From contig NC_019904.1 in the NCBI RefSeq assembly GCF_000325705.1, positions 3,350,001-3,414,000 of the forward strand: 64,000 nt of DNA, in the 5' to 3' direction. Made by a program: the position numbers and the translations under genes. This document shows, one piece after another, positions 1 through 64,000 of this stretch; within the stretch, counting starts at the first letter, position 1, and every line of letters begins with the position of its first letter. The notes under the pieces were generated by a model that saw nothing but the letters and a program-made list of their open reading frames with translations, had not been told where the DNA came from and did no database searches. This stretch comes from Echinicola vietnamensis DSM 17526. GTDB taxonomy: Bacteria; Bacteroidota; Bacteroidia; Cytophagales; Cyclobacteriaceae.

Positions 1-255
1 GTAACTTGTCGGAGTGGCAATTTCCGTTTAGAGCCATTTCAGTCTTACGGAGGTATCAAAGGATACGCCAGTGACGGTACCCAATTCACCAATCAGGTAA
101 AAAGTCAGCAAGCCGTACAGATGGACGATGATGCGATGGCCATTTTGCAGGACAAGCCTGTAATGGTGCCTGGAGAGGAAGGACTCAGAGATGTCATGGT
201 CGTGGAAGCGGCATTTAAGTCTGCGAAGGAAGGGGTGAGGGTGAAGATTGGATAA
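1..255 (+). CDS. Gfo/Idh/MocA family oxidoreductase, C-terminal fragment
   Basis: This is the last 84 codons of a gene whose start lies before the window; the frame is open from base 1 to TAA at 253-255. The translation contains FRLEPFQSYGGIKGY and ends VVEAAFKSAKEGVRVKIG. Both resemble the C-terminal half of glucose-fructose oxidoreductase type NAD(P)-dependent sugar dehydrogenases, where a beta-sheet substrate domain ends with a helix carrying 'EA...SA..G..V.I'. The nucleotide-binding N-terminus is not in the window, so substrate and localisation cannot be judged. It converges on the fructokinase gene and is probably not part of the fructan locus. The family call rests on a short stretch. 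Confidence 0.7.
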   Translation, partial: VTCRSGNFRLEPFQSYGGIKGYASDGTQFTNQVKSQQAVQMDDDAMAILQDKPVMVPGEEGLRDVMVVEAAFKSAKEGVRVKIG

Positions 256-344
256 AGAGGTAGGGAGACTTTTCATGATATAATGCCAACGATATATAGT
301 CAGTTTGTTCTCCTTCACCGATTGTTATTTGCCTTTTTTTGATT

Positions 345-1232
345 TTATGAGTTGTTATCTTGGATAGCAGTAATCTGATCTGTGTCATACCGTGGTGTGC
401 CGCCTTTTTGGGTGGCTACAAGGGCACCAAGAGCACACGCAAAATCAAGGATTTTATTGGGGTGATTGCCTTTCAGGTACTGGGAAATAAAACCACTGAG
501 AAAGGCATCCCCTGAGCCCACCGTGTCTTCTACATCCACTTGGTAGCCCGGATGACGGTAAAACTCCCTGCCATCATAGATAATGGCTCCCGCACTGCCT
601 TTGGTCATACAGACTAATTGTAACTCGTATCGATCGACTATTGCTGAAAGAGCCTTTTCTTCATTTTTATCTAAAGCACTCATTTCGATGAGGATTTCCA
701 GTTCATCCTCATTGATTTTCAAAACGTCGGTGTTTTTCAGTAGTCGTTCCAACACTTTGGTGCTGTAATGGGGCGGACGAAGATTGATGTCCAAGACTTT
801 TAGGGTGGAAGTTTCCAGCAGCCTGAAAAGTGTATTCTGGCTTTGGGAACTTCTAGCAGCGAGGCTACCAAATACAAAGACATCGGCCTCATCCACTTTT
901 TCCTGAATGGCTGTGTTCCACTCCATAAAGTCCCAGGCCACAGGCTTCACGATTTCATATTTGATGTTTTCTTTGTCGGAGTTGTCCACCACTACGCGAC
1001 TGGTCTCATGAGCGGTATCTCTTTGAACAAAATCACCATTAAGCCCGTTTTTTTGGACAAACGACAATAAATCTGCTCCAAGACTATCAGAACCTATTTT
1101 GGAGATAAAAGTGGTCGTGATGCCCAAATGCTGTAGGTGTAGGGCTACGTTCATGGGGGCACCTCCCGGTAGTTGCTTATCAGGAAAGCAATCCCAAAGC
1201 ATTTCACCGAAAATAACTGCTTTTTTGTTCAT
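345..1232 (-). CDS. PfkB-family carbohydrate kinase, probable fructokinase
   Basis: The 295-residue protein has the usual length and both signatures of PfkB/ribokinase sugar kinases. The N-terminal glycine-rich substrate motif GGAPMNVA is at residues 23-30. The C-terminal ATP/anion-hole motif DTVGSGDAFL is at 236-245, with the predicted catalytic base Asp242. A DINLRPP motif at 148-154 is also typical of bacterial fructokinases. It is cytoplasmic, with no signal peptide. As the last gene of a fructan locus, 51 bp after a sugar porter gene, it most likely makes fructose 6-phosphate from the fructose released by the two GH32 enzymes. Fructose specificity is inferred from context; other hexoses cannot be excluded from sequence alone. 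Confidence 0.88.
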   Translation of the reverse strand: MNKKAVIFGEMLWDCFPDKQLPGGAPMNVALHLQHLGITTTFISKIGSDSLGADLLSFVQKNGLNGDFVQRDTAHETSRVVVDNSDKENIKYEIVKPVAWDFMEWNTAIQEKVDEADVFVFGSLAARSSQSQNTLFRLLETSTLKVLDINLRPPHYSTKVLERLLKNTDVLKINEDELEILIEMSALDKNEEKALSAIVDRYELQLVCMTKGSAGAIIYDGREFYRHPGYQVDVEDTVGSGDAFLSGFISQYLKGNHPNKILDFACALGALVATQKGGTPRYDTDQITAIQDNNS

Positions 1233-1283
1233 TTACTGTTTGCTTTTTATTGTGAATCTTTTGGAAAGATACTTTAGGTACCG

Positions 1284-2630
1284 TTAAGTGCCTTGCTTTA
1301 TTTTGAGGTCCTGCTGGATTTCCTCCAAGGATCTTCCTTTGGTCTCGGGCATTTTGGTCAATACCCATAGGAGTTGCAAGCCCATCATGACTGCAAAGAA
1401 TCCAAATATACTTGCCGGCCCAAAGGAATTGGCAAAGAAAGGGAATACATTGGCGATCACTGCAGCCAATATCCAGTGCGTAAAACAACCAATGGACTGT
1501 CCAAAAGCGCGGGTCTCGTTGGGAAATACTTCTGAGATAAACACCCAGATCACACTGCCCTGTCCCACGGCATGTGAGGCAATGAAAACGAATACGAAAA
1601 GGGGTAAATACCCGGAGTTGATGACTCCTCCCGAAAAGGAATAGGCCATCAGTAGTAGCGAAATGATATAGCCGATGGAGCCGATCACCATTAGTTTTTT
1701 ACGACCGATTCGGTCGATCAAGTACAGGCCGATCATGGTGGCGATCATATTGACCACGCCGATGCCTATGGTGGACAGCAAGGCACTTTTTTGATCAATT
1801 CCTGCCATTTCAAAAACTCTGGGCGCAAAATAGATGATGGCATTGATGCCTGAAAGTTGGTTGAACAGCGCAATCATAATAGCCAGCAAGGTGGTTTTCA
1901 AATGGCTGTGCTTAAAGAGCACGGCAAAACCAACTTTGATTTTTTCTCTATTGCGTTCCTCAATGGCCAAATGGATGGCTTCATCCACACCTTCTGGGTC
2001 AGTTTTTCTAAGGATTTGGGTAGCTTCTTCTACCTTGTTATGGTGAGCGATCAGCCATCGGGGACTTTTGGGTACTCGGATAGAAAGCAGCGTATATATC
2101 AAAGCAGGGATTGCTTCCATTCCCATCATCCAACGCCAGCTTTCGTTCAGGTCGGCCATTTCGATCAGGTAATTGGAGAAATAAGCCATTAGGATACCAA
2201 AAACAATGTTGAATTGATAGAGGGCCACCAGTACGCCGCGGTTTTTGGCCGGGGCAATCTCACTGATGTACATGGGAGCCACTACCGAAGAAGCCCCGAC
2301 GCCCAAGCCTCCGATAAAGCGGAAGAACATGAAACTGTATACATCGGGTGCCAGTGCAGAGCCCAAGGCAGAAATGAAATACAATACTCCAATCCACAAT
2401 AATGAGGTTTTTCTTCCGTATTTATCGGCAGGAATGCCACCAAACAGCGCGCCAATGACGGTGCCATAAAGGGCTATGGCGACGGCCATGCCGTGTGTCC
2501 AGTCACTAAGCTGCCACTTTTCCTGAATAAATCGCTCTGCACCAGAAATTACGGCGGTGTCAAATCCGAATAAAAAACCTCCCAAAGCAGCCACGATGGA
2601 AAGAAAGATGACGTATTTTTTACTGTTCAT
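1284..2630 (-). CDS. MFS sugar porter (distal copy of the fructan locus)
   Basis: This is a 448-residue, 12-TM major facilitator of the sugar porter family. Family marks are the N-terminal GGFLFGFDTAVISGA, the loop motif around PMYISEIAPAKNRG, VPKSPRWLI in the central loop, QLSGINAIIYF in TM7 and the C-terminal MPETKGRSLEEI. It probably moves fructose or a short fructan product from periplasm to cytoplasm by proton symport. It lies between a GH32 gene and the fructokinase gene, as a porter does in the B. thetaiotaomicron fructan locus. A second porter at 11073-12425 shares all these motifs, so the pair may be paralogues with different substrates. The substrate is inferred from neighbours. Confidence 0.88.
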   Translation of the reverse strand: MNSKKYVIFLSIVAALGGFLFGFDTAVISGAERFIQEKWQLSDWTHGMAVAIALYGTVIGALFGGIPADKYGRKTSLLWIGVLYFISALGSALAPDVYSFMFFRFIGGLGVGASSVVAPMYISEIAPAKNRGVLVALYQFNIVFGILMAYFSNYLIEMADLNESWRWMMGMEAIPALIYTLLSIRVPKSPRWLIAHHNKVEEATQILRKTDPEGVDEAIHLAIEERNREKIKVGFAVLFKHSHLKTTLLAIMIALFNQLSGINAIIYFAPRVFEMAGIDQKSALLSTIGIGVVNMIATMIGLYLIDRIGRKKLMVIGSIGYIISLLLMAYSFSGGVINSGYLPLFVFVFIASHAVGQGSVIWVFISEVFPNETRAFGQSIGCFTHWILAAVIANVFPFFANSFGPASIFGFFAVMMGLQLLWVLTKMPETKGRSLEEIQQDLKIKQGT

Positions 2631-2729
2631 TTTAGGTTTATAGGTTTACTTCAATGCATTTTGCTAAGCTGATCGCTAAAGCTAGCCAGAAGTATTAGGA
2701 ATTGAAACATTTTTATCTGACCATTATGA

Positions 2730-4226
2730 TTAATGGTTCCAAATCGATGTTAAATAATGTATTTTGCCTTTTTTCTGAAAACCGTCTGTTTCTAACTGTG
2801 AATAGGGAGCGTTAGGGAAAATGATTTCGGTCATTACCAAAGCTCCATCGTTAATAAAAATTTCTAATGAGGAGCGGTCAGCATACATACGAATGGTTTC
2901 TATGGTTATATCGGTGATAGGTGCGGTAATTCGTTTGCCAAAACCCTCTTCAAAACTTATTTTTCCAGATTCAGTCCTGTCAAAGATCAATTGATTGTCT
3001 TCAAATGTAATCATGACTTTTTCTCCCAGCTCATTTTTGAGAGTGATTCTGGCTGATTCGCCACTCTCTTTTTCTAGCTCCAGTTCAAATAGTGGATCCT
3101 TTAAAGCATGTGTGGATCCTTGAATGATTTCAGTAGTTTGACGTAGTTGCTCCAATTCTTTTATCGGTCGAGATGCCACCCTCTCTACCCCATGATCCGT
3201 AATCAATGCTAGCTCACGCGGAATGGTGTTAGCGGATCTCCATTCGGTTGTCGGAACGATGTTAGCATATTGCCAATTGCTCATCCAGCCTATGAATAGC
3301 CTTCTACCATCCTCTGGAGGAATGTTTGACCAAGTTACTCCTGCATAGTTGTCTGTGCCGTAATCCAACCATTTGATGCTTTCACCTTCAGCGGTATAGT
3401 TTTGTCCGTCAAAATTTCCGATAAAGTATTGGGTGGCCGACCCCCCATTGGGGCCTCCTGGATTGATGCTGACCAATAGCATCCACTTTTCATTTCCGGA
3501 GTTGGTCTTTAATGGAAAGAGGTCAGGACATTCCCATACACCTCCATATGCAGCCCATTCGGGGTTGAAATCACTTTCATGCGTCCAGTCGATGAGATTT
3601 GGGGAAGAATAAAAGCTTATTTTGTCCTTTACGGCTAAAGTCATGATCCATTTTCCTGAACCATTTCCACGGTCATACCAACTTACCTTTGGGTCTCTGA
3701 AATCCGGAATTCCAGGACTTTCTAGCACAGGGTTATTCCTATACTTGGTCCACGAACGGCCTTTATCATTACTGAATGCGATCCCTTGACTTTGGCCATT
3801 TTCATCATGATGATAAGTGAAGATGGCCACCATTGGATCCTGACCATTTTTTCCAAGTCCAGAGGTGTTTCCATGGTCTATCACTGCACTACCTGAGAAT
3901 ATGTACCCCAAGCTGTCCGGGTATAGGGCTATAGGAAGATGATCCCAGTGAAGGAGGTCTTCTGAAACGGCATGTCCCCAATGCATCGGGCCCCAAACAT
4001 TACTATCGGGATAGTGTTGATAAAAAAGATGATATTCTCCATCAAGGTACACCATGCCATTGGGATCGTTCATCCACTGCTGTGGTGGACTGAAATGATA
4101 TTGTGGGCGAAATTGTTCATCGAAAGACTTTTGGACAGCCATCTTTTTCTCACGGGTATTGGGTGAGCATGAAGTGATGCTCACCAATACCGTGAATAGC
4201 ATTATAGGTTTGATGTATAAGTTCAT
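2730..4226 (-). CDS. GH32 fructan hydrolase, lipoprotein
   Basis: A 498-residue glycoside hydrolase family 32 enzyme (beta-fructosidase: levanase, inulinase or invertase type). The three catalytic blocks are present: WMNDPNG at 51-57 (nucleophile Asp54), FRDPK at 176-180 (transition-state stabiliser Asp178) and WECPDLF at 231-237 (acid/base Glu232). The five-bladed propeller is followed by a beta-sandwich from about residue 360. The N-terminus has a lipobox ending SITSC with Cys20, so it should be a lipoprotein. The residues after Cys (SPNTREKK) are basic, not the acidic pattern typical of Bacteroidota surface-export signals, so it may face the periplasm. It probably removes terminal fructose from imported oligofructans. 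Endo or exo mode cannot be decided here. Confidence 0.93.
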   Translation of the reverse strand: MNLYIKPIMLFTVLVSITSCSPNTREKKMAVQKSFDEQFRPQYHFSPPQQWMNDPNGMVYLDGEYHLFYQHYPDSNVWGPMHWGHAVSEDLLHWDHLPIALYPDSLGYIFSGSAVIDHGNTSGLGKNGQDPMVAIFTYHHDENGQSQGIAFSNDKGRSWTKYRNNPVLESPGIPDFRDPKVSWYDRGNGSGKWIMTLAVKDKISFYSSPNLIDWTHESDFNPEWAAYGGVWECPDLFPLKTNSGNEKWMLLVSINPGGPNGGSATQYFIGNFDGQNYTAEGESIKWLDYGTDNYAGVTWSNIPPEDGRRLFIGWMSNWQYANIVPTTEWRSANTIPRELALITDHGVERVASRPIKELEQLRQTTEIIQGSTHALKDPLFELELEKESGESARITLKNELGEKVMITFEDNQLIFDRTESGKISFEEGFGKRITAPITDITIETIRMYADRSSLEIFINDGALVMTEIIFPNAPYSQLETDGFQKKGKIHYLTSIWNH

Positions 4227-4294
4227 TAGCGGATTGATTTGATCGTGAGTTGTTATTCCTGAAAATGTTTAATTTATGCGTTCGAAATGTGTGC

Positions 4295-5941
4295 TTATTT
4301 CCATATGGAAGCCACATCGAGTATTTCCAAGCTTTGGATGGATATATTATTACCCCAAAAACGAAGGTGTTCGTTATTTTTTTCTACTGTTTCCCTAGGC
4401 ATGACCACGGTAAAGGCGCCATCATCCACAAAGATCTCGATACTGGTTTTGTCGATATAGATGTCGGCAGAAATCCCCATTTCAGTAGGATCATTTGGAG
4501 AATAAAAAGCTCCATTTAATTTATTATAATTAAGATCATAATTTAGGATCCGTTGGCCAGAAAGACTTATCCCGGCACTTGTGGCGTGCGATAGTTTTAT
4601 CCTTGTCCTGATTCTTAAGGTACTTTTCGCGCTATGGGCCTCCAGTATTTTATTGGCCTCTTCAGCCGTAAGGTCACGCCACTGACCTATCGGAATAAAT
4701 AGATTTTCGGTCTCTTTAACTGGTTCGTTAAAAAGTCTTGGGCCGTCTTTGGTGGTCCTTAGCGTAAGTTCAGTGGGCAGCATCATCATGCCGGTAAATG
4801 GCATTCCAGGGTGACTGATCTGCCCCCATCCCATTTGGATTCTACGTCCATTTGGGACATTTGTAAAAGTCTGAGCTGCATAAATAGACCCGGTGATATA
4901 GTGATGTTTCCCAGTGGTAGGGGTAAAGGTTTTTCCATTAAATTCGCCTAGCATATAAGTTCCTGATGCACCGTACATGACCCAATGCATTTCATCAGTA
5001 TTTCCGTCCACGGGTAGTTCAAAAAGCTCTGGACATTCCCAGAAACCCGTGGTGTGACTCTGGTATTCCCAGTTTTTTAGGTCGGATGAATTATAAATGG
5101 AATGACCATCACGTTCATTGAGTACCATTACCCAGTGATTTCCTGGCTCGTACCAAAAAACTTTGGGATCTCGAGTGTCAATACTGTTCCATTTTTCTTT
5201 AGAGTCAATCACAGGGTTCCCTTCATATTTTGTAAAGGTTTTGCCCTTGTCTAAGCTATAGGCAATTCCTTGAGTCTGTCGATCACGGTTTGCGGCAGTA
5301 TAGGCGGCGACCATGGCTGGGGTGCTTCCACTGTTCCAGCCGGCGGTGTTTTGATCATCTATGACCGCTGATCCCGAAAACATGGTGCCAAGCTCATCAG
5401 GATAAAGGGCATCCGGAAGTTCTTTCCAATGAATCAGGTCATTACTTACAGCATGTCCCCAGTGCATATTTTCCCATTCCCTTTCGTAGGGATTGTGCTG
5501 GTAAAATAGATGATATTCTCCATCATAATAAAGTAGTCCATTGGGGTCATTGATCCATCCACGGCGGGTAGTAAAGTGAAACTGGGGTCTGTTTTGTTCT
5601 TGGTAAAGGCTGTCAGCACCAGCAATTTCATCAGCTTGGTAGATTTTGGAAAGTCCTGCTTGATTTCCCTCATAGCTGATGGTAAGCGTTTTTCCTATTA
5701 GATTGGAGACATCCTTGAATACCCAGTAGTCTGGTTCCCCGGCAGCAAGTCTAATGACGATATTCAGTTCTGGCTGACCTTCACTTTGGAAGGTCATTTT
5801 ATGCCGTGCCTCCTGACCGGAAATAGGAAAGTTGAGGTACCTTTTGGTAATTTTCAGTTCAATTTCACTGGCCAAAACAGTGAAATGACAAGTGAGCAGT
5901 AGGAGCACTACCAGTAGGATGTTTTGAGGGTGTTTTATCAT
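4295..5941 (-). CDS. GH32 fructan hydrolase with N-terminal beta domain, secreted
   Basis: A 548-residue GH32 enzyme. It has a cleavable signal peptide (residues 1-24, ending VLA) and then an extra domain of about 85 residues (25-110). That domain resembles the DUF4980-type region found ahead of GH32 modules in other Bacteroidota. Catalytic blocks: WINDPNG at 129-135 (nucleophile Asp132), TRDPK at 256-260 (Asp258) and WECPELF at 301-307 (acid/base Glu302). With no lipobox it is expected in the periplasm. It lies 68 bp upstream of the second GH32 gene in the same operon, and the two probably divide labour on linkage or chain length. A structured 181-bp spacer separates it from susD. Confidence 0.93.
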   Translation of the reverse strand: MIKHPQNILLVVLLLLTCHFTVLASEIELKITKRYLNFPISGQEARHKMTFQSEGQPELNIVIRLAAGEPDYWVFKDVSNLIGKTLTISYEGNQAGLSKIYQADEIAGADSLYQEQNRPQFHFTTRRGWINDPNGLLYYDGEYHLFYQHNPYEREWENMHWGHAVSNDLIHWKELPDALYPDELGTMFSGSAVIDDQNTAGWNSGSTPAMVAAYTAANRDRQTQGIAYSLDKGKTFTKYEGNPVIDSKEKWNSIDTRDPKVFWYEPGNHWVMVLNERDGHSIYNSSDLKNWEYQSHTTGFWECPELFELPVDGNTDEMHWVMYGASGTYMLGEFNGKTFTPTTGKHHYITGSIYAAQTFTNVPNGRRIQMGWGQISHPGMPFTGMMMLPTELTLRTTKDGPRLFNEPVKETENLFIPIGQWRDLTAEEANKILEAHSAKSTLRIRTRIKLSHATSAGISLSGQRILNYDLNYNKLNGAFYSPNDPTEMGISADIYIDKTSIEIFVDDGAFTVVMPRETVEKNNEHLRFWGNNISIQSLEILDVASIWK

Positions 5942-6083
5942 TTCGCGATGGGCTATTGTTTATGGATAACATAGGTCTCCGGAATATAGATTGATCCAAA
6001 CATTGCAAAACTTTTCCATAATCCGAAGTTCATAACTCATTTAATTGTTATATCGGTTTAGCATATAAATCTATGAGATTTTT

Positions 6084-6117
6084 ATGCAACGGGGAACTGA
6101 TCTTGTTCCCGCTGCAT
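6084..6117 (-). other. Intergenic hairpin between susD and the GH32 genes
   Basis: An imperfect inverted repeat sits 5 bp past the susD stop codon. The inner stem GGGAAC (6092-6097) pairs with GTTCCC (6105-6110) across a 7-nt loop, and the outer stem ATGCA (6084-6088) pairs with TGCAT (6113-6117). On the minus strand it is followed by A residues, not a U tract, so it is not a classical terminator. It could protect the 3' end of a processed susCD transcript or attenuate expression of the downstream hydrolases. Confidence 0.5.
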
Positions 6118-6122
6118 AGTGG

Positions 6123-7865
6123 TTAATAACCAGGATTTTGTTTATATACCCCGCCTGTAAAATCTATTTCACGTTGCGGGATAGGGTAGTACTCATCTCT
6201 GCCAGGTGTAAATTCAGCATTGGACAGAAAATCCCTTTTGGTTTTTTCCTCATCCAAGTAGTTATTGAGGACTGAGTCAGCTTCTCCCCATCTAACTAGA
6301 TCAAAGAAGCGGTGGCCTTCCATGGCAAACTCCAGTCGTCGTTCGAATTTAAGCGCTTTCCAAGCATAGGCTTTGTCGGGAAATGAATTGTATAATCCAA
6401 TATGGTAAATATCACTAGCTCCGGCATTTAGAGGCCTTTGCGTACTGTTTGCTGCGCGAGACCTTACGGCATTGATAAGGGGCAATGCTTCCGTCCATCG
6501 GTCTAGCTGAATCAGTGCTTCGGCTTTCCATAGAAGAACATCTGCAAAACGGATAAAATCGATATTTTTCGAAGTGCCTATAAAAGGTCCTTCTTTTTTA
6601 TAACAAGCACAATCAGGAGACTGCTGTTCTTTCATGTTACCAAAGTAACCATATACCCCAGGGTCTCTGGCCCAGCTGAAATTGTACACCATATCCCCTT
6701 CATTATTTACAGTATTTCTGTATTTAAACGGTCTTCCTGGAATGCCCACCGTATGATCGAGTCTGGGATCCACCGTTAGGCTGGCTGATGGAGGGGTGGT
6801 TCCATCGGGTAATACAGTGTTGAAAATATCCATTTCATTAAAGTTGTCCAACATTGGAAGCCCATTCTCATCAGTTTTAAAAGCATTGACCATGTTTTGG
6901 CTAGCTAAATGAAATCCGCAGCATCCGTACAATACATTACCATGAGGTGAGTTTAGTCCGGTGACATAGCTCACGCGTCCTACTGTCGTACCGTCATTGA
7001 TCGAAAATTGAACTGCCCATATGGATTCGGGACCATTGTCAAATCCATCAAGGAAATTATTGCCAAAGTCGTCTTCCAAAGTACCTGTTACTTCATCTGC
7101 ATATTGGATGACTTCTTCCAAGCGATCATGATTGATGTTTATTACTTGGTGTTGGTCATTTTGTTCATAAGCTTGGTAAAGCCTCACTTTTGCCAAATAG
7201 GCTGCTGCTGCATTTTTGTCAGCGCGGCCTACCTCATCTTGGGAATTCGGCAAATTTTCATAAGCAAATAGAAAGTCATTTGCTATTTTATTCCAAAGTT
7301 CTTCATCGGTTACATCATTGCTTACCTGAGCAATTTCCTCTTGAGAAAGGTCTTCAGTGATATAGGGGATTTTGTCGAAGAGTGTTTTAAGAATAAAATG
7401 AGAATGGCCCCTTAGAAACCTTAACTCAGCCTGACGGATGGTTTTCATCGGATAATCTGCTTCAGGAATATCAGCAATTACTTGGAGCGCAAAATTGGCC
7501 CTTGAAATGGCTTTATAGAAGTCGGTCCATGTTCGAGGAGCCATAGCATCGCCTTGGTCAGGAATAGTAAGGTTATATTGTTCATATCGGTCTATTTCTG
7601 CGACGTCTCCTCGTCCTCCTCCTCCTTTATAGGCATCATCTGAGCGTACACTTCCATAAACCCACATGGAGGTCAATGGACCTATCATTTCGTCATTTCC
7701 AATGCCAGCATAGGCGGCGATGACCAATCCTTCTGCATTATCAGGAGAGGATACATTTTCGCTGGAAAGTACTCCTTCTGGCTCGTATTCAAGAAATTCA
7801 TCCGAGCAAGCGCTTATACTTAATCCCAGTAGGATAGCAGCAGTATATATTTTATATGATTTCAT
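6123..7865 (-). CDS. SusD/RagB-family glycan-binding outer-membrane lipoprotein
   Basis: A 580-residue SusD-family protein, the surface lid that captures glycan and feeds it to its SusC partner. The lipobox ends SISAC with Cys20, and the next residues SDEF are acidic, consistent with surface export. The body has the alpha-helical SusD features: an early repeat region with AYLAKVRLYQAYEQ, a C-terminal domain with WKALKFERRLEFAMEGHRF, and the ending DEYYPIPQREID. It starts 12 bp after the susC stop, so the two are co-translated. The GH32 neighbours make an inulin-, levan- or FOS-type fructan the likely ligand. Confidence 0.95.
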   Translation of the reverse strand: MKSYKIYTAAILLGLSISACSDEFLEYEPEGVLSSENVSSPDNAEGLVIAAYAGIGNDEMIGPLTSMWVYGSVRSDDAYKGGGGRGDVAEIDRYEQYNLTIPDQGDAMAPRTWTDFYKAISRANFALQVIADIPEADYPMKTIRQAELRFLRGHSHFILKTLFDKIPYITEDLSQEEIAQVSNDVTDEELWNKIANDFLFAYENLPNSQDEVGRADKNAAAAYLAKVRLYQAYEQNDQHQVININHDRLEEVIQYADEVTGTLEDDFGNNFLDGFDNGPESIWAVQFSINDGTTVGRVSYVTGLNSPHGNVLYGCCGFHLASQNMVNAFKTDENGLPMLDNFNEMDIFNTVLPDGTTPPSASLTVDPRLDHTVGIPGRPFKYRNTVNNEGDMVYNFSWARDPGVYGYFGNMKEQQSPDCACYKKEGPFIGTSKNIDFIRFADVLLWKAEALIQLDRWTEALPLINAVRSRAANSTQRPLNAGASDIYHIGLYNSFPDKAYAWKALKFERRLEFAMEGHRFFDLVRWGEADSVLNNYLDEEKTKRDFLSNAEFTPGRDEYYPIPQREIDFTGGVYKQNPGY

Positions 7866-7877
7866 AAGTTGCTGAAT

Positions 7878-10800
7878 TTAGAAGTTAACATTTAGTCCTA
7901 ATGTGAAAGTGGTAGGGACGGGGATGCGATTAACATCAGTACGCTCTGGATCTGAACCGATGTAGTCCTTTGGCGTAAACCATAAGAGGTTTTCACCTTG
8001 GAAATACACCCTGAGTCGAGACATCCCTGCCCACTTGCTGATCATTTCCTCAGGAAAGGAATATCCGAATTGTAAGTTTCTGATTTTGAAATAGGCATTG
8101 TTTCTAAAAAGGTAGTCGGAAGTCCTGGTGTCATTAAAGGCAAGGGATAGGGAAGGAATCGTCGAACTTGAGTTTTCTGGAGTCCAGGCGTTTAGGACTC
8201 CCAACCCTGCATTTTCCCGGCCTTGAACGAAATTGTTCCAAAAGATATAGGGGTCTTGTCCAATCCTTCCAGCTACACCTGATCCAAAAATGGAGAAATC
8301 AAAATTTTTGTACTTGATGTCTACACCAATTCCGTATTCGAGATCGGGTAATGTCGTTCCGATGAAATCGCGGTCGTCCGAGTCGATCACGCCATCATTG
8401 TTGATGTCTTTGAATTTAAGCCCTCCTGGTCGCGCGCCATCTTGATCAGGACTGTTGTCAACATCTTCTTGGCTTTGGAAAAGACCGTCGGTCTGGTAGC
8501 CAAAAATGGAAAACTGTGAGTGTCCAAGGATGGAGTTGTTTATCGTGCCGGGAAAGGCGGTTCGTACCTCCTCGGGCAGATAGGTGATTTCATCTTTAAA
8601 AGCCCCAAAATTGGTGTTTACGGATACGGTTAAATCACTATTAACGTCTTTTGCCCAGTTCAAGGCCAGTTCCCAGCCATGGGTAGCTGTAGAAGCTCCA
8701 TTGAGCACCCTTTGCTGTCCTTCCCCAATTACCGAGGCAATGGGCGGAGTGGTAAGGATATCTGTTGTCTTCCGGTTAAAATAATCGAATGAACCATTGA
8801 TGGCGTAATTAAACAGACTGAAGTCAACCCCGACATTCCATTCCTGAGTGGTTTCCCATTTTAGGTCAGGGTTTTCAGCTTGGATAGAGACAAAGCCAGA
8901 AGGTAATGTTCCTGTGTCGTTCCCGTTGATGTCATAGGCTGTTCCGACATTATAATATGTTTCAAAGAATCCACCACCATATTGGGCTTGGTTAGGGCCA
9001 TACCGAGATTCATACAGGCCAAAGCGCGCCAAGTCACCAATCTCTTGGTTGCCAACTTCACCATATCCGAGTCGGATTTTAAGGTCTGAGAAGACTTGAC
9101 TGTCTTCCATAAACGCTTCATTGCTGATCCGCCAGCCCACAGTGGCCGCCGGAAATATACCGTATCGGTTGTTTTTACCAAAGCGGGAGGAGCCATCCCT
9201 TCTCAGGGTAAACGATGCCAGGTATTTGTCAGAAAAAGCATAATTGATTTTTCCGAATTGTGACAGCAAGCGACTACCTGTAGCAGAACCGCTGTTGGTA
9301 CGTGCTCCGGAGGCTGCATTTAGGACAAAATACGACTCGGATTCAACTGCAAATCCATCCGCTTGAGATAGGATGCTGTTAAAATCGTCTTTGATCGATT
9401 CCACTCCTAACAATACATCAAATCGATGGTCACCCTTAACCAGTTTATAATTTAAGGTGTTAGAAAAGACCAAGCTGGTGAATTTATTGGTGTCCCAAAT
9501 CAGTCGGTTATTGTTTCGGTTAACAAAACCGTTGTTTACTTTTGGTTCGATATCCTTGCGTTGGTAGTCACTTAGGTCAAGACCTAGACTGGTCTTAAAG
9601 GTAAGGTTTTCCAAAATGGACCATTCTGCAAAGACATTTCCATAGAAGTTGTTTTTACGTGTGTTATCCCATCGGTTGAGATACTGCATTAGGACAGGGT
9701 TGTTCCGGTCTGAATATCCTGACCCCAAGGGCCCGGCAAAGCTGCCATTGGCGTCATATACAGGGATGGTAGGAGCCAAGGTAATAGCAAGTCCCGGAGT
9801 GGGGGCACCGCCTACGTCCATGGCAGCCAAAAGCTCATTTGAAGAAGAGAATTGGGTGTTTATCCCAAACCGGACCTTGTCGTTAAATAACCATGTATTG
9901 GCATTTAGCCGAGCAGTGTAACGCTCAAAATCAGTGTATTTGAGCATGCCGGTGTTTTTGTAATATCCCAAATTGACCATCAATGATGATTTTTCAGAAT
10001 TGGTGGTGACCGTCAGTTCATTATTGAAGGCGTATCCTTTTTCGTATGTTTCATCCTGCCAATCGGTGTCGCCAGCCGGTATGGACTCATTACCACCTAC
10101 AAAGGGCTGGACGGTCACACTGTTTAGCACGGGATTGTCAAAATCTCCATTCCAATCAAAATCATAGATTTCTCCATAGCCACTGGCAGGATCTGCCCCG
10201 TCATTGACCGATGCCCTCCATATGGCCTCTCCCCGCTGCTGGGCATTCAGCATATCATAACGTTGCTGTTTTTCGGAAAGGACTGAAAAGGTAGAATTAA
10301 AGCTTACCCCCAGCTTATCTCCTCCAAGCGTTTTGTTCTTGGTGGTGACCAAGATGACGCCATTTGCCGCTCTGGAACCGTAAATAGAAGAGGCGGAAGC
10401 ATCTTTGAGCACTTGAATGGACTCAATTGCGTCAGGGCTTAGGCTGGCAAAAACTTCTGGACGCTTCGTAGGAATACCATCGATCACATACAGTGGATCA
10501 TTATTGCCCAGCGTGGAGACACCACGTATTAATACCCTACTACTGGCTCCTGAAGGATCACCTGATTTTTCTACATACAGGCCTGGAACTCTCCCTTGCA
10601 AGGCCTGCATTGGGTTACCATTACTCATGCTCTGTCCTTCTATGGGCGTAAGATCTACTGCGACAATGGCGCCGGTCATATCCGATTTTTTCTGGGAACT
10701 GTATCCTACTACGACCACTTCATCCAGGTTGGACACATCTTGGCCGAGGGCGACATCGATGGAACTTCGGTTTCCAACGGTTTCTTTGGCGGTTTGATAG

Positions 10801-11027
10801 CCAATAAAGGAAAATAACAATACATCTTCGGTAGTGGCAGGGATGCTGTATTTTCCATCTAGGCCTGTGACAGTACCTGTTCCTGTGCCTTGCACCTGAA
10901 CGGTGACGCCCGGAAGGGGATCGCCACTCGCATTGTCAGTTACGGTGCCTGAGATTTCACTGTCTTGGGCCCAGCTTGGCAAGACCAGTAAAACCATGAT
11001 TAGGAAATTTAATACGCTTGTTTTCAT
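7878..11027 (-). CDS. SusC/RagA-family TonB-dependent outer-membrane transporter
   Basis: A 1049-residue TonB-dependent importer. In order it has a signal peptide (1-20, ending SWA), a carboxypeptidase-regulatory-like domain (about 24-95), the TonB box DEVVVVGY (102-109), a plug domain containing LQGRVPGLYV and IDGIPT, and a 22-strand barrel ending in the aromatic C-terminus LGLNVNF. It forms the outer-membrane uptake complex with the adjacent SusD protein. It follows the proximal sugar porter by 45 bp and is probably in the same transcript, controlled by the hybrid sensor at 13008-15749. The fructan substrate is inferred from the locus. Confidence 0.95.
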   Translation of the reverse strand: MKTSVLNFLIMVLLVLPSWAQDSEISGTVTDNASGDPLPGVTVQVQGTGTGTVTGLDGKYSIPATTEDVLLFSFIGYQTAKETVGNRSSIDVALGQDVSNLDEVVVVGYSSQKKSDMTGAIVAVDLTPIEGQSMSNGNPMQALQGRVPGLYVEKSGDPSGASSRVLIRGVSTLGNNDPLYVIDGIPTKRPEVFASLSPDAIESIQVLKDASASSIYGSRAANGVILVTTKNKTLGGDKLGVSFNSTFSVLSEKQQRYDMLNAQQRGEAIWRASVNDGADPASGYGEIYDFDWNGDFDNPVLNSVTVQPFVGGNESIPAGDTDWQDETYEKGYAFNNELTVTTNSEKSSLMVNLGYYKNTGMLKYTDFERYTARLNANTWLFNDKVRFGINTQFSSSNELLAAMDVGGAPTPGLAITLAPTIPVYDANGSFAGPLGSGYSDRNNPVLMQYLNRWDNTRKNNFYGNVFAEWSILENLTFKTSLGLDLSDYQRKDIEPKVNNGFVNRNNNRLIWDTNKFTSLVFSNTLNYKLVKGDHRFDVLLGVESIKDDFNSILSQADGFAVESESYFVLNAASGARTNSGSATGSRLLSQFGKINYAFSDKYLASFTLRRDGSSRFGKNNRYGIFPAATVGWRISNEAFMEDSQVFSDLKIRLGYGEVGNQEIGDLARFGLYESRYGPNQAQYGGGFFETYYNVGTAYDINGNDTGTLPSGFVSIQAENPDLKWETTQEWNVGVDFSLFNYAINGSFDYFNRKTTDILTTPPIASVIGEGQQRVLNGASTATHGWELALNWAKDVNSDLTVSVNTNFGAFKDEITYLPEEVRTAFPGTINNSILGHSQFSIFGYQTDGLFQSQEDVDNSPDQDGARPGGLKFKDINNDGVIDSDDRDFIGTTLPDLEYGIGVDIKYKNFDFSIFGSGVAGRIGQDPYIFWNNFVQGRENAGLGVLNAWTPENSSSTIPSLSLAFNDTRTSDYLFRNNAYFKIRNLQFGYSFPEEMISKWAGMSRLRVYFQGENLLWFTPKDYIGSDPERTDVNRIPVPTTFTLGLNVNF

Positions 11028-11072
11028 AAGGTAAATGGGTTTGTCATGTAAATTTTTTAGGTTAATTGTGTT

Positions 11073-12425
11073 TTAGGTTTTGTGATCGCTTGGAAATTTT
11101 TCATATAGTTTTTGAGCTAATTTTGAATGGAGATTTTCTAATTCAAGTCCTTTGGTTTCGGGCATATAGCGCCAGACAAAAACAAATTGAAGTATCATCA
11201 GTGCCATGAACACCATGAAAATCTGAAATGGCATCAAGGTATCGATCAACACGGCACCAAAGAGTGTAATCATGGCGGCGCCCCCCCAATGCACTCCCGC
11301 ACCAAAAGACTGGCCCATCGCTCGGACTTTGTTTGGAAAAATCTCTGAGATAAATACCCATATAACCGCTCCTTGTCCAATGCCATGTGCTGCAATAAAG
11401 ATGAGGATACTCGTCAGGATGAATAGAGGAGATGAGCTGTCATAAAATCCGTAACTGACCAAGCCTAAACTGATGATATATCCCATGGATCCGATGAGCA
11501 TCAGTTGCTTTCTGCCGGTTTTATCGATCAGAGACATGCCGATCAGGGTAAATATTAAATTGGTGAATCCTATGCATACAGCCCCCAATAATGAGGTGGT
11601 CGTTACAAAACCTGCTTTTTCCATGATCTCGGGTGCATAGTACAGGATGAAGTTTATACCACTGAGTTGGTTGAATATCGCGATGATACCAGCCAGAAAA
11701 AGTGGTAGCCGGTTTTTGGCAGAGAAAAGTTTCATCTTTTTTGAACGCAGTGAATCATGCTTGATGGAAAGCAATAGCTGATCTATCTTTCCTGTAGTGA
11801 TCTTTTTGAGTACCTTTTGTGCAGCTGATTCATCCTTTTGCTTGAGGATCAACCAGCGGGGGCTTTCGGGTATGTCCAAAATAAAAGCTAGGTAGATGAT
11901 CGCAGGGATTATTTCTGCTGCTAGCATCCAGCGCCAATCATTGTGGTCTCCTACACCTTGGAGAAGGTAGTTGGAAACATAGGCCACTAAAATCCCTGAG
12001 ACAATATTGATTTGGTAAAGACCTACACGACGACCTCTTTGATAGGCCTGGGAAATCTCTGACACATAAGTAGGGGCAGCAATGGAACTGGCACCAATGG
12101 CTACTCCACCGACAAAACGGTAAAAAGAAAACACAAATGGGTCTGTTGCCAATGCAGTACCTAAAGCGGACACCAAAAACATCACCCCAATCCAGAATAA
12201 AGTATTTTTTCGACCCAAGTGGTGACAGGGGATTCCTCCCAGTAATGCACCGATCACTGTGCCCCACAAGGCTACGGACATGATGAAAAAGCCATGGAAC
12301 CAATCAGAGGTTTGCCAAAGTGCCTTGAGTGGTAAATTGGCACCCGATATTACAGCAGTATCAAAACCGAATAGAAATCCGGTGAGGGATACAATAAATG
12401 CGTAATAAGTGGTGAGGTTCTTCAC
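11073..12425 (-). CDS. MFS sugar porter (proximal copy of the fructan locus)
   Basis: A 450-residue, 12-TM sugar porter family protein with GFLFGFDTAVISGAN near the N-terminus, PTYVSEISQAYQRG, IPESPRWLIL, QLSGINFILYYAPE and the C-terminal MPETKGLELE motif. It shares its motifs with the porter at 1284-2630. It is the first gene after the 582-bp regulatory gap below the sensor gene, so it probably heads the fructan operon. It likely carries fructose, sucrose or a short oligofructan across the inner membrane by proton symport. Having two porters in one locus suggests separate products of the two GH32 enzymes, but the substrates are not visible in the sequence. Confidence 0.87.
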   Translation of the reverse strand: MKNLTTYYAFIVSLTGFLFGFDTAVISGANLPLKALWQTSDWFHGFFIMSVALWGTVIGALLGGIPCHHLGRKNTLFWIGVMFLVSALGTALATDPFVFSFYRFVGGVAIGASSIAAPTYVSEISQAYQRGRRVGLYQINIVSGILVAYVSNYLLQGVGDHNDWRWMLAAEIIPAIIYLAFILDIPESPRWLILKQKDESAAQKVLKKITTGKIDQLLLSIKHDSLRSKKMKLFSAKNRLPLFLAGIIAIFNQLSGINFILYYAPEIMEKAGFVTTTSLLGAVCIGFTNLIFTLIGMSLIDKTGRKQLMLIGSMGYIISLGLVSYGFYDSSSPLFILTSILIFIAAHGIGQGAVIWVFISEIFPNKVRAMGQSFGAGVHWGGAAMITLFGAVLIDTLMPFQIFMVFMALMILQFVFVWRYMPETKGLELENLHSKLAQKLYEKFPSDHKT

Positions 12426-13007
12426 GGTTTTTGAGTTTTACTGTTACTATTAGCACAAGAAAATTCATGGAGATTATCATGAGCCATTGATCTCAATCTA
12501 GGTAGGATGAGAGGAAATATGTTTTAATCCTGTCCCAAAATTTTATAATTTCAGATTACAAGCTGAACGGGGATGGAAAAGTAGTTTAACGGTGGATTTA
12601 AGCCTGATTTTGGAAGGAAACAAAGACACGAGATTGTTTCAATATTGTCTCAAATTTTTAAAATTGTATCGTTTTTTATAAGAAATCGGGGCTGCTCAAT
12701 CAATAGGGTTGGGCTGATAGATGAATAAAAACAAAATGTCACGTGAAAATCCATTTTAAAACATCGTCATAATTTGATTTTTTCAAGAGATTGTTTGGCT
12801 AGATGGAAGGGGAGAGGAGTGCTTTTTGCTGACGGGATGGGAGGTGTTTTGAGAGGGGGCCTTAAATCTTGATTCGGGTAACCTGAAGAGAGGCCAAGCT
12901 GAAATATGCTTAAGATGAATAATGGTGATCATGGAAGCCGATGATGAACCTCTGTTCGTTTTTTACCCATGGTTGGGTGATGGGATGAAGGATAAATGCG
13001 TTTAGGA
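12426..13007. promoter_or_regulatory. 582-bp non-coding region with three ATTGTnTC direct repeats
   Basis: No convincing gene lies here. It separates the sensor gene from the fructan operon and should carry the operon promoter (minus strand). Three direct repeats stand out: ATTGTTTC (12633-12640), ATTGTCTC (12644-12651) and ATTGTATC (12663-12670), starting 11 and 19 bp apart in an AT-rich stretch. AraC-type DNA-binding domains, like the one ending the adjacent sensor, often bind direct repeats, so these are candidate activator sites. I found no clean Bacteroidota TTTG/TAnnTTTG promoter. A small ACCCA/TGGGT hairpin at 12965-12978 is not followed by a T tract for the minus-strand gene above it. 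Confidence 0.4.
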
Positions 13008-15749
13008 TTAGCTGTTTTTGCATTGGTCTCTAAATTCAGAAGGGGTGCTTCCGAAATAGTTTTTAAAAGCAGTAGAAAAATAAGCTGAAGTGGAGAAACC
13101 TACTTGAAAAGCTATATCAGCAATCGGGGTATCATTTTCAGCCAGTAAGCGCTTGGCTTTTTTCATGCGCACTCTGTTGATATAATCATTCACACTGTAT
13201 CCTAGCATGGATTTTACTTTACGGTAAAGTTGTCCGCGTGAAAGCCCAATTTCATCACAAATGGTGTTCACACCAAACTGAGGATCGCTGAGGTGTTGTT
13301 CTATGATTGCATTGAAGGCATTGATGAACTTTTTATCGGTTGAGATTCCCGAGGATTTGGATTTCTCTATGGGGAGTTCATGGAGGTAATGCTCCCTTAA
13401 CTTCTGCCTGTTGGCAAGTAGTGTTTTGATTCGTTCAAGTAACAATGTAAAGCTGAAAGGTTTGGAGATATAGTCATCTACGCCAAGTTTGATTCCCTCA
13501 ATCCGCTCATCCAAAGAACTTTTTGCAGTAATGACGATGATAGGGATATGGGATGTCCTGATGTCATCCTTTAGCTTTTTGATGATGTCAAAGCCACTTC
13601 CTTGCTTTAGCATAAGGTCGCAAGTGATCAAGTCAGGGAGTTTGTCCAGCGCTTTGGCGATACCAACTTCAAAATTCTCTGCCTCCAGGATATTGTAATG
13701 GGCGGAAAGCTGTTGGCAAAGGTATTGTCGTATCTGCTGATCATCTTCAATGATCAGCAGTGTCTGCTCTTTTTCTTCCTGCGTGTCCCTAGATATTTTG
13801 GGAGTTACCTCTTCCAAAATGCCAATGTTCTCTTCGGAGAAATATTGGGTTGCCGTGCCATTAAGCATTTCGGACTCGTTAAAATGTGCTTTCCCCATTT
13901 GTAACACCACCTCAAAGGAAGTGCCTTTGCCAAGCGTACTTTCTAAGCAGATTTCTCCATGGTGGAGCTCGATAAGTTCTTTTGATAGTGCCAGACCAAT
14001 ACCGCTGCCGGCGGCAGAATAGGTTTCTCCTTGATAAAAACGATCAAAAACATGGCTAGTATCTTCTGGTGACATACCAGATCCTGTATCTTCCACACGG
14101 ATGCACACCTTGTTGGAAAGAGGCTTTTCAGTGACTTTTACGATAACACTACCGTGAATAGGCGTAAACTTGAAGGCATTTGATAGGAGATTAAACATTA
14201 CTTTGTCCAGCATCATGGGATCATACCAAACTTTTAAGTTACGGTTATCTGCCAATAGCCGTAGCGTGATGTCATGTTTTTGAGCAGTTTTATCAAAGGA
14301 ATTTAGAATGTCCTGTAAAAATGGAATGAGTTCCTGCTCCACGGCTTTTACCTTCATCTTGGCATGATCTATTTTTCGCAGGTCCATGAGCTGGTTTACC
14401 AATCGCAGTAAGCGCATGGTGTTTTTACGAATGAGCTGTAGATCAGGCTTAAATGGGGCAGCATCTTTATTGGCCAACAGGTCTTCTACTGGAGCCTGTA
14501 TGAGGGTTAGCGGTGTGCGGAATTCATGGGAGATATTGGTAAAAAAGTCAAACTTTTGTTGGGTGGCTTCTTCCGCCTTTTTGGAGAGGCTGAGTACTTT
14601 GTCTTTTTGTTGGAGGATTTCATCGTTTTTGTTTTTCAGCTCTTCATTGATCTCTTGTTTTTCACGGAGGGATTTAAAGACATAAGCGAGTGAAATAATG
14701 GCTACAAAAAGTGTCAGGCCAAATCCGAAAAGAAAGGTACGCTGGTTTTTGTAAATCTCCATTTGAACATCAATGCGCTGCTTTTGTCTAGTGATATTAT
14801 CTTGCTGGTCGATAATTTTATCCGTTTGCTGCTTCATAATACGGATATTGGTAGAGTCTACTACTGCAGTTTGGAGGATGTTTTCCTTTACTACTTGTTC
14901 ATCAGATAGGATCTTATGTGCGATTTCAATCGCAATATCGCCACCGGTAGGGTAAAGAAACGTGGCGTCCAATATTCCATCAGTTACGGCTTGGATTCCA
15001 CCATAAGGACCAGGAAGAGCATCTACACCGATAAACTTCTTTTGAACGATATCTAGGTTTTTGCAAATTTCATGTGCGCCAATGGCCATTACATCATTAT
15101 GCCCAAATACCAAGTCAAATTCCGGGATGGTGCCAGATTGGAGATGCTGCTTCAGCCTGTTTTTAGCGGTGTCTTTTTCCCATTCACCTTTGATGCTGGT
15201 AACGATTTCGATTTCCGAATCCTGAAAACCTTTTAGTAAACCTCTATGCCTTTCCTTTGCAGGAGAGCTTCCTTGGAGTCCCCATATCTCCAATACGCGT
15301 CCTTGACCTTTTAGGAGGTTTCTGATGTACTGTCCAGCGGTATGCCCCACATCATAATTATCACCACCGACATAAGCAGTATAGAGGTTTGAACTTATCT
15401 TCCTGTCTATCACGATTACCGGTATACCATTTTGGAAGGCTTCTTCCACAATTGGGGTGATGGGTTCTGATTCATTTGGGGATACGATCAGTAGGTCAAT
15501 GCCTTCGTCCAAAAAATCCCTGATTTGTCTGATTTGAGTGGTATTGTCTCCTTTGGCATCTTTGATTTCGAGCGAGAGTTCAGGGTAGAAGCTGAGTTCA
15601 CGATACATTTCTTGGTGCATGGCTCTTCTCCACGCATCACCACTTACACACTGAGAAAAACCAATTTTGTAGGTGGCATGGTCTTTTTCAGGATTACAGG
15701 AAAAGAATGCGGCTACATAAAGCAGAACTACCAAAAGCTGGATTTTCAT
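13008..15749 (-). CDS. Hybrid two-component system sensor/regulator, fructose-sensing type
   Basis: A 913-residue one-protein phosphorelay. Residues 27-300 form a LacI/RbsB-like periplasmic sugar-binding domain (DLLIVSPNESEP, VIVIDRKI, VFGHNDVMAIGA). A single TM segment is at about 338-358. The HisKA domain has NISHEFRTPL with His408. The HATPase has an N box at about 520, DTGSGM at 554-559 and GSGIGLAL at 581-588. The receiver has phosphoacceptor Asp711. An AraC-type helix-turn-helix lies at about 815-909. In B. thetaiotaomicron the equivalent BT1754 binds fructose and activates the fructan locus. Position and architecture suggest the same role here. The N-terminus ends in a lipobox-like FFSC (Cys18). 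Confidence 0.93.
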   Translation of the reverse strand: MKIQLLVVLLYVAAFFSCNPEKDHATYKIGFSQCVSGDAWRRAMHQEMYRELSFYPELSLEIKDAKGDNTTQIRQIRDFLDEGIDLLIVSPNESEPITPIVEEAFQNGIPVIVIDRKISSNLYTAYVGGDNYDVGHTAGQYIRNLLKGQGRVLEIWGLQGSSPAKERHRGLLKGFQDSEIEIVTSIKGEWEKDTAKNRLKQHLQSGTIPEFDLVFGHNDVMAIGAHEICKNLDIVQKKFIGVDALPGPYGGIQAVTDGILDATFLYPTGGDIAIEIAHKILSDEQVVKENILQTAVVDSTNIRIMKQQTDKIIDQQDNITRQKQRIDVQMEIYKNQRTFLFGFGLTLFVAIISLAYVFKSLREKQEINEELKNKNDEILQQKDKVLSLSKKAEEATQQKFDFFTNISHEFRTPLTLIQAPVEDLLANKDAAPFKPDLQLIRKNTMRLLRLVNQLMDLRKIDHAKMKVKAVEQELIPFLQDILNSFDKTAQKHDITLRLLADNRNLKVWYDPMMLDKVMFNLLSNAFKFTPIHGSVIVKVTEKPLSNKVCIRVEDTGSGMSPEDTSHVFDRFYQGETYSAAGSGIGLALSKELIELHHGEICLESTLGKGTSFEVVLQMGKAHFNESEMLNGTATQYFSEENIGILEEVTPKISRDTQEEKEQTLLIIEDDQQIRQYLCQQLSAHYNILEAENFEVGIAKALDKLPDLITCDLMLKQGSGFDIIKKLKDDIRTSHIPIIVITAKSSLDERIEGIKLGVDDYISKPFSFTLLLERIKTLLANRQKLREHYLHELPIEKSKSSGISTDKKFINAFNAIIEQHLSDPQFGVNTICDEIGLSRGQLYRKVKSMLGYSVNDYINRVRMKKAKRLLAENDTPIADIAFQVGFSTSAYFSTAFKNYFGSTPSEFRDQCKNS

Positions 15750-16099
15750 AGGGTAAAATTGAGGTTATTTCAAGCAGTAAACAAATATGCAAAAAAAATG
15801 AGCAATAGGCTTTAGTGATTTACGCTATTTCTGCGTTAGGAATCGCCTACGGAGATAAAAGAGGTTTAAAACTACAAGAAAATCAAAATGTTTGTGAATT
15901 GGGATATTCACTTCGACGGGTGGTGTTCTTTTCTATCTGTCACATAGAACTGGAAGCAGTAGTCTGCCAGCTGATGATGAGGAGGTTTAATATTATAATT
16001 ACTCTTTGCCGGAATCTGGGTAGGCTAGTATTTCTCAAGGTAAAAAAAGACCGCTAAAAAAGCGGTCTTGCAGATTAAATTCTTTGATCAGGCGAAAGA
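15750..16099. other. 350-bp non-coding region upstream of the sensor gene
   Basis: The stretch holds the 5' region of the hybrid sensor gene (minus strand, AT-rich near 15770-15800) and, at its far end, the terminator of the DUF4494 gene (16042-16069). I see no gene, repeat or clear promoter consensus in the rest. Confidence 0.6.
16042..16069 (-). terminator. Rho-independent terminator after the DUF4494 gene
   Basis: A perfect 9-bp stem (AAGACCGCT at 16047-16055 pairing with AGCGGTCTT at 16061-16069) closes an AAAAA loop. On the minus strand it runs into a U tract templated by the A run at 16042-16048. It begins about 30 bp past the stop codon of the minus-strand DUF4494 gene and insulates it from the sensor gene below. 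Confidence 0.85.
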
Positions 16100-16774
16100 T
16101 TATTTGTCCTCTTCTGGATCTTCCGTATGATCTTCCTCTTCATTTGCTTCTTCCTTTATTTCGATCTCCTCTTCGGAAGGATTTTCTTCCATAGGGGCTT
16201 CATCTTCTACAGGCCCTTCCTCCTCTTCTTCGGAAGTATGGTTTTGCTGATTCTCGGCACGGACTTCTTCCCTGCGGGCTTGATCAGCTTTCACTTCGCT
16301 GACAGGCTTAAGGTGGGAAGGTGGAGGAGGTAATAATTCCTCGTCTTCGCTTTCATAAGGGAATATTTCCACGATGGGGCTTTCATTGATATCGGGGACA
16401 CGGAAAGTCACCAGCATGTTGCTAAGACTTTCGTGGATCCGCTCATAGGCTTCTTTTACATCATGCGCGGTAACCAACATGTACTGGGTGACCTTCTTTT
16501 CTTTTCCACTGTCTGCATCGGCCACCACATAGGTGATTTTACACTTGTGCCACAGGTCGATGTCATCATAAAAGAATACATCTACGATATTACTCTTGCT
16601 GATATTGGTAACCTGAAAGTCTCCTCGAATGACACTTCCCAGCATGTCATATATGCGGGCTTCTGCTTCTGTAAAAGATACCGCATCGATAAGGTATTGT
16701 TCTGATACGTTTTTTAGCAGCCCTTGCTCATTTTCTTTCGCGTATTTTACTTTACACAAAAACCAAGTTCTCAT
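16100..16774 (-). CDS. DUF4494 protein with long acidic tail
   Basis: A 224-residue protein of unknown function. The first 150 residues match the Bacteroidota-specific DUF4494 family: start MRTWFLCKVKYAKENEQG, then SFTEAEARIY, IRGDFQVTNI and a DADSGKEKKVTQYMLV stretch. The rest is a Glu-rich, low-complexity tail containing proline runs (LPPPPSH) that ends in EEDHTEDPEEDK. I chose ATG at 16774 because the conserved family start lies there and an AAGGAA ribosome-binding site precedes it; an in-frame upstream ATG at 16897 would add 41 unrelated residues. It is a single-gene unit with its own terminator. No enzymatic motif is visible. Confidence 0.85.
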   Translation of the reverse strand: MRTWFLCKVKYAKENEQGLLKNVSEQYLIDAVSFTEAEARIYDMLGSVIRGDFQVTNISKSNIVDVFFYDDIDLWHKCKITYVVADADSGKEKKVTQYMLVTAHDVKEAYERIHESLSNMLVTFRVPDINESPIVEIFPYESEDEELLPPPPSHLKPVSEVKADQARREEVRAENQQNHTSEEEEEGPVEDEAPMEENPSEEEIEIKEEANEEEDHTEDPEEDK

Positions 16775-17238
16775 TTTTTCCTTCTTTTTGCTATTCGGAT
16801 GGCTAAGGTAACACCTAATCAAGAAAGCCCAAATAGAAAAATTTAATATTTTGACAAGCCTGCTGATGCACAGCAGAATCGCTGAATGGGCCATCACGAT
16901 GAATAGGATAGTTTGGGATTTGTGTGGATGTTTAAATGGTGATTTAGGAGAGGATCCATGTAGTAGTCAGTTGGGAATAGTTGGATCAGGACATGTTTTT
17001 TGGAGATATATTTCAGTAAGTTTTCAGGGAAGGATAGCACATACCCTTGGCTATTGAAAAGATGCCCTTTCAGTGCCAACCCCGAGTAATCTCAAGTTCA
17101 CTGTTTTAACATGGGCGATACCACAAATACCAGGAGCTTGAACATTAGATTTCGTCATTTGTTTAGTGTTGTCCAAATTTCGATGATGCTTCACAATCCG
17201 TTAAAAAAATGTATATTAACTTATAAAATATACCATTT
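16775..17238. other. 464-bp divergent intergenic region
   Basis: Lies between the divergently transcribed DUF4494 (minus) and patatin (plus) genes and must carry both promoters. The last 60 bp before the patatin ATG are very AT-rich. Short open frames here lack family features and I do not call them. No strong hairpin or repeat was seen. Confidence 0.5.
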
Positions 17239-19545
17239 ATGAGGAATCGTGTTTTACACAGTTTTCCGATATTATTGCTTAAACTTCACCTGAAAAAGAA
17301 CATGGCATTGGTGGGGATTTGGGTTTTGCTGGTGCTGATATTTTTGGGTGATTTCGGAAAGGTATTGGGGATTCCATATTTGTTTTTGGATCCCGAATAC
17401 CTGAATAAGGTCTCTTGGCTCGGATTTTTTATGATGGGAATTGGCTTTGCCATTTTCACCATGGCTTTCCATATGACCACTTACATCATGGATGCGGCCA
17501 GGTTCCAGTTTCTAGCCACATTGTCCAGGCCTTTTATCAGGTTCTGTGTCAACAACAGCCTCATCCCGCTGGTGGTTTATTTGGTCTATATTTTTAGTGT
17601 GATTGCCTTTCAGTTGGATAATATCAGCCAGGACGGTTGGGGCATAATGGGGTATTTACTTGGTTTTGCGGGAGGGAGTTTATTGATGTACTTGATGATG
17701 TTTGGATATTTTGCCCTGACCAATAAGGATTTTTTCGTGATGTTTACCGATAGCTTGGACAAGCGGCTCAGGAAAGTAAATGTGTCCCGTGCCAATGTCA
17801 TCAAGCGCTACAAGGATCGGAAGCTGGCCAAAGACACCGTGGATACTTACCTCGATATCAACCTGAAATTTAAAAAGGTAAGGGAAGACTTGGCCAGGTT
17901 TGAGGGACATAAATTATTGAAGGTATTTGATCAGAATCACTTGAACTTGGTGATCATTGGTGTGGTTTTGGTCCTTACAATACTGTTTTTAGGATTTTTC
18001 AGGGAATATGAGTTCCTGCAATTTCCAGCCGCCATGAGTGTCATGTTGATTTTTTCCATATTGACCCTGATGGTGGGAGCGCTCACCTTCTGGTTGCGAA
18101 GTTGGTCGACGTTTGTGGTCATTTTGCTTTTTGTCCTGTTGAATGCAAGTTCCAAAACACCGTGGTTAAACCGTCCTCATACGGCCCTTGGAATGGATTA
18201 TGAGGTGGAAAAGGCTCCTTATAACCTGCACCGCATGCAGGCGCTTCTCCATCCGGATACCTTGAAGAAGGACAAAGAGAAGACCTTGGAAATTCTGGAC
18301 AATTGGCGGGCGAAGTTTCCAAAGGACAAACCTCCCAAAATGCTGCTTATCGCCTGTAGTGGGGGAGGGCAGCGGGCTGCCTTATGGACCTTACATGTGC
18401 TGCAGCAGATGCATGTGCACAGTGAAGGGAGGTTTATGCCCCATACCCAGCTGATTACTGGAGCTTCAGGAGGGATAGTGGGAGCAGCTTTTTTCAGGGA
18501 ATTGTACTTGAGGTCCCTGCAAGATCCATCAATCCAGTTGGCTTCTTCTGAATACCGCGAACAGATATCTTCGGATAATCTTAATCCAATTATTTTCACT
18601 TTAATGGTCAATGACCTGTTGATCAGAAATCAATACGTGGAATACCATGACCGGTTTTATTTGAAAGATCGAGGCTTTGCTTTTGAAAATCAGCTGAATA
18701 AAAATACCGGTGGTGTTTTGGATAAGCCGCTCCATGCGTATGCAAGTCCGGAATATCACGCAAAAATTCCGATGATGCCAGTGGCACCGCTAATCGTTAA
18801 CGACGGACGAAAACTATACATTTCTCCTCACCACGTGAGCTATTTGTGCGTGTCTGAAAACTCAAACATGCCCTTAGATGAAAAGAGCCAGGCCATTGAT
18901 TTTTTAAGGTTCTTTCACCATCAGGATGCTGAAAACTTGAGGTTTATCAGTGCGTTGCGGATGGGGGCGACGTTTCCCTTTGTCACGCCCAATATCCAAT
19001 TGCCCTCTGATCCCCAAATGGAAATTATGGATTCCGGTTTGTCGGATAATTTTGGGGTGAAGGATGCTTTACGGTTTATCAGCGTTTTTGAGGATTGGAT
19101 GGAAGCCAACACGGCCGGGGTGGTCTTGGTCACCATTAGGGATTCCGAAAAGAACTTGGAAATCGAGAAGAAGACACCTCCTACGATCATGCAAAAACTG
19201 ATAACGCCTTTAAAAAACATTTATGTAAACTGGGATAATGTGCAGACGATCAATAACGAAACGATGTTCAACTACATGAAAGCTAAAGTGGGATTTGAAC
19301 TTGACCGGATAGAATTTGAATACTCTACCAAAGATTTTCTAGAGCGGCAAAGGACCACCAACTTGACGGGTGAAGTAGAAAGCGAAGACCTGGATGTCCA
19401 ACGGGCATCCTTAAACTGGCGACTAACAGCGAGAGAAAAGCGTGATATATTGGACTGCATCGGTAGCATCCAAAATCAACAGTCACTGGAAAGGCTTTCA
19501 GCAATCTTTTCGGAGAAGGCTGAAAAGCCACATGATTTGCCGTAA
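17239..19545 (+). CDS. Membrane-anchored patatin-like phospholipase
   Basis: A 768-residue protein in two parts. Residues 1-310 carry about seven hydrophobic segments (near 22-40, 58-80, 104-126, 138-160, 236-254, 265-285 and 290-302), with a charged loop between the fourth and fifth. Residues 365-720 form a patatin hydrolase domain: oxyanion loop SGGGQR (374-379), nucleophile elbow GASGG with Ser410, and catalytic Asp598 in DSG. Patatins use a Ser-Asp dyad to release fatty acids from lipids. With no secretion signal beyond the TM region, the catalytic domain probably sits at the inner membrane, likely on the cytoplasmic face. It is a single-gene unit facing the antiporter gene. The lipid substrate is unknown. 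Confidence 0.85.
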   Translation: MRNRVLHSFPILLLKLHLKKNMALVGIWVLLVLIFLGDFGKVLGIPYLFLDPEYLNKVSWLGFFMMGIGFAIFTMAFHMTTYIMDAARFQFLATLSRPFIRFCVNNSLIPLVVYLVYIFSVIAFQLDNISQDGWGIMGYLLGFAGGSLLMYLMMFGYFALTNKDFFVMFTDSLDKRLRKVNVSRANVIKRYKDRKLAKDTVDTYLDINLKFKKVREDLARFEGHKLLKVFDQNHLNLVIIGVVLVLTILFLGFFREYEFLQFPAAMSVMLIFSILTLMVGALTFWLRSWSTFVVILLFVLLNASSKTPWLNRPHTALGMDYEVEKAPYNLHRMQALLHPDTLKKDKEKTLEILDNWRAKFPKDKPPKMLLIACSGGGQRAALWTLHVLQQMHVHSEGRFMPHTQLITGASGGIVGAAFFRELYLRSLQDPSIQLASSEYREQISSDNLNPIIFTLMVNDLLIRNQYVEYHDRFYLKDRGFAFENQLNKNTGGVLDKPLHAYASPEYHAKIPMMPVAPLIVNDGRKLYISPHHVSYLCVSENSNMPLDEKSQAIDFLRFFHHQDAENLRFISALRMGATFPFVTPNIQLPSDPQMEIMDSGLSDNFGVKDALRFISVFEDWMEANTAGVVLVTIRDSEKNLEIEKKTPPTIMQKLITPLKNIYVNWDNVQTINNETMFNYMKAKVGFELDRIEFEYSTKDFLERQRTTNLTGEVESEDLDVQRASLNWRLTAREKRDILDCIGSIQNQQSLERLSAIFSEKAEKPHDLP

Positions 19546-19580
19546 GGACTAATTGCACTTCCGATACGTCTCATTTGCGT

Positions 19581-21608
19581 TCATCGATCCTTTTCACCAA
19601 TGGCTTTCTCAAATTCACTGAGCCCGTCTGGTTTTCCTACCACGTATACGATATCACCAAATTTCAATTTGGTATCCCCATCAATATGAGAAGTGGTTTG
19701 GCCTTCCCTTTTTAAGGCAACCAAGCTGACGCCGAGGTTTTCTCTTAAATTCACCTTTTTGAGCGGTTTGTTAATGTATTGGCCACTATCCCGATCTACT
19801 TTTAGCGAGACAAAATTAATTTCTGGCAGATCGATATTTAGCCTATCCCGCCCTCTGTTTTGGGTGGCTCGGAACATTTCATAGTTGTGCGACCGGACCT
19901 CTTCTGTGAAGTCCTCAATATCATCTTTAGCGATCAGGTATTTGTTCAGTACCCGCGTGAAAATCTCAATGGAAGTTTCAAATTCCTCAGGAATGACTTC
20001 ATTGGCACCCATGGAAAGGTTAGCAGATATTTCATTGACATAGCGGGTACGGACGATGATGGAGGCATTCTGGGTGAGGAGCCGGATGGCGGTAATGATG
20101 CTCTTGGTAGCATCAGAATTGGAAATGGCGATGACGACCACTCGGGACAAGTGGATGTTCACATGTTTAAGCACCATTTCATTGGAGGCATCACCATAAA
20201 TGATCGGTTCTCCTTTTTCCCCTTCAGCCCGAACGGTTTCAGGGTTCATTTCGATGATCGCGTAGGGGATTTTGGCCCTTTTGGCGGCTTTGGAAAGGTT
20301 GCGGCCATTGAGACCATAGCCGATGATGACCAAGTGATCCGACAATTCCTCCCCTTCCATATTGGCCATGGAGATGTTGCCAGTGGACGTGCTAAGGTGC
20401 GTTTTGAGTTTCTGTGGAAGCGGAGCATCCAACATTTTGAAGGCCAGTTTTTCCCTGTTCTTGATGACAAAGGGCGTGATGGCCATGGTCAAAATGGATA
20501 CTGCCAGAAAATACTGATAGTGGTTTTGGTCAATCAAGCCAATTTCCACGCCTTCCTGTGCAAGCAAGAGCGAAAATTCCCCGATTTGGAAAATGGAAAA
20601 ACCAACGATAAAAGCTTCTTTAAAGTCAATTCCAATGGAGCGTACTGCGACAACGGTCATGATAAATTTAAAGACTAATACCAGCACCAAGATGCCAATG
20701 ATGATTTCAATATGCGAAAAGAGAAAAGTGACATCAAATAGCATCCCAACGGATACGAAGAAGAAACTGAGAAAAATCTCCCTAAAGGGTAGTATTTTCC
20801 CGGTTGCATGATGGCTGTACTCGGATTCGCTGATGATCAATCCAGCCAAAAAGGCACCCAGTCCCAGTGATAGTCCCAATAATGAAGTAAGAAATGCGAC
20901 ACTGAAACAGATGACGATGATGCTCAGGAGAAACAATTCCTCATTTCGGGTTTTGGCTACCCAAAAGAGTAATTGTGGGATGAGGTATTTGGCTGAAAGG
21001 ATGGTGAAAAGAATGACTAAGCCACCTTTTACGGCCATAAAAAACAAGGAAAGCAGGACATTGTCAGACTCTCCCGCCAACATGGGCGTAAACAGCATCA
21101 TGGGGACAATGATGATGTCCTGAAAAATCAATATGGCCAAAATGGTTTTGCCGGAAAGGTTGTTTACCTGTCCCATTTCCTGCAGCAGTTTGAGCACAAT
21201 CGCCGTACTGCTCAGGGCGAGCAAAAAGCCAAAGAACACCGCTACATTCCAGTCAAATCCAAAGAAATATGCCGTAACGGTAGCAGCTAAAATGGTGAGG
21301 GATACCTGGAGCGATCCGCCGACAAAAACCGCCTTTTTGATGGACATGAGGCTTTTGAGTGAAAATTCCATTCCAATGACAAAAAGGAGCAGGATAATGC
21401 CGATTTCACTGAGTACATCCACCGTGGCGGAAGCATTGACCAAGGATAATCCATAGGGGCCTGCAATGGTGCCGGTAAGTAAAAAACCGATGATGGTAGG
21501 TACTTTTAGCCGAGTAAATAGCATGATTACCAATGTCGCCAATCCAAAGATGATGACAATTTCAGGTAACATGGGGATTTCAGCCGAAGCTAATATTGTC
21601 GAAATCAT
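19581..21608 (-). CDS. KefB/CPA2-type cation:proton antiporter with RCK domains
   Basis: A 675-residue inner-membrane protein. Residues 1-385 form a CPA2 monovalent cation:proton antiporter core with 12-13 TM segments, including LLLFVIGMEFSLKSL and FGFLLALSSTAIVLKLL. A Rossmann-like RCK_N/TrkA_N domain follows with VIIGYGLNGRNL at about residues 415-430 and acidic VIEM/IYGDAS positions. A TrkA_C domain containing VSLVALKREG and DIVYVVGKPDGL closes the protein. Such proteins exchange K+ or Na+ for H+ under nucleotide or ligand control. It lacks the specific glutathione-site evidence needed to call it KefB or KefC proper. An AAAAAGCTTTTTT palindrome sits just upstream (about 21629-21641). Confidence 0.9.
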   Translation of the reverse strand: MISTILASAEIPMLPEIVIIFGLATLVIMLFTRLKVPTIIGFLLTGTIAGPYGLSLVNASATVDVLSEIGIILLLFVIGMEFSLKSLMSIKKAVFVGGSLQVSLTILAATVTAYFFGFDWNVAVFFGFLLALSSTAIVLKLLQEMGQVNNLSGKTILAILIFQDIIIVPMMLFTPMLAGESDNVLLSLFFMAVKGGLVILFTILSAKYLIPQLLFWVAKTRNEELFLLSIIVICFSVAFLTSLLGLSLGLGAFLAGLIISESEYSHHATGKILPFREIFLSFFFVSVGMLFDVTFLFSHIEIIIGILVLVLVFKFIMTVVAVRSIGIDFKEAFIVGFSIFQIGEFSLLLAQEGVEIGLIDQNHYQYFLAVSILTMAITPFVIKNREKLAFKMLDAPLPQKLKTHLSTSTGNISMANMEGEELSDHLVIIGYGLNGRNLSKAAKRAKIPYAIIEMNPETVRAEGEKGEPIIYGDASNEMVLKHVNIHLSRVVVIAISNSDATKSIITAIRLLTQNASIIVRTRYVNEISANLSMGANEVIPEEFETSIEIFTRVLNKYLIAKDDIEDFTEEVRSHNYEMFRATQNRGRDRLNIDLPEINFVSLKVDRDSGQYINKPLKKVNLRENLGVSLVALKREGQTTSHIDGDTKLKFGDIVYVVGKPDGLSEFEKAIGEKDR

Positions 21609-21692
21609 ATAAACGCATTGAGGTGTTCAAAAAGCTTTTTTAAAAATACAATAACAATCCAGATTTTCACCTACCAAAGCGGAGAATTACGT

Positions 21693-22187
21693 TTAATAGG
21701 AAAGTCCAAGTTGCTTATATATAAAATGCATCAACCAAGCTGGGCCGATCAGCAGGAATTGGATGTCCTTTAAAAATGATGGTTTTTTCCCTTCAATTTT
21801 ATGGCCATAAAACTGCAGAACCCAAGAAAACAGGAAAATAACCAAGCATACCGCCCACAATGGCCAAGGGAAAACAATGGTGATAAAATTGGCCAAGAAT
21901 AGGCAAAGGGCAGCAAATAAAAACATCCCCAAGGCCAGCGGTGGAGACAGGGAATAGTAATAAAACAAGACCACTACCAATACGATGGTCGCCCAATTGG
22001 CAAAGGCTCCCAAATGATCTTGTAAAAAGCCGATAGGGCCAGGTGGGATGCTGTAAATGAGGCCTACCACGCTAAAGAATATTGCAGGAACACAAAACCA
22101 ATGGATCATTTTATTGGTTTGATTTTGGTGGCTTACGCCATATTCTTCTAATAATTGATCAATTTTTCTTAAGTTAGTTTGCGCCAT
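21693..22187 (-). CDS. Mpo1-like (DUF962) membrane protein
   Basis: A 164-residue protein of the DUF962/Mpo1 family, with the diagnostic N-terminal pattern YGVSHQNQTNKMIHWFCVP (residues 16-34, conserved His20 and His29) followed by four or so hydrophobic segments and KPSFLKDIQFLLIGPAWLMHF near the end. In yeast the family member Mpo1 is an iron-dependent dioxygenase of fatty-acid alpha-oxidation. The bacterial role is not established, so lipid oxidation is only a suggestion. It lies upstream of the antiporter gene on the same strand (84-bp gap) and is divergent from the flavoprotein gene. Confidence 0.85.
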   Translation of the reverse strand: MAQTNLRKIDQLLEEYGVSHQNQTNKMIHWFCVPAIFFSVVGLIYSIPPGPIGFLQDHLGAFANWATIVLVVVLFYYYSLSPPLALGMFLFAALCLFLANFITIVFPWPLWAVCLVIFLFSWVLQFYGHKIEGKKPSFLKDIQFLLIGPAWLMHFIYKQLGLSY

Positions 22188-22269
22188 GATCTCAAGGGTA
22201 AAAAAACAATCCTAAGCTGGATCAATAATTTAACAATTCTTCAGGTAAAAGGCACTAAATAAGATAAAT

Positions 22270-23394
22270 ATGTTAAGCTATTGGGAGAAGAAGAACCTTA
22301 TTCAATATGATTTAATCCTTGTGGGAGCCGGATTTGTGGGCTTGTCGACAGCCATTCATTACAAGGAAAAGCATCCAGGAAGATCAGTGCTTGTATTGGA
22401 AAGAGGGGTGTTTCCCAGTGGGGCCAGTACCAGAAATGCAGGGTTTGCCTGTTTTGGAAGTTTGAGCGAGATAGCCGAAGATTTGGAAAACTATCAGGAA
22501 GATGAAGCGTTCGAACTGGTCACCAAAAGAAGGATGGGGATCAAAAATATCAGAAGTGTTTTCGGTGATGAGGCGATTGATTATTCCTCTTGTGGTGGCT
22601 TTGACTTGATCAGGAAGCAGGAAGCACATTACATGGAAAAAGTGGAAGGTATCAATGCCCTCCTCAGTTCAGTATTTGGTGGAGATGTATTTGAAGAAGT
22701 GGCCGATCCGAAGGTTTTTGGCTTTTCGGACGAGGTGCTTCATGTGGTGCGGAACCGGTTTGAAGGGCAGCTGGATCCTGCCAAGTATATCCAGTGCCTA
22801 TGGAAACGCTGTCGGGAGTTAAATATCCAAATGCTCACTGGAGCTGAAGTGATCAGACTTGATGAAGAAAATTGCCGGGCACATGTTCGCTCCTATTATG
22901 ACGAGGAAATTGTTTTTCAAAGCAGGTTGATGGGACTCTGTTCCAACGCTTTTATTGGCCAATTGCTTCCGGAGGTAAACGATTATATCCGGCCAGGCAG
23001 AGGGATGATCATGGTCAGTGAGCCTATTAAAGACCTTCGACTGCAAGGTACGTTCCATATGGAAAGGGGCTATGTTTATTTTAGGAATGTGGATGGCAGA
23101 CTTTTGCTGGGCGGAGGAAGAAATGTTTCTGAAGAAGATGAAACCACTACTGAAAGGGGCATAAACGAAGATATTAAAGCCTATCTTCAGCAACTGACAA
23201 AAGATGTTATTTCGCCTGAAAATCCCGTCTCTTGGGAGATGGAATGGTCCGGTACCATGGCATTCGGGCAGTCCAAGAAGCCTATTTTACGCCAGATTAA
23301 TCCCCGTGTGGCAGTAGGGGTTAGGCTCGGAGGGATGGGGGTTGCGTTAGGGTGGGAAACCGGAAAAGAGTTAGCTAGTTTACTAGGGGACTGA
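22270..23394 (+). CDS. FAD-dependent oxidoreductase, DAO family
   Basis: A 374-residue flavoprotein. The Rossmann dinucleotide motif is VGAGFVGLSTAIHY starting at about residue 18, followed by the acidic VLERG. A TRNAGFACFG stretch is typical of glycine/D-amino-acid oxidase-like (DAO) enzymes. The C-terminal FAD-closing motif is VGVRLGGMGVALGWETGKELA. The family oxidises primary or secondary amines of small molecules using FAD. It has no signal peptide and should be cytoplasmic. The nhaC gene begins 54 bp downstream. The substrate cannot be told from sequence; gamma-glutamylputrescine-oxidase-like proteins are the nearest type that I recognise. Confidence 0.85.
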   Translation: MLSYWEKKNLIQYDLILVGAGFVGLSTAIHYKEKHPGRSVLVLERGVFPSGASTRNAGFACFGSLSEIAEDLENYQEDEAFELVTKRRMGIKNIRSVFGDEAIDYSSCGGFDLIRKQEAHYMEKVEGINALLSSVFGGDVFEEVADPKVFGFSDEVLHVVRNRFEGQLDPAKYIQCLWKRCRELNIQMLTGAEVIRLDEENCRAHVRSYYDEEIVFQSRLMGLCSNAFIGQLLPEVNDYIRPGRGMIMVSEPIKDLRLQGTFHMERGYVYFRNVDGRLLLGGGRNVSEEDETTTERGINEDIKAYLQQLTKDVISPENPVSWEMEWSGTMAFGQSKKPILRQINPRVAVGVRLGGMGVALGWETGKELASLLGD

Positions 23395-23448
23395 ATTAAT
23401 GATAATTTTTGTTAATTTTAGGATTCATTTTATTGTAAATCCATATCA

Positions 23449-24930
23449 ATGACGAAACCTCATCAAAAAGCAAGCCTTGGGGAGGCGATGATTCCCATCT
23501 TATTTCTAATTATTTTATTGGTCATTAACATCCGGGTCTTTGGGACCGATAGTTTATCCGGATCTAACCAGATGGTGCTGATCCTCTCCTCATGTGTCGC
23601 TTCATTGATTGCAATATTCAGGTTGAAAATTAGCTGGGATACCCTGCAGAAAGGCATTGTTAACAGCATTGGAGCGGCCATGCCATCCATTTTGATTTTG
23701 TTGTTGATTGGAGCATTGGCGGGGACATGGCTGTTGAGCGGGATTGTACCGGCCATGATTTATTATGGATTGAAGATCCTGAGTCCTGGAATATTTTTGT
23801 TGGCTGCCTGTGTGGTAAGTGCCATTGTTTCCATTGCTACGGGAAGTAGCTGGACCACGGTGGCCACGGTAGGTGTAGCTTTATTGGGGATCGGGAAAGC
23901 CTTGGGGTTTGAAGAGGGTGTCATCGCTGGGGCAATTATATCGGGAGCTTATTTCGGGGATAAAATGTCACCGCTTTCGGATACCACTAATCTGGCCCCC
24001 GCCATGGCAGGAACGGACTTGTTTACCCACATCCGTCACATGACCAAAACTACCGTGCCATCGATCGTGATTACCTTAATCATATTTGGGGTGTTGGGTT
24101 TTACCATTGATGTGAGCGGATCGGTGGATCAGGTGAGAGGGATTTCTGAAGTGATTTCTGAAAAATTTAACATCAGTGGTTGGCTATTTATCGTGCCGGT
24201 GTTGGTGTTGGGCATGATCATCAAAAAAGTGCCTGCTGTGCCAGCCTTGCTTGCAGGGGCTTTGCTAGGAGGGGTGTTTGCCGTAATTTTCCAACCGCAG
24301 ATCATAGAAGGTATTGCTGGTGAACCGACCGCTGGATATATGTACCAATCCTTCAAGGCCGTGATGATGTCCCTCTATGGAGACATAAGCGTAACCACTT
24401 CAAATGAAATGGTAAATGAGCTGCTGTCCACCGGTGGCATGGCAGGAATGCTCTTCACCATCTGGCTGATCATCACCGCAATGATCTTTGGAGGGGTGAT
24501 GGAAGAAAGTGGGATGCTGCAAGTGATCGCTGAGGCAGTCATCAGGAAGGTGCATTCCTTAGGTTCATTGATTGCTTCTACGGCTGCGACATGTGTTTTC
24601 TTTAACCTTACTACTTCTGACCAGTATTTGGCGATATTGGTTCCGGGAAGGATGTATTCAGACATTTATAGAAAAAGGGGCTTAAAGGGGGAAAACCTGA
24701 GCCGGACCCTGGAGGATAGTGCCACTGTGACTTCCGTGTTGGTGCCTTGGAATACTTGTGGTGCCACACAAGCTTCCGTGCTCGGCGTGGCCACCTTGAC
24801 CTATGCTCCATATTGTTTTTTTAACATCATCAGTCCATTTATGACTGTTTTGTACGGATACCTAAAGCTTGGTATCAATTATTATTCTGAAGAAGAAATG
24901 AGAGAAATCCAAAAAGAACTGGCCGTATGA
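23449..24930 (+). CDS. nhaC: Na+/H+ antiporter NhaC
   Basis: A 493-residue inner-membrane transporter with about 12 TM segments. Features of the NhaC family are a GSSWTTVATVGVALLGIGKALGF stretch (residues about 142-164) and GAYFGDKMSPLSDTTNLAPA (about 165-185), plus NLTTSDQYLAILVPGRMY and DSATVTSVLVPWNTCGATQ in the C-terminal half. It exports Na+ in exchange for protons, useful for a marine or alkaline-tolerant bacterium. Its TGA overlaps the start of the next gene (ATGA), so the two are translationally coupled. Confidence 0.92.
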   Translation: MTKPHQKASLGEAMIPILFLIILLVINIRVFGTDSLSGSNQMVLILSSCVASLIAIFRLKISWDTLQKGIVNSIGAAMPSILILLLIGALAGTWLLSGIVPAMIYYGLKILSPGIFLLAACVVSAIVSIATGSSWTTVATVGVALLGIGKALGFEEGVIAGAIISGAYFGDKMSPLSDTTNLAPAMAGTDLFTHIRHMTKTTVPSIVITLIIFGVLGFTIDVSGSVDQVRGISEVISEKFNISGWLFIVPVLVLGMIIKKVPAVPALLAGALLGGVFAVIFQPQIIEGIAGEPTAGYMYQSFKAVMMSLYGDISVTTSNEMVNELLSTGGMAGMLFTIWLIITAMIFGGVMEESGMLQVIAEAVIRKVHSLGSLIASTAATCVFFNLTTSDQYLAILVPGRMYSDIYRKRGLKGENLSRTLEDSATVTSVLVPWNTCGATQASVLGVATLTYAPYCFFNIISPFMTVLYGYLKLGINYYSEEEMREIQKELAV

Positions 24931-25538
24931 TTCCATATAAAATTAGTAAAGACGAGGTGAATGAGCTTCCATTGGGACATTTTGAGGGAGATATAGTCTT
25001 GATTGAAGATGAAAAATTGGTACCGGAAGCAGTAGCAGAACTGAAGAAATATTCCAAAATTGGTTTCGATACCGAAACGCGACCTTCTTTTAAAAAAGGA
25101 GTGCATCATGATGTGTCCCTTTTGCAACTTTCCACACCGGAAAGGGCTTTTTTGTTTCGCCTGAACCATGTGGGGTTTCCCACTTCTGTCCGTAGCCTGT
25201 TGGAAGATCCCAATCAGGTAAAAATCGGTGCAGCAGTAAGAGATGATATCAAGGCCCTGAAAAAACTGGAGCCATCTTTTCGCCAAGCAAGTTTCTTTGA
25301 CCTGAACGAAGAACTGAAGAAAGTAGGGTTTCACAATGTAGGCGTTCGTAACCTGAGCGCCATGGTGCTCAATATCCGGATTTCAAAGTCGGAACAGGTA
25401 TCCAACTGGGAAGCGGAAGAGCTTACGCCAAAGCAGCAGCTGTATGCAGCTACCGATGCGTGGGCCTGTTTGGAGGTTTTCAACGAACTGTACAGCAAAG
25501 GATATTTGGATCCGCTCTTTTCTAATCAATCTTCTTGA
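24927..25538 (+). CDS. RNase D-like 3'-5' exonuclease domain protein
   Basis: A 203-residue stand-alone DEDDy exonuclease. Active-site residues are Asp48 and Glu50 in GFDTETRP, an Asp at 106 or 107 in VRDDIKAL, and Tyr173 with Asp177 in YAATDAWACLEVF, completing the DEDDy set. The protein lacks the HRDC domains of full RNase D, so it corresponds to the small 3'-5' exonuclease proteins common in Bacteroidota. It should trim RNA or DNA 3' ends in the cytoplasm. Its ATG lies inside the nhaC stop (4-nt overlap), and its 3' end overlaps the convergent yigZ-like gene by 17 bp. Confidence 0.9.
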   Translation: MIPYKISKDEVNELPLGHFEGDIVLIEDEKLVPEAVAELKKYSKIGFDTETRPSFKKGVHHDVSLLQLSTPERAFLFRLNHVGFPTSVRSLLEDPNQVKIGAAVRDDIKALKKLEPSFRQASFFDLNEELKKVGFHNVGVRNLSAMVLNIRISKSEQVSNWEAEELTPKQQLYAATDAWACLEVFNELYSKGYLDPLFSNQSS

Positions 25539-26118
25539 ACGAAGGAATCTCTTCCAGGCGGCCGGTTACTTCCTCCCAATGTTTTTCCCTTATCCTCAGG
25601 GTAATGCTACAGGTATTGTCAAAGTCCTGCTTGATGATTTCCAAGTCGTAATCTTTGATCAGTCGCATGACATCGTTCATGTCGAGGTAATCAAAATGGA
25701 AGCGAACCTTTTTGGTGACCACGGCCGTAATGATTTCATTTGCGGCGATGGCTTCTGCTGCTGCGGTTTTATAAGCCGTGATCAGCCCGCCTACGCCTAA
25801 CTTGGTGCCGCCAAAATAACGGATGATGACGATCAGTACATCACTGAGCTCGTGTGAGCGGATCTGCCCGAGAATAGGATCTCCGGCTGAATGGTTGGGC
25901 TCTCCATCATCATTGGCACGGAACTGGGATTGCTCACGGCCCAACATGTAGGCATAGCAATGGTGACGCGCATCATAGTACTTTTTTTTCAATGCTTCCA
26001 ATCGCTCTTTGATCTCTTCTTCATCTTGGACTGGATAAGCAAATGCCAAAAACTTACTTCCTTTTTCTTTGTATAAGCCCTCTGAACTGGTTTTTAAGGT
26101 CAAAAAGGTGTCCTCCAT
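25522..26118 (-). CDS. YigZ/IMPACT family protein
   Basis: A 198-residue protein of the UPF0029/IMPACT (YigZ) family. The N-terminal domain carries KGSKFLAFAYPVQ and DARHHCYAYMLG. The core motif DDGEPNHSAGDPILGQI and the following VIIRYFGGTKLGVGGLITAY are diagnostic. A C-terminal ferredoxin-like DUF1949 domain covers roughly residues 135-195. Eukaryotic IMPACT regulates the kinase GCN2; the bacterial role is unclear. It is cytoplasmic, a single-gene unit, and converges on the RNase D-like gene with a 17-bp overlap of coding ends. Confidence 0.93.
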   Translation of the reverse strand: MEDTFLTLKTSSEGLYKEKGSKFLAFAYPVQDEEEIKERLEALKKKYYDARHHCYAYMLGREQSQFRANDDGEPNHSAGDPILGQIRSHELSDVLIVIIRYFGGTKLGVGGLITAYKTAAAEAIAANEIITAVVTKKVRFHFDYLDMNDVMRLIKDYDLEIIKQDFDNTCSITLRIREKHWEEVTGRLEEIPSFKKID

Positions 26119-26329
26119 AGTTGTTTTGATTTATGCTTAGCCTATGCTGCTGCCAAAAGTAAACGCTGAATCATGGAAAGGCAAAAAAGCGGCAATATTT
26201 TGGCTGCCAATGTTAAGTTTAGGATATTATTTATTTAATAAATGATACCCGACTACGAAGAACACTAGGTTTTTGATTAAATTAGCCTGTGTAGTGTGTT
26301 AAGAGTACCAAATCCATGATCTATCACCC

Positions 26330-26743
26330 ATGACCAAACCCTATGTTTTTCATCTCGGCGAGACGAAGAATGCATCCGGAAAATTGAACTACTGGGAGCA
26401 AAGTCAGCTCCCGTTTGAAGTGAGAAGGGCTTTTTGGATTACGGAAGTACCTGCAGGCGGCATAAGGGGAGTGCATGCCCACAAAAGTGACAACCAGCTT
26501 ACCGTTTGCCTTCAAGGAAGTGTGAGCGTAGCGTTGGAGGACTTGGAAGGTAATCGGTATGAATTTATGCTTCAAAGTACCAAAGAAGCACTTTATTTAC
26601 CTCGATTGGTTTGGTCTTCCTTTACTTTTACAGCGGATAGTGTGCTTTTAGTGCTATCTGAGAGCGATTTTGACGAATCGGATTATATAAGAAACAAAGA
26701 GGAATTTGATAAGCTTAAAGATGGACATAGCGAAAAACTATGA
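26330..26743 (+). CDS. FdtA/WxcM-like sugar 3,4-ketoisomerase (cupin)
   Basis: A 137-residue single-domain cupin matching the FdtA/QdtA family. It has the conserved RGVHAHK block (around residue 47), NQLTVCLQGSVSV, and the YLPRLVWSSF segment near residues 88-97. These enzymes isomerise dTDP-4-keto-6-deoxyglucose to a 3-keto sugar, the step before amination to dTDP-Fuc3N or Qui3N for surface glycans. The next gene overlaps its 3' end, followed by a glycosyltransferase. No aminotransferase, dTDP-glucose synthase or dehydratase is present in the window, so the pathway is completed elsewhere or the protein acts differently. Confidence 0.85.
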   Translation: MTKPYVFHLGETKNASGKLNYWEQSQLPFEVRRAFWITEVPAGGIRGVHAHKSDNQLTVCLQGSVSVALEDLEGNRYEFMLQSTKEALYLPRLVWSSFTFTADSVLLVLSESDFDESDYIRNKEEFDKLKDGHSEKL

Positions 26744-27635
26744 TTTCGTATTACAGGAAAATCCACCTACAGAGCACCCTTATTTTTTACACGACTATTT
26801 GATAGGAGAAGGTGAACGGTATTTTTGTGCCCGGTTATTAAAAAAGCAAAAAGTAAGGGCGCTGATCTATGTGGTGCTGAAGGCCGATGGTAGGGCGATT
26901 TCCCTGAACAATGCCCCATTTGGCGGCCTTTGGACCGAAAGAAAAATTTCCTCTGACAGTTTGCAGTACTTGGTTGCCGAGCTCATCCTGGCCTTAAAGA
27001 GTCTTGGTGCCCATAGCTTCCGATTGGTACAACCGCCCAGTACTTATGATGAAAATAATCCGTTGGTTCATTATGTCTTGAAAAGCCAAGGCTTTCAGCT
27101 CGAGGGCGTTTTGCTGCACCATTTTTTAGAAGATAAAAAGTACATAAAGGGCTTTATCCATGCCAAGGCGTCGAAGCACAAAAAGAAAGTTAAAAAACTG
27201 CATTGTACAGTTGAAACAGGCAGTATCAAGACCTTTAATTTTTTGAAAGACATAAAATGGTGGCGAACACAGCGCAGCCATGAGTACAATGTTCAGGAAG
27301 AAAAGCTGATCCGGCAAGTCAGTGCGTATCCTGATCGTTATTTTTTAGTGTCACTCTATCAGGAAGCGCAAGCCGTCGCCCATGCCCTGTGTGTGAAGTT
27401 GACGCCGAATAGTTTATATTATTATTTGCCTGCCATCAATCCTGCTTTACAGCAAGCCTATACAGGTGAGGCGTTGCTTTTTGAAGTAATCCGTTTGGGA
27501 GAATCCCTGGGGGTAGATTTTATTGATCTTGGATCTTCTGACTTGGATGGGCAGCCTAACCATAACCTCATTCGCTATAAAATGAAAAATGCGAATAATG
27601 CCGGAAATAAGTTTATTTGGACACTAATGTTGTGA
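26721..27635 (+). CDS. FemAB/GNAT-like acyltransferase of a glycan cluster
   Basis: A 304-residue protein that I assign with moderate confidence to the GNAT fold in its FemAB/BioF2-like form. The N-terminal half reads YFCARLLKKQKVRALIYVVL. The C-terminal half has YLPAINPALQQAYTGEALLFEVIRLGE, close to the acyl-CoA-binding segment of this group, and then FIDLGSSD. I chose the ATG at 26721, which overlaps the ketoisomerase gene by 23 nt; a TTG five codons upstream is possible. Position between an FdtA-like enzyme and a glycosyltransferase suggests N- or O-acylation of a sugar, or peptide/sugar ligation. The acceptor is unknown. Confidence 0.7.
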   Translation: MDIAKNYDFVLQENPPTEHPYFLHDYLIGEGERYFCARLLKKQKVRALIYVVLKADGRAISLNNAPFGGLWTERKISSDSLQYLVAELILALKSLGAHSFRLVQPPSTYDENNPLVHYVLKSQGFQLEGVLLHHFLEDKKYIKGFIHAKASKHKKKVKKLHCTVETGSIKTFNFLKDIKWWRTQRSHEYNVQEEKLIRQVSAYPDRYFLVSLYQEAQAVAHALCVKLTPNSLYYYLPAINPALQQAYTGEALLFEVIRLGESLGVDFIDLGSSDLDGQPNHNLIRYKMKNANNAGNKFIWTLML

Positions 27636-27636
27636 A

Positions 27637-28593
27637 ATGGATGTACCATTGGTCAGTGTAATTGTCATTTGCCATAATCATGGCGATTATGTTTTTGAGG
27701 CGTTAAATAGTGTTTTGAGCCAAGAATATCCGTCCCTGGAAATGATCATAGTGGATAACGGGAGTCAGGACGGCAGCATAGACAAGATCAAAACCTGGCT
27801 TTGGATGAATGATAAGGAGCGATCGGTAAAGAGCTTTCTTTACGAACATCCTATTAACTACTGCGAGGCTTTTAATGAGGCCCTGGAAACAGCACAAGGG
27901 GATTACGTGATCGATTTGTCGGGAGATGATGTCTTGATCCCTAGTCATTTAGAAAAATCAGTTCAGGCACTGAGGCAATGCCCGGAGGCCGGCCTTTGCT
28001 CCAGCAATGCCAACCTGATAAACGAGGAAGGGAAGCATATCGATACTTTTTTTCCAGTAAACCAAAAAGGACATGTCATGGGGCAGGTGCCTGAGGGAGA
28101 GGTGTATGAGCGGGTCGTTATGCGATATTGTGTGTGCACTCCTACGATCGTATTTGATAGTGTCAAGCTAAAGCAGATTGGAGGGTATAATGAAGCCTTG
28201 GTTTATGAGGACTTTGATATTATGACCCGACTCGCCCGAAAATATCCGTTTGCATTTAGCGATCACATCGGCGTAAATAAACGGATACATGGAAAGGCAT
28301 TTTCCCGCCAGCAGTACAAGACCAAATCTTCATCAATGCTTGACTCTACCGTAAAGGTCTGCAAAAACATTGCAATCATGAACAGGACGGGTTTTGAGCG
28401 GAAGGCCTTGATCTATCGGTGCGTGCATGAGGCCAAGCATGCCCTGGCATCAGCCAATTTTGGCCCTGCAGATGAGTTGCTCCATCTTGCCGAAAGCCTT
28501 GGAGCCAATGGATTGGCCGTTAAGCTTTTAAGGCTATGGCATGGGATGAAGCTTGATGTTTCGTTTTTGTATGAAAGGTTGAAAAAGTTATGA
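27637..28593 (+). CDS. Family 2 glycosyltransferase
   Basis: A 318-residue GT-A fold glycosyltransferase family 2 protein. It begins VSVIVICHNHGDYVFEALNS, has the nucleotide-binding VDNGSQDGS around residues 39-47 and a metal-binding DLSGDD (93-98), which serves as the DxD-like motif. The acceptor region contains YEDFDIMTRLAR (E/D-D base motif). There are no membrane segments, so it is a cytoplasmic enzyme adding a sugar to a lipid-linked or nascent surface glycan. Its ATG follows the previous stop by a single base, so the three genes 26330-28593 form one operon. Confidence 0.92.
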   Translation: MDVPLVSVIVICHNHGDYVFEALNSVLSQEYPSLEMIIVDNGSQDGSIDKIKTWLWMNDKERSVKSFLYEHPINYCEAFNEALETAQGDYVIDLSGDDVLIPSHLEKSVQALRQCPEAGLCSSNANLINEEGKHIDTFFPVNQKGHVMGQVPEGEVYERVVMRYCVCTPTIVFDSVKLKQIGGYNEALVYEDFDIMTRLARKYPFAFSDHIGVNKRIHGKAFSRQQYKTKSSSMLDSTVKVCKNIAIMNRTGFERKALIYRCVHEAKHALASANFGPADELLHLAESLGANGLAVKLLRLWHGMKLDVSFLYERLKKL

Positions 28594-28729
28594 CCTGGAT
28601 TCTCTTGAAATAGCCCTCACTGCCGGTTCCTTGGCCGCCATCCTAATCACTGCTGAAGGCTTCCATTAGCCTGGCCAGATGGCTATCGGGGACGTTTTAA
28701 GGCTAATTATATCGGGCTGAGCTAATAAG

Positions 28730-30004
28730 CTATCCCACCACCACCTCGATGATATTGCCTGAGTCGAAGTATTTTTGACCTGCTTCCATGACCTGGTCGG
28801 GAGTGAAGTTCCTGAAAAATGTTAGCTGCTCTTCGTAGAAATCATAATCCAGTCCAGCGTAGTGAATGGCTTTATATCGATTGATCAGGTCAAAGGCATT
28901 GCTGAAACTGGACAGGAAATGGCCCGCCATGAAATTTCGGACAATCTCCAGCTCCTCTGGACAAACGGGGATGGTTTTTAATTTTTCTATTTCAGCATAG
29001 ACTTCATGGATTACTTCATCAGCATAGCCTTTTTGGACATCAGCCATAACCACCCAGTAATCGGATTTTTCGAGGCTGCCGATCGAACTGTAAATGCCGT
29101 AGGTATAGCCTTTGTCTTCACGGATGTTTTTGATGAGTCGACTGCCAAAATAGCCACCCAAGATCGTATTGAAAACGGTTAAAGCATGATAATCCGGATG
29201 GGTTTTGGGGATCAGGTGCTGCCCTAAGCGGATACTGGACTGGACTGCCTTTTCCTTCACCTCGGAAAGTCGCTTTTCCGGCCAGACACTGAATTCATTA
29301 GGTTTTAGGAGGCTGTCCTGGATGAAGAGGTCTCCAAAAGCTTCCATGATGCGGGAAATTTCCAGTTCGTTTAGGTTTCCGATGACGAATAATTCTGGGC
29401 TGACCAGGAATTTTTCTTGGTAATAATTCGCTAATTTTTCTCTGGTAACGGCGTTTACATGTCGTTCTTCGGAAATAAAACCAAAAGGATGATCAGTGCC
29501 AAATAGTGCTTTTCTGTAAAGCTGGTTTGCCCGTGCACCGTTTTGTTCCTGCTGCATAGTAATGGTCAGCGCTTTTTGGGACTTTCGCTTTTCCAGTTCC
29601 TTTTCAGGGAATACAGCATCTGTCAGCAAAGACCTAAACACCGGTAAAACGCTCAGAAAATGTTTTTTGGTGGTCAACAGCGAAACACCTTGCTGTTCGA
29701 AGGTAGAGATGGTGTCCACTTCAGAAGCATAATGATCGAAGAAATTATCCAATTCTGGAGAATTCATATCCTTGGTACCTTCCAAAAGCATGTTTAGCGT
29801 AAAAAAGGGCACCAAGCCATCTTCTTCAGGTAACAGCTGTCTGTTGGATTCCGTGACAATTTCCAGTTTGATCGCATCGATTTCCGGTGTGGGGATAAAA
29901 TATAACGGGATGCCGTTTTTTAGTGTCCGCTTGATAGGTTTGGTCAATGCTATCGTTTCCGGAATCTTAAATTCCGGCGCTATGGAGCGATCCAATACTG
30001 TCAT
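28730..30004 (-). CDS. M16-family protein lacking the zinc-binding motif
   Basis: A 424-residue single M16 (insulinase/pitrilysin) unit. Where active members carry HxxEH, this one reads GLVPFFTLNMLLEGT (residues about 63-77), so the zinc site is missing. It keeps the C-terminal-domain block NIREDKGYTYG, the substrate-binding R/Y pair of the partner subunit in two-chain M16B proteases. It is therefore probably the non-catalytic half of a heterodimer whose HxxEH partner lies outside the window. No signal peptide is evident. The ATG overlaps the porV stop (TAATG), so it is coupled to the type IX secretion genes, and a processing or chaperone role there is conceivable. Confidence 0.88.
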   Translation of the reverse strand: MTVLDRSIAPEFKIPETIALTKPIKRTLKNGIPLYFIPTPEIDAIKLEIVTESNRQLLPEEDGLVPFFTLNMLLEGTKDMNSPELDNFFDHYASEVDTISTFEQQGVSLLTTKKHFLSVLPVFRSLLTDAVFPEKELEKRKSQKALTITMQQEQNGARANQLYRKALFGTDHPFGFISEERHVNAVTREKLANYYQEKFLVSPELFVIGNLNELEISRIMEAFGDLFIQDSLLKPNEFSVWPEKRLSEVKEKAVQSSIRLGQHLIPKTHPDYHALTVFNTILGGYFGSRLIKNIREDKGYTYGIYSSIGSLEKSDYWVVMADVQKGYADEVIHEVYAEIEKLKTIPVCPEELEIVRNFMAGHFLSSFSNAFDLINRYKAIHYAGLDYDFYEEQLTFFRNFTPDQVMEAGQKYFDSGNIIEVVVG

Positions 30005-31221
30005 TACTTCGGGATATTATAAGCCAGAGAGAATCTTAATGTCTCAGCCAACGGGTGATTTTGCTTTTGGGGAACCAAGTAGGAGAAGTCAAAGCCTAAG
30101 CGCTTAAGGTCAAATCCTACGCCCATGGTGAAATATTGTCTTCCGCCTTTATGCTTGTTTTCATAGAAATAGCCTGTTCTCAAGGCAAACTTTTCCGCGT
30201 ATTCGTACTCCACACCAAAGGAGATCATCAGTTCCTGCATTTCTTCACTGAAGCCATCAGGGGCATCGGCAAAGGAGCCGAACATGGCGCTGAGGAGTTG
30301 GCGATCAGGGTCTTTACCACCATTTTCAGCGATTTCGGGTTTCCCATCAGGACCAATGATGAGCGAACCATCTTCATTGGTAGCATAGATCGGAGGGGTG
30401 GGGACCATTAACTTATTCAGGTCAAGGGCGAAAGTCAGGGTGTTGTTTTCATCAAGGGCTGTTTCGAGCGCGGTTCCTATCCGTAGGTTGGTAGGGATAT
30501 AGTCGGCATCGTCAGAACTGTTATAGGTCAATTTTGGACCGATATTGCTGATATTGGCACCCCAAGACCAGTAGGCTTCCTTGTTGCTGAGGAGGATTTC
30601 TTTGCGTTGGTAAACGCCTACATCCACGCCTACGCTGATGCCGGGTTTGCTGTCTCCGTTTCCATTAGAGGAAATGTTTCCTGCGATATTGGAATGGATG
30701 AACCTGGCGGATATGCCCAGGGAAAGGGTCTCGGATAATTTTCTCGAATAATTGGTTCCAATGGCGATGTCCCGTGGATTAAACTGTCCAATATCCTGTC
30801 CAAACTGGTCGGTCAGCTGGATATCACCCATGTTAAAATAGCGCAAATCTATTCCGAAAGTGGACATGTCATCGATGCGCATATAACCGGTCAGATAGCT
30901 TAAGGACATATCGGGAACCAGTTTCCCGAGCCAAGGGGAATAGGATAGGGCAAATCCCATTTCATCTTCCGCGAAAGCCAGTTTGGCCGCATTCCAGTGG
31001 ATCGAATTGGCATCAGGCGTGGTGGCCACACCGGCATCTCCCATGGCCGAATGTCTACTGTCAGGAGCAAAATTAAGAAAAGGCACTGCTGTGATGATGA
31101 CCCTGCGTCCTTGGTCTTGACCAGAAACACGCACGGAATTTTGGGCTTTCGCCGAAAAAGCAGTAATCGAAAGTACAGTTAAAAAAGTAAGCGCCTTTAA
31201 ATAATCACTTGATTTCTTCAT
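30004..31221 (-). CDS. porV: Type IX secretion outer-membrane protein PorV
   Basis: A 405-residue outer-membrane beta-barrel of the PorV (LptO) family. After a signal peptide (about 1-26, ending AKA) the text VPFLNFAPDSRHSAMGDAGVA (near residues 45-65) and NSIHWNAAKLAF are the family hallmark; FadL-like barrel strands follow. PorV shuttles type IX secretion cargo from the translocon to the sortase PorU and de-acylates or binds LPS-bound cargo complexes. I chose ATG at 31221 because it overlaps the porU TGA (ATGA) and begins a proper signal peptide; an upstream in-frame start would give 40 charged, non-signal residues. Confidence 0.94.
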   Translation of the reverse strand: MKKSSDYLKALTFLTVLSITAFSAKAQNSVRVSGQDQGRRVIITAVPFLNFAPDSRHSAMGDAGVATTPDANSIHWNAAKLAFAEDEMGFALSYSPWLGKLVPDMSLSYLTGYMRIDDMSTFGIDLRYFNMGDIQLTDQFGQDIGQFNPRDIAIGTNYSRKLSETLSLGISARFIHSNIAGNISSNGNGDSKPGISVGVDVGVYQRKEILLSNKEAYWSWGANISNIGPKLTYNSSDDADYIPTNLRIGTALETALDENNTLTFALDLNKLMVPTPPIYATNEDGSLIIGPDGKPEIAENGGKDPDRQLLSAMFGSFADAPDGFSEEMQELMISFGVEYEYAEKFALRTGYFYENKHKGGRQYFTMGVGFDLKRLGFDFSYLVPQKQNHPLAETLRFSLAYNIPK

Positions 31222-34200
31222 TGAATATTTATTTTTCCTATTGCCTGGTCCGAGGTTCCGTCTCTTTCGCTTGTTAGCTGTAATTCGTAAATATAAGTTC
31301 CTTTTGCGGGAATTTTTGTCATGTCTCTTAAAAAAATCCATTCAAGATCAGGGATTTCAGTACTTGCTTTTGGATAACGTTTTTCCGTTGAATATATTTT
31401 CTTTCCAAGCAAATTATAAATCGTCAAGTACAAAATTATATTTTCATTAGGTCGATTATGTTTTATCTTGAAATAACTGATATCATTTGTAGGATTTGGA
31501 TAATTAATAATTTCCTCAATCTTAATGTTTTCACTTCCGCTGACCTTAATTTTTAATGTCTGGGTGCTGGCATTGCCTGCATGATCATAGGCGGTTAATT
31601 CAAGCGTGTTGATTCCTTCTTCCAGTCCACCAATAGGCATTTCGATGATACCTTGCTGGTAGTTACCATGGATCGTGCGGTAATAGTTGTCCAATACAAT
31701 AGGGGAGTTTCCGTTTACCTTCAGCATGATTCCCTGTCCGTTTTCCGAAGTCGTTTGGATGCCACTTTCATCCTTTAGGGACGCGATAAAGGTGATTTGT
31801 GTAGAGGAGACAGTGGTAGGGGATTGGATGGTGTCATTGGCAAACAGCCTGATCGATGGCCCTTCACGGTCATCGGGAGCTGAAAAAGTGCCTTCTTCAA
31901 GCGAAATGGCCTGGGCATTTATCGCTTCGAATGTACTGGATTCCGAACTTGCAAAAATCCTTATAATGCCATCTGATGGTCGGCCCAATGTGTCCTGTCC
32001 AACGAAGATCTCTGCCGTGAACTGGCCATTGGTGATGTTTCCACTGCCACGGTAGCGGATGTTGTTCAGTTCTTGGAAGGTACTTGCAGGGCCTTCATCT
32101 CCATTGGTTTTTACCGTGATCGGTTCGCCTAGTATTTCCAATAGAAAAGTGCCATCAAAATTATGCATAGGCAGCCCGGTGAGCGGATCCCGGACGGTTC
32201 CTGTGATCCTTGTGGGTTGGTGGGAGTAAAGGGTGTCTATTGCTGTTCCTTTTGCCGATGATACGGTCAAGTCAATGCTTAATTCTGGCCTGGCCAAACG
32301 AAGGCTGGGATCCCCTAAGAGGGAAAAGTTCCTGTTGTATGGGCCATTTAGGCTGTTGTTTTTGGTGGCCTTGAAAATATCCCCCAACTGCAATCCCTGA
32401 CCTTCGTCGTTTTCCTGAAATGCCGAAATGAAGGCCTTGTTCAGGGAAAAGTTAATACTGCTAAACACAGGTCGGCCCGTAGTAAGCAGTGCAATGGCGC
32501 CTTTGTTTTTGGCGATCAGCAGTTCTTCTGCTCCTGATCGGAGATATGGGCTGTCGTGACGGCCAAATTCACAAGTAGCGGTAACGATCAGCGGAAAATG
32601 TTGGGTTTCTGGCCAGTTTTGTAGGTCCTGTACTTGAAAGATCCTTTCCGCCGCAAGGGTGTTATCATTGCCATGACCTATGTAATTGATGAGCAATGCT
32701 CCGTCTTCCATGCTTTCTGCCAATGCCGCCTTTGCTTCCGGTGCGGTTTGGAAACTTCCCTCTGCTACCTGTTTGAATGCATCCAGATACAGCTTCTGCA
32801 CGTCATAGAATGGGCTGCTTTGATAAAGGGAAGCGGTGTGCGTTTCACTGTGGTCAAGGTGGACGTTGTAGTCTCCGTCATCGGCAACAAAAAGTAATTT
32901 TCGTTTCCATTTGCCTAGCTGGAGGGAGTGGGTTTCGTACTGGATGATCTTTTCCACGACGTTTCTAGCCTCCTGTGTGTTGGTCACGGGAAGTCGCCCC
33001 ACGCCGATGGCAAGCGGCAGGTCGCCTGCTTCGGATTCGGCCCATTGGCCCTGCCCAAATTCCAAAAAACCAAAATAATCATCCGAACCAAAAGAAGTCA
33101 GGGGATGAAGGCTGTTCCTGCTGCTGTATGTGGGGACGAGGTTTGGGTGACCAGGGCTGATATGTTTATAGTCAAACGTCCCTTTTCCAAAAAGCAGTAC
33201 ATGCTGAAGGGTTTGGTGGCGGTGATATTGGTCGGCTAGGAAATTGCGGATGGCTGTAACATCCCTGGTGCCGTAATTATAGGCGTCATATATTTCTTGG
33301 GGCGTTACCACTGCCGTACTTATTCCGATACTGCGCTTAAAATCCGCCAGCTTATTGGCTTGGAAGCGAAGGGAGGGAGAGGTGATGACCACCAGTTCAG
33401 CAGGATTGATTTGACGGATGTTTTGGCTTATGCTTTGGAGTCCATGGATTTTAGGGGCCTTCATTGGATCGGCGATGGCCAAGCGTTGGTACGGCCGCAG
33501 ATGCACGGTTCCTGCTGAGGTAGAGAGCTTTTCTGGCCGGTCAGACTGAGTGACATCCCAGTAAAGCAGGTGCTTTTTGGCGTCCAATGAAATGGGCTGT
33601 TCGTGGTTGAGGTTCATATAAATCCCCTCTTCCACATTAGCCGCTAGATGAGGCAGTCCCAGTAGAAAATAATCCAAGAAACCTACCGCATTTGGGTCAC
33701 TGCTTTTTAGCTCGAGGTTAAACTGGGTGGGATTTCCCACGTCAACATGTCCTGTAAAACCAGATATGTGCTTTTCCCGCCCTTTTAGGCCATAAGTGGA
33801 TGAAGGGATGGCAGAAATCACCGTGGAGAAAAACTCCTGTTGTCGACTCCTGATGCGCAAGGTCGCCTCACTGGTGGATTGGGCCAAAAGATTGGCATGA
33901 TAGTAAATGGGCCCTTGATCGTATGGATCCACTTGCATGTTAAAAGAGGCAATTCCTCCAGCCCGAACCCTGTTTCCATACCACTTTCTTCCCGAAGAAA
34001 GCAAATTGATTGTTTCTTTCTTATAGGCGTAAAGGGCATAAAGCATGGCCTGTTCTGTAGTGAAGGTAGGGGCATCAGCTGGGGCAGGCAATTCAGACGA
34101 CAGCCTTTTGGGAGCAGTAACATGGGTTTTGACAAGGTAATAAGCCGTATCAGTGTAGGAATGGTGGCGGTAATGGAGGCTGTCTCCTTCCGTCTTTATT

Positions 34201-34502
34201 TGGTGCGGACCTTCCAAGTAAACCAAAAGCTTCCCGTCCAGCAGCAGGGAAGGCAGTTCTTGGAGATGGAGCGATTCTTCCTCCAATTTTTGCGGTAACA
34301 TGCCACTAGCACCATAAATGGCAATATTTTCCAACCGGGCATCCTTTAACTGCGGTAATTCTGCAAGGGATAGTTGATAGATGCCTGCTTTGGTGATGGG
34401 GAATTTAAAGTAGGAGGTTTGGCCAAAAACAAAAGGGACTGTTACGAACCATGTCAAACAGATTAAAGAAATGCTTCTCAGTATTTTCGCAAATGGTTTC
34501 AT
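31218..34502 (-). CDS. porU: Type IX secretion sortase PorU
   Basis: A 1094-residue surface sortase of the gingipain-like C25 cysteine peptidase family. A signal peptide (1-27, ending VFG) is followed by a beta-rich N-terminal domain and the C25 domain (about 370-720). The catalytic His610 is in YIGHGND and Cys644 in TATCEFGRHD. The C-terminus is a beta-sandwich targeting domain with INYPNPTND and ends in a KGTYIYELQL strand, like a type IX CTD. PorU cleaves CTDs from cargo and attaches cargo to anionic LPS. The ATG at 34502 overlaps the pssA stop (ATGA), and porV overlaps its own stop, so all three are coupled. Confidence 0.95.
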   Translation of the reverse strand: MKPFAKILRSISLICLTWFVTVPFVFGQTSYFKFPITKAGIYQLSLAELPQLKDARLENIAIYGASGMLPQKLEEESLHLQELPSLLLDGKLLVYLEGPHQIKTEGDSLHYRHHSYTDTAYYLVKTHVTAPKRLSSELPAPADAPTFTTEQAMLYALYAYKKETINLLSSGRKWYGNRVRAGGIASFNMQVDPYDQGPIYYHANLLAQSTSEATLRIRSRQQEFFSTVISAIPSSTYGLKGREKHISGFTGHVDVGNPTQFNLELKSSDPNAVGFLDYFLLGLPHLAANVEEGIYMNLNHEQPISLDAKKHLLYWDVTQSDRPEKLSTSAGTVHLRPYQRLAIADPMKAPKIHGLQSISQNIRQINPAELVVITSPSLRFQANKLADFKRSIGISTAVVTPQEIYDAYNYGTRDVTAIRNFLADQYHRHQTLQHVLLFGKGTFDYKHISPGHPNLVPTYSSRNSLHPLTSFGSDDYFGFLEFGQGQWAESEAGDLPLAIGVGRLPVTNTQEARNVVEKIIQYETHSLQLGKWKRKLLFVADDGDYNVHLDHSETHTASLYQSSPFYDVQKLYLDAFKQVAEGSFQTAPEAKAALAESMEDGALLINYIGHGNDNTLAAERIFQVQDLQNWPETQHFPLIVTATCEFGRHDSPYLRSGAEELLIAKNKGAIALLTTGRPVFSSINFSLNKAFISAFQENDEGQGLQLGDIFKATKNNSLNGPYNRNFSLLGDPSLRLARPELSIDLTVSSAKGTAIDTLYSHQPTRITGTVRDPLTGLPMHNFDGTFLLEILGEPITVKTNGDEGPASTFQELNNIRYRGSGNITNGQFTAEIFVGQDTLGRPSDGIIRIFASSESSTFEAINAQAISLEEGTFSAPDDREGPSIRLFANDTIQSPTTVSSTQITFIASLKDESGIQTTSENGQGIMLKVNGNSPIVLDNYYRTIHGNYQQGIIEMPIGGLEEGINTLELTAYDHAGNASTQTLKIKVSGSENIKIEEIINYPNPTNDISYFKIKHNRPNENIILYLTIYNLLGKKIYSTEKRYPKASTEIPDLEWIFLRDMTKIPAKGTYIYELQLTSERDGTSDQAIGKINIQ

Positions 34503-35191
34503 GCGGGGTGCAGCCTGCTCTCCACCAAAGAAAGCAAAATATAGCTGAGGATGATAAAGGGTACACCGGCCAATCCCAGCCATAACACACTTATGGCTCC
34601 GATGGCAATCACCAAGTATCGAAACACATTGTCTCCAAAGCTCAAATTTTTGAATTTCAGGGCGATAAGCGGGAGTTCTGCTGTCAGGAGGAACGCCAAG
34701 ACCACCGTCAGCGAGAGCAGGAAATAACGGTTTTGGATCATGCTGCCTGCCCAGGCAAAATGTTCGGCAAGAAACGGCAGGGTGCAGATCAAGAGGGCAT
34801 TTGCAGGAGTGGGAACGCCGATAAAGCGGTCTGACTGCCGCGTATCGATGTTGAACTTTGCTAGCCGCATGGCTGACTGAATGCCGATAATAAAAGCAAA
34901 GAAGGGGAGGTACCCATCAGGAAAAGGGACTTTCAATAATTGAAAGAGCACAAAGGACGGGAGCACCCCAAAGGTCACCAGGTCTGCCAAGGAATCCAGT
35001 TGCTTCCCGATTTCACTGTGCACCTTCAGAAGCCTGGCCACCATGCCGTCCAAAAAATCAAAAACAGCAGCGATCAGAATGAAATAGGTCGCCGCAAAGA
35101 GGTTGCCCTGAAGTACGAAGTATATCCCCGCCATGCCACTGGCAAGGTTCATACAGGTAATGGTGTTGGGGATGTGTTTTTTGATCTTCAA
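34499..35191 (-). CDS. pssA: CDP-diacylglycerol-serine O-phosphatidyltransferase
   Basis: A 230-residue integral membrane enzyme of the CDP-alcohol phosphotransferase family. The full signature DG-x2-AR-x8-G-x3-D-x3-D is present with Asp48, Gly49, Ala52, Arg53, Gly62, Asp66 and Asp70. The N-terminal NTITCMNLASGMAGI is characteristic of PssA. It makes phosphatidylserine, the precursor of phosphatidylethanolamine. About seven TM segments are visible. The start overlaps the upstream metallo-hydrolase stop by 4 nt and its stop overlaps porU, giving an unusual link between phospholipid synthesis and type IX secretion. Confidence 0.94.
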   Translation of the reverse strand: MKIKKHIPNTITCMNLASGMAGIYFVLQGNLFAATYFILIAAVFDFLDGMVARLLKVHSEIGKQLDSLADLVTFGVLPSFVLFQLLKVPFPDGYLPFFAFIIGIQSAMRLAKFNIDTRQSDRFIGVPTPANALLICTLPFLAEHFAWAGSMIQNRYFLLSLTVVLAFLLTAELPLIALKFKNLSFGDNVFRYLVIAIGAISVLWLGLAGVPFIILSYILLSLVESRLHPA

Positions 35192-35841
35192 AATTGAGCG
35201 TTTTTACCTACGAATGGATTGTGGATCTTTTCATGCCCAATCAGGGTGGCCGGTCCATGTCCAGGATGGACTTTTACATCATCCGGAAGGGTGAAAAGCT
35301 TCGCTTTAATGGCATCAAGTAGGGTTTGATGGTCTCCACCGGGCAGATCTGTGCGACCAATACTCCCTTGAAACAAGGTGTCGCCACCGATACAGGTTTT
35401 ACTTTCGGGATGGTAAAATACCACATGCCCCGGGGCGTGTCCCGGCACCCAGATGACTTCCAAGTCTGTCTCACCAAAGGTGACCTTATCCCCTTCTTCT
35501 AAATATTTTTCAGCCTTACATGGTGTATAGGCAGGGAATCCATAATTGGAAGCATAGGAACCAACAGCCATCAGCACGGGCTCATCCTTAGGGTGGATTT
35601 CAAGGGGCAAGCCATAGTTTTGGTTAATGAAAAAATTACCCAAAACATGATCAATATGACAATGGGTATTGAGTAACCGCACAGGACGAAGGTCATTGGA
35701 TTGGAGGAACTGCTTTAATGTTTCTTGTTCTTCTTTAGCATAACAACCAGGGTCGATGATTACCGCTTCTTTGGTATCATCATACAGAACATAGCAGTTT
35801 TCTTGAAAAGGATTGAACGTGAAAGTTTGTACATTAAGCAT
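35188..35841 (-). CDS. MBL-fold metallo-hydrolase (glyoxalase II-like)
   Basis: A 217-residue metallo-beta-lactamase-fold hydrolase. The dinuclear metal motif HxHxDH is THCHIDH (His60, His62, Asp64, His65). Later ligands are in VPGHAPGHVVFY and the C-terminal VHPGHGPAT. The compact size and the FNPFQENCYVLYDD start match the YcbL/glyoxalase II-like group that hydrolyses thioesters such as S-lactoylglutathione. It is cytoplasmic. I chose ATG at 35841, which begins at the conserved start; a possible upstream start adds 12 residues. It heads the overlapping operon with pssA, porU, porV and the M16 gene. Confidence 0.9.
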   Translation of the reverse strand: MLNVQTFTFNPFQENCYVLYDDTKEAVIIDPGCYAKEEQETLKQFLQSNDLRPVRLLNTHCHIDHVLGNFFINQNYGLPLEIHPKDEPVLMAVGSYASNYGFPAYTPCKAEKYLEEGDKVTFGETDLEVIWVPGHAPGHVVFYHPESKTCIGGDTLFQGSIGRTDLPGGDHQTLLDAIKAKLFTLPDDVKVHPGHGPATLIGHEKIHNPFVGKNAQF

Positions 35842-35898
35842 TATCGAAACATTTGTGAATTCATGCCAAAATAACAAAGAAAGAAATTAATTTTGGGT

Positions 35899-36951
35899 AT
35901 GGAAGTAGATTTTTTACTCATTGGACAGGGCATTGCAGGTACGGTTTTGTCCTATCGGTTGATTAAGTCAGGGAAGTCTGTTTTGGTGATCGATCAGGCA
36001 GCGGCAAACAACAGCAGTAGGGTAGCCGCTGGACTGTTTAACCCCATTACGGGGCGCAAAATGGTCAAAACCTGGCAGGCGGATCGTCTCTTTCCTGTCA
36101 TAAAGCCCCTTTATGGTGAATTGGAAAGGTTACTGGAAAAGAAATTAATCTACGATAAAAACATCTATCGGCCTTTTTTCAGTATTGAGGAACAAAATGA
36201 ATGGATGGGAAAGAGTTGTGATGCCGAAGTACAGGATTACCTGGAAGCAGTCAGGACACAGCCATTGTGTGAAGAAGTTGCCGATCCCTATGGAGGCATC
36301 ATGCTCAAGAATTCCGGCTATTTGGACATCAATACACTGCTCGACGGGTATAGCAGCTGGTTGGCTGATAACGGTCAGTTAAAAAGAGACCATTTTGATG
36401 AAGGCATGTTGGAGCATCGTGAGGGGAAGTGGCATTATCAAGGGACAAAAGCTTCAGCAATCGTTTTTTGCAGTGGTCTGGGGGCAGCAAAAAGTTCGTA
36501 CTTTGATTGGTTGCCTTTTGCGCCGGTAAAGGGAGAGATCCTGGAGATGGAAAGTGATTTTACGCCTGCAGAAATCATCAATAGAGGAGTTTTTAGGATC
36601 ACCATGCCTGATGGACGGATCCGAGTAGGGTCCACCTACAGTTGGCATGATTTGGACCAAGGACCTACCGAACGGGGCAAGGAGGAGATATTGGAGCGAC
36701 TGGAGAAGATCGTGCCCGGCCAAGCCGGAAAATTGTTGAGCCATCGAGTGGGAATTCGGCCTGCTACTAAGGACCGAAAACCATTTTTGGGAAAACATCC
36801 TGCTGCTGAAAGCGTTTATATCTTCAATGGATTTGGTGCGAAAGGCGTTTCTTTAGTACCTTATTACAGTAAGATCATGCTCGGGTTAATGTTGGAAGGT
36901 AGCGAACCTGAAAAAGATGTTAACATAAGTCGATTTTTTAAGTATATTTAA
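35899..36951 (+). CDS. FAD-dependent oxidoreductase, DAO/MnmC-like
   Basis: A 350-residue flavoprotein of the DAO fold. The N-terminal dinucleotide motif is LLIGQGIAGTVLSYRL, followed by VLVID. SSRVAAGLFNPITGRK resembles the substrate loop of glycine oxidase and the MnmC C-terminal domain. A C-terminal FNGFGAKGVSLVPYYS closes the FAD site. I chose the ATG at 35899; a TTG two codons upstream is less likely. It probably oxidises an amine or amino-acid-like substrate, and a tRNA-modification role as in MnmC is possible but not shown. It is divergent from the metallo-hydrolase operon, and the large barrel-fusion gene follows by 23 bp. Confidence 0.82.
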   Translation: MEVDFLLIGQGIAGTVLSYRLIKSGKSVLVIDQAAANNSSRVAAGLFNPITGRKMVKTWQADRLFPVIKPLYGELERLLEKKLIYDKNIYRPFFSIEEQNEWMGKSCDAEVQDYLEAVRTQPLCEEVADPYGGIMLKNSGYLDINTLLDGYSSWLADNGQLKRDHFDEGMLEHREGKWHYQGTKASAIVFCSGLGAAKSSYFDWLPFAPVKGEILEMESDFTPAEIINRGVFRITMPDGRIRVGSTYSWHDLDQGPTERGKEEILERLEKIVPGQAGKLLSHRVGIRPATKDRKPFLGKHPAAESVYIFNGFGAKGVSLVPYYSKIMLGLMLEGSEPEKDVNISRFFKYI

Positions 36952-36974
36952 AACAAAGACAATAAAACAGATCA

Positions 36975-39900
36975 ATGAAGGTAAAATTAGTTTTTATTTA
37001 TTTTACACTACTCTGGCTAGGTTCCTATACTGTCTCCAACGCCCAATTTGACCAAGAACGTTTTGGCAAGAACAGAATACAGCACCACGAATTTGATTGG
37101 TATTTTTTTTCGTCCAATAATTTCGAGGTGTACTATTATGGAGGAGGTCGGGACAATGCCCGGATGGCCATAGATTATTTGGAAAATGAATTTGAGCGGA
37201 TCACGCAGATGATCGGTTACGTCGCTTACACTAAACCAAAAATTTTCATATACAACAGTCGCGAGGAATGGCTTGAGAGTAACCTTGACCTAGAAGAGGA
37301 AAGCTATTCTGTCAATGGAGAAACCTTTTTTTCCAAGTTGATGGCCGAAGTGCCCTATACGGGTGACTGGGCATCTTTTAAGGAAGAATTATTGTACCGC
37401 ACATCCAAGGTGATCATCGAGGAGATGCTGTATGGTAGCACCATCGCGGATGCTTTTCAGTCCAACCTGATCAACAGCTTTCCGGAATGGTTTATCGATG
37501 GAACAGCGCTTTATCTGGCCAAGGGCTGGAGTTTGGAAATGGATGACTACGTGAGGCATTACCTCAAAGGAAATGAAAACCCCAAACTTCATAAGCTTAA
37601 TGAAAGGGAAGCAGCACTTGTCGGACAGTCTATTTGGAATTTTATTGTGCAAAAGTATGGGAAGCGATACGTTTCCAGTATCCTGAACCTAAGCCGGATC
37701 AATAGAAATGAAGAGAACAGTATTTCCAATACCTTGGGAGTAGGGTATAAAAGTTTTGCTGAGCAGTGGCGCGCCTATTACACGATGGTGAATGAGCCTG
37801 TTTTTTCGACATTTAAAGAACCTTCTACGGAAAATGTCATTGCCGCCACCAAGAAAAATGAAGATGGATCGATCAATGACATAAAGTTCAGCCCCGATGC
37901 AGAACATTTGGCTTATGTAATTAATAATAACGGTAAATTTAAAGTAATCGTCCGGAACCTTTCTTCCAACAATGAAGTGACGGTCTTTAAGGGAGGAACT
38001 TCCACCGATGACCAAGAGCCTAACTTTACCTCTCCGGTAATCGCCTGGCGTGACACCTTGAACCTGACCATTGCCACGTTTAAGCGAGGCCTGACTACCT
38101 TGCGAATGAGAAGTATTGATGGTAGCAGTCAGGATAAAATTTTTCTTCGAAACATCACTCAGATCAATAGCTTGGACTTTTCTCCAAATGGCAAAAACAT
38201 GGTGTTGTCGGCCATGGCTGGAGGTAGGACCAATATCTACACGTTAAACCTAAGAGGCAGGGGCAGAAGGCTGACCAACGACGTCTTTGACGATATTACG
38301 CCTGTTTTTGTTAACGATTCGACCATCGTGTACGCTTCTAACCACACAGCCTTGCCAGATAGTGTGCTGACCCGTGCCCCGGATGTGCGGGAGTTGCCGG
38401 ATTATTTTAACTTGTATAAACTGGAATTAGGAGACAGTTTGGTGACCACCAAGCTGACCAACATGAATTCCAAGAATTTCATGCCACGTCCGATGAATCA
38501 GAATTTCGTGCTTCACCTCAGCGACCAAAGTGGAATTTATAACCTTATGCGATATGGGCTGGGCAGTGAAGTTTCGAGCCAAGTTTCAGCCTTTAATACT
38601 AGCGTGGAGGCATTTGATTTTTCACCGATCATAAACAAATGGGCTTATGCATATAAGGATGGAACAGGTAGTAAATTGGTCCTGGAATCCTATCCCAATA
38701 TCGATCAGTTTACGCCCGGAACTCCACGTATACAGCTAAATCAAGCCAAAAAGTTGAATGAGCGATTGGCAGAACGAAGATTGGAAAAGCAGCAAGAGGA
38801 AGAGACCGAGGAGAAAGAGGTAGAAGTTCCTAGGCGATTGGCACCTGAAGTAGAAGAACCGTTGACGATTGATTCCATCCCACCATCCTCCAATAATACT
38901 GGCGCCATTAATGTGGACCGTTTGCGGTTTGAGCACCACTCGGGCATCAACACGGAAAATTATAGTTTTGATACTGTGCCGACGCCAATAGAACAGCGGG
39001 AAGGCAGACTGGCTTCGGGGAAAAGTGATATTTTGGAGGCCTTTAGAAAGCAAAGTTTGAAAAATACGGTGAGGGGACCGAGGGACTATATGCCCCAAGT
39101 TCAGGCGAACAGTTTGCGAACGACCTTTGTAGTGGATCCTTTGAGAGGTTTTGGCCTAAACATCGAAGGGAAGATGACCGAGCTTTTAAACAATCATGTT
39201 TTCCAAGGCGGCATTATGACACCGCTGGATTTTAGGTCTGGAAGTGACGTTTATTTTGAGTATCAATACCTCAAAAGCAGGATCGACTATCGGGCTCGCT
39301 TTGACAGGAGGGCGTTGGTGATTTCGGAAGGGGACGTTACTTACCAACGCTATGTGCTTACGAAAGGAGAACTAGGGTTTTCCTATCCGTTTACAGAGCA
39401 CACCAGGTTTACGGTTGCCCCTTTCTATGCCAAAACCCAATATTTTAACCTTAACCCCGACTCGTTGGTCTTGGGAAGTGAAGGTCCTCAAAATCGATTT
39501 GACGTAAATTATTTAGGAGGAAAAGCCGAGTTGGTGGTGGATAAGACCAGACTACTGGGGCTTCATATGGAGCAAGGCTTTAAGGGTAAGGTAGGGATTA
39601 AGCATTACCAAGGGATTGATGAAGGAGACCGGTCTTTCAGTAATGTTTACCTGGACTTGAGAAATTACCAGAAGATCCATAAGAACATCACGTTTGCGAC
39701 CAAGCTCTTTGCGGGATCCTTTATGGGAAATAATCCCCAAAGTTATCTGGTGGGTGGTATGAAGAACTGGTTGTTCAATGAATTTTATGAACCACCATCC
39801 AATCGACCGGAGCCTTCGCCCGTAAGGAATAGAGATGGTGTGGAGAATTCCAATATTCTCTTCGCAGAGTTTGTGGACCTGAGAGGATATGATTATGATG

Positions 39901-40277
39901 AAATCCGAGGAAGGAATGTGGTGACTTTTTCCGCAGAGCTTAGAATTCCGTTATTTTCTTACTTGTCCCGTGGAAACATAGCCTCTAATTTCGTCAAGAA
40001 CTTTCAGCTCGTAGGTTTCTATGATGCAGGGTCATCTTGGGATGATGCTGCTCCTTGGGAACGTGTCAATGACCAGAATACCGAGGTCATCAATACCGAT
40101 GGTTCTCCTTTTAACATTACCCTCAATAACTTCAATAACCCGTGGCTACAAAGTTATGGTGCTGGACTTAGGACAGTATTGCTGAACTATTATGTGAAGT
40201 TTGATACGGCGTGGCCAATACGTAATTACGAAGTAGGTGACCCGAGGTTTTATGTCACCTTGGGATATAATTTCTAA
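36975..40277 (+). CDS. Zincin-like / TolB propeller / Omp85-like barrel fusion protein
   Basis: An 1100-residue outer-membrane protein with three parts after a signal peptide (1-23, ending SNA). Residues 40-275 resemble a peptidase-MA-like zincin, with FPEWFIDGTALYLAKG at 169-184, but the expected HExxH helix reads VIIEEMLYG, so zinc ligands are lost. Residues 290-580 hold WD40/PD40-like TolB propeller repeats (IKFSPDAEHLAYV, DFSPNGKNMV). After a Glu-rich linker (about 600-640), residues 720-1100 form a barrel with the Omp85 loop motif LRGY (969-972), AELRIPL and GFYDAGSSW, ending in Phe1100 as a BAM signal. Such proteins are usually annotated as TolB-like. The role is unknown; scaffold, assembly or secretion in the outer membrane is possible. 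Confidence 0.8.
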   Translation: MKVKLVFIYFTLLWLGSYTVSNAQFDQERFGKNRIQHHEFDWYFFSSNNFEVYYYGGGRDNARMAIDYLENEFERITQMIGYVAYTKPKIFIYNSREEWLESNLDLEEESYSVNGETFFSKLMAEVPYTGDWASFKEELLYRTSKVIIEEMLYGSTIADAFQSNLINSFPEWFIDGTALYLAKGWSLEMDDYVRHYLKGNENPKLHKLNEREAALVGQSIWNFIVQKYGKRYVSSILNLSRINRNEENSISNTLGVGYKSFAEQWRAYYTMVNEPVFSTFKEPSTENVIAATKKNEDGSINDIKFSPDAEHLAYVINNNGKFKVIVRNLSSNNEVTVFKGGTSTDDQEPNFTSPVIAWRDTLNLTIATFKRGLTTLRMRSIDGSSQDKIFLRNITQINSLDFSPNGKNMVLSAMAGGRTNIYTLNLRGRGRRLTNDVFDDITPVFVNDSTIVYASNHTALPDSVLTRAPDVRELPDYFNLYKLELGDSLVTTKLTNMNSKNFMPRPMNQNFVLHLSDQSGIYNLMRYGLGSEVSSQVSAFNTSVEAFDFSPIINKWAYAYKDGTGSKLVLESYPNIDQFTPGTPRIQLNQAKKLNERLAERRLEKQQEEETEEKEVEVPRRLAPEVEEPLTIDSIPPSSNNTGAINVDRLRFEHHSGINTENYSFDTVPTPIEQREGRLASGKSDILEAFRKQSLKNTVRGPRDYMPQVQANSLRTTFVVDPLRGFGLNIEGKMTELLNNHVFQGGIMTPLDFRSGSDVYFEYQYLKSRIDYRARFDRRALVISEGDVTYQRYVLTKGELGFSYPFTEHTRFTVAPFYAKTQYFNLNPDSLVLGSEGPQNRFDVNYLGGKAELVVDKTRLLGLHMEQGFKGKVGIKHYQGIDEGDRSFSNVYLDLRNYQKIHKNITFATKLFAGSFMGNNPQSYLVGGMKNWLFNEFYEPPSNRPEPSPVRNRDGVENSNILFAEFVDLRGYDYDEIRGRNVVTFSAELRIPLFSYLSRGNIASNFVKNFQLVGFYDAGSSWDDAAPWERVNDQNTEVINTDGSPFNITLNNFNNPWLQSYGAGLRTVLLNYYVKFDTAWPIRNYEVGDPRFYVTLGYNF

Positions 40278-40300
40278 AGTGAATTGTTTAAGTTTGCTAC

Positions 40301-41182
40301 ATGATTAAATCCATGACCGGCTATGGTGTAGCCAATTTTGAAAATGACCGCTATATTATCAGCGCGGAAATCAAGACGTTAAATTCCAAGTTTTTGGACT
40401 TTAACCTTCGCAGTCCCCGACAGTTTTCTGATCGAGAGATAGAAATCAGGGGGCTGGTGTCAGGTGTTTTGGAGAGGGGCAAAGTAAATCTCAACATTGA
40501 ATTTACGGCCAAGTCCAGCACAAACCTTCCTGTGAGCATCAACCAGGAACTTTTTGAAACGTATTTTGACACCTACCAATCCATGGCCTCAAAAGTGGGC
40601 GTGAGCGACAGCAATGACTTGTTCCGGATGGCTATCCAAGCCCCGAATGTGGTTACCACCCTAACGGACAAATCCGATGATCAAGAAGAGTGGGATGCGG
40701 TAAAAAAGGTCGTGATGGAAGCTGCCCAAAAGTGCGATGACTTCCGTAAAGACGAAGGTGAAACCCTTTATCATAAGTTTAAGGAAAACTTGGACGTCAT
40801 CACCAAAGGCCTGGATGAGATCCAAAAGGAAGAGCCCAATAGAAAAGAACGGATCAAGAACCGGATCAGAAACAACTTCAAGGATTGGATGGAGGAAAAT
40901 TCCTTTGATGAAAATCGCTTTGAGCAGGAACTGATCTATTATTTTGAGAAGTTGGATATTACAGAAGAGATCGTCAGGCTATCCACGCACCTCAAATACT
41001 TCGATAAGACCATGTCGGCGCCTAACAGCCAAGGAAAGAAACTTGGGTTTATCAGTCAGGAGATTGGCAGGGAAATTAATACCATCGGTTCCAAGGCCAA
41101 TGATGCGGCGATCCAGCGGCACGTGATCATCATGAAGGATGAGTTGGAGAAGATCAAAGAACAGGCACTGAATATTATTTAG
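40301..41182 (+). CDS. yicC: YicC/YloC family endoribonuclease
   Basis: A 293-residue protein matching the YicC family across its length. The start MIKSMTGYGVANFEND is diagnostic, SAEIKTLNSKFLDFNLRSPR follows, and the C-terminal DUF1732 domain contains KLGFISQEIGREINTIGSKAND. E. coli YicC is an Mn-dependent endoribonuclease involved in RNA turnover (RyhB decay). It is cytoplasmic. The gene lies 23 bp after the barrel-fusion gene and may share its transcript. A 7-bp hairpin with a large loop lies just beyond its stop. Confidence 0.95.
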   Translation: MIKSMTGYGVANFENDRYIISAEIKTLNSKFLDFNLRSPRQFSDREIEIRGLVSGVLERGKVNLNIEFTAKSSTNLPVSINQELFETYFDTYQSMASKVGVSDSNDLFRMAIQAPNVVTTLTDKSDDQEEWDAVKKVVMEAAQKCDDFRKDEGETLYHKFKENLDVITKGLDEIQKEEPNRKERIKNRIRNNFKDWMEENSFDENRFEQELIYYFEKLDITEEIVRLSTHLKYFDKTMSAPNSQGKKLGFISQEIGREINTIGSKANDAAIQRHVIIMKDELEKIKEQALNII

Positions 41183-41192
41183 GGTGCGGCCG

Positions 41193-41227
41193 AAGCCTGA
41201 CCGCTAGTGCGCTCAGAAAACAGGCTT
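41193..41227 (+). other. Hairpin downstream of yicC
   Basis: AAGCCTG (41193-41199) can pair with CAGGCTT (41221-41227) across a 21-nt loop, about 10 bp past the yicC stop. The T-rich tail is weak (TTTAATGGG), so it is at best a poor terminator. Confidence 0.3.
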
Positions 41228-41318
41228 TAATGGGGATGATAAATTTCCATTACCGGCGGTGGACCTCCCAATATTCAATCACCTAAAGAACCAATTACAC
41301 AATTCAGTAACGCATACC

Positions 41319-42113
41319 ATGAAACAATATCATCAATTACTACAGCATATTCTGGACACAGGAGTTCAAAAAGGTGATCGTACCGGCACGGGCACGTTAA
41401 GTGTGTTTGGCTATCAGATGCGGTTTGACCTGCAAGAAGGCTTTCCTCTGGTGACAACCAAAAAGTGCCATTTGAAATCCATCATTTATGAATTGCTGTG
41501 GTTTTTGAAGGGGGATACCAATATCAAATACCTAAAGGATCATAAGGTTAGGATTTGGGATGAGTGGGCAGATGAAAATGGTGATTTGGGGCCGGTTTAT
41601 GGCTACCAATGGAGACATTGGCCTGATGGAAAAGGCGGAGAAATTGACCAAATCAAGAACCTGATCCACCAGCTCAAAACCAATCCCAATTCCAGAAGGC
41701 TTTTGGTAAGCGCTTGGAATGTGGCCGATGTAGATCATATGGCTTTGCCTCCTTGCCATACCATGTTCCAGTTTTATGTGGCCGACGGAAAGCTTTCATG
41801 CCAGCTTTACCAGCGCAGTGCAGATGTATTTTTAGGCGTTCCTTTTAATATCGCTTCCTATGCGCTCTTTACGATGATGATTGCTCAGGCTTGTGATTTG
41901 CAGCCTGGTGAGTTTATCCATACGTTTGGCGATGCGCATTTATATTCCAATCATCTAGAACAGGCAAAACTACAGTTGACCCGCGAATGCAGGCCATTGC
42001 CCACGATGAAGATCAATCCGGAAGTGAAGGACCTGTTTTCCTTTGAATTTGAGGATTTTGAATTGCAGAACTATGATCCGCATCCCCACATCAAGGCAGA
42101 AGTGTCTGTTTAG
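41319..42113 (+). CDS. thyA: Thymidylate synthase ThyA
   Basis: A 264-residue thymidylate synthase, the same length as E. coli ThyA. It methylates dUMP to dTMP with methylene-tetrahydrofolate. Visible landmarks are [18 protein letters not shown] (21-38), the Trp-rich [11 protein letters not shown] region, the catalytic cysteine Cys146 in [29 protein letters not shown], and the dUMP-binding HIYGDAHLY-type motif, seen here as [13 protein letters not shown] chose the ATG at 41319, which matches the conserved start; an upstream TTG would add 20 unlike residues. The folate enzyme dihydrofolate reductase is not adjacent. Confidence 0.98.
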
Positions 42114-42782
42114 GGAATGGTGAGAGGGAGAAATGGGATCAAGCCATATTTCTGGGGGACGAGGAATGTCAGACCAAGCCGATGGATTGTGGAGTGGAGA
42201 AAAAGTCTCCTTCAGAGGATTTAGGGGGAATTCCTCTCTTTACCTTTGTTACTATTTTCCTGCAGGTGAAAAAAGTAACCAAAAAACCCCGCTGCTGTGA
42301 GCGATTTCGGCTAAACCCAAAGACCTTACCGCGCGCAGGCGAACTCCTCCGTATGAGCTGCCGATTGGCCTTTTGCGCATCATCCCGTCAGGCCTGCCTA
42401 CCGCAGGCAGGCATGCCTGCGCCTTTTGCCAGCCCGCTTCTTTGGTTTCTTCACGCCGAAATCCCTCAAGGCAGAAAAAAAGCTGAAATCGATAAAAGCG
42501 GGGCGGCTGGCTAGCGGGCGGAAGCTTTGCCATGTTTTGATTTCCTCCTGCGGCGGACAGGTTTTCGTTCTTTTATATCAAGAAAAAGGACAAGGAAGTC
42601 CCGTTGGCATCTGCTGTCGTCCGGTGATGGGGTGAGCGGAAAGTCCCCTTTAGGGGGGTAAGAGTAAAGGCACCAATTGATAATCATTCAAAATTCTTCA
42701 TTTGTCATTCTTAATCCTCCCTCCCCATCCGACCAAGCTTTCCTCCAGCTTTTCCGCTTGATCCGGGAAATGACCGGTTTGG
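42114..42782. repeat. 669-bp intergenic mosaic of inverted repeats
   Basis: No gene is supported here; open frames of 93 and 110 codons overlap on opposite strands and have no family features. The block is rich in inverted repeats: GTTACTATTTTC/GAAAAAAGTAAC arms (42248-42279) around a CCTGCAGG palindrome; GCCTGCCT/AGGCAGGC (42392-42412); a perfect 14-bp palindrome GCAGGCATGCCTGC (42407-42420); and CCCCT/AGGGG (42645-42656). A related degenerate GGATTTAGGGGGAATTCC sequence lies near 42217-42234. Composition is more GC-rich than the flanks. It looks like a dispersed REP-like repeat cluster of the kind found between genes in Cytophagales, but copies elsewhere cannot be checked here. Confidence 0.6.
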
Positions 42783-43610
42783 TTAGTTGAAGAGACTTTC
42801 TGCCTCCGCAATAGGGCTGGTGTCAAATTCCTTGCCTTCGATACGTTGTAAATAAGCTATCCCGGACACATTGGTAGTAAAGACTTGATCTGCGGAAAGC
42901 AGGTGATCTTCCGTGAATTCTCCTTCGATCAGTGGAATGCGTTGATGATTTAGGTGCTGGATCAATGCATTCCTTGATACACCAGCAATGCAGCTGCATG
43001 TTAGCGAGGGGGTATAAAAGGTGCCGTCTTTCTTCCAGAAAAGATTGGCAATGCCCGATTCGGAAATGAAGTTGGAAGTATCCTTCAGAATTACCTCATC
43101 CATTCCCTTTTCTTCACGTTCGATATTGGCCATCACGTAGGTGAGGGCATTTAAGGTCTTGCAATGCGACCAAGGGCTTTTGGGAACAGTAATGGAAGTA
43201 CTGATAAATGTCTGCTGTTTTACCTTTGGTGGGGAAGTCGCTTGCTGAATACTGATCAATTCATCAGTCCCATTCTCTTGAGGGCTGTACTTTCCCAATC
43301 CGCTTCGATAAATATTCCATCTCACCCGCAAAAAAGCATGACTTCCAAATTGCCCCACCAGAAATGCTTCCAGTTCCCCAATGTGCTGCAAGCGGCGACC
43401 ATTGATTTTTAATTGCTGTAGCCCCTCTGTGATCCTATTCCAATGGCCGTCACGAAATCGGATTTCACCTTCTTTGAATATCATGGTTTCAAACAGGCCA
43501 TCACCAAAAAAAGATGCCCTATTGGCAAGGTGATCAGGAGCGGAAACATAACCGCCTTTTGGCGAGGGGGAAAACAAAAGTGTATCGTTATCGAACGTGT
43601 CACTGTTCAT
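42783..43610 (-). CDS. Class IV aminotransferase (PabC/IlvE-like)
   Basis: A 275-residue PLP-dependent fold-type IV enzyme. RASFFGDGLFETM (31-43) is the family start, the PLP lysine is probably Lys151 in CKTLNALTYVMA, and the phosphate-binding ESGIANLFW lies at 184-192. Length and the compact N-terminus favour 4-amino-4-deoxychorismate lyase (folate synthesis) or a D-amino-acid/branched-chain aminotransferase. The nearby thymidylate synthase hints at folate metabolism but the genes face each other across the repeat block. It is cytoplasmic and divergent from the serine dehydratase gene. Confidence 0.85.
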   Translation of the reverse strand: MNSDTFDNDTLLFSPSPKGGYVSAPDHLANRASFFGDGLFETMIFKEGEIRFRDGHWNRITEGLQQLKINGRRLQHIGELEAFLVGQFGSHAFLRVRWNIYRSGLGKYSPQENGTDELISIQQATSPPKVKQQTFISTSITVPKSPWSHCKTLNALTYVMANIEREEKGMDEVILKDTSNFISESGIANLFWKKDGTFYTPSLTCSCIAGVSRNALIQHLNHQRIPLIEGEFTEDHLLSADQVFTTNVSGIAYLQRIEGKEFDTSPIAEAESLFN

Positions 43611-43768
43611 TATCGGTCATTCTAATGTGTTGCTTGATTATTTGTGGAGTGAATTTAAGTTAATTTCTATGGATAATGATTATGATTTGAGTATTTAAAA
43701 CCATATTCAGTGATAATTGAATCTTAAGTATTAGATTAGCATAGTACTTGAAAATGTAAACCCCAAAT

Positions 43769-44446
43769 ATGACAAGAAAAAGTAGTGTCTTTGATATGAT
43801 AGGCCCGGTGATGATAGGCCCTTCTTCCTCCCATACCGCTGGTGTGGTCAGGATCGCCAGGGCAGCAATCAAGGTGTTGGGTGGGATTCCTGATGATGCT
43901 GTGATCACATTTTATAATTCATTTGCCCGGACTTATGAAGGGCATGGTAGTGACAAGGCCATTATTGGAGGGCTTATGGATCTGAAAACTGATGATGCGC
44001 GAATAAAACAGGCCTTTGAACTTGCTGAAGCGCGCGGATTGACTTATATTTTTAAGTCGGTCGGGAACGCATCCGTTTTTCATCCCAATACGATCAAGCT
44101 AAACCTAACCAAGGGTGATCGGAAAGTAGAAGTCATAGGCGAGAGTTTGGGTGGTGGACTAATCAATATTAAGTCCATTGATGGGTTTCATGCCGAGTTT
44201 TCAGCTCAAGAGCATACTTTGATCATCAAAGCAGATGATGTTTCTGGTGCCATAGCCTTCATTACCAGTATTTTGGCGCAAGAACAGGCAAATATCGCCA
44301 CAATGTCCGTTTCCAGAAAAGGCAAACGGGATATGGCCTGTCACGTGATAGAGATGGATTCTGGGCTTAATGCCATTACCATTAAGTATTTAGAGAGTAT
44401 CAGTTGGATTCATGAACTAATTTACATTCCAGATATTGACCTATAG
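43769..44446 (+). CDS. sdaAB: L-serine ammonia-lyase, iron-sulfur type, beta subunit
   Basis: A 225-residue protein matching the beta chain of the Fe-S L-serine dehydratase. SVFDMIGPVMIGPSSSHTAG (6-25) is the signature, with serine-contact residues in the SSSHTAG loop. An ACT domain (about 150-222) containing QANIATMSVSRKGK lies at the C-terminus. It deaminates serine to pyruvate only together with the alpha chain, which carries the Fe-S cysteines. That chain is not in the window, so the subunits are encoded apart or the protein acts without it. The TolC gene begins 10 bp after its stop. Confidence 0.9.
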   Translation: MTRKSSVFDMIGPVMIGPSSSHTAGVVRIARAAIKVLGGIPDDAVITFYNSFARTYEGHGSDKAIIGGLMDLKTDDARIKQAFELAEARGLTYIFKSVGNASVFHPNTIKLNLTKGDRKVEVIGESLGGGLINIKSIDGFHAEFSAQEHTLIIKADDVSGAIAFITSILAQEQANIATMSVSRKGKRDMACHVIEMDSGLNAITIKYLESISWIHELIYIPDIDL

Positions 44447-44455
44447 TTTTACATT

Positions 44456-45802
44456 ATGATGAGAAAATTTTTTACTGCAGTAGTTTTCAGTTGCGGTTTT
44501 TTGGGTGCATTGCATGCACAGGATATTGCTTCTATGTCGTTGGAGGAGTGTATCCAGATCGGACTCGAAAATAATTTGGAGCTGCAGCGGAGTCTGCTTA
44601 ACCAAACGAATAATGAAACCAATCTAAAGGAAGCAAAGCTTAGAAGGTATCCTTCCCTGTCTGCTTCTTCTTCCTATCGATATAACTGGGGTAGGTCCAT
44701 TAACCCGGTCACCTCAGTGGCCTCTTTGGTGGATTTTGGTAGTGCAGGATTGAATGCATCCACCAACATGACCTTATATGCCGGTGGACAGATCAATAAT
44801 TCCATTCAGCAGGCAAAAACAGACCTAGAGGTTGGCGAAAAGAATGTGGAGGCTGCCAGGAATAATATTACGCTAAACATTGTCAATTTATTTGTCAATG
44901 TAGTCTTCGCAAAGGAACAAGTAAACGTGGCCGAATCCCAATTAGAGGTGACCAGCCAACAGTTTGAAAGGACTCAAAAGCTCGTGGAAGCAGGGGCATT
45001 GCCGCTGTCCGATCAGTTGGATCTGGAAGCTCAAAATGCGACCAGTGCCATGGAGCTCACCAACGCGAAGAACAACCTGCGATTGGCTAAACTGAACCTT
45101 TCCCAAGCGATGCAATTACCATTCGAAGAGGAGTTTGATGTGGCTGTTCCAGAGCTGGAAGCAGAAAACTATATGATCAGCAATGACGATGTTGATGAGA
45201 TTTTTTCCATAGCCGTCACGTTGATGCCTGAAATTGAAGCTGCCGAGCTGGGGATGGAAAGTGCTGAATATGGTGTAAAGATCGCCAAAGGTGGTTTGTT
45301 GCCCACTTTGGGATTAGGAGGAAGCATTGGGACTAATTACACCGATAATTTTGAGGATCCGCAAACGGGAGAACCACGGCCTTTTAAAGATCAGTTAAGT
45401 CTTAATTTAAATGAAGGCCTGGGGGTAAGTCTTAATGTTCCTATTTTTAACAACGGTAGTAACAGGGCTAGTTTACAGCGAGCAAGAGTGCAGAAGTACC
45501 TTAGTGAAATATCCGTTCAAGAGGCACGGAACCAACTGAGGCAAGATATCGAAACGGCTTATACCAATGCAGTGGCCTCTCGCCAATCATACGAGTCCTC
45601 CACGGTGCGGGTCTCGTCGCTGGAGGAAGCCTTCCGAATGGCCCAAAAGCGCTTTGAAGTAGGGGTGATCAATGCGGTGGATTTTCAAGTGGCACAAAAC
45701 AACCTTTTTAATGCTCAGGCAGATTTACTGCAAGCAAAATATGAATATATTTTCAGGGTAAAGGTATTGGACTTTTACTTGGGCAATCCCCTAACATTAT
45801 AA
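44456..45802 (+). CDS. TolC-family outer-membrane efflux protein
   Basis: A 448-residue outer-membrane factor. A signal peptide (1-22, ending LHA) precedes the family start MSLEECIQIGLENNLEL, and two repeated coiled-coil/strand halves follow with NITLNIVNLFVNVVFA and QLRQDIETAYTNAVA. The trimer forms the outer-membrane duct of tripartite pumps or type I secretion. ATG at 44456 or three bases later both work. The partner adaptor follows 11 bp downstream; no inner-membrane pump is present before the terminator. Confidence 0.92.
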   Translation: MMRKFFTAVVFSCGFLGALHAQDIASMSLEECIQIGLENNLELQRSLLNQTNNETNLKEAKLRRYPSLSASSSYRYNWGRSINPVTSVASLVDFGSAGLNASTNMTLYAGGQINNSIQQAKTDLEVGEKNVEAARNNITLNIVNLFVNVVFAKEQVNVAESQLEVTSQQFERTQKLVEAGALPLSDQLDLEAQNATSAMELTNAKNNLRLAKLNLSQAMQLPFEEEFDVAVPELEAENYMISNDDVDEIFSIAVTLMPEIEAAELGMESAEYGVKIAKGGLLPTLGLGGSIGTNYTDNFEDPQTGEPRPFKDQLSLNLNEGLGVSLNVPIFNNGSNRASLQRARVQKYLSEISVQEARNQLRQDIETAYTNAVASRQSYESSTVRVSSLEEAFRMAQKRFEVGVINAVDFQVAQNNLFNAQADLLQAKYEYIFRVKVLDFYLGNPLTL

Positions 45803-45813
45803 CACGAAGAACC

Positions 45814-47100
45814 ATGGCTAAGAAGAAATCAAACAAATTAATTTACATTTTGGGCGGAGTCGCAGGGGTGTTAATACTTTTTATCATCATTGGAAGGGCC
45901 CTCGGGTGGGTAGGTGGAGCTGCAGAGACGGAAGTAGAAACCACCAAGGCCTCCAAGAAGACCATCGTAGAAAAAGTCAGTGCCTCTGGGGTGATCGAAC
46001 CTGAGACAGAGGTGAAATTGAGCCCGGACGTAGCGGGTGAGATCATTGAATTGAACATCAGTGAAGGTGATTCTGTGAAGCAGAACGACTTATTGGTGAA
46101 AATTCGGCCTGACAACTTCATTTCTGCATTGGACAGGACACGGGCAAATCTAAACCAGCAAAAGGCAAATTTGGCCCAATCCCAGGCGGCATTGAAACGC
46201 TCGGAAGCCCTATTTGATCGGGCCAAGCTACAGTACGAGCGAAATAAGTCACTTTATGAATCCAACGTTATTTCTGATTCGGAGTTTGAGCAGGCCACCG
46301 CGGATTATGTTTCGGCTGAAAACGACCTAAAAGCTGCCCAGCAATCGGTGGAAGCTGCCGAATACGTGGTGAAAAGCTCACAAGCTTCCGTGGAGGAAGC
46401 TAATGAGAATTTGCGACTGACAAATGTGTTTGCTCCTACCGATGGGATAGTGTCCAAGCTCCTTGTAGAAAAAGGGGAAAGGGTAGTGGGTACCCAGCAA
46501 ATGGCCGGTACTGAAATGCTTCGAATTGCGGACTTGAGCGTGATGGAAGTCGTTGTGGATGTCAATGAAAATGATATTGTGAGAATATCTTTGGGGGACA
46601 CGACGATCATTGAAGTAGATGCTTATTCACATACCGGTGAGAAGTTTACAGGGGTGGTCACTTCCATTGCCAATTCGGCCAATGAAAAAGCGACACAGGA
46701 TGCGGTGACTGAATTTGAGGTGGAAATAAGGATCCTCAACGAATCCTATGAAAAATTGATTACCAAGGAAAACAGGTACCCCTTCAGACCCGGCATGACA
46801 GCCAGTGTGGAAATCATCACTGAGAAAAAAGCAGATGTGTTATCGGTACCGTTGGCGGCAGTGACTACCAGGGATGATATTCGGGTAGATTCCACCAATG
46901 CGGAGAGTGATCTACAAGAAATTATTTTCATGTCCGAAGGAAACAAAGCTCATCTTACCCGTGTCAAAACGGGAATCTCAGATTTTGAAAATATTGAAAT
47001 ACTAGAGGGGATCAAAGAAGGAGAAGAGTTGGTGTCAGGGCCGTACTTTGTGGTGAGCAAACAGTTGGAAGACGGGGATCTGATCAAGAAGACCAATTGA
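45814..47100 (+). CDS. Periplasmic adaptor (membrane fusion) subunit of an efflux pump
   Basis: A 428-residue membrane-fusion protein. A single N-terminal TM anchor (about 9-29) is followed by the lipoyl/barrel-sandwich domain (VSASGVIEPETEVKLSPDVAGEI), a long alpha-hairpin (about 100-200, with ANLNQQKANLAQSQAALKRS), the second lipoyl half (TDGIVSKLLVEKGERVVG), and beta-barrel and membrane-proximal domains. It bridges an inner-membrane pump and the TolC protein encoded just upstream. This organisation is typical of MacA-like adaptors, normally followed by MacB, but here transcription ends at a strong hairpin. Confidence 0.92.
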   Translation: MAKKKSNKLIYILGGVAGVLILFIIIGRALGWVGGAAETEVETTKASKKTIVEKVSASGVIEPETEVKLSPDVAGEIIELNISEGDSVKQNDLLVKIRPDNFISALDRTRANLNQQKANLAQSQAALKRSEALFDRAKLQYERNKSLYESNVISDSEFEQATADYVSAENDLKAAQQSVEAAEYVVKSSQASVEEANENLRLTNVFAPTDGIVSKLLVEKGERVVGTQQMAGTEMLRIADLSVMEVVVDVNENDIVRISLGDTTIIEVDAYSHTGEKFTGVVTSIANSANEKATQDAVTEFEVEIRILNESYEKLITKENRYPFRPGMTASVEIITEKKADVLSVPLAAVTTRDDIRVDSTNAESDLQEIIFMSEGNKAHLTRVKTGISDFENIEILEGIKEGEELVSGPYFVVSKQLEDGDLIKKTN

Positions 47101-47175
47101 TGAAAGGCGTTTTGTACGACGCTTGTGTTGAACTAACTGACTTATTGTTAAGGCAAAACAAAAATGAGCAATAAA

Positions 47176-47211
47176 GAGGGCCTTGGAGGGAATAGCTTCC
47201 AAGGCCTTTTT
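47176..47211 (+). terminator. Rho-independent terminator after the adaptor gene
   Basis: GGCCTTGGA (47179-47187) pairs perfectly with TCCAAGGCC (47198-47206), extended outward by A-T and G-T pairs, and is followed directly by TTTTT (47207-47211). It lies about 75 bp after the adaptor stop and closes the serine dehydratase/TolC/adaptor unit. Confidence 0.9.
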
Positions 47212-47360
47212 ATGGTTTATCCCTAACCAAGCTTAGATGTAGGTTAAAGACGAAAATGGGGGGTGGAAAAGCACGAAGTCAGTAGTTGTGCCTCATTCAT
47301 AGGATTAGCCCTGAGTGAAGCCCATGATGATATCCTCCAAGAATAGGACGTGATCATACT

Positions 47361-48230
47361 TTACAGCAACTTAACCAAGTTCGTATCTACCAATGTGTCT
47401 AAAGAAACCTTGGTGTCTATGAGTCCAAGTTCCCTTAAAATGTCCATGGTGTTATCCAGTGTAGATTTTTCCATTTCAGCTTGTGTAGCCCAAGTGGTTT
47501 GTGCTAACCATTCCTTTACATCTGGTTCTTGGAGTTGGTAGGTCTTGCTTAGCATTGAGGGCAATTGTGGGGTTGCTTTCAGTTTTTTGGACTGTGCATA
47601 AAGCTTGGAGAGAAGTTGAGGGATAATTTCACCATGCTCTTTCAGGAGTTTTTCATGCGCCACGATGACAAAACAGGGCCAAGGGGTAGGGATTTCATCA
47701 ATTTTTCTAAACTGACCGCTATCTACCAATGGCTTGGTGGTGAATTTTTCCCAGAGAAAACCCTTAGGCTCCTGATTTGAGAAAGCAGCTAAGGCACCCT
47801 CCATATTTCCGACGACGTCAAACTGAAGGGTTTCGGGGTTCCAGCCGTTGTTTTTGGCCAGCAAATAGGTCATCAAATGCGAGCCAGAACCGTACCGGCT
47901 GATAAGAAATGGTGCTTCTTCGAGGTCACTGATACGTTGCACGGTAGATTTAGCGGGGACATGAATCCCCCAAGTAAGCGGAGAAAGCACATGATAACCG
48001 ATGATTTTTCCAGGATTATCCTCAATCTTATCTTTGATAAAACTTTCTGTCAAAAGAATGGCAATGTCTGTTTTTTCTTCTTTGAGGGCCATGTTCATGG
48101 CGCCAGAACCTTTGGATTCGTCCTTCCATTCCAAGGTATATCCAGCAGCTTTAAAAGGTTGTTCTTCCACGAGCTTTAGCCAAGGGAAATTAAAGTGTTC
48201 CGGGACACCGGTTATTTTGATCGTTTTCAT
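47361..48230 (-). CDS. PBP2-like substrate-binding protein, Ca3427 type, cytoplasmic
   Basis: A 289-residue type 2 periplasmic-binding-protein fold without any signal peptide. The start MKTIKITGVPEHFNFPWLK and the blocks DIAILLTESFI, ISRYGSGSHLM and TPWPCFVIVAHE resemble the Ca3427-like PBP2 group, related to the NMT1/THI5/SsuA ligand-binding family. Because it lacks export signals it is probably a cytosolic binding protein or an enzyme on this fold, as THI5 is. It is the last of three minus-strand genes (deaminase, hydrolase, this gene; 48-bp gap). Ligand unknown. Confidence 0.75.
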   Translation of the reverse strand: MKTIKITGVPEHFNFPWLKLVEEQPFKAAGYTLEWKDESKGSGAMNMALKEEKTDIAILLTESFIKDKIEDNPGKIIGYHVLSPLTWGIHVPAKSTVQRISDLEEAPFLISRYGSGSHLMTYLLAKNNGWNPETLQFDVVGNMEGALAAFSNQEPKGFLWEKFTTKPLVDSGQFRKIDEIPTPWPCFVIVAHEKLLKEHGEIIPQLLSKLYAQSKKLKATPQLPSMLSKTYQLQEPDVKEWLAQTTWATQAEMEKSTLDNTMDILRELGLIDTKVSLDTLVDTNLVKLL

Positions 48231-48278
48231 AGTTCAAAGATAAAAAGCAATTTTGATTTGGGAGGTGGGAGATAAAAT

Positions 48279-49187
48279 TTAACTGTCATCCTGTTCGGTA
48301 TTCCTTCCGATCATTTTCAAAAAATAGTACAACCCATGTAAGTGATCGACATGGTCAGGTGCTGAATTTCCGGCATAAGCTATAATCTGAAGGTTGCCTT
48401 TTGCAGTTTTGCCCAGCTGCTGCATGCCCATGGGGCCCTGTTGGAGTTGTGGGGTGAGTTTCAGGGAAAGGGACCGAATGAGATAATCGGCACATTCGGT
48501 GGTACTGGCGTAGGTTCCCGGAAATACGGCACTGTGCGTAAAGATGAAATAGGTCTCACCTGCGATGGATGATTTTGCATAATCCACAAAAGGAAACAGG
48601 TCATTTTGGTCAATTTCACCCCCTGCTGCTAGAGGAGTGCCCTTGGGAACATAATCGGCATGCATGCCGTCCAAAAGGATAATCCCACGGATCTTGGCCT
48701 TGTTTTCACTTCTTAAAATACTTCGGATGGCACCGTATCCAGCACTCCACCCCGAAAGGTATACAGCCCGAATGGGCTTTTCTATGGCATTGGATGCAGA
48801 AAGGAGAAGTTGCTCTAGGATTTTGGCATCTGAAAACTGGTCAGCATATATCGAAGAACCACTTCCTAAGTTTAGCGTGATGGCAGCCCAACCCGGATGG
48901 TTATGGACGGCATAATTAGCCGCTTGGGGCGAGCCATGAAAATGGATCAATAGGTTAAGGGAATCAGGAGCATGTTGTGTAGGCATGAAGAATTTCACCG
49001 TGGAAGGCAAGAGGTTGTCCCATTCCTCATAAACTCCCGGGAATTTTTTTTCAGGGACGCGATGGTGCGGTCTGATATTTTCTGTCATTGGAGAAGGGTT
49101 CTGAGCGGCCATTTTTGGTTGCTGCCTTGCCCAAACCGTTAAATGAATGATCGTAAAACTCCAAAGGAAGATTACCGTTTTGATCAT
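48279..49187 (-). CDS. Exported alpha/beta-hydrolase-like protein
   Basis: A 302-residue serine-hydrolase-like protein. A signal peptide (about 1-21, VWA) is followed by an LLIHFHGSPQAANYAVHNH segment (oxyanion/HGGG-like region). The nucleophile elbow GWSAGYGA has Ser148, LLDGMHAD gives Asp173 as the likely acid, and the His is one of three in DHVDHLHGL (279-284). The fold resembles PHB-depolymerase or esterase-like hydrolases but no close family is recognised. I chose ATG at 49187, which overlaps the deaminase TGA (ATGA) and starts the signal peptide. Periplasmic; substrate unknown. Confidence 0.75.
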   Translation of the reverse strand: MIKTVIFLWSFTIIHLTVWARQQPKMAAQNPSPMTENIRPHHRVPEKKFPGVYEEWDNLLPSTVKFFMPTQHAPDSLNLLIHFHGSPQAANYAVHNHPGWAAITLNLGSGSSIYADQFSDAKILEQLLLSASNAIEKPIRAVYLSGWSAGYGAIRSILRSENKAKIRGIILLDGMHADYVPKGTPLAAGGEIDQNDLFPFVDYAKSSIAGETYFIFTHSAVFPGTYASTTECADYLIRSLSLKLTPQLQQGPMGMQQLGKTAKGNLQIIAYAGNSAPDHVDHLHGLYYFLKMIGRNTEQDDS

Positions 49188-49621
49188 TTGCCAATATCTT
49201 CGTTCCATAAATCAGGGTGGTCATGGATAAACTTTTTCATTAAATCAATACATGTCTGGTCATTTTTCACGATGATCTTCACTCCTCGGGATGCGAGTAA
49301 GTCTTCTTCGCCCTGAAAAGTAAGGTTTTCGCCGATAACGACTTGGGGTATTCCGTACAAGAGGATGGCTCCCGTACACATAGGGCAAGGGGAGAGCGTG
49401 GTGTAAAGGGTACTTTCTTGGTACACCTTGGCAGACAACCTGCCTGCATTTTCAAGCGCATCCATCTCACCATGGAGGATGGTACTGCCTTTTTGAATCC
49501 TCCTGTTATGTCCACGTCCAATGATGCTGCCTTTGTGCACGAGGACAGATCCAATGGGAATTCCTCCTTCTTCTAGCCCTTTTTGGGCTTCTCTGATAGC
49601 CTCTTGTAAGTGTTTGTCCAT
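49184..49621 (-). CDS. Fungal-type cytosine deaminase (small zinc deaminase)
   Basis: A 145-residue zinc nucleoside/nucleobase deaminase of the CDA fold. Zinc ligands are His50 (motif HGE, catalytic Glu52), Cys79 and Cys82 (PCPMC). From memory of yeast Fcy1, long stretches agree: LHGEMDALENAGRL, TLYTTLSPCPMCTGAI, YGIPQVVIGENLTF and the C-terminal DLWNEDIGK, which in yeast closes the active site. This contrasts with the amidohydrolase-type CodA used by most bacteria. It should convert cytosine to uracil (salvage) in the cytoplasm. An aminohydrolase for another base cannot be excluded. It is translationally coupled to the downstream hydrolase gene. Confidence 0.85.
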   Translation of the reverse strand: MDKHLQEAIREAQKGLEEGGIPIGSVLVHKGSIIGRGHNRRIQKGSTILHGEMDALENAGRLSAKVYQESTLYTTLSPCPMCTGAILLYGIPQVVIGENLTFQGEEDLLASRGVKIIVKNDQTCIDLMKKFIHDHPDLWNEDIGK

Positions 49622-49880
49622 AGTGAATGTATATTAAGGATACTCAATATACAATTTTATAGGTGTTACATCTTTGAAAAAAAAGAATGGGAATGACCTG
49701 TGCTCCTGAAAATAAAGAAATCCGATCCACAAAAGGCTTTTGATGCACTCGCTAAGGGGCGGTAGTGGGGTGAGTTTCGTGCCAACATGGTGTAAAATGG
49801 CGGATAATTGTAATACAATAAACATTTATTGCTAGATTTATACAATTAATACCATTATCACCTCGTTTGCTTTGTCTTAA

Positions 49881-51653
49881 ATGGAGTTTTCACTAAGTCC
49901 CTACTCACTCTCTTTACTGGTTTTTGCAGTAATCGTTTTGCTATTGGCAGTGTTTCTCTTTACGCGATTGAGTAAGGAGGTACGGTGGTTTGGGGCAATG
50001 ATGATCGCCGTGGCCATTTGGGCTGCCAGTGATGGGATAATGGTGGGAATGGACGATTTGGAAGCCATGTTATGGGTGGTGGATGTGGAGTATATCGGCA
50101 TTACCTTAGTTCCTGTCTTTTGGTTGCTTTTTGTGCTGAAGTTTGTAGGGAAAGAGGCTTGGCTTAACCCGAGGTGGATGGTTTGCCAGTTTATCTTTCC
50201 GGTCATTTCCATGGTAATGGTGTGGACCAATGGCCTTCACCATCTCCATTACCAAAGAGCAGAAGTGGTAGAAATAAATGGCCTTTTCGGGCTGCTTACA
50301 GCGAAAGGCCCGTGGTATATCATTCATACCAGTTATTTTTACCTAGCCATTGGCTATGGTGTTTACCTGTTGATCAAGCGGTATTTTAATACCAAAGGGA
50401 TTTACCAGAAGCAGACGTTAATCATACTTTTTGGGACGATGGTTCCTTGGATTGCCAATATTTTAGTGGTTTTTCAGGTAGAGCCGTTCAATGGAATAGA
50501 TCCCACACCACATGCTTTTATGGTAACGTGTCTGATTGTGTTTGGTGGTTTTCTCAAAGTGGGACTGTTTGATGTAAAACCCATCGCCCGTAACATTGTG
50601 GTGGAATCCATGCGGAATGGCATGTTGGTAATTGATGGTGAGCGTCGAATAGTAGATGTAAACCCTTGCTTTACCAAGCTTATCAATAAGAAGGCCGAGC
50701 ATGTTATCGGCTTACATGTAAGCCGCTTACCGTTTGAATGGCAGGACTGGGAACGGATATTGGAAAGTGAAGATGAACTGGCTGTGGAAAAGATGATCGT
50801 GGTGGACGGCGTGGAGCGATATTTTGAGGTGTCCAGCAAGATTTTGAAGGAAGGAGGTAGAAAATATCAGGGAAGGTTGATCCTTTTAAGGGATATCACC
50901 CAGTTTATCCATGATCAACAGCGTCTGGAACTTCAAGCCAAGGAGTTGATGGAGCTGAATGCAACCAAAGATCGGTTTTTATCCATTGTCTCACATGATT
51001 TGCGTAATCCAGTGCATTCCCTTTCCCAGTTTCTCGAGATGGTGGAATATGGGTGGGTCAAGGATGACGAGTTCCGGTCCATGCTGCCTTCTTTTTCCAA
51101 AAACTTGAAAGATGTTTCCAGCTTCATGGAGAATTTGCTGGAGTGGGCACAGACCCAATTGAAGGGCGAGTCCGTTGAAGCGGTAAAAATAGATCTCGAG
51201 GAAGAAGTGGAAGCGGTGGTTGCATTGTTTAAAAATCACCTGGATACCAAAGGTGTACAGCTAAAAATAATCGCAGGGGCCCCAACCTATGCTTTTGGAG
51301 ATTTAAATATGATGAGGCTAGTGATCCGGAACCTTATCAGCAATGCGATAAAATTCTGCCATAAAGGGGATGAAATTATCGTGAAATTGATTTCAAAGGG
51401 ATCCGAAATAGAAGTGATCGTGGAAGATACAGGAGTGGGGATCTCCAAGGAAAATGTAGATAAGATATTTTCAAGCAGTTTTTTTACCACTACCGGTACC
51501 CAAAATGAAAAAGGTACTGGTTTAGGGTTATTGCTTTGTAAGGATTTTGTAGAGAAAAATGACGGGGAAATTGGTGTAGAAAGCGAGCTAGGGAAAGGTA
51601 CCCGCTTTCATTTTACCATTCCACAGTTTGAGCCCAAGATGGCATCTTCGTAG
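49881..51653 (+). CDS. Sensor histidine kinase with N-terminal 7TM and PAS domains
   Basis: A 590-residue membrane kinase. Residues 1-225 carry seven hydrophobic segments of the histidine-kinase N-terminal 7TM type, a PAS domain follows (about 245-340, GMLVIDGERRIVDVNPCF), then HisKA with SIVSHDLRNPVHS (His372) and an HATPase with N box NLISNAIKFC, DTGVGIS and GTGLGLLLCKDF. It autophosphorylates in response to an unknown signal and should phosphorylate a separate regulator. No response-regulator gene is adjacent, so it is an orphan. It is divergent from the deaminase gene and convergent with the sugar transporter. Confidence 0.9.
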   Translation: MEFSLSPYSLSLLVFAVIVLLLAVFLFTRLSKEVRWFGAMMIAVAIWAASDGIMVGMDDLEAMLWVVDVEYIGITLVPVFWLLFVLKFVGKEAWLNPRWMVCQFIFPVISMVMVWTNGLHHLHYQRAEVVEINGLFGLLTAKGPWYIIHTSYFYLAIGYGVYLLIKRYFNTKGIYQKQTLIILFGTMVPWIANILVVFQVEPFNGIDPTPHAFMVTCLIVFGGFLKVGLFDVKPIARNIVVESMRNGMLVIDGERRIVDVNPCFTKLINKKAEHVIGLHVSRLPFEWQDWERILESEDELAVEKMIVVDGVERYFEVSSKILKEGGRKYQGRLILLRDITQFIHDQQRLELQAKELMELNATKDRFLSIVSHDLRNPVHSLSQFLEMVEYGWVKDDEFRSMLPSFSKNLKDVSSFMENLLEWAQTQLKGESVEAVKIDLEEEVEAVVALFKNHLDTKGVQLKIIAGAPTYAFGDLNMMRLVIRNLISNAIKFCHKGDEIIVKLISKGSEIEVIVEDTGVGISKENVDKIFSSSFFTTTGTQNEKGTGLGLLLCKDFVEKNDGEIGVESELGKGTRFHFTIPQFEPKMASS

Positions 51654-51683
51654 ACTTAAGGTTGGACCAGATGGGCTAGGGGG

Positions 51684-53039
51684 CTACGCTATGGCGCCAT
51701 CATCTTTGTCTTCCACAAAATAGGTCAGCATGGCTGCCAGGATCAAGAACAATCCTGCGGAGAAAAGAGCGTATATCGCCTGTCCGCCATATATATACCT
51801 TACGATCCACCCGCCGATAAAGCCGTTCAGGATTTGAGGAGCGGTGATAAAGAAATTGAATATTCCCATGTACACGCCCATTTTTTTTGCTGGAATCGAT
51901 CCGGCTAGGATCGCGTAGGGCATGGCAAGGATACTGGCCCAAGCGATTCCCACACCGATCATGGATAAATTCAATACCCATTTCATTTCCGGATCCGTGA
52001 CCCATAAAATGGAGATAAGCCCCGTTCCTCCTATCAGCAGGCAAATGGCGTGAGTCATTTTTCGTCCTATTTTGGCGGCAATTACCGGTAAGGTCATGGC
52101 AAAAAGTGCAGATACTAGGTTATAGACACCAAATATGACGCCTACATAATTTCCCGCTTCATTAAATTCCAGTGACGAACGATCTGAGCTGGGCAGTCCC
52201 CACACATGCTGAGCAAGGGCTGGCGTACTGAATACCCACATGGAAAATAGCGCAAACCACGAAAAGAATTGTACGAGGCCCAGTTGTTTCATGGTTTTGG
52301 GCATTTTGATAAAGTCGGTAAAAATACTGGATAGCCCCCTTTGGGCGTTTTTGTCAATTTTATGTGCTGACTTTTCCAGCTCGTCTGGTGGATACTCCGA
52401 GGTGCGCAAGACCGTCCAAAGGATAGAAGCCACCAAAATCGTGGCGCCAATAATAAACGCCCAAAGGACATTCTGAGGGACGATGCCCTCATTGGCCGTG
52501 GTGGGGATACTAAACCACTCGGTAAGGACATACGGCAACCATGATCCGATGACCGCGCCAAGACCAATAAGGAGGGTTTGGACGGCAAACCCCAGCGTTC
52601 GCTGATCCGTTGGAAGCTTGTCCGCAACCAAGGCCCTGAAGGGCTCCATGGCGACATTAAATGAAGCGTCCATGATCATGAGAAATCCTGCTCCCACCCA
52701 CAGTGCAGGAAGATACGCCACGAAAAGGGAAGCATTGGGCATTAGTACCAAGCCAATGGCGGCCAGCACAGCTCCTGCCAAAAAGTAGGGTCTTCGCCTT
52801 CCCAGTTTGGTCCACGTGCGGTCACTGTAATGGCCAATGATGGGCTGAATGATCATTCCGGTAATAGGTGCCACCAGCCAAAAAAGTGACAAATGTTCCA
52901 CATCTGCTCCAAAGGTCTGCAGGATCCGGCTGGCATTGGCGTTTTGTAGGGCAAATCCCATTTGGATACCTAGAAAGCCAAAACTCATGTTCCAGATTTG
53001 CCAAAAGCTTAATTTTTTCTTCTCAATTTGAGCTTGCAT
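51684..53039 (-). CDS. SLC45-like MFS transporter, probable alpha-glucoside importer
   Basis: A 451-residue, 12-TM major facilitator. The start FWQIWNMSFGFLGIQMGFALQ and the loop TKLGRRRPYFLAG match the SLC45/GPH-like sucrose/maltose group (RWGRRRPF motif), not the sugar porter family of the fructan locus. It is the downstream partner (65-bp gap, same strand) of a GH31 alpha-glucosidase gene, so maltose, isomaltose or other short alpha-glucosides are the likely cargo, taken up by proton symport. The substrate is inferred from context. Confidence 0.85.
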   Translation of the reverse strand: MQAQIEKKKLSFWQIWNMSFGFLGIQMGFALQNANASRILQTFGADVEHLSLFWLVAPITGMIIQPIIGHYSDRTWTKLGRRRPYFLAGAVLAAIGLVLMPNASLFVAYLPALWVGAGFLMIMDASFNVAMEPFRALVADKLPTDQRTLGFAVQTLLIGLGAVIGSWLPYVLTEWFSIPTTANEGIVPQNVLWAFIIGATILVASILWTVLRTSEYPPDELEKSAHKIDKNAQRGLSSIFTDFIKMPKTMKQLGLVQFFSWFALFSMWVFSTPALAQHVWGLPSSDRSSLEFNEAGNYVGVIFGVYNLVSALFAMTLPVIAAKIGRKMTHAICLLIGGTGLISILWVTDPEMKWVLNLSMIGVGIAWASILAMPYAILAGSIPAKKMGVYMGIFNFFITAPQILNGFIGGWIVRYIYGGQAIYALFSAGLFLILAAMLTYFVEDKDDGAIA

Positions 53040-53104
53040 TGATCGGTTATGTTGGGGTTAAGGATTGATGGGGAAAGTTAGAAAGTGAATTTTCCTAAAT
53101 GAAC

Positions 53105-55531
53105 CTATTGATCAAAAATAACGGTTATTTTATCACGGTCATATGGCACCGTAACAACGGGGATTTCCTCTATTTCATAATAGGGGAGGCGATTGTCCGG
53201 AAGTGGATCAAAGTCCGTGATCGGTTGTAAAAAGGCAAGTTGTTCCCGATGTACGCTGGCTTGATTACCATTTATCGTTGCCGTTCCCACCGAAAAGCCA
53301 TGGAAATATACTTGTAAGGCTGTAAAGCTACTGGTAAAATCACCTTCTACTGTTGAAAGAACCAGTTCTTGCTGGTCGCTGTCCAAAGTAATGGTTCTCT
53401 TATGATGCTTTCCCTTTTGGTAGTCTAACGTAACACCGTCATCCTCATAGTGGATATAGCTGGAAGTCCCTTCTCCTTTGTACACGTGAAGGCGTAAGAT
53501 TCCATCATGCTGTTCGGCAGTATGGGATACGGGGGACTGTAGTGGCAGAATACTTCCTCCCTTTACGAATACAGGCAGGTAATTGATAGGAGTGTCCACG
53601 TAAATCTCTTGTGCTCCCTTGTAAGAGTCGTCATTGTATAAGTAGTACCATTGGCCTTCCGGTAGGTAGGCTTTGGTGATTTCCTTGTGACTTTCCACAG
53701 GAACTACCAACAAGGCATCACAGCAAATATATTGGTTTTGGAAGCGAGCGTCATAAACGTGGTCGTCAAAGCAATAATCAATGGCAAGACTTTTGGCTAC
53801 GGGAAGGCCGTCTTGGGTGCTTTTGTAAAAAGCGGAGTACCACAGCGGAAGCATTTTATACCGGAGCTTGAGGTAATTTTTGGATATTTCTTCTACCTCC
53901 TCTCCAAAAGCCCAAGGTTCTGCATCATTGCTGTTGATCATCGAGTGGGCACGATACAGTGGAGCAAAGGCCGCTATGCTCATCCATCTGGCGAAGAGCG
54001 ATTTACTGGCTTCTCCACAAAATCCTCCGACATCATATCCAGCAAAGCTCACACCGCTAATGCCAAGGCTGTTGACCAGTCGAATTCCGGCAAGCATATG
54101 CTCTTCACTGGCCACGTTATCACCTGTCCATGCAGCGGCAAAACGCTGAATGCCCGAAAAACCTGCCCTGGTCAGGATAAATGGCCGCTCCTGCCCGTTT
54201 GTAGAAGCACCATTTTGAGCTGCCCGAGCCATTTGCATGCCGTAGATATTCCTGGCTTTGCGGTGACTGACTTGTTCGCCTTCGTAGTCAAAATTGATTA
54301 GATTGGGGGTATGTTGGCCCCAGGAAGCCGGTTCATTCATGTCCGTCCAAAAACCGTCCACTCCAGCATCGGTATAAAAAGCCATTTTCTCCGCCCACCA
54401 TTCACGGGTCTTGGCAGCTGTAAAATCCGGAAAGGCACACCATCCCGGCCAAACTTGCCCCTCGTATGTCTCGCCATCAGGGTATTTCAGAAAGAGGTCT
54501 TGGTCCATGCCTTCCTCATAGGGCAGGTAGTCCTTTTCTACTTTGATGCCCGGATCCATGATGACCACTACACGAAACCCTTTAGCATTCAGTGCTTTGA
54601 TCATGGCTTTGGGATTGGGAAACTTTTCACCATCAAATGTAAATACCTTGTACTTTTTCATGTGATGGATGTCAAGGTAGATCACGTCTGCCGGCATGTC
54701 CTTGTCACGAAAGGTCTTTGCCAAGGTAAATACTTCCGATTCAGGATAGTAAGAGTAGCGGCACTGCTGGAATCCCAATGCCCATTTGGGCGGTAACGCT
54801 AACTTTCCAGTTAGGGAAGTGTAGCCACCGATAATTTCCGACACGCTGTCTCCTTGAAAGAAATAGTAATCCATGTCTCCATCATCGGCAGAGAAATAAG
54901 AAAACCGACGGTTGGAGGCGCCGAAGTTAAAGGTGGTTTTGTGCGTATTGTCAAAGAAAATTCCATAGGCCAATTCCTGATGAATACCGATGTAAAAGGG
55001 AATGGACATGTACAGGGGATCGTCGTTCACGCCATAGGCAAAATAGTCCGTGTTCCAGTTTACAAAGGCTTGGCCGGCACGGTCGATACCTCCTGTTTTT
55101 TCACCTAAGCCGATGAATTTTTCATGGGGCTGCAGTTTTTTATAATTGGTGACTTCGGTACCGAGCCATGAAACGCCAAATGCCGGATCGTCCTGATTCA
55201 GCAGATTGCCGTTTTGATCGTAATAGGTAAGTGCCCACTCGTTCTTGTTTAAGACAATTTTAAGATCCTTGGTTTCCAAGATCAAGAAGTCAGCTTCCTC
55301 GTGGAGGTTTACAGGAGTTTCTTCGGGAGAAGCCACCACACTGTAAGGATTGGGAGTAAACGGTACAGTCCTGGATACCTGTACACGAACGATCTTGGCC
55401 GTATATAGACAGATGTTAAAATATGCTTTATCCGTTATGCCAGCTATTCCGTGGGGTGTTTGTTCCCAGGACATTACTTTTCCGGCAGACTGGTTTTGGG
55501 CACGATTAACTGATGTGGCTACAGTAGTCAT
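53105..55531 (-). CDS. GH31 alpha-glucosidase, cytoplasmic
   Basis: An 808-residue family 31 glycoside hydrolase. The nucleophile is Asp397 in DGFWTDMNEP and the acid/base Asp471 in AAWTGDNVAS. ALGFQQCRYSYY precedes the catalytic barrel, and a C-terminal beta domain follows. There is no signal peptide, so it acts in the cytoplasm, removing glucose from alpha-1,4 or alpha-1,6 oligosaccharides imported by the adjacent transporter. I use ATG at 55531; the longer frame starts at a TTG. A candidate operator half-site shared with the divergent SusC locus lies about 240 bp upstream. Confidence 0.94.
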   Translation of the reverse strand: MTTVATSVNRAQNQSAGKVMSWEQTPHGIAGITDKAYFNICLYTAKIVRVQVSRTVPFTPNPYSVVASPEETPVNLHEEADFLILETKDLKIVLNKNEWALTYYDQNGNLLNQDDPAFGVSWLGTEVTNYKKLQPHEKFIGLGEKTGGIDRAGQAFVNWNTDYFAYGVNDDPLYMSIPFYIGIHQELAYGIFFDNTHKTTFNFGASNRRFSYFSADDGDMDYYFFQGDSVSEIIGGYTSLTGKLALPPKWALGFQQCRYSYYPESEVFTLAKTFRDKDMPADVIYLDIHHMKKYKVFTFDGEKFPNPKAMIKALNAKGFRVVVIMDPGIKVEKDYLPYEEGMDQDLFLKYPDGETYEGQVWPGWCAFPDFTAAKTREWWAEKMAFYTDAGVDGFWTDMNEPASWGQHTPNLINFDYEGEQVSHRKARNIYGMQMARAAQNGASTNGQERPFILTRAGFSGIQRFAAAWTGDNVASEEHMLAGIRLVNSLGISGVSFAGYDVGGFCGEASKSLFARWMSIAAFAPLYRAHSMINSNDAEPWAFGEEVEEISKNYLKLRYKMLPLWYSAFYKSTQDGLPVAKSLAIDYCFDDHVYDARFQNQYICCDALLVVPVESHKEITKAYLPEGQWYYLYNDDSYKGAQEIYVDTPINYLPVFVKGGSILPLQSPVSHTAEQHDGILRLHVYKGEGTSSYIHYEDDGVTLDYQKGKHHKRTITLDSDQQELVLSTVEGDFTSSFTALQVYFHGFSVGTATINGNQASVHREQLAFLQPITDFDPLPDNRLPYYEIEEIPVVTVPYDRDKITVIFDQ

Positions 55532-55876
55532 TTGGGTTACTTTAAATGTGTTGAAATGCAATTGTCAAGCCCCTTGGAGGTAGGATGGGTAGGGGCTGTT
55601 TTTTTCCTGTTTCATGTCGATGGCTGGTGACGGAACAGCTTGCATTTGGACAGGTACTATGCAGCTAATTTAAAAAGGATTTTGGAAGTAAAAAACTCAA
55701 TATTCATGGAGTGCTGCCTGATACAGCGGGATTTAGGCAAGAAAACAATCTTCATTTGACTTTTCAATCGTGTGCATAAAAATTTAAACTAGAAAGAAAA
55801 AATTTTCCAACTGCAAGGAAAGGCTGTAAAAATGGTTAGCAGATAAAGTATATAGTTTTTGCTCTCATGTGAGGGA
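55532..55876. promoter_or_regulatory. 345-bp region upstream of the GH31 gene with operator-like site
   Basis: A non-coding stretch between the ABC permease and GH31 genes, both on the minus strand, so it should hold the GH31 promoter. It contains CGTGTGCATAAAAA (55769-55782), identical at 13 of 14 positions to the sequence at the second LacI-like operator upstream of susC (58938-58951). AT-rich runs flank it. No gene or hairpin terminator is evident for the ABC genes. Confidence 0.45.
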
Positions 55877-57004
55877 TTAAGGAAGATACTCAAATTTGAA
55901 ATAGAATTTCTTGAAAAGGATTACAGCAGAAATGGTTACCATGGGGATTAATATCCAAAAAAGTCCAAAAAGAATCAGGAGCGTGCATGTGAAAAAAAGG
56001 AAAAAAAGTCTTCTGATATAGTGGGCAGATGCGATACTCTGGAAAAGTAAAGCGCACAGGAGAAAGGCAGTACTAAAGCAAAACAACAGAAGTATAAATT
56101 GGTTTGGAAAGGACGTGTTTAGGCATATTAAGACCATTTCAGGTAAAAGAAGGTATATTATTAGAGTAGCTTTTTGGAACATTAATTTCACCAATGAAAA
56201 CGGCATGTTCCTCATGATCTTAAGTGCCGTTTCTTCAAATATTCGGTATTCATAAATAAGGTAACTATTGTTACAGGCAAGCACTAGCGCTAATAGCATT
56301 TGGACCTTCATGCCTGACCAAAGGTCGTCGAAGAGGATTAAAAAAGCAGCATATATCAATCCTGAAAGGAGTTTAGTGAGGACCAAAGGAAGTTTTAAGT
56401 GGTGGGTAAGCTGAAAGAGGAATAGATTAGAAAATGATTTATTTAGCCAACGTCTAAAAGGAAGTGAATAATGTATGCTTTTATGCAAGTGGATATTGTT
56501 GATATGTGAAAGCGTAATAAAGCTTAAACAACACATTCCCAAAATTGTGATGACCGGAAGGATAAACGGCAGGAAATAATAGCCATAAGAAAGACCAACA
56601 GCTAGAGATGAGAGTGCAATCAGCAATAACGGCAGAAATATTAAACCATAGGTTAGAAGCCATGTGTGAAATTGAGTCTTGAAACCAAAAGAATTAAAGA
56701 CATAGAAAATAAATCGGTTAGAACTTAAGTTTAATACGGCCTTGATGTGCTTCCAACTCTCAAGTGCCCATAGTAAGGTTAAAAAGAAAAATACGATTAC
56801 CATGATCGGTTCCTTGGCGAAGGATAATAAAAGGATTAGGTGAAAATATGTTTCTTGGGCTGCGGTCAGGTGGCCTCCTAGGGGTTTCATCCAAAAAATA
56901 TGGCTAAACAAAATGCCAAATACTACCAAAAAAAGAGCTCCTTTTTGTCTGTAGAAGCTTTTGGTAAATATGTTATAAAATACTTTAAAGACCTTTAGGC
57001 TCAT
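55877..57004 (-). CDS. ABC transporter membrane subunit, unknown substrate
   Basis: A 375-residue very hydrophobic protein with about ten membrane segments (for example FLVVFGILFSHIFW near the start and LLILFGLFWILIPMVTISAVILF at the end) and few conserved motifs. The preceding gene encodes an ABC ATPase and overlaps it by about 20 nt, so this is probably the permease of the same exporter. I chose ATG at 57004; an upstream in-frame start would put the beginning further inside the ATPase gene. No substrate-binding protein is nearby, which favours an exporter. The family was not recognised. Confidence 0.7.
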   Translation of the reverse strand: MSLKVFKVFYNIFTKSFYRQKGALFLVVFGILFSHIFWMKPLGGHLTAAQETYFHLILLLSFAKEPIMVIVFFFLTLLWALESWKHIKAVLNLSSNRFIFYVFNSFGFKTQFHTWLLTYGLIFLPLLLIALSSLAVGLSYGYYFLPFILPVITILGMCCLSFITLSHINNIHLHKSIHYSLPFRRWLNKSFSNLFLFQLTHHLKLPLVLTKLLSGLIYAAFLILFDDLWSGMKVQMLLALVLACNNSYLIYEYRIFEETALKIMRNMPFSLVKLMFQKATLIIYLLLPEMVLICLNTSFPNQFILLLFCFSTAFLLCALLFQSIASAHYIRRLFFLFFTCTLLILFGLFWILIPMVTISAVILFKKFYFKFEYLP

Positions 57005-57638
57005 GCGCGTGAATAATAAGGTGATGATCATCTATGGAAATAGTACGATGGGTTGTCATCATCGCTTCATCTAAATCTTGGTGGGAAGAGATTAAAAAAC
57101 CAGTATTAAATTGAGTATGATATTGCCTTATTAGTCTGAAGAGCAATTCCCTACTGGTACGGTCCAGTGTGTTGAGTGGTTCGTCCAGCAAAATCCATTT
57201 TGGATTACCGATAAACGCCAATACCAACGAAAGCTTTTTGATCATTCCTGAGGAATAGTTGGCGATTGGGTGATCCATAAAATCACCAATATTGATTTTT
57301 TCAATGAGTTGTTCTGCTTGACCGGTGGGAGCTTTTTTCCCTTTCACAAACAAATTAATAAGGTCAAGGCCACTTAAAAATTCCGGAAAAGTTGGTTCTG
57401 CCTCTGCAAAATTAATGATCCTTCTGAAAGCAATGGGATTTCTTTTGATACTGTCGTCTCCATTTACACTGATGTCGCCTTCGAAGGGGATGATACCTGC
57501 AATAGTTTCCAATAACGTGCTTTTTCCAGATCCATTTTCACCTTTTAAATGGTATATCGCAGTGTTCAGTTCCAAATGGTCAATGGTCAGTACGAGGTTT
57601 TGATGGTACGATTTTTTGTAGTTGGTAAATTGAAGCAT
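56985..57638 (-). CDS. ABC transporter ATP-binding protein
   Basis: A 217-residue ABC ATPase. The Walker A GENGSGKST is at 33-41, the signature is a divergent NYSSGMIKKLSL, and Walker B is KWILLDEPLNTLD, followed by the H-loop in LISSHQDLDEA. It hydrolyses ATP for the permease encoded immediately downstream with overlapping coding ends. The pair sits between the LacI regulator and the GH31 gene, although nothing in it points to sugar transport. Short length and lack of a binding-protein gene suggest an ABC-2-like exporter. Confidence 0.9.
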   Translation of the reverse strand: MLQFTNYKKSYHQNLVLTIDHLELNTAIYHLKGENGSGKSTLLETIAGIIPFEGDISVNGDDSIKRNPIAFRRIINFAEAEPTFPEFLSGLDLINLFVKGKKAPTGQAEQLIEKINIGDFMDHPIANYSSGMIKKLSLVLAFIGNPKWILLDEPLNTLDRTSRELLFRLIRQYHTQFNTGFLISSHQDLDEAMMTTHRTISIDDHHLIIHAHEPKGL

Positions 57639-57747
57639 GATTTAATGTATATGCTTTTAATGAGGTAGTTCTATATAGCTAAATCAAAACAATATTTTTC
57701 ATAGGTGGCAATTTGTTATTATTACCATGATTATAAATTTCCCTTTA

Positions 57748-58782
57748 CTAACCTTTCCTCAGCGAAGATTCCCGAATGACCAAGCCTGTTTCCAACATTT
57801 CGGTGCGACTTCGAAATGCCTCTTCGCTTTCACTATCGATCATTTCCAATAGAAGCTGGGCAGCTTTTTCACCCATTTTAAATCCTGGCTGGGAAACGGA
57901 GGAAAGGGGCGGGGCAATCATGGACGAAAACTGCCAATCACTAAAGCCTACTGCACCAAAGTCTTCAGGGAGTTTTAGCCCCAAGGATTTGGCCGCCTGC
58001 ATGGCTCCGGCAGCTGCGATGTCATTGGATGCAAAAACGGCATCTGGCCGGTTTGAAGGATCCGACAATAGGGCCTTGCAGATCGTTTCACTTTCGTCAG
58101 GAGTACCTTTGGGGCAAGGAATGATCCACTCTTCGCGGATGGGGATGTTCGCTTCTTTCAGGGCTTTTATATAGCCCTCCTTACGGTCAATGCTGATTTT
58201 TAAGTTTTCAGGCCCAGCCAAATGGACAATTCGCGTATAGCCCTGCTCAATGAGGTGCTTCACCGCTCTGTAGGCGCCAGTTTGGTCATCCACGCTAACA
58301 TTTACCGTGTCCTTAAGATTGGGAATCCGATCAAAAAAAACAATGGGATAATGATAATCCATTAACTTTTTGAAGTGGTCGAAGTTGGCGGTTTCCTTCG
58401 AAAAACTCACCAAGAGCCCATCGACTTGATTGCTGATGATGGTGTCCACTGCTGCGATTTCCCGTGCTATGTTTTCATTGGTCTGGAGCAGGATGACATT
58501 ATAGCCATTGGCATAGGCCACCTCCTCAATGCCGCTGATGACCGTGCTGAAAAAAAAGTGGACCACCTCAGGAATGATCACTCCAATGGTGGAAGATTTA
58601 CTCTTTCTAAGGCTTAAAGCCACTGCGTTGGGCCGATAGTTAAGTTTTTTGGCAAGCGCCTTTACCTTTTCTTTGGTCTCTTTGCTGATACCCGGGTAAT
58701 CTTTCAGGGCGCGAGAGACGGTAGAAGAAGAAATGTTCAGCGCTTTGGCAATATCCTTTATCGTGGCTTGTCCTAGTTTCAT
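57748..58782 (-). CDS. LacI-family transcriptional regulator of the alpha-glucan locus
   Basis: A 344-residue LacI/GalR repressor-type protein. The N-terminal HTH (residues 7-30) reads TIKDIAKALNISSSTVSRAL, followed by the hinge with LNYRPNAVALSLRK. The C-terminal sugar-binding domain carries TIGVIIPE, VDGLLVSFSKET, PIVFFDRIP and GFSDWQFSSM. It probably senses a glucose-derived oligosaccharide. It is divergent from susC/susD/susE-like genes across a 366-bp gap with LacI-type palindromes, and upstream of the ABC and GH31 genes, so it is the likely local regulator, either repressor or activator. Confidence 0.92.
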   Translation of the reverse strand: MKLGQATIKDIAKALNISSSTVSRALKDYPGISKETKEKVKALAKKLNYRPNAVALSLRKSKSSTIGVIIPEVVHFFFSTVISGIEEVAYANGYNVILLQTNENIAREIAAVDTIISNQVDGLLVSFSKETANFDHFKKLMDYHYPIVFFDRIPNLKDTVNVSVDDQTGAYRAVKHLIEQGYTRIVHLAGPENLKISIDRKEGYIKALKEANIPIREEWIIPCPKGTPDESETICKALLSDPSNRPDAVFASNDIAAAGAMQAAKSLGLKLPEDFGAVGFSDWQFSSMIAPPLSSVSQPGFKMGEKAAQLLLEMIDSESEEAFRSRTEMLETGLVIRESSLRKG

Positions 58783-59148
58783 GGTTAATTTAGACTTTTC
58801 TAAGATTCTAATATACTATTTTACCGTTAGAATAAAACGGTGTATCAAATCGACAAATCCCATACACTGTACGTTTTTGGATGAAATTGAATTTTTGTAA
58901 GATAATTTTTTGACCCTTATGAAAACGTTTGCGGCGACGTTTGCATAAAAAAATCTTTGTTTTTTTCGGTTTGTAAACTTGTCTATACGGCTTGTATTCC
59001 CTTATATTTCAAAACAATCGGGAAAAACACATCCAAATGCAGATTACCTGAATGGAGCGTTTATTTCTGAGTATAGAAGATAAATTGTATTTAAATAATA
59101 TTTAATTTACTTCTAAAAAATTAATAATAAATCCAAAACATAACCATT
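58783..59148. promoter_or_regulatory. lacI/susC divergent regulatory region with tandem operator candidates
   Basis: A 366-bp gap. At 58921-58932, GAAAACGTTTGC contains the palindrome AAACGTTT; at 58935-58945, CGACGTTTGCA has the same right half. ACGTTTGC repeats at 58925-58932 and 58937-58944, 12 bp apart (about one helical turn), and both have the central CG typical of LacI-family operators. ACCGTT/AACGGT arms (58823-58841) form a further palindrome near the lacI gene. A weak TATATTTC (59003-59010) could be the -7 element of the susC promoter. The long 138-bp leader after it is AT-rich. Confidence 0.55.
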
Positions 59149-62115
59149 ATGCAAAAGATTTCTACCGTCTTAAAAATCACGGTAATGTGCTTTTCACTAC
59201 TTTGTGGGCACATCGTTTGTGCACAGGCGCAGACCGTGTCCGGAACGGTGACGGACCTGGATTCCGGTGAGCCTTTGCCCTTTGTGAATGTGCTGTTGAA
59301 AGGAACGACCAAAGGCACCACGACAGACATTGAAGGGAAATATTCCATTTCAGTTAATGACCCATCCGATGTGTTGGTCTTTTCTTTTATCGGCTTTGAT
59401 GCCAAGGAAGTATCGGTAGGTAATCAATCAACAATTGATGTACAGCTGCAGGGCAATACCAAGCAGCTGGATGAGGTAGTGGTCGTAGGTTATGGTACCC
59501 AACGCAAAGCTGATTTGACGGGATCAGTGGGCTCTGTGGTACGTGATGACTTTAACGTCGGTCAAGTAACCAATCCCGAACAGTTGATTACCGGAAAGGT
59601 ATCGGGTGTTCAGATCACTCCCAATGGAGGCTCTCCCGGATCAGGAGGTAGGATTCGGATCCGCGGAGGGGCTTCTCTAAATGCCTCGAACGATCCATTG
59701 ATTGTGATTGACGGTGTACCTTTGGATAACTCCAAAACCTCTGGTACCGCTAATCCACTTAACTTTCTCAATCCGAATGATATCGAGACATTCGATATTC
59801 TTAAGGACGCATCTGCGACGGCCATTTACGGTTCAAGGGCGTCCAATGGGGTGGTGCTGATTACCACTCGAAAAGGAAAAGAAGGCCAGCCTTTGCGGGT
59901 AAATGTAAGCTCTATGGTGTCTGTTTCTCAAGTGGCCAATACCGTGGACATGCTGGATGCAGACCAGTTTAGAAGTGTGGTGACTGAGGAAGCCTCAGCG
60001 TCCCAAGCCGCATTGGTAGGGGAAGAGTCGACAGATTGGCAAGAGGAGATTTATAAGGATGCGGTGAGTTTCGATAATAATGTTTCCATCTCTGGTGCTT
60101 ACAAGTCCTTACCTTATCGGGTATCGGTAGGATATTTGGATCAGGACGGCATCCTCAAAACGGACAACCTAAAAAGAACGTCTGCCAGTATCAGCTTAAA
60201 TCCCAATTTCTTCGATGACAAGCTCCATGTGAATTTTAACGTGAAGGGCGTGATCACCAAAAGCCGCTTCGCTAATCAGGATGCCATCGGGGCCGCGGCA
60301 GCTTACGATCCTACCCATCCGGTATATGATCCCAATGGCGTCGGGGGGTACTGGGAATGGCTGGACGATGATGGGGTGCCTCAAACCCTCGCCCCAAGAA
60401 ACCCTGTGGGCTTGCTCATGTCGAAGGATGACAGGGGAACGGTGAAAAGGAGTATCGGAAACCTTCAGCTGGATTATGAATTACCTTTCCTGGAAGGCTT
60501 AAGTGCCAATCTGAACCTGGGCTATGACGTGAGCTCCAGTGAAGGACGTGCGATCATCGATGCCAATTCGGCATCAGGGTATTTTGAAGGAGGAAGTATA
60601 GCGCCGTATGAGCAAAGCAAACGCAATTTGTTGGCGGATTTTTACTTGAACTATATCAAGGAATTTAGCAATAGCCGATTAAACTTTCTGGTAGGATATT
60701 CTGCCCAAGACTTCTTAATCAAAAACCCAACCTTTGCCAGGGTAAATGCAGAGGGAGATACCCTGGCTCCTGCAGGAGTAGTCAGCCGCCCGCAGTACCG
60801 CTTGATCTCCTATTTTGCACGGGCCAATTATACCATTAACGATAAATACCTCTTTACCGCCACGGTAAGGGCAGATGGTTCTTCTCGGTTCAGTCCGGAT
60901 AATCGCTGGGGGGTATTCCCTTCCCTTGCGGCAGCTTGGCGAATCAGCGAAGAGGATTTTCTTAAAGCCAGCACGGTCTTGACCGATCTGAAGCTGAGAC
61001 TGGGATATGGGGTGACGGGCCAGCAAGACATCGGCACATACTTCCCGTACCTTCCACGATATATTCAGAGTGATGACGCCACTCGGTACAGTTTCGGAGA
61101 TACATATTACACCACCTTGCGACCAGAGGGCTATGATGAAAATATCAAATGGGAAGAAACGACGACCTATAATGTCGGACTGGACTATGAGTTTTTGGAC
61201 GGTAAATTTTATGGTACGTTAGATTATTACTTTAAGCGGACAGACGACCTGCTAGCGGTCATCCCAGTTCCGGCTGGTACCAACCTGACAAATCAGTTGT
61301 TTACCAATGTAGGAAGTATAGAAAACCAAGGATTGGAAATTGGCCTGAATTTTAATGTGGTCAAAACGACTGATTTCAATTGGGACATAGGAGGAAACTA
61401 CACCCATAGTAAAAGCACCATTAAAAGTCTTAGCAATGTAGAGGAGGATGCCGTGGGGATATTGGTAGGCGGTATCAATGGCGGAACAGGCAATACCATC
61501 CAAGTACATACGGTGGGATATCAGCCAAACTCCTTTTATGTCTATGAGCAGGTATATGATGAGAATGGTACACCCTTGGAAGGTGTCTATGTAGACCAAA
61601 ATGAAGATGGCTTGATCAATGAGCAAGACCTGAAAAGAAACGGCTTCCCTGATGCCCGGCATTACTTTGGCTTTAACAGTTCCATGCGCTATAAAAGCTG
61701 GAATTTTGGTTTTGTCCTGAGAGGCAATGCCGGTAATAAGGTTTACAATAACGTGGCTTCTTCCAATGCAGCTTACCAAGGGCTACGCTTCCCTGGTTAT
61801 GTTAACAACCTGCCAACAGACGTACTCAACACCAACTTTCAAAATTATCAGTTGCGATCAGATTACTACATCCAAGACGCTTCTTTCGTAAGGATGGAGA
61901 ATATCTCACTGGGGTATAATTTCGGCAACCTGTTTGATTCGAGCGTCAACTTACGCGCCAGTGCGACCGTCCAAAACGTTTTTGTGATCACCGATTACAG
62001 TGGGGTCAGCCCAGAAATTGCCCCAGGTGTAGACGATGCTACTGGAGGCGGGATTGACAATAACTTCTATCCCTTGCCGCGTATCTTCTCTTTTGGTGTA
62101 AACTTCGGATTTTAA
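59149..62115 (+). CDS. SusC/RagA-family TonB-dependent transporter of the alpha-glucan locus
   Basis: A 988-residue TonB-dependent outer-membrane importer. A signal peptide (1-26, ending AQA) is followed by a carboxypeptidase-like domain (about 28-100), the TonB box DEVVVVGY (108-115), the plug with GGSPGSGGRIRIRGGAS and IDGVPLD, and a barrel ending in FGVNFGF. It pairs with the SusD-like protein encoded 19 bp downstream to import oligosaccharide. GH31, SLC45-like and LacI neighbours make an alpha-glucan such as starch or maltodextrin the likely substrate. Confidence 0.95.
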   Translation: MQKISTVLKITVMCFSLLCGHIVCAQAQTVSGTVTDLDSGEPLPFVNVLLKGTTKGTTTDIEGKYSISVNDPSDVLVFSFIGFDAKEVSVGNQSTIDVQLQGNTKQLDEVVVVGYGTQRKADLTGSVGSVVRDDFNVGQVTNPEQLITGKVSGVQITPNGGSPGSGGRIRIRGGASLNASNDPLIVIDGVPLDNSKTSGTANPLNFLNPNDIETFDILKDASATAIYGSRASNGVVLITTRKGKEGQPLRVNVSSMVSVSQVANTVDMLDADQFRSVVTEEASASQAALVGEESTDWQEEIYKDAVSFDNNVSISGAYKSLPYRVSVGYLDQDGILKTDNLKRTSASISLNPNFFDDKLHVNFNVKGVITKSRFANQDAIGAAAAYDPTHPVYDPNGVGGYWEWLDDDGVPQTLAPRNPVGLLMSKDDRGTVKRSIGNLQLDYELPFLEGLSANLNLGYDVSSSEGRAIIDANSASGYFEGGSIAPYEQSKRNLLADFYLNYIKEFSNSRLNFLVGYSAQDFLIKNPTFARVNAEGDTLAPAGVVSRPQYRLISYFARANYTINDKYLFTATVRADGSSRFSPDNRWGVFPSLAAAWRISEEDFLKASTVLTDLKLRLGYGVTGQQDIGTYFPYLPRYIQSDDATRYSFGDTYYTTLRPEGYDENIKWEETTTYNVGLDYEFLDGKFYGTLDYYFKRTDDLLAVIPVPAGTNLTNQLFTNVGSIENQGLEIGLNFNVVKTTDFNWDIGGNYTHSKSTIKSLSNVEEDAVGILVGGINGGTGNTIQVHTVGYQPNSFYVYEQVYDENGTPLEGVYVDQNEDGLINEQDLKRNGFPDARHYFGFNSSMRYKSWNFGFVLRGNAGNKVYNNVASSNAAYQGLRFPGYVNNLPTDVLNTNFQNYQLRSDYYIQDASFVRMENISLGYNFGNLFDSSVNLRASATVQNVFVITDYSGVSPEIAPGVDDATGGGIDNNFYPLPRIFSFGVNFGF

Positions 62116-62134
62116 CCTTAAACCCTGAATAGCA

Positions 62135-63724
62135 ATGAAATTTAACTGGATATATACAACAAGCATGATACTGGGGCTTTTGGGCGTGGTATCCTGTACA
62201 GACCTGGATTTGGAGCCGTACAATGAGGTGACTTCAATCCAAGTGTATGAAGACTTTAGCAATTATAAATCCGTTTTGGCAAAGCTGTATGCTGGCCTAG
62301 CTGTGAGTGGTCAACAGGGGCCTTCGGGTAAGCCGGATATCAGTGGCCTCGATGAAGGAGCCTCTACCTACATCCGGGCTTATTGGAAATTGCAGGAGCT
62401 GCCAACGGATGAGGCGATCATAGCCTGGAATGACCAAGGGCTTCCTCAGCTCAACACGAGCGAGTGGACTTCTGAAAACAACTTTATTGCCGCCATGTAT
62501 TATCGGATTTTCTATCAGATATCACTGGCCAATGAGTTTATCCGAGAGACCAGCGATGAAAAAATGGCTTCCAGGGGGATTTCCGAAGCTGATCAGGAAG
62601 TGGGCAGGGTTTACCGTGCTGAGGCCAGGTTTTTACGTGCCCTGAGCTATTACCATGCGTTGGATATGTATGGCAATGTCCCATTTGTGACAGAGGCCGA
62701 TGCGGTAGGGGCTTTTTTTCCAGAGCAAACCAATCGAGCGGACTTGTTTGCATACATCGAAAGCGAGCTAATGGAAATTTTGCCCACTTTGGTGGATGCA
62801 CGACAAAATGAATATGCACGAGCTGATAAAGCAGCAGCTTGGATGCTGCTGGCCAAATTGTACCTGAATGCTGAGGTGTATATTGGTGAAGACCGCTATT
62901 CCGATGCGCTTACTTACCTTAACGAGATCCTTAACAGTGGCTATTCTTTAGAGGAGGATTATAATTACTTGTTTTTGGCGGATAATCACCTGTGCCGGGA
63001 TGAGCTGATCTTTTCGGTGGCTTTTGATGGGGTGAATACCACAACATATGGTGGGACGACCTTTCTTGTAAACGCAGCAGTAGGCGGTACGATGGACAGG
63101 GCGGAGTTTGGCATTCCGGGAGGCTGGCAAGGGCTAAGGACCCGTCCTGAGATAGTGGCGCTGTACCCTGTTACCGATGGGTCTACCGATGCGCGGGCGC
63201 TTTTTCATACCGAAGAGCAAAACTTGGATATTGAGGAAATCGCCATTTTCCAAGATGGTTATGCGGTAAAAAAATATAAGAATGTCACCAGGACCGGCCA
63301 GCGTGGTTCAAGTCCCGGGACGGATATCGTGGATACCGATTTCCCCATGTTCCGTCTTGGGGATGTTTACCTGATGTATGCTGAAGCGGTACTTCGTGAG
63401 GGCAGTGGCGGTAGCCAAGCCCAAGCACTGGCCTATATCAACATGCTGAGGGAAAGGGCCTATGGTGACGCCGCTGGTAATATCACCTCAGGAGAATTGA
63501 CTTTGGATTTTATTTTGGATGAGCGTGCCAGGGAGCTGAAGTGGGAAGCGCATCGCAGGACCGACCTTATTCGGTTTGACCGCTTTACCGGCGACAGCTA
63601 TACTTGGCAATGGAAAGGTGGTGATTTTGAAGGAACCTCGGTGGAGGCATATCGGACGCTTTACCCGTTGCCAGTGGCTGATCTGACCGCCAATCCCAAG
63701 CTGACACAAAATGATGGTTATTAA
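62135..63724 (+). CDS. SusD/RagB-family glycan-binding lipoprotein of the alpha-glucan locus
   Basis: A 529-residue SusD-family protein. The lipobox ends GVVSC with Cys21, and the following TDLDLEP is acidic, consistent with surface exposure. The helical core has VYRAEARFLRALSYYHALDMYGN and DKAAAWMLLAKLYLNAEVY, typical TPR-like SusD helices; the C-terminus has LKWEAHRRTDLIRF and LYPLPVADLTANPKLTQNDGY, the common ending. It is the surface lid of the SusC partner encoded just upstream and is followed by a SusE-like gene 16 bp on. Confidence 0.95.
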   Translation: MKFNWIYTTSMILGLLGVVSCTDLDLEPYNEVTSIQVYEDFSNYKSVLAKLYAGLAVSGQQGPSGKPDISGLDEGASTYIRAYWKLQELPTDEAIIAWNDQGLPQLNTSEWTSENNFIAAMYYRIFYQISLANEFIRETSDEKMASRGISEADQEVGRVYRAEARFLRALSYYHALDMYGNVPFVTEADAVGAFFPEQTNRADLFAYIESELMEILPTLVDARQNEYARADKAAAWMLLAKLYLNAEVYIGEDRYSDALTYLNEILNSGYSLEEDYNYLFLADNHLCRDELIFSVAFDGVNTTTYGGTTFLVNAAVGGTMDRAEFGIPGGWQGLRTRPEIVALYPVTDGSTDARALFHTEEQNLDIEEIAIFQDGYAVKKYKNVTRTGQRGSSPGTDIVDTDFPMFRLGDVYLMYAEAVLREGSGGSQAQALAYINMLRERAYGDAAGNITSGELTLDFILDERARELKWEAHRRTDLIRFDRFTGDSYTWQWKGGDFEGTSVEAYRTLYPLPVADLTANPKLTQNDGY

Positions 63725-63740
63725 TCCAAAATACCTTTTA

Positions 63741-64000
63741 ATGATGAAAAAATTAGCGACATATATTTTAGGAGGGCTTTCCATTTTGCTGGTGGGAGCA
63801 TGTTCGGAGGACTTGGATCCTGTCATCAAAAGTGATCCTACCCCTCCAGTATTGATGAGCCCAGCTTCTGGAACCTCACTTGTGTTGACCGCAGAGGAAG
63901 GTGCTGAAGAATTGGTGTTTGCGTATGAAAAAACCGATTACGGATTTCCAGCGGCAGCCACGTACACGGCGCAGCTTGATTTCCCGGAAAACGATTTTGC
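63741..64000 (+). CDS. SusE-like outer-membrane lipoprotein, truncated by the window end
   Basis: The first 86 codons of a gene that runs off the window. The start MMKKLATYILGG leads to a lipobox VGAC (Cys21) and acidic SEDLDP, then PPVLMSPASGTSLVLT and FAYEKTDYGFPAAATYTAQL, matching the N-terminal domain of SusE-family starch-binding lipoproteins. Its presence after susC and susD supports starch or maltodextrin as the substrate. ATG at 63741 or 63744 is possible. Without the rest, binding domains cannot be described. Confidence 0.88.
   Translation, partial: MMKKLATYILGGLSILLVGACSEDLDPVIKSDPTPPVLMSPASGTSLVLTAEEGAEELVFAYEKTDYGFPAAATYTAQLDFPENDF

Follow-up and report, generated by a model that had tools for sequence, protein, structure and literature searches.

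A candidate outer-membrane protein of Echinicola vietnamensis predicted to join a zincin domain without catalytic residues and a TolB-like propeller to an Omp85-type barrel

By combining profile searches, alignments and a predicted model, we found that the gene at 36975..40277 of the window (the whole stretch of 64,000 nucleotides analysed from Echinicola vietnamensis DSM 17526) very probably encodes a three-part protein, in which a peptidase-MA-like domain devoid of catalytic residues and a TolB-like propeller are joined to an Omp85-type barrel. The open reading frame is intact on the plus strand, from the ATG at 36975 to a stop at 40277, and its 1100-residue product (P0001) has a single match in the 5.6 Mb genome. 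Hereafter, "target" designates any member of the P0001 family, the "own class" is that of the window genome, and "outer" relatives and genomes are those from outside this class. The gene and its parts are the following:

36975..40277, plus strand: whole gene, pseudo-zincin / TolB-like propeller / Omp85 barrel protein, 1100 aa
36975..37046, plus strand: putative Sec-type signal peptide spanning roughly residues 1-24, with residues 1-40 free of Cys (by inspection; helix 2-17 in the model)
37092..37814, plus strand: domain of peptidase-MA-like (gluzincin) fold that lacks catalytic residues, about residues 40-280 (homology to PF13485 at 72-274 of the relative P0121, model, conservation)
37395..37409, plus strand: HExxH-equivalent position, YRTSK, residues 141-145 (alignments)
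37413..37427, plus strand: IIEEM, residues 147-151, C-terminal to the HExxH-equivalent site on a shared helix, 132-153 (alignments, model)
37497..37499, plus strand: third zinc-ligand position, D175, E in outer relatives (alignments)
37836..38699, plus strand: TolB-like beta-propeller, about residues 288-575, six blades read off the strand list (profile and PDB matches, model)
38712..39086, plus strand: linker with helices, mostly of low confidence, about residues 580-704 (model, conservation)
39087..40274, plus strand: 16-strand Omp85-type barrel, about residues 705-1100, terminal Phe (model, structure searches, PF01103 in relatives)
39879..39890, plus strand: L6 motif LRGY, residues 969-972 (alignment, model)

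The initial annotation of this gene, made from the sequence, had proposed an Omp85-like barrel on the basis of LRGY, AELRIPL, FYDAGSSW and a terminal Phe, and all four are present in P0001. In the predicted model, the barrel comprises 16 strands (residues 710-1099) with LRGY between strands 11 and 12, that is at the place of L6. L969-R970-G971 are invariant in 120/120 aligned rows, P0001 included, and position 972 is either Y (97 rows) or F (23 rows); P0001 thereby carries the L6 (V/L/M)RG(F/Y) motif of the Omp85 superfamily. The hits shown by Foldseek and VIA were mainly BamA, TamA, TolB and other propellers, and P0001 matched no unrelated porin family. Comparison with the Omp85 profile PF01103 bore out the proposal in part: P0001 stayed below the Pfam cut-off and is also absent among the nine PF01103 matches of the genome, but the relative P0121 is matched at 6e-10.

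The beta-propeller that had been proposed as well is borne out by the predicted model, by a TolB match in the PDB (6e-7) and by a TIGR02800 match (8e-11) that spans just 97 of 418 profile positions and whose 41.5 bits do not reach the NCBI equivalog cut-off of 343.15 for TolB of Tol-Pal. A PDB sequence search with the A3 profile returned mostly TolB and other propellers, plus one POTRA protein (Fusobacterium BamA). Pfam placed none of the three domains of P0001 above cut-off, PD40 being sub-threshold. No Pfam POTRA model matched P0001, other folds occupy the POTRA place in the model, and a lipoprotein Cys of the TamL type is absent from residues 1-40. The linker, with pLDDT below 50 at 614-683, is the least conserved part.

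The relation to peptidase MA is not visible by Pfam in P0001 alone, and no zincin of solved structure was among the matches listed by the PDB profile search, Foldseek or VIA. It could be established via a relative, since a search with the family profile finds the genome locus of P0121 at E 2.4e-38, over profile positions 32-333, and P0121 itself matches PF13485 (1.6e-14, residues 72-274), the domain families of P0121 being all above curated cut-offs. We then built an alignment of P0001 and 70 fetched loci, each represented by a single protein; counts refer to the 70 rows that are left once the locus L001 (the window gene itself) is dropped. First, outer relatives mostly read HHELVHAV...WF.EGLAEY, where P0001 has YRTSK at HExxH and D175 at the third ligand. 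The zincin is therefore dead, as initially proposed; the assignment of HExxH to IIEEM was six residues out of register. Second, HExxH was found in 0/28 own-class rows, four of which keep the third-ligand E, and in 41/42 outer rows, there together with the E. The sole outer row without HExxH (L129, from genome G341 of family f48) reads RExxR, apparently a separate loss of catalysis. Third, wider samples show that orthologues share the loss: a second alignment has HExxH in 42/42 rows of relatives taken from NCBI records and in 0/61 rows of the own group and the Spirosoma group, and no HExxH was seen in the N-terminal stretches of 20 further own-class genomes (0/20), which span 20 families, all but one (f10) new to the sample.

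In a midpoint-rooted FastTree of zincin plus propeller, own-class and outer rows form two clades. Mean column identity in the own group is 0.80 for the zincin, 0.74 for the propeller and 0.82 for the barrel; the corresponding values are 0.87, 0.72 and 0.78 for the Spirosoma group and 0.77, 0.70 and 0.73 where the motif is intact. Judging from these alignments, the dead zincin is retained under strong constraint in the own class.

The family is widespread. P0001 has 571 homologues at E<=0.001, the nearest named relatives among the 120 matches listed being from Echinicola (80-84% identity), and 80 named loci match across most or all of the 1100 residues at 83-59% identity. A near-relative profile matched 253/395 genomes of the phylum at E<=0.001, and a class-wide profile 258/295 own-class genomes at E<=1e-6, 234 of them below 1e-50 by hand count; the weaker matches of the latter may be other propeller proteins. 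Since both searches scored at most two candidates per genome, missing matches are not firm. Where the large family f7 is listed, which may be Flavobacteriaceae, it gave no match with the near-relative profile and none or a borderline one with the class-wide profile. As had been suspected, TolB-type naming hides the barrel: many database records call members of the P0001 family "biopolymer transporter Tol" or hypothetical. NCBI records of intact-motif forms read "BamA/TamA family outer membrane protein" or "peptidase MA family metallohydrolase". P0001 has precomputed entries for two Pfam models, PF26549 and PF26550, the former of which is also given for most of the homologues listed; the family may recently have been given curated Pfam models.

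Around the target, gene order is well kept among 80 related loci (Cyclobacteriaceae or named as near kin, some loci ending early). The immediate neighbours are:

35188..35877, minus strand: MBL-fold hydrolase, divergent upstream, neighbour conserved in class
35893..36951, plus strand: FAD-dependent oxidoreductase (DAO), 23 bp upstream, neighbour conserved in order
40301..41182, plus strand: YicC-type endoribonuclease, 23 bp downstream, neighbour conserved in family

DAO, MBL and YicC are in place in 80/80 of these loci, with YicC starting 3.24-3.55 kb past the target start in all 80 and a narrower adjacency count of 73. The MBL gene is also the divergent upstream neighbour in 9/11 own-class loci from outside the order (L160-L170). 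The type IX secretion system is represented about 2.4 kb upstream of the target, at 30004-34583 on the minus strand, by its PorU sortase, which scores 1059 bits against a cut-off of 420, and by PorV, with 506 bits against 250; they were found in 75/80 and 73/80 related loci. A 110-aa ORF at 42182-42514 (plus strand) has no Pfam or NCBIfam match and none in the 80 related loci, and the adjoining thymidylate synthase gene is kept there in just three of the 80.

In outer genomes, the target is frequently encoded behind TamB. We fetched 20 and then 40 outer genomes, a non-random choice made for family spread plus nine more of family f24, and found TamB-RNase R-target on one strand in 11/20 and 22/40, that is in 33/60 genomes from nine families. 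The linkage is uneven, with 15/15 in f24 and 18/45 elsewhere. Among the 40, TamB is nearby in another orientation in two loci (L214 and L226) and RNase R alone is found in a third (L219); among the first 20, L186, where the ORF filter retained an antisense frame, was counted as not linked. Pfam scans found RNB in both RNase R proteins and PF04357 in three of the five TamB proteins tested. The remaining two gave no Pfam match (L171) or AsmA (L184), but genome searches place PF04357 at both; the two methods together put PF04357 at TamB in 11/11 of the first linked set. TamB of the second set (22 linked) was assigned by tblastn with the first set as queries.

In the own class, TamB was found beside the target in 0/20 target-bearing genomes, lying on another contig or more than 0.9 Mb away. 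PF04357 is present in 40/40 own-class genomes, 20 with the target and 20 without it by the near-relative profile, although with the better class-wide profile at least three of the latter (G002, G080 and G138) have the target and G057 is borderline. Because PF04357 occurs in genomes with and without the target alike, co-occurrence lends no support to a TamB-target relation. In a midpoint-rooted FastTree of 63 TamB sequences, the genome's own unlinked TamB falls in a clade of 14 own-class TamBs (support 0.91), and the target-linked outer TamBs sit on several deep branches, in no single clade. Taken together, the tree and the linkage pattern suggest that the TamB-target order may be old and was lost in the own class.

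Two other Omp85 frames of the window genome, 775 and 806 aa long, resemble lipoproteins and by inspection would be TamL-like, the first of them adjoining a TamB; according to the available part of PMC12045153, TamL is the TamB partner in F. johnsoniae. Seven genomes (G191, G227, G274, G384, G171, G042 and G380) carry a second TamB besides the target-side one, with a match 3.3-3.5 kb from that of another Omp85, a frame of 640-713 aa in which POTRA could fit by length. Further Omp85-barrel frames of 1240-1376 aa, with N-terminal parts ahead of the barrel, were seen at G191:C1:267043, G030:C1:3566466, G231:C1:3611662 and G340:C3:126886.

We propose that P0001 is a Sec-exported Omp85-barrel protein with a TamB-linked biogenesis past and a present role as a docking module, an explanation to which, taken as a whole, we give an even chance. 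After Sec export, P0001 would be anchored in the outer membrane through its C-terminal 16-strand barrel. BamA and TamA carry POTRA domains in the periplasm at the equivalent place, and the propeller and peptidase-MA-fold domain most likely lie on that side too. The HExxH...E form of outer groups (e.g. Rhodothermales) would be a barrel-tethered metalloprotease. Since the target is encoded behind TamB in many outer genomes, this ancestral form most likely acted with TamB in outer-membrane biogenesis or quality control, and the linkage in outer relatives points, tentatively, to a part in outer-membrane assembly. The own-class form has lost catalysis yet kept strong constraint, and for that reason its zincin is most likely a binding module that, with the propeller, would dock a client or partner at the barrel; the periplasmic part may then be an adaptor setting the client of the barrel. 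We regard a TamB-related function, from genomic evidence, as roughly balanced between holding and failing, because TamL partners TamB in F. johnsoniae, TamB without a target match exists and the gene group includes a cytosolic RNase; our confidence in the architecture is far higher. Nor need gene order alone imply common function, given that the products encoded next to the target (RNase R, YicC, DAO) belong to the cytosol. A bolder version, which we hold only tentatively, is that Bacteroidota and relatives may possess, in this family, a POTRA-less Omp85 machine associated with TamB, which would be the third of its kind. It would unite a barrel, a BamB/TolB-like propeller and a periplasmic metalloprotease (functions of BAM, BamB and BepA), the protease being in the own class a pseudo-enzyme docking module.

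It is possible, though rather unlikely, that P0001 inserts outer-membrane proteins as an accessory or alternative insertase, in the manner of a BamA-BamB fusion, and that its TamB neighbourhood is merely inherited and carries no functional meaning. Such a fusion is what Heinz and Lithgow proposed for WD40-Omp85 in the available part of PMC4104836, but the linkage in nine outer families, the lack of a Pfam POTRA match in P0001 and the presence in these genomes of further Omp85 frames of BamA and TamA length speak against it. We consider it improbable that zincin and propeller face the cell surface, either because the protein secretes itself as PlpD does or because they form the outward side of an assembly complex. 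The Omp85 barrel of PlpD does bring its enzyme domain to the surface (PMC4104836, in part), the six-bladed propeller BamI lies outside the membrane in the Bacteroidota BAM (PMC12578637, in part), and the linker of about 120 residues in the model could thread the barrel. However, TolB propellers are periplasmic (PMC4104836, in part), own-class catalysis is lost and there is therefore no enzyme to display, and the TamB linkage of outer groups again points elsewhere. Very unlikely, in our judgement, is a Tol-Pal-like tether from outer membrane to cell wall, in which the propeller would bind a Pal-like partner as TolB does, an Omp85 barrel being an unusual tether anchor. A chance fusion or assembly artefact, in favour of which nothing was found, is ruled out by the number of homologues, near-full-length loci and own-class genomes counted above.

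P0001 shares features with several known systems. The WD40-Omp85 proteins of Heinz and Lithgow 2014 (PMC4104836) likewise lack POTRA and set a TolB-like N-terminal propeller before an Omp85 barrel, so that the propeller proposed initially as a different periplasmic part is not new in itself; sections 10, 13 and 15 of PMC4104836 mention neither a zincin nor lost catalysis nor a TamB linkage, and the "Metallo" class described there is PF00149 and not PF13485. BamA plus BamB share the 16-strand barrel with the L6 RGF/Y motif and a propeller partner, but in P0001 the propeller is TolB-like and fused, a zincin is added and POTRA is not detected. TamA or TamL with TamB are alike in that an Omp85 barrel gene adjoins TamB, in many outer genomes for the target; P0001 differs by lacking a POTRA match and a Cys near the N-terminus, by sharing its genome with TamL-like frames and by its unlinked own-class TamB. 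The Bacteroidota BAM also pairs a six-bladed propeller with an Omp85 barrel in the same phylum, but BamI is, in the available part of PMC12578637, a separate surface-side subunit, whereas in P0001 propeller and barrel form one chain. BepA, an M48 metalloprotease acting at BAM in the sources partly available, resembles the HExxH relatives as a zinc metalloprotease at an Omp85 barrel, but belongs to another peptidase family and is not fused, and P0001 has no catalytic residues. The peptidase MA superfamily (PF13485) has a homologous domain, with the full HExxH...E in nearly all outer rows; the own class lacks HExxH and mostly the third-ligand E. PlpD, finally, sets a non-POTRA, enzyme-like domain (patatin) on an Omp85 barrel, but P0001 is three-part and shows no sign of secretion. 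No paper that combines an Omp85 barrel with a zincin (or a peptidase MA domain) came up in the searchable literature, outside which supplements and most subscription papers lie; the passages checked in two candidate papers do not bring them together either, those of PMC3482391 coming from text that excludes its Omp85 mention. A propeller on Omp85 is already known, and for a zincin joined to Omp85 we found no earlier description.

Together, these data bring to light a widespread protein, matched in 258 of the 295 genomes sampled from its class, that many records label "biopolymer transporter Tol" or leave as hypothetical. They also offer a natural experiment, since the protease motif of this Omp85-barrel protein is intact in one clade and missing from another. 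Finally, given that the roles of TamB in the phylum are still being worked out, according to the available part of PMC12045153, the P0001 family is a testable additional candidate TamB partner.
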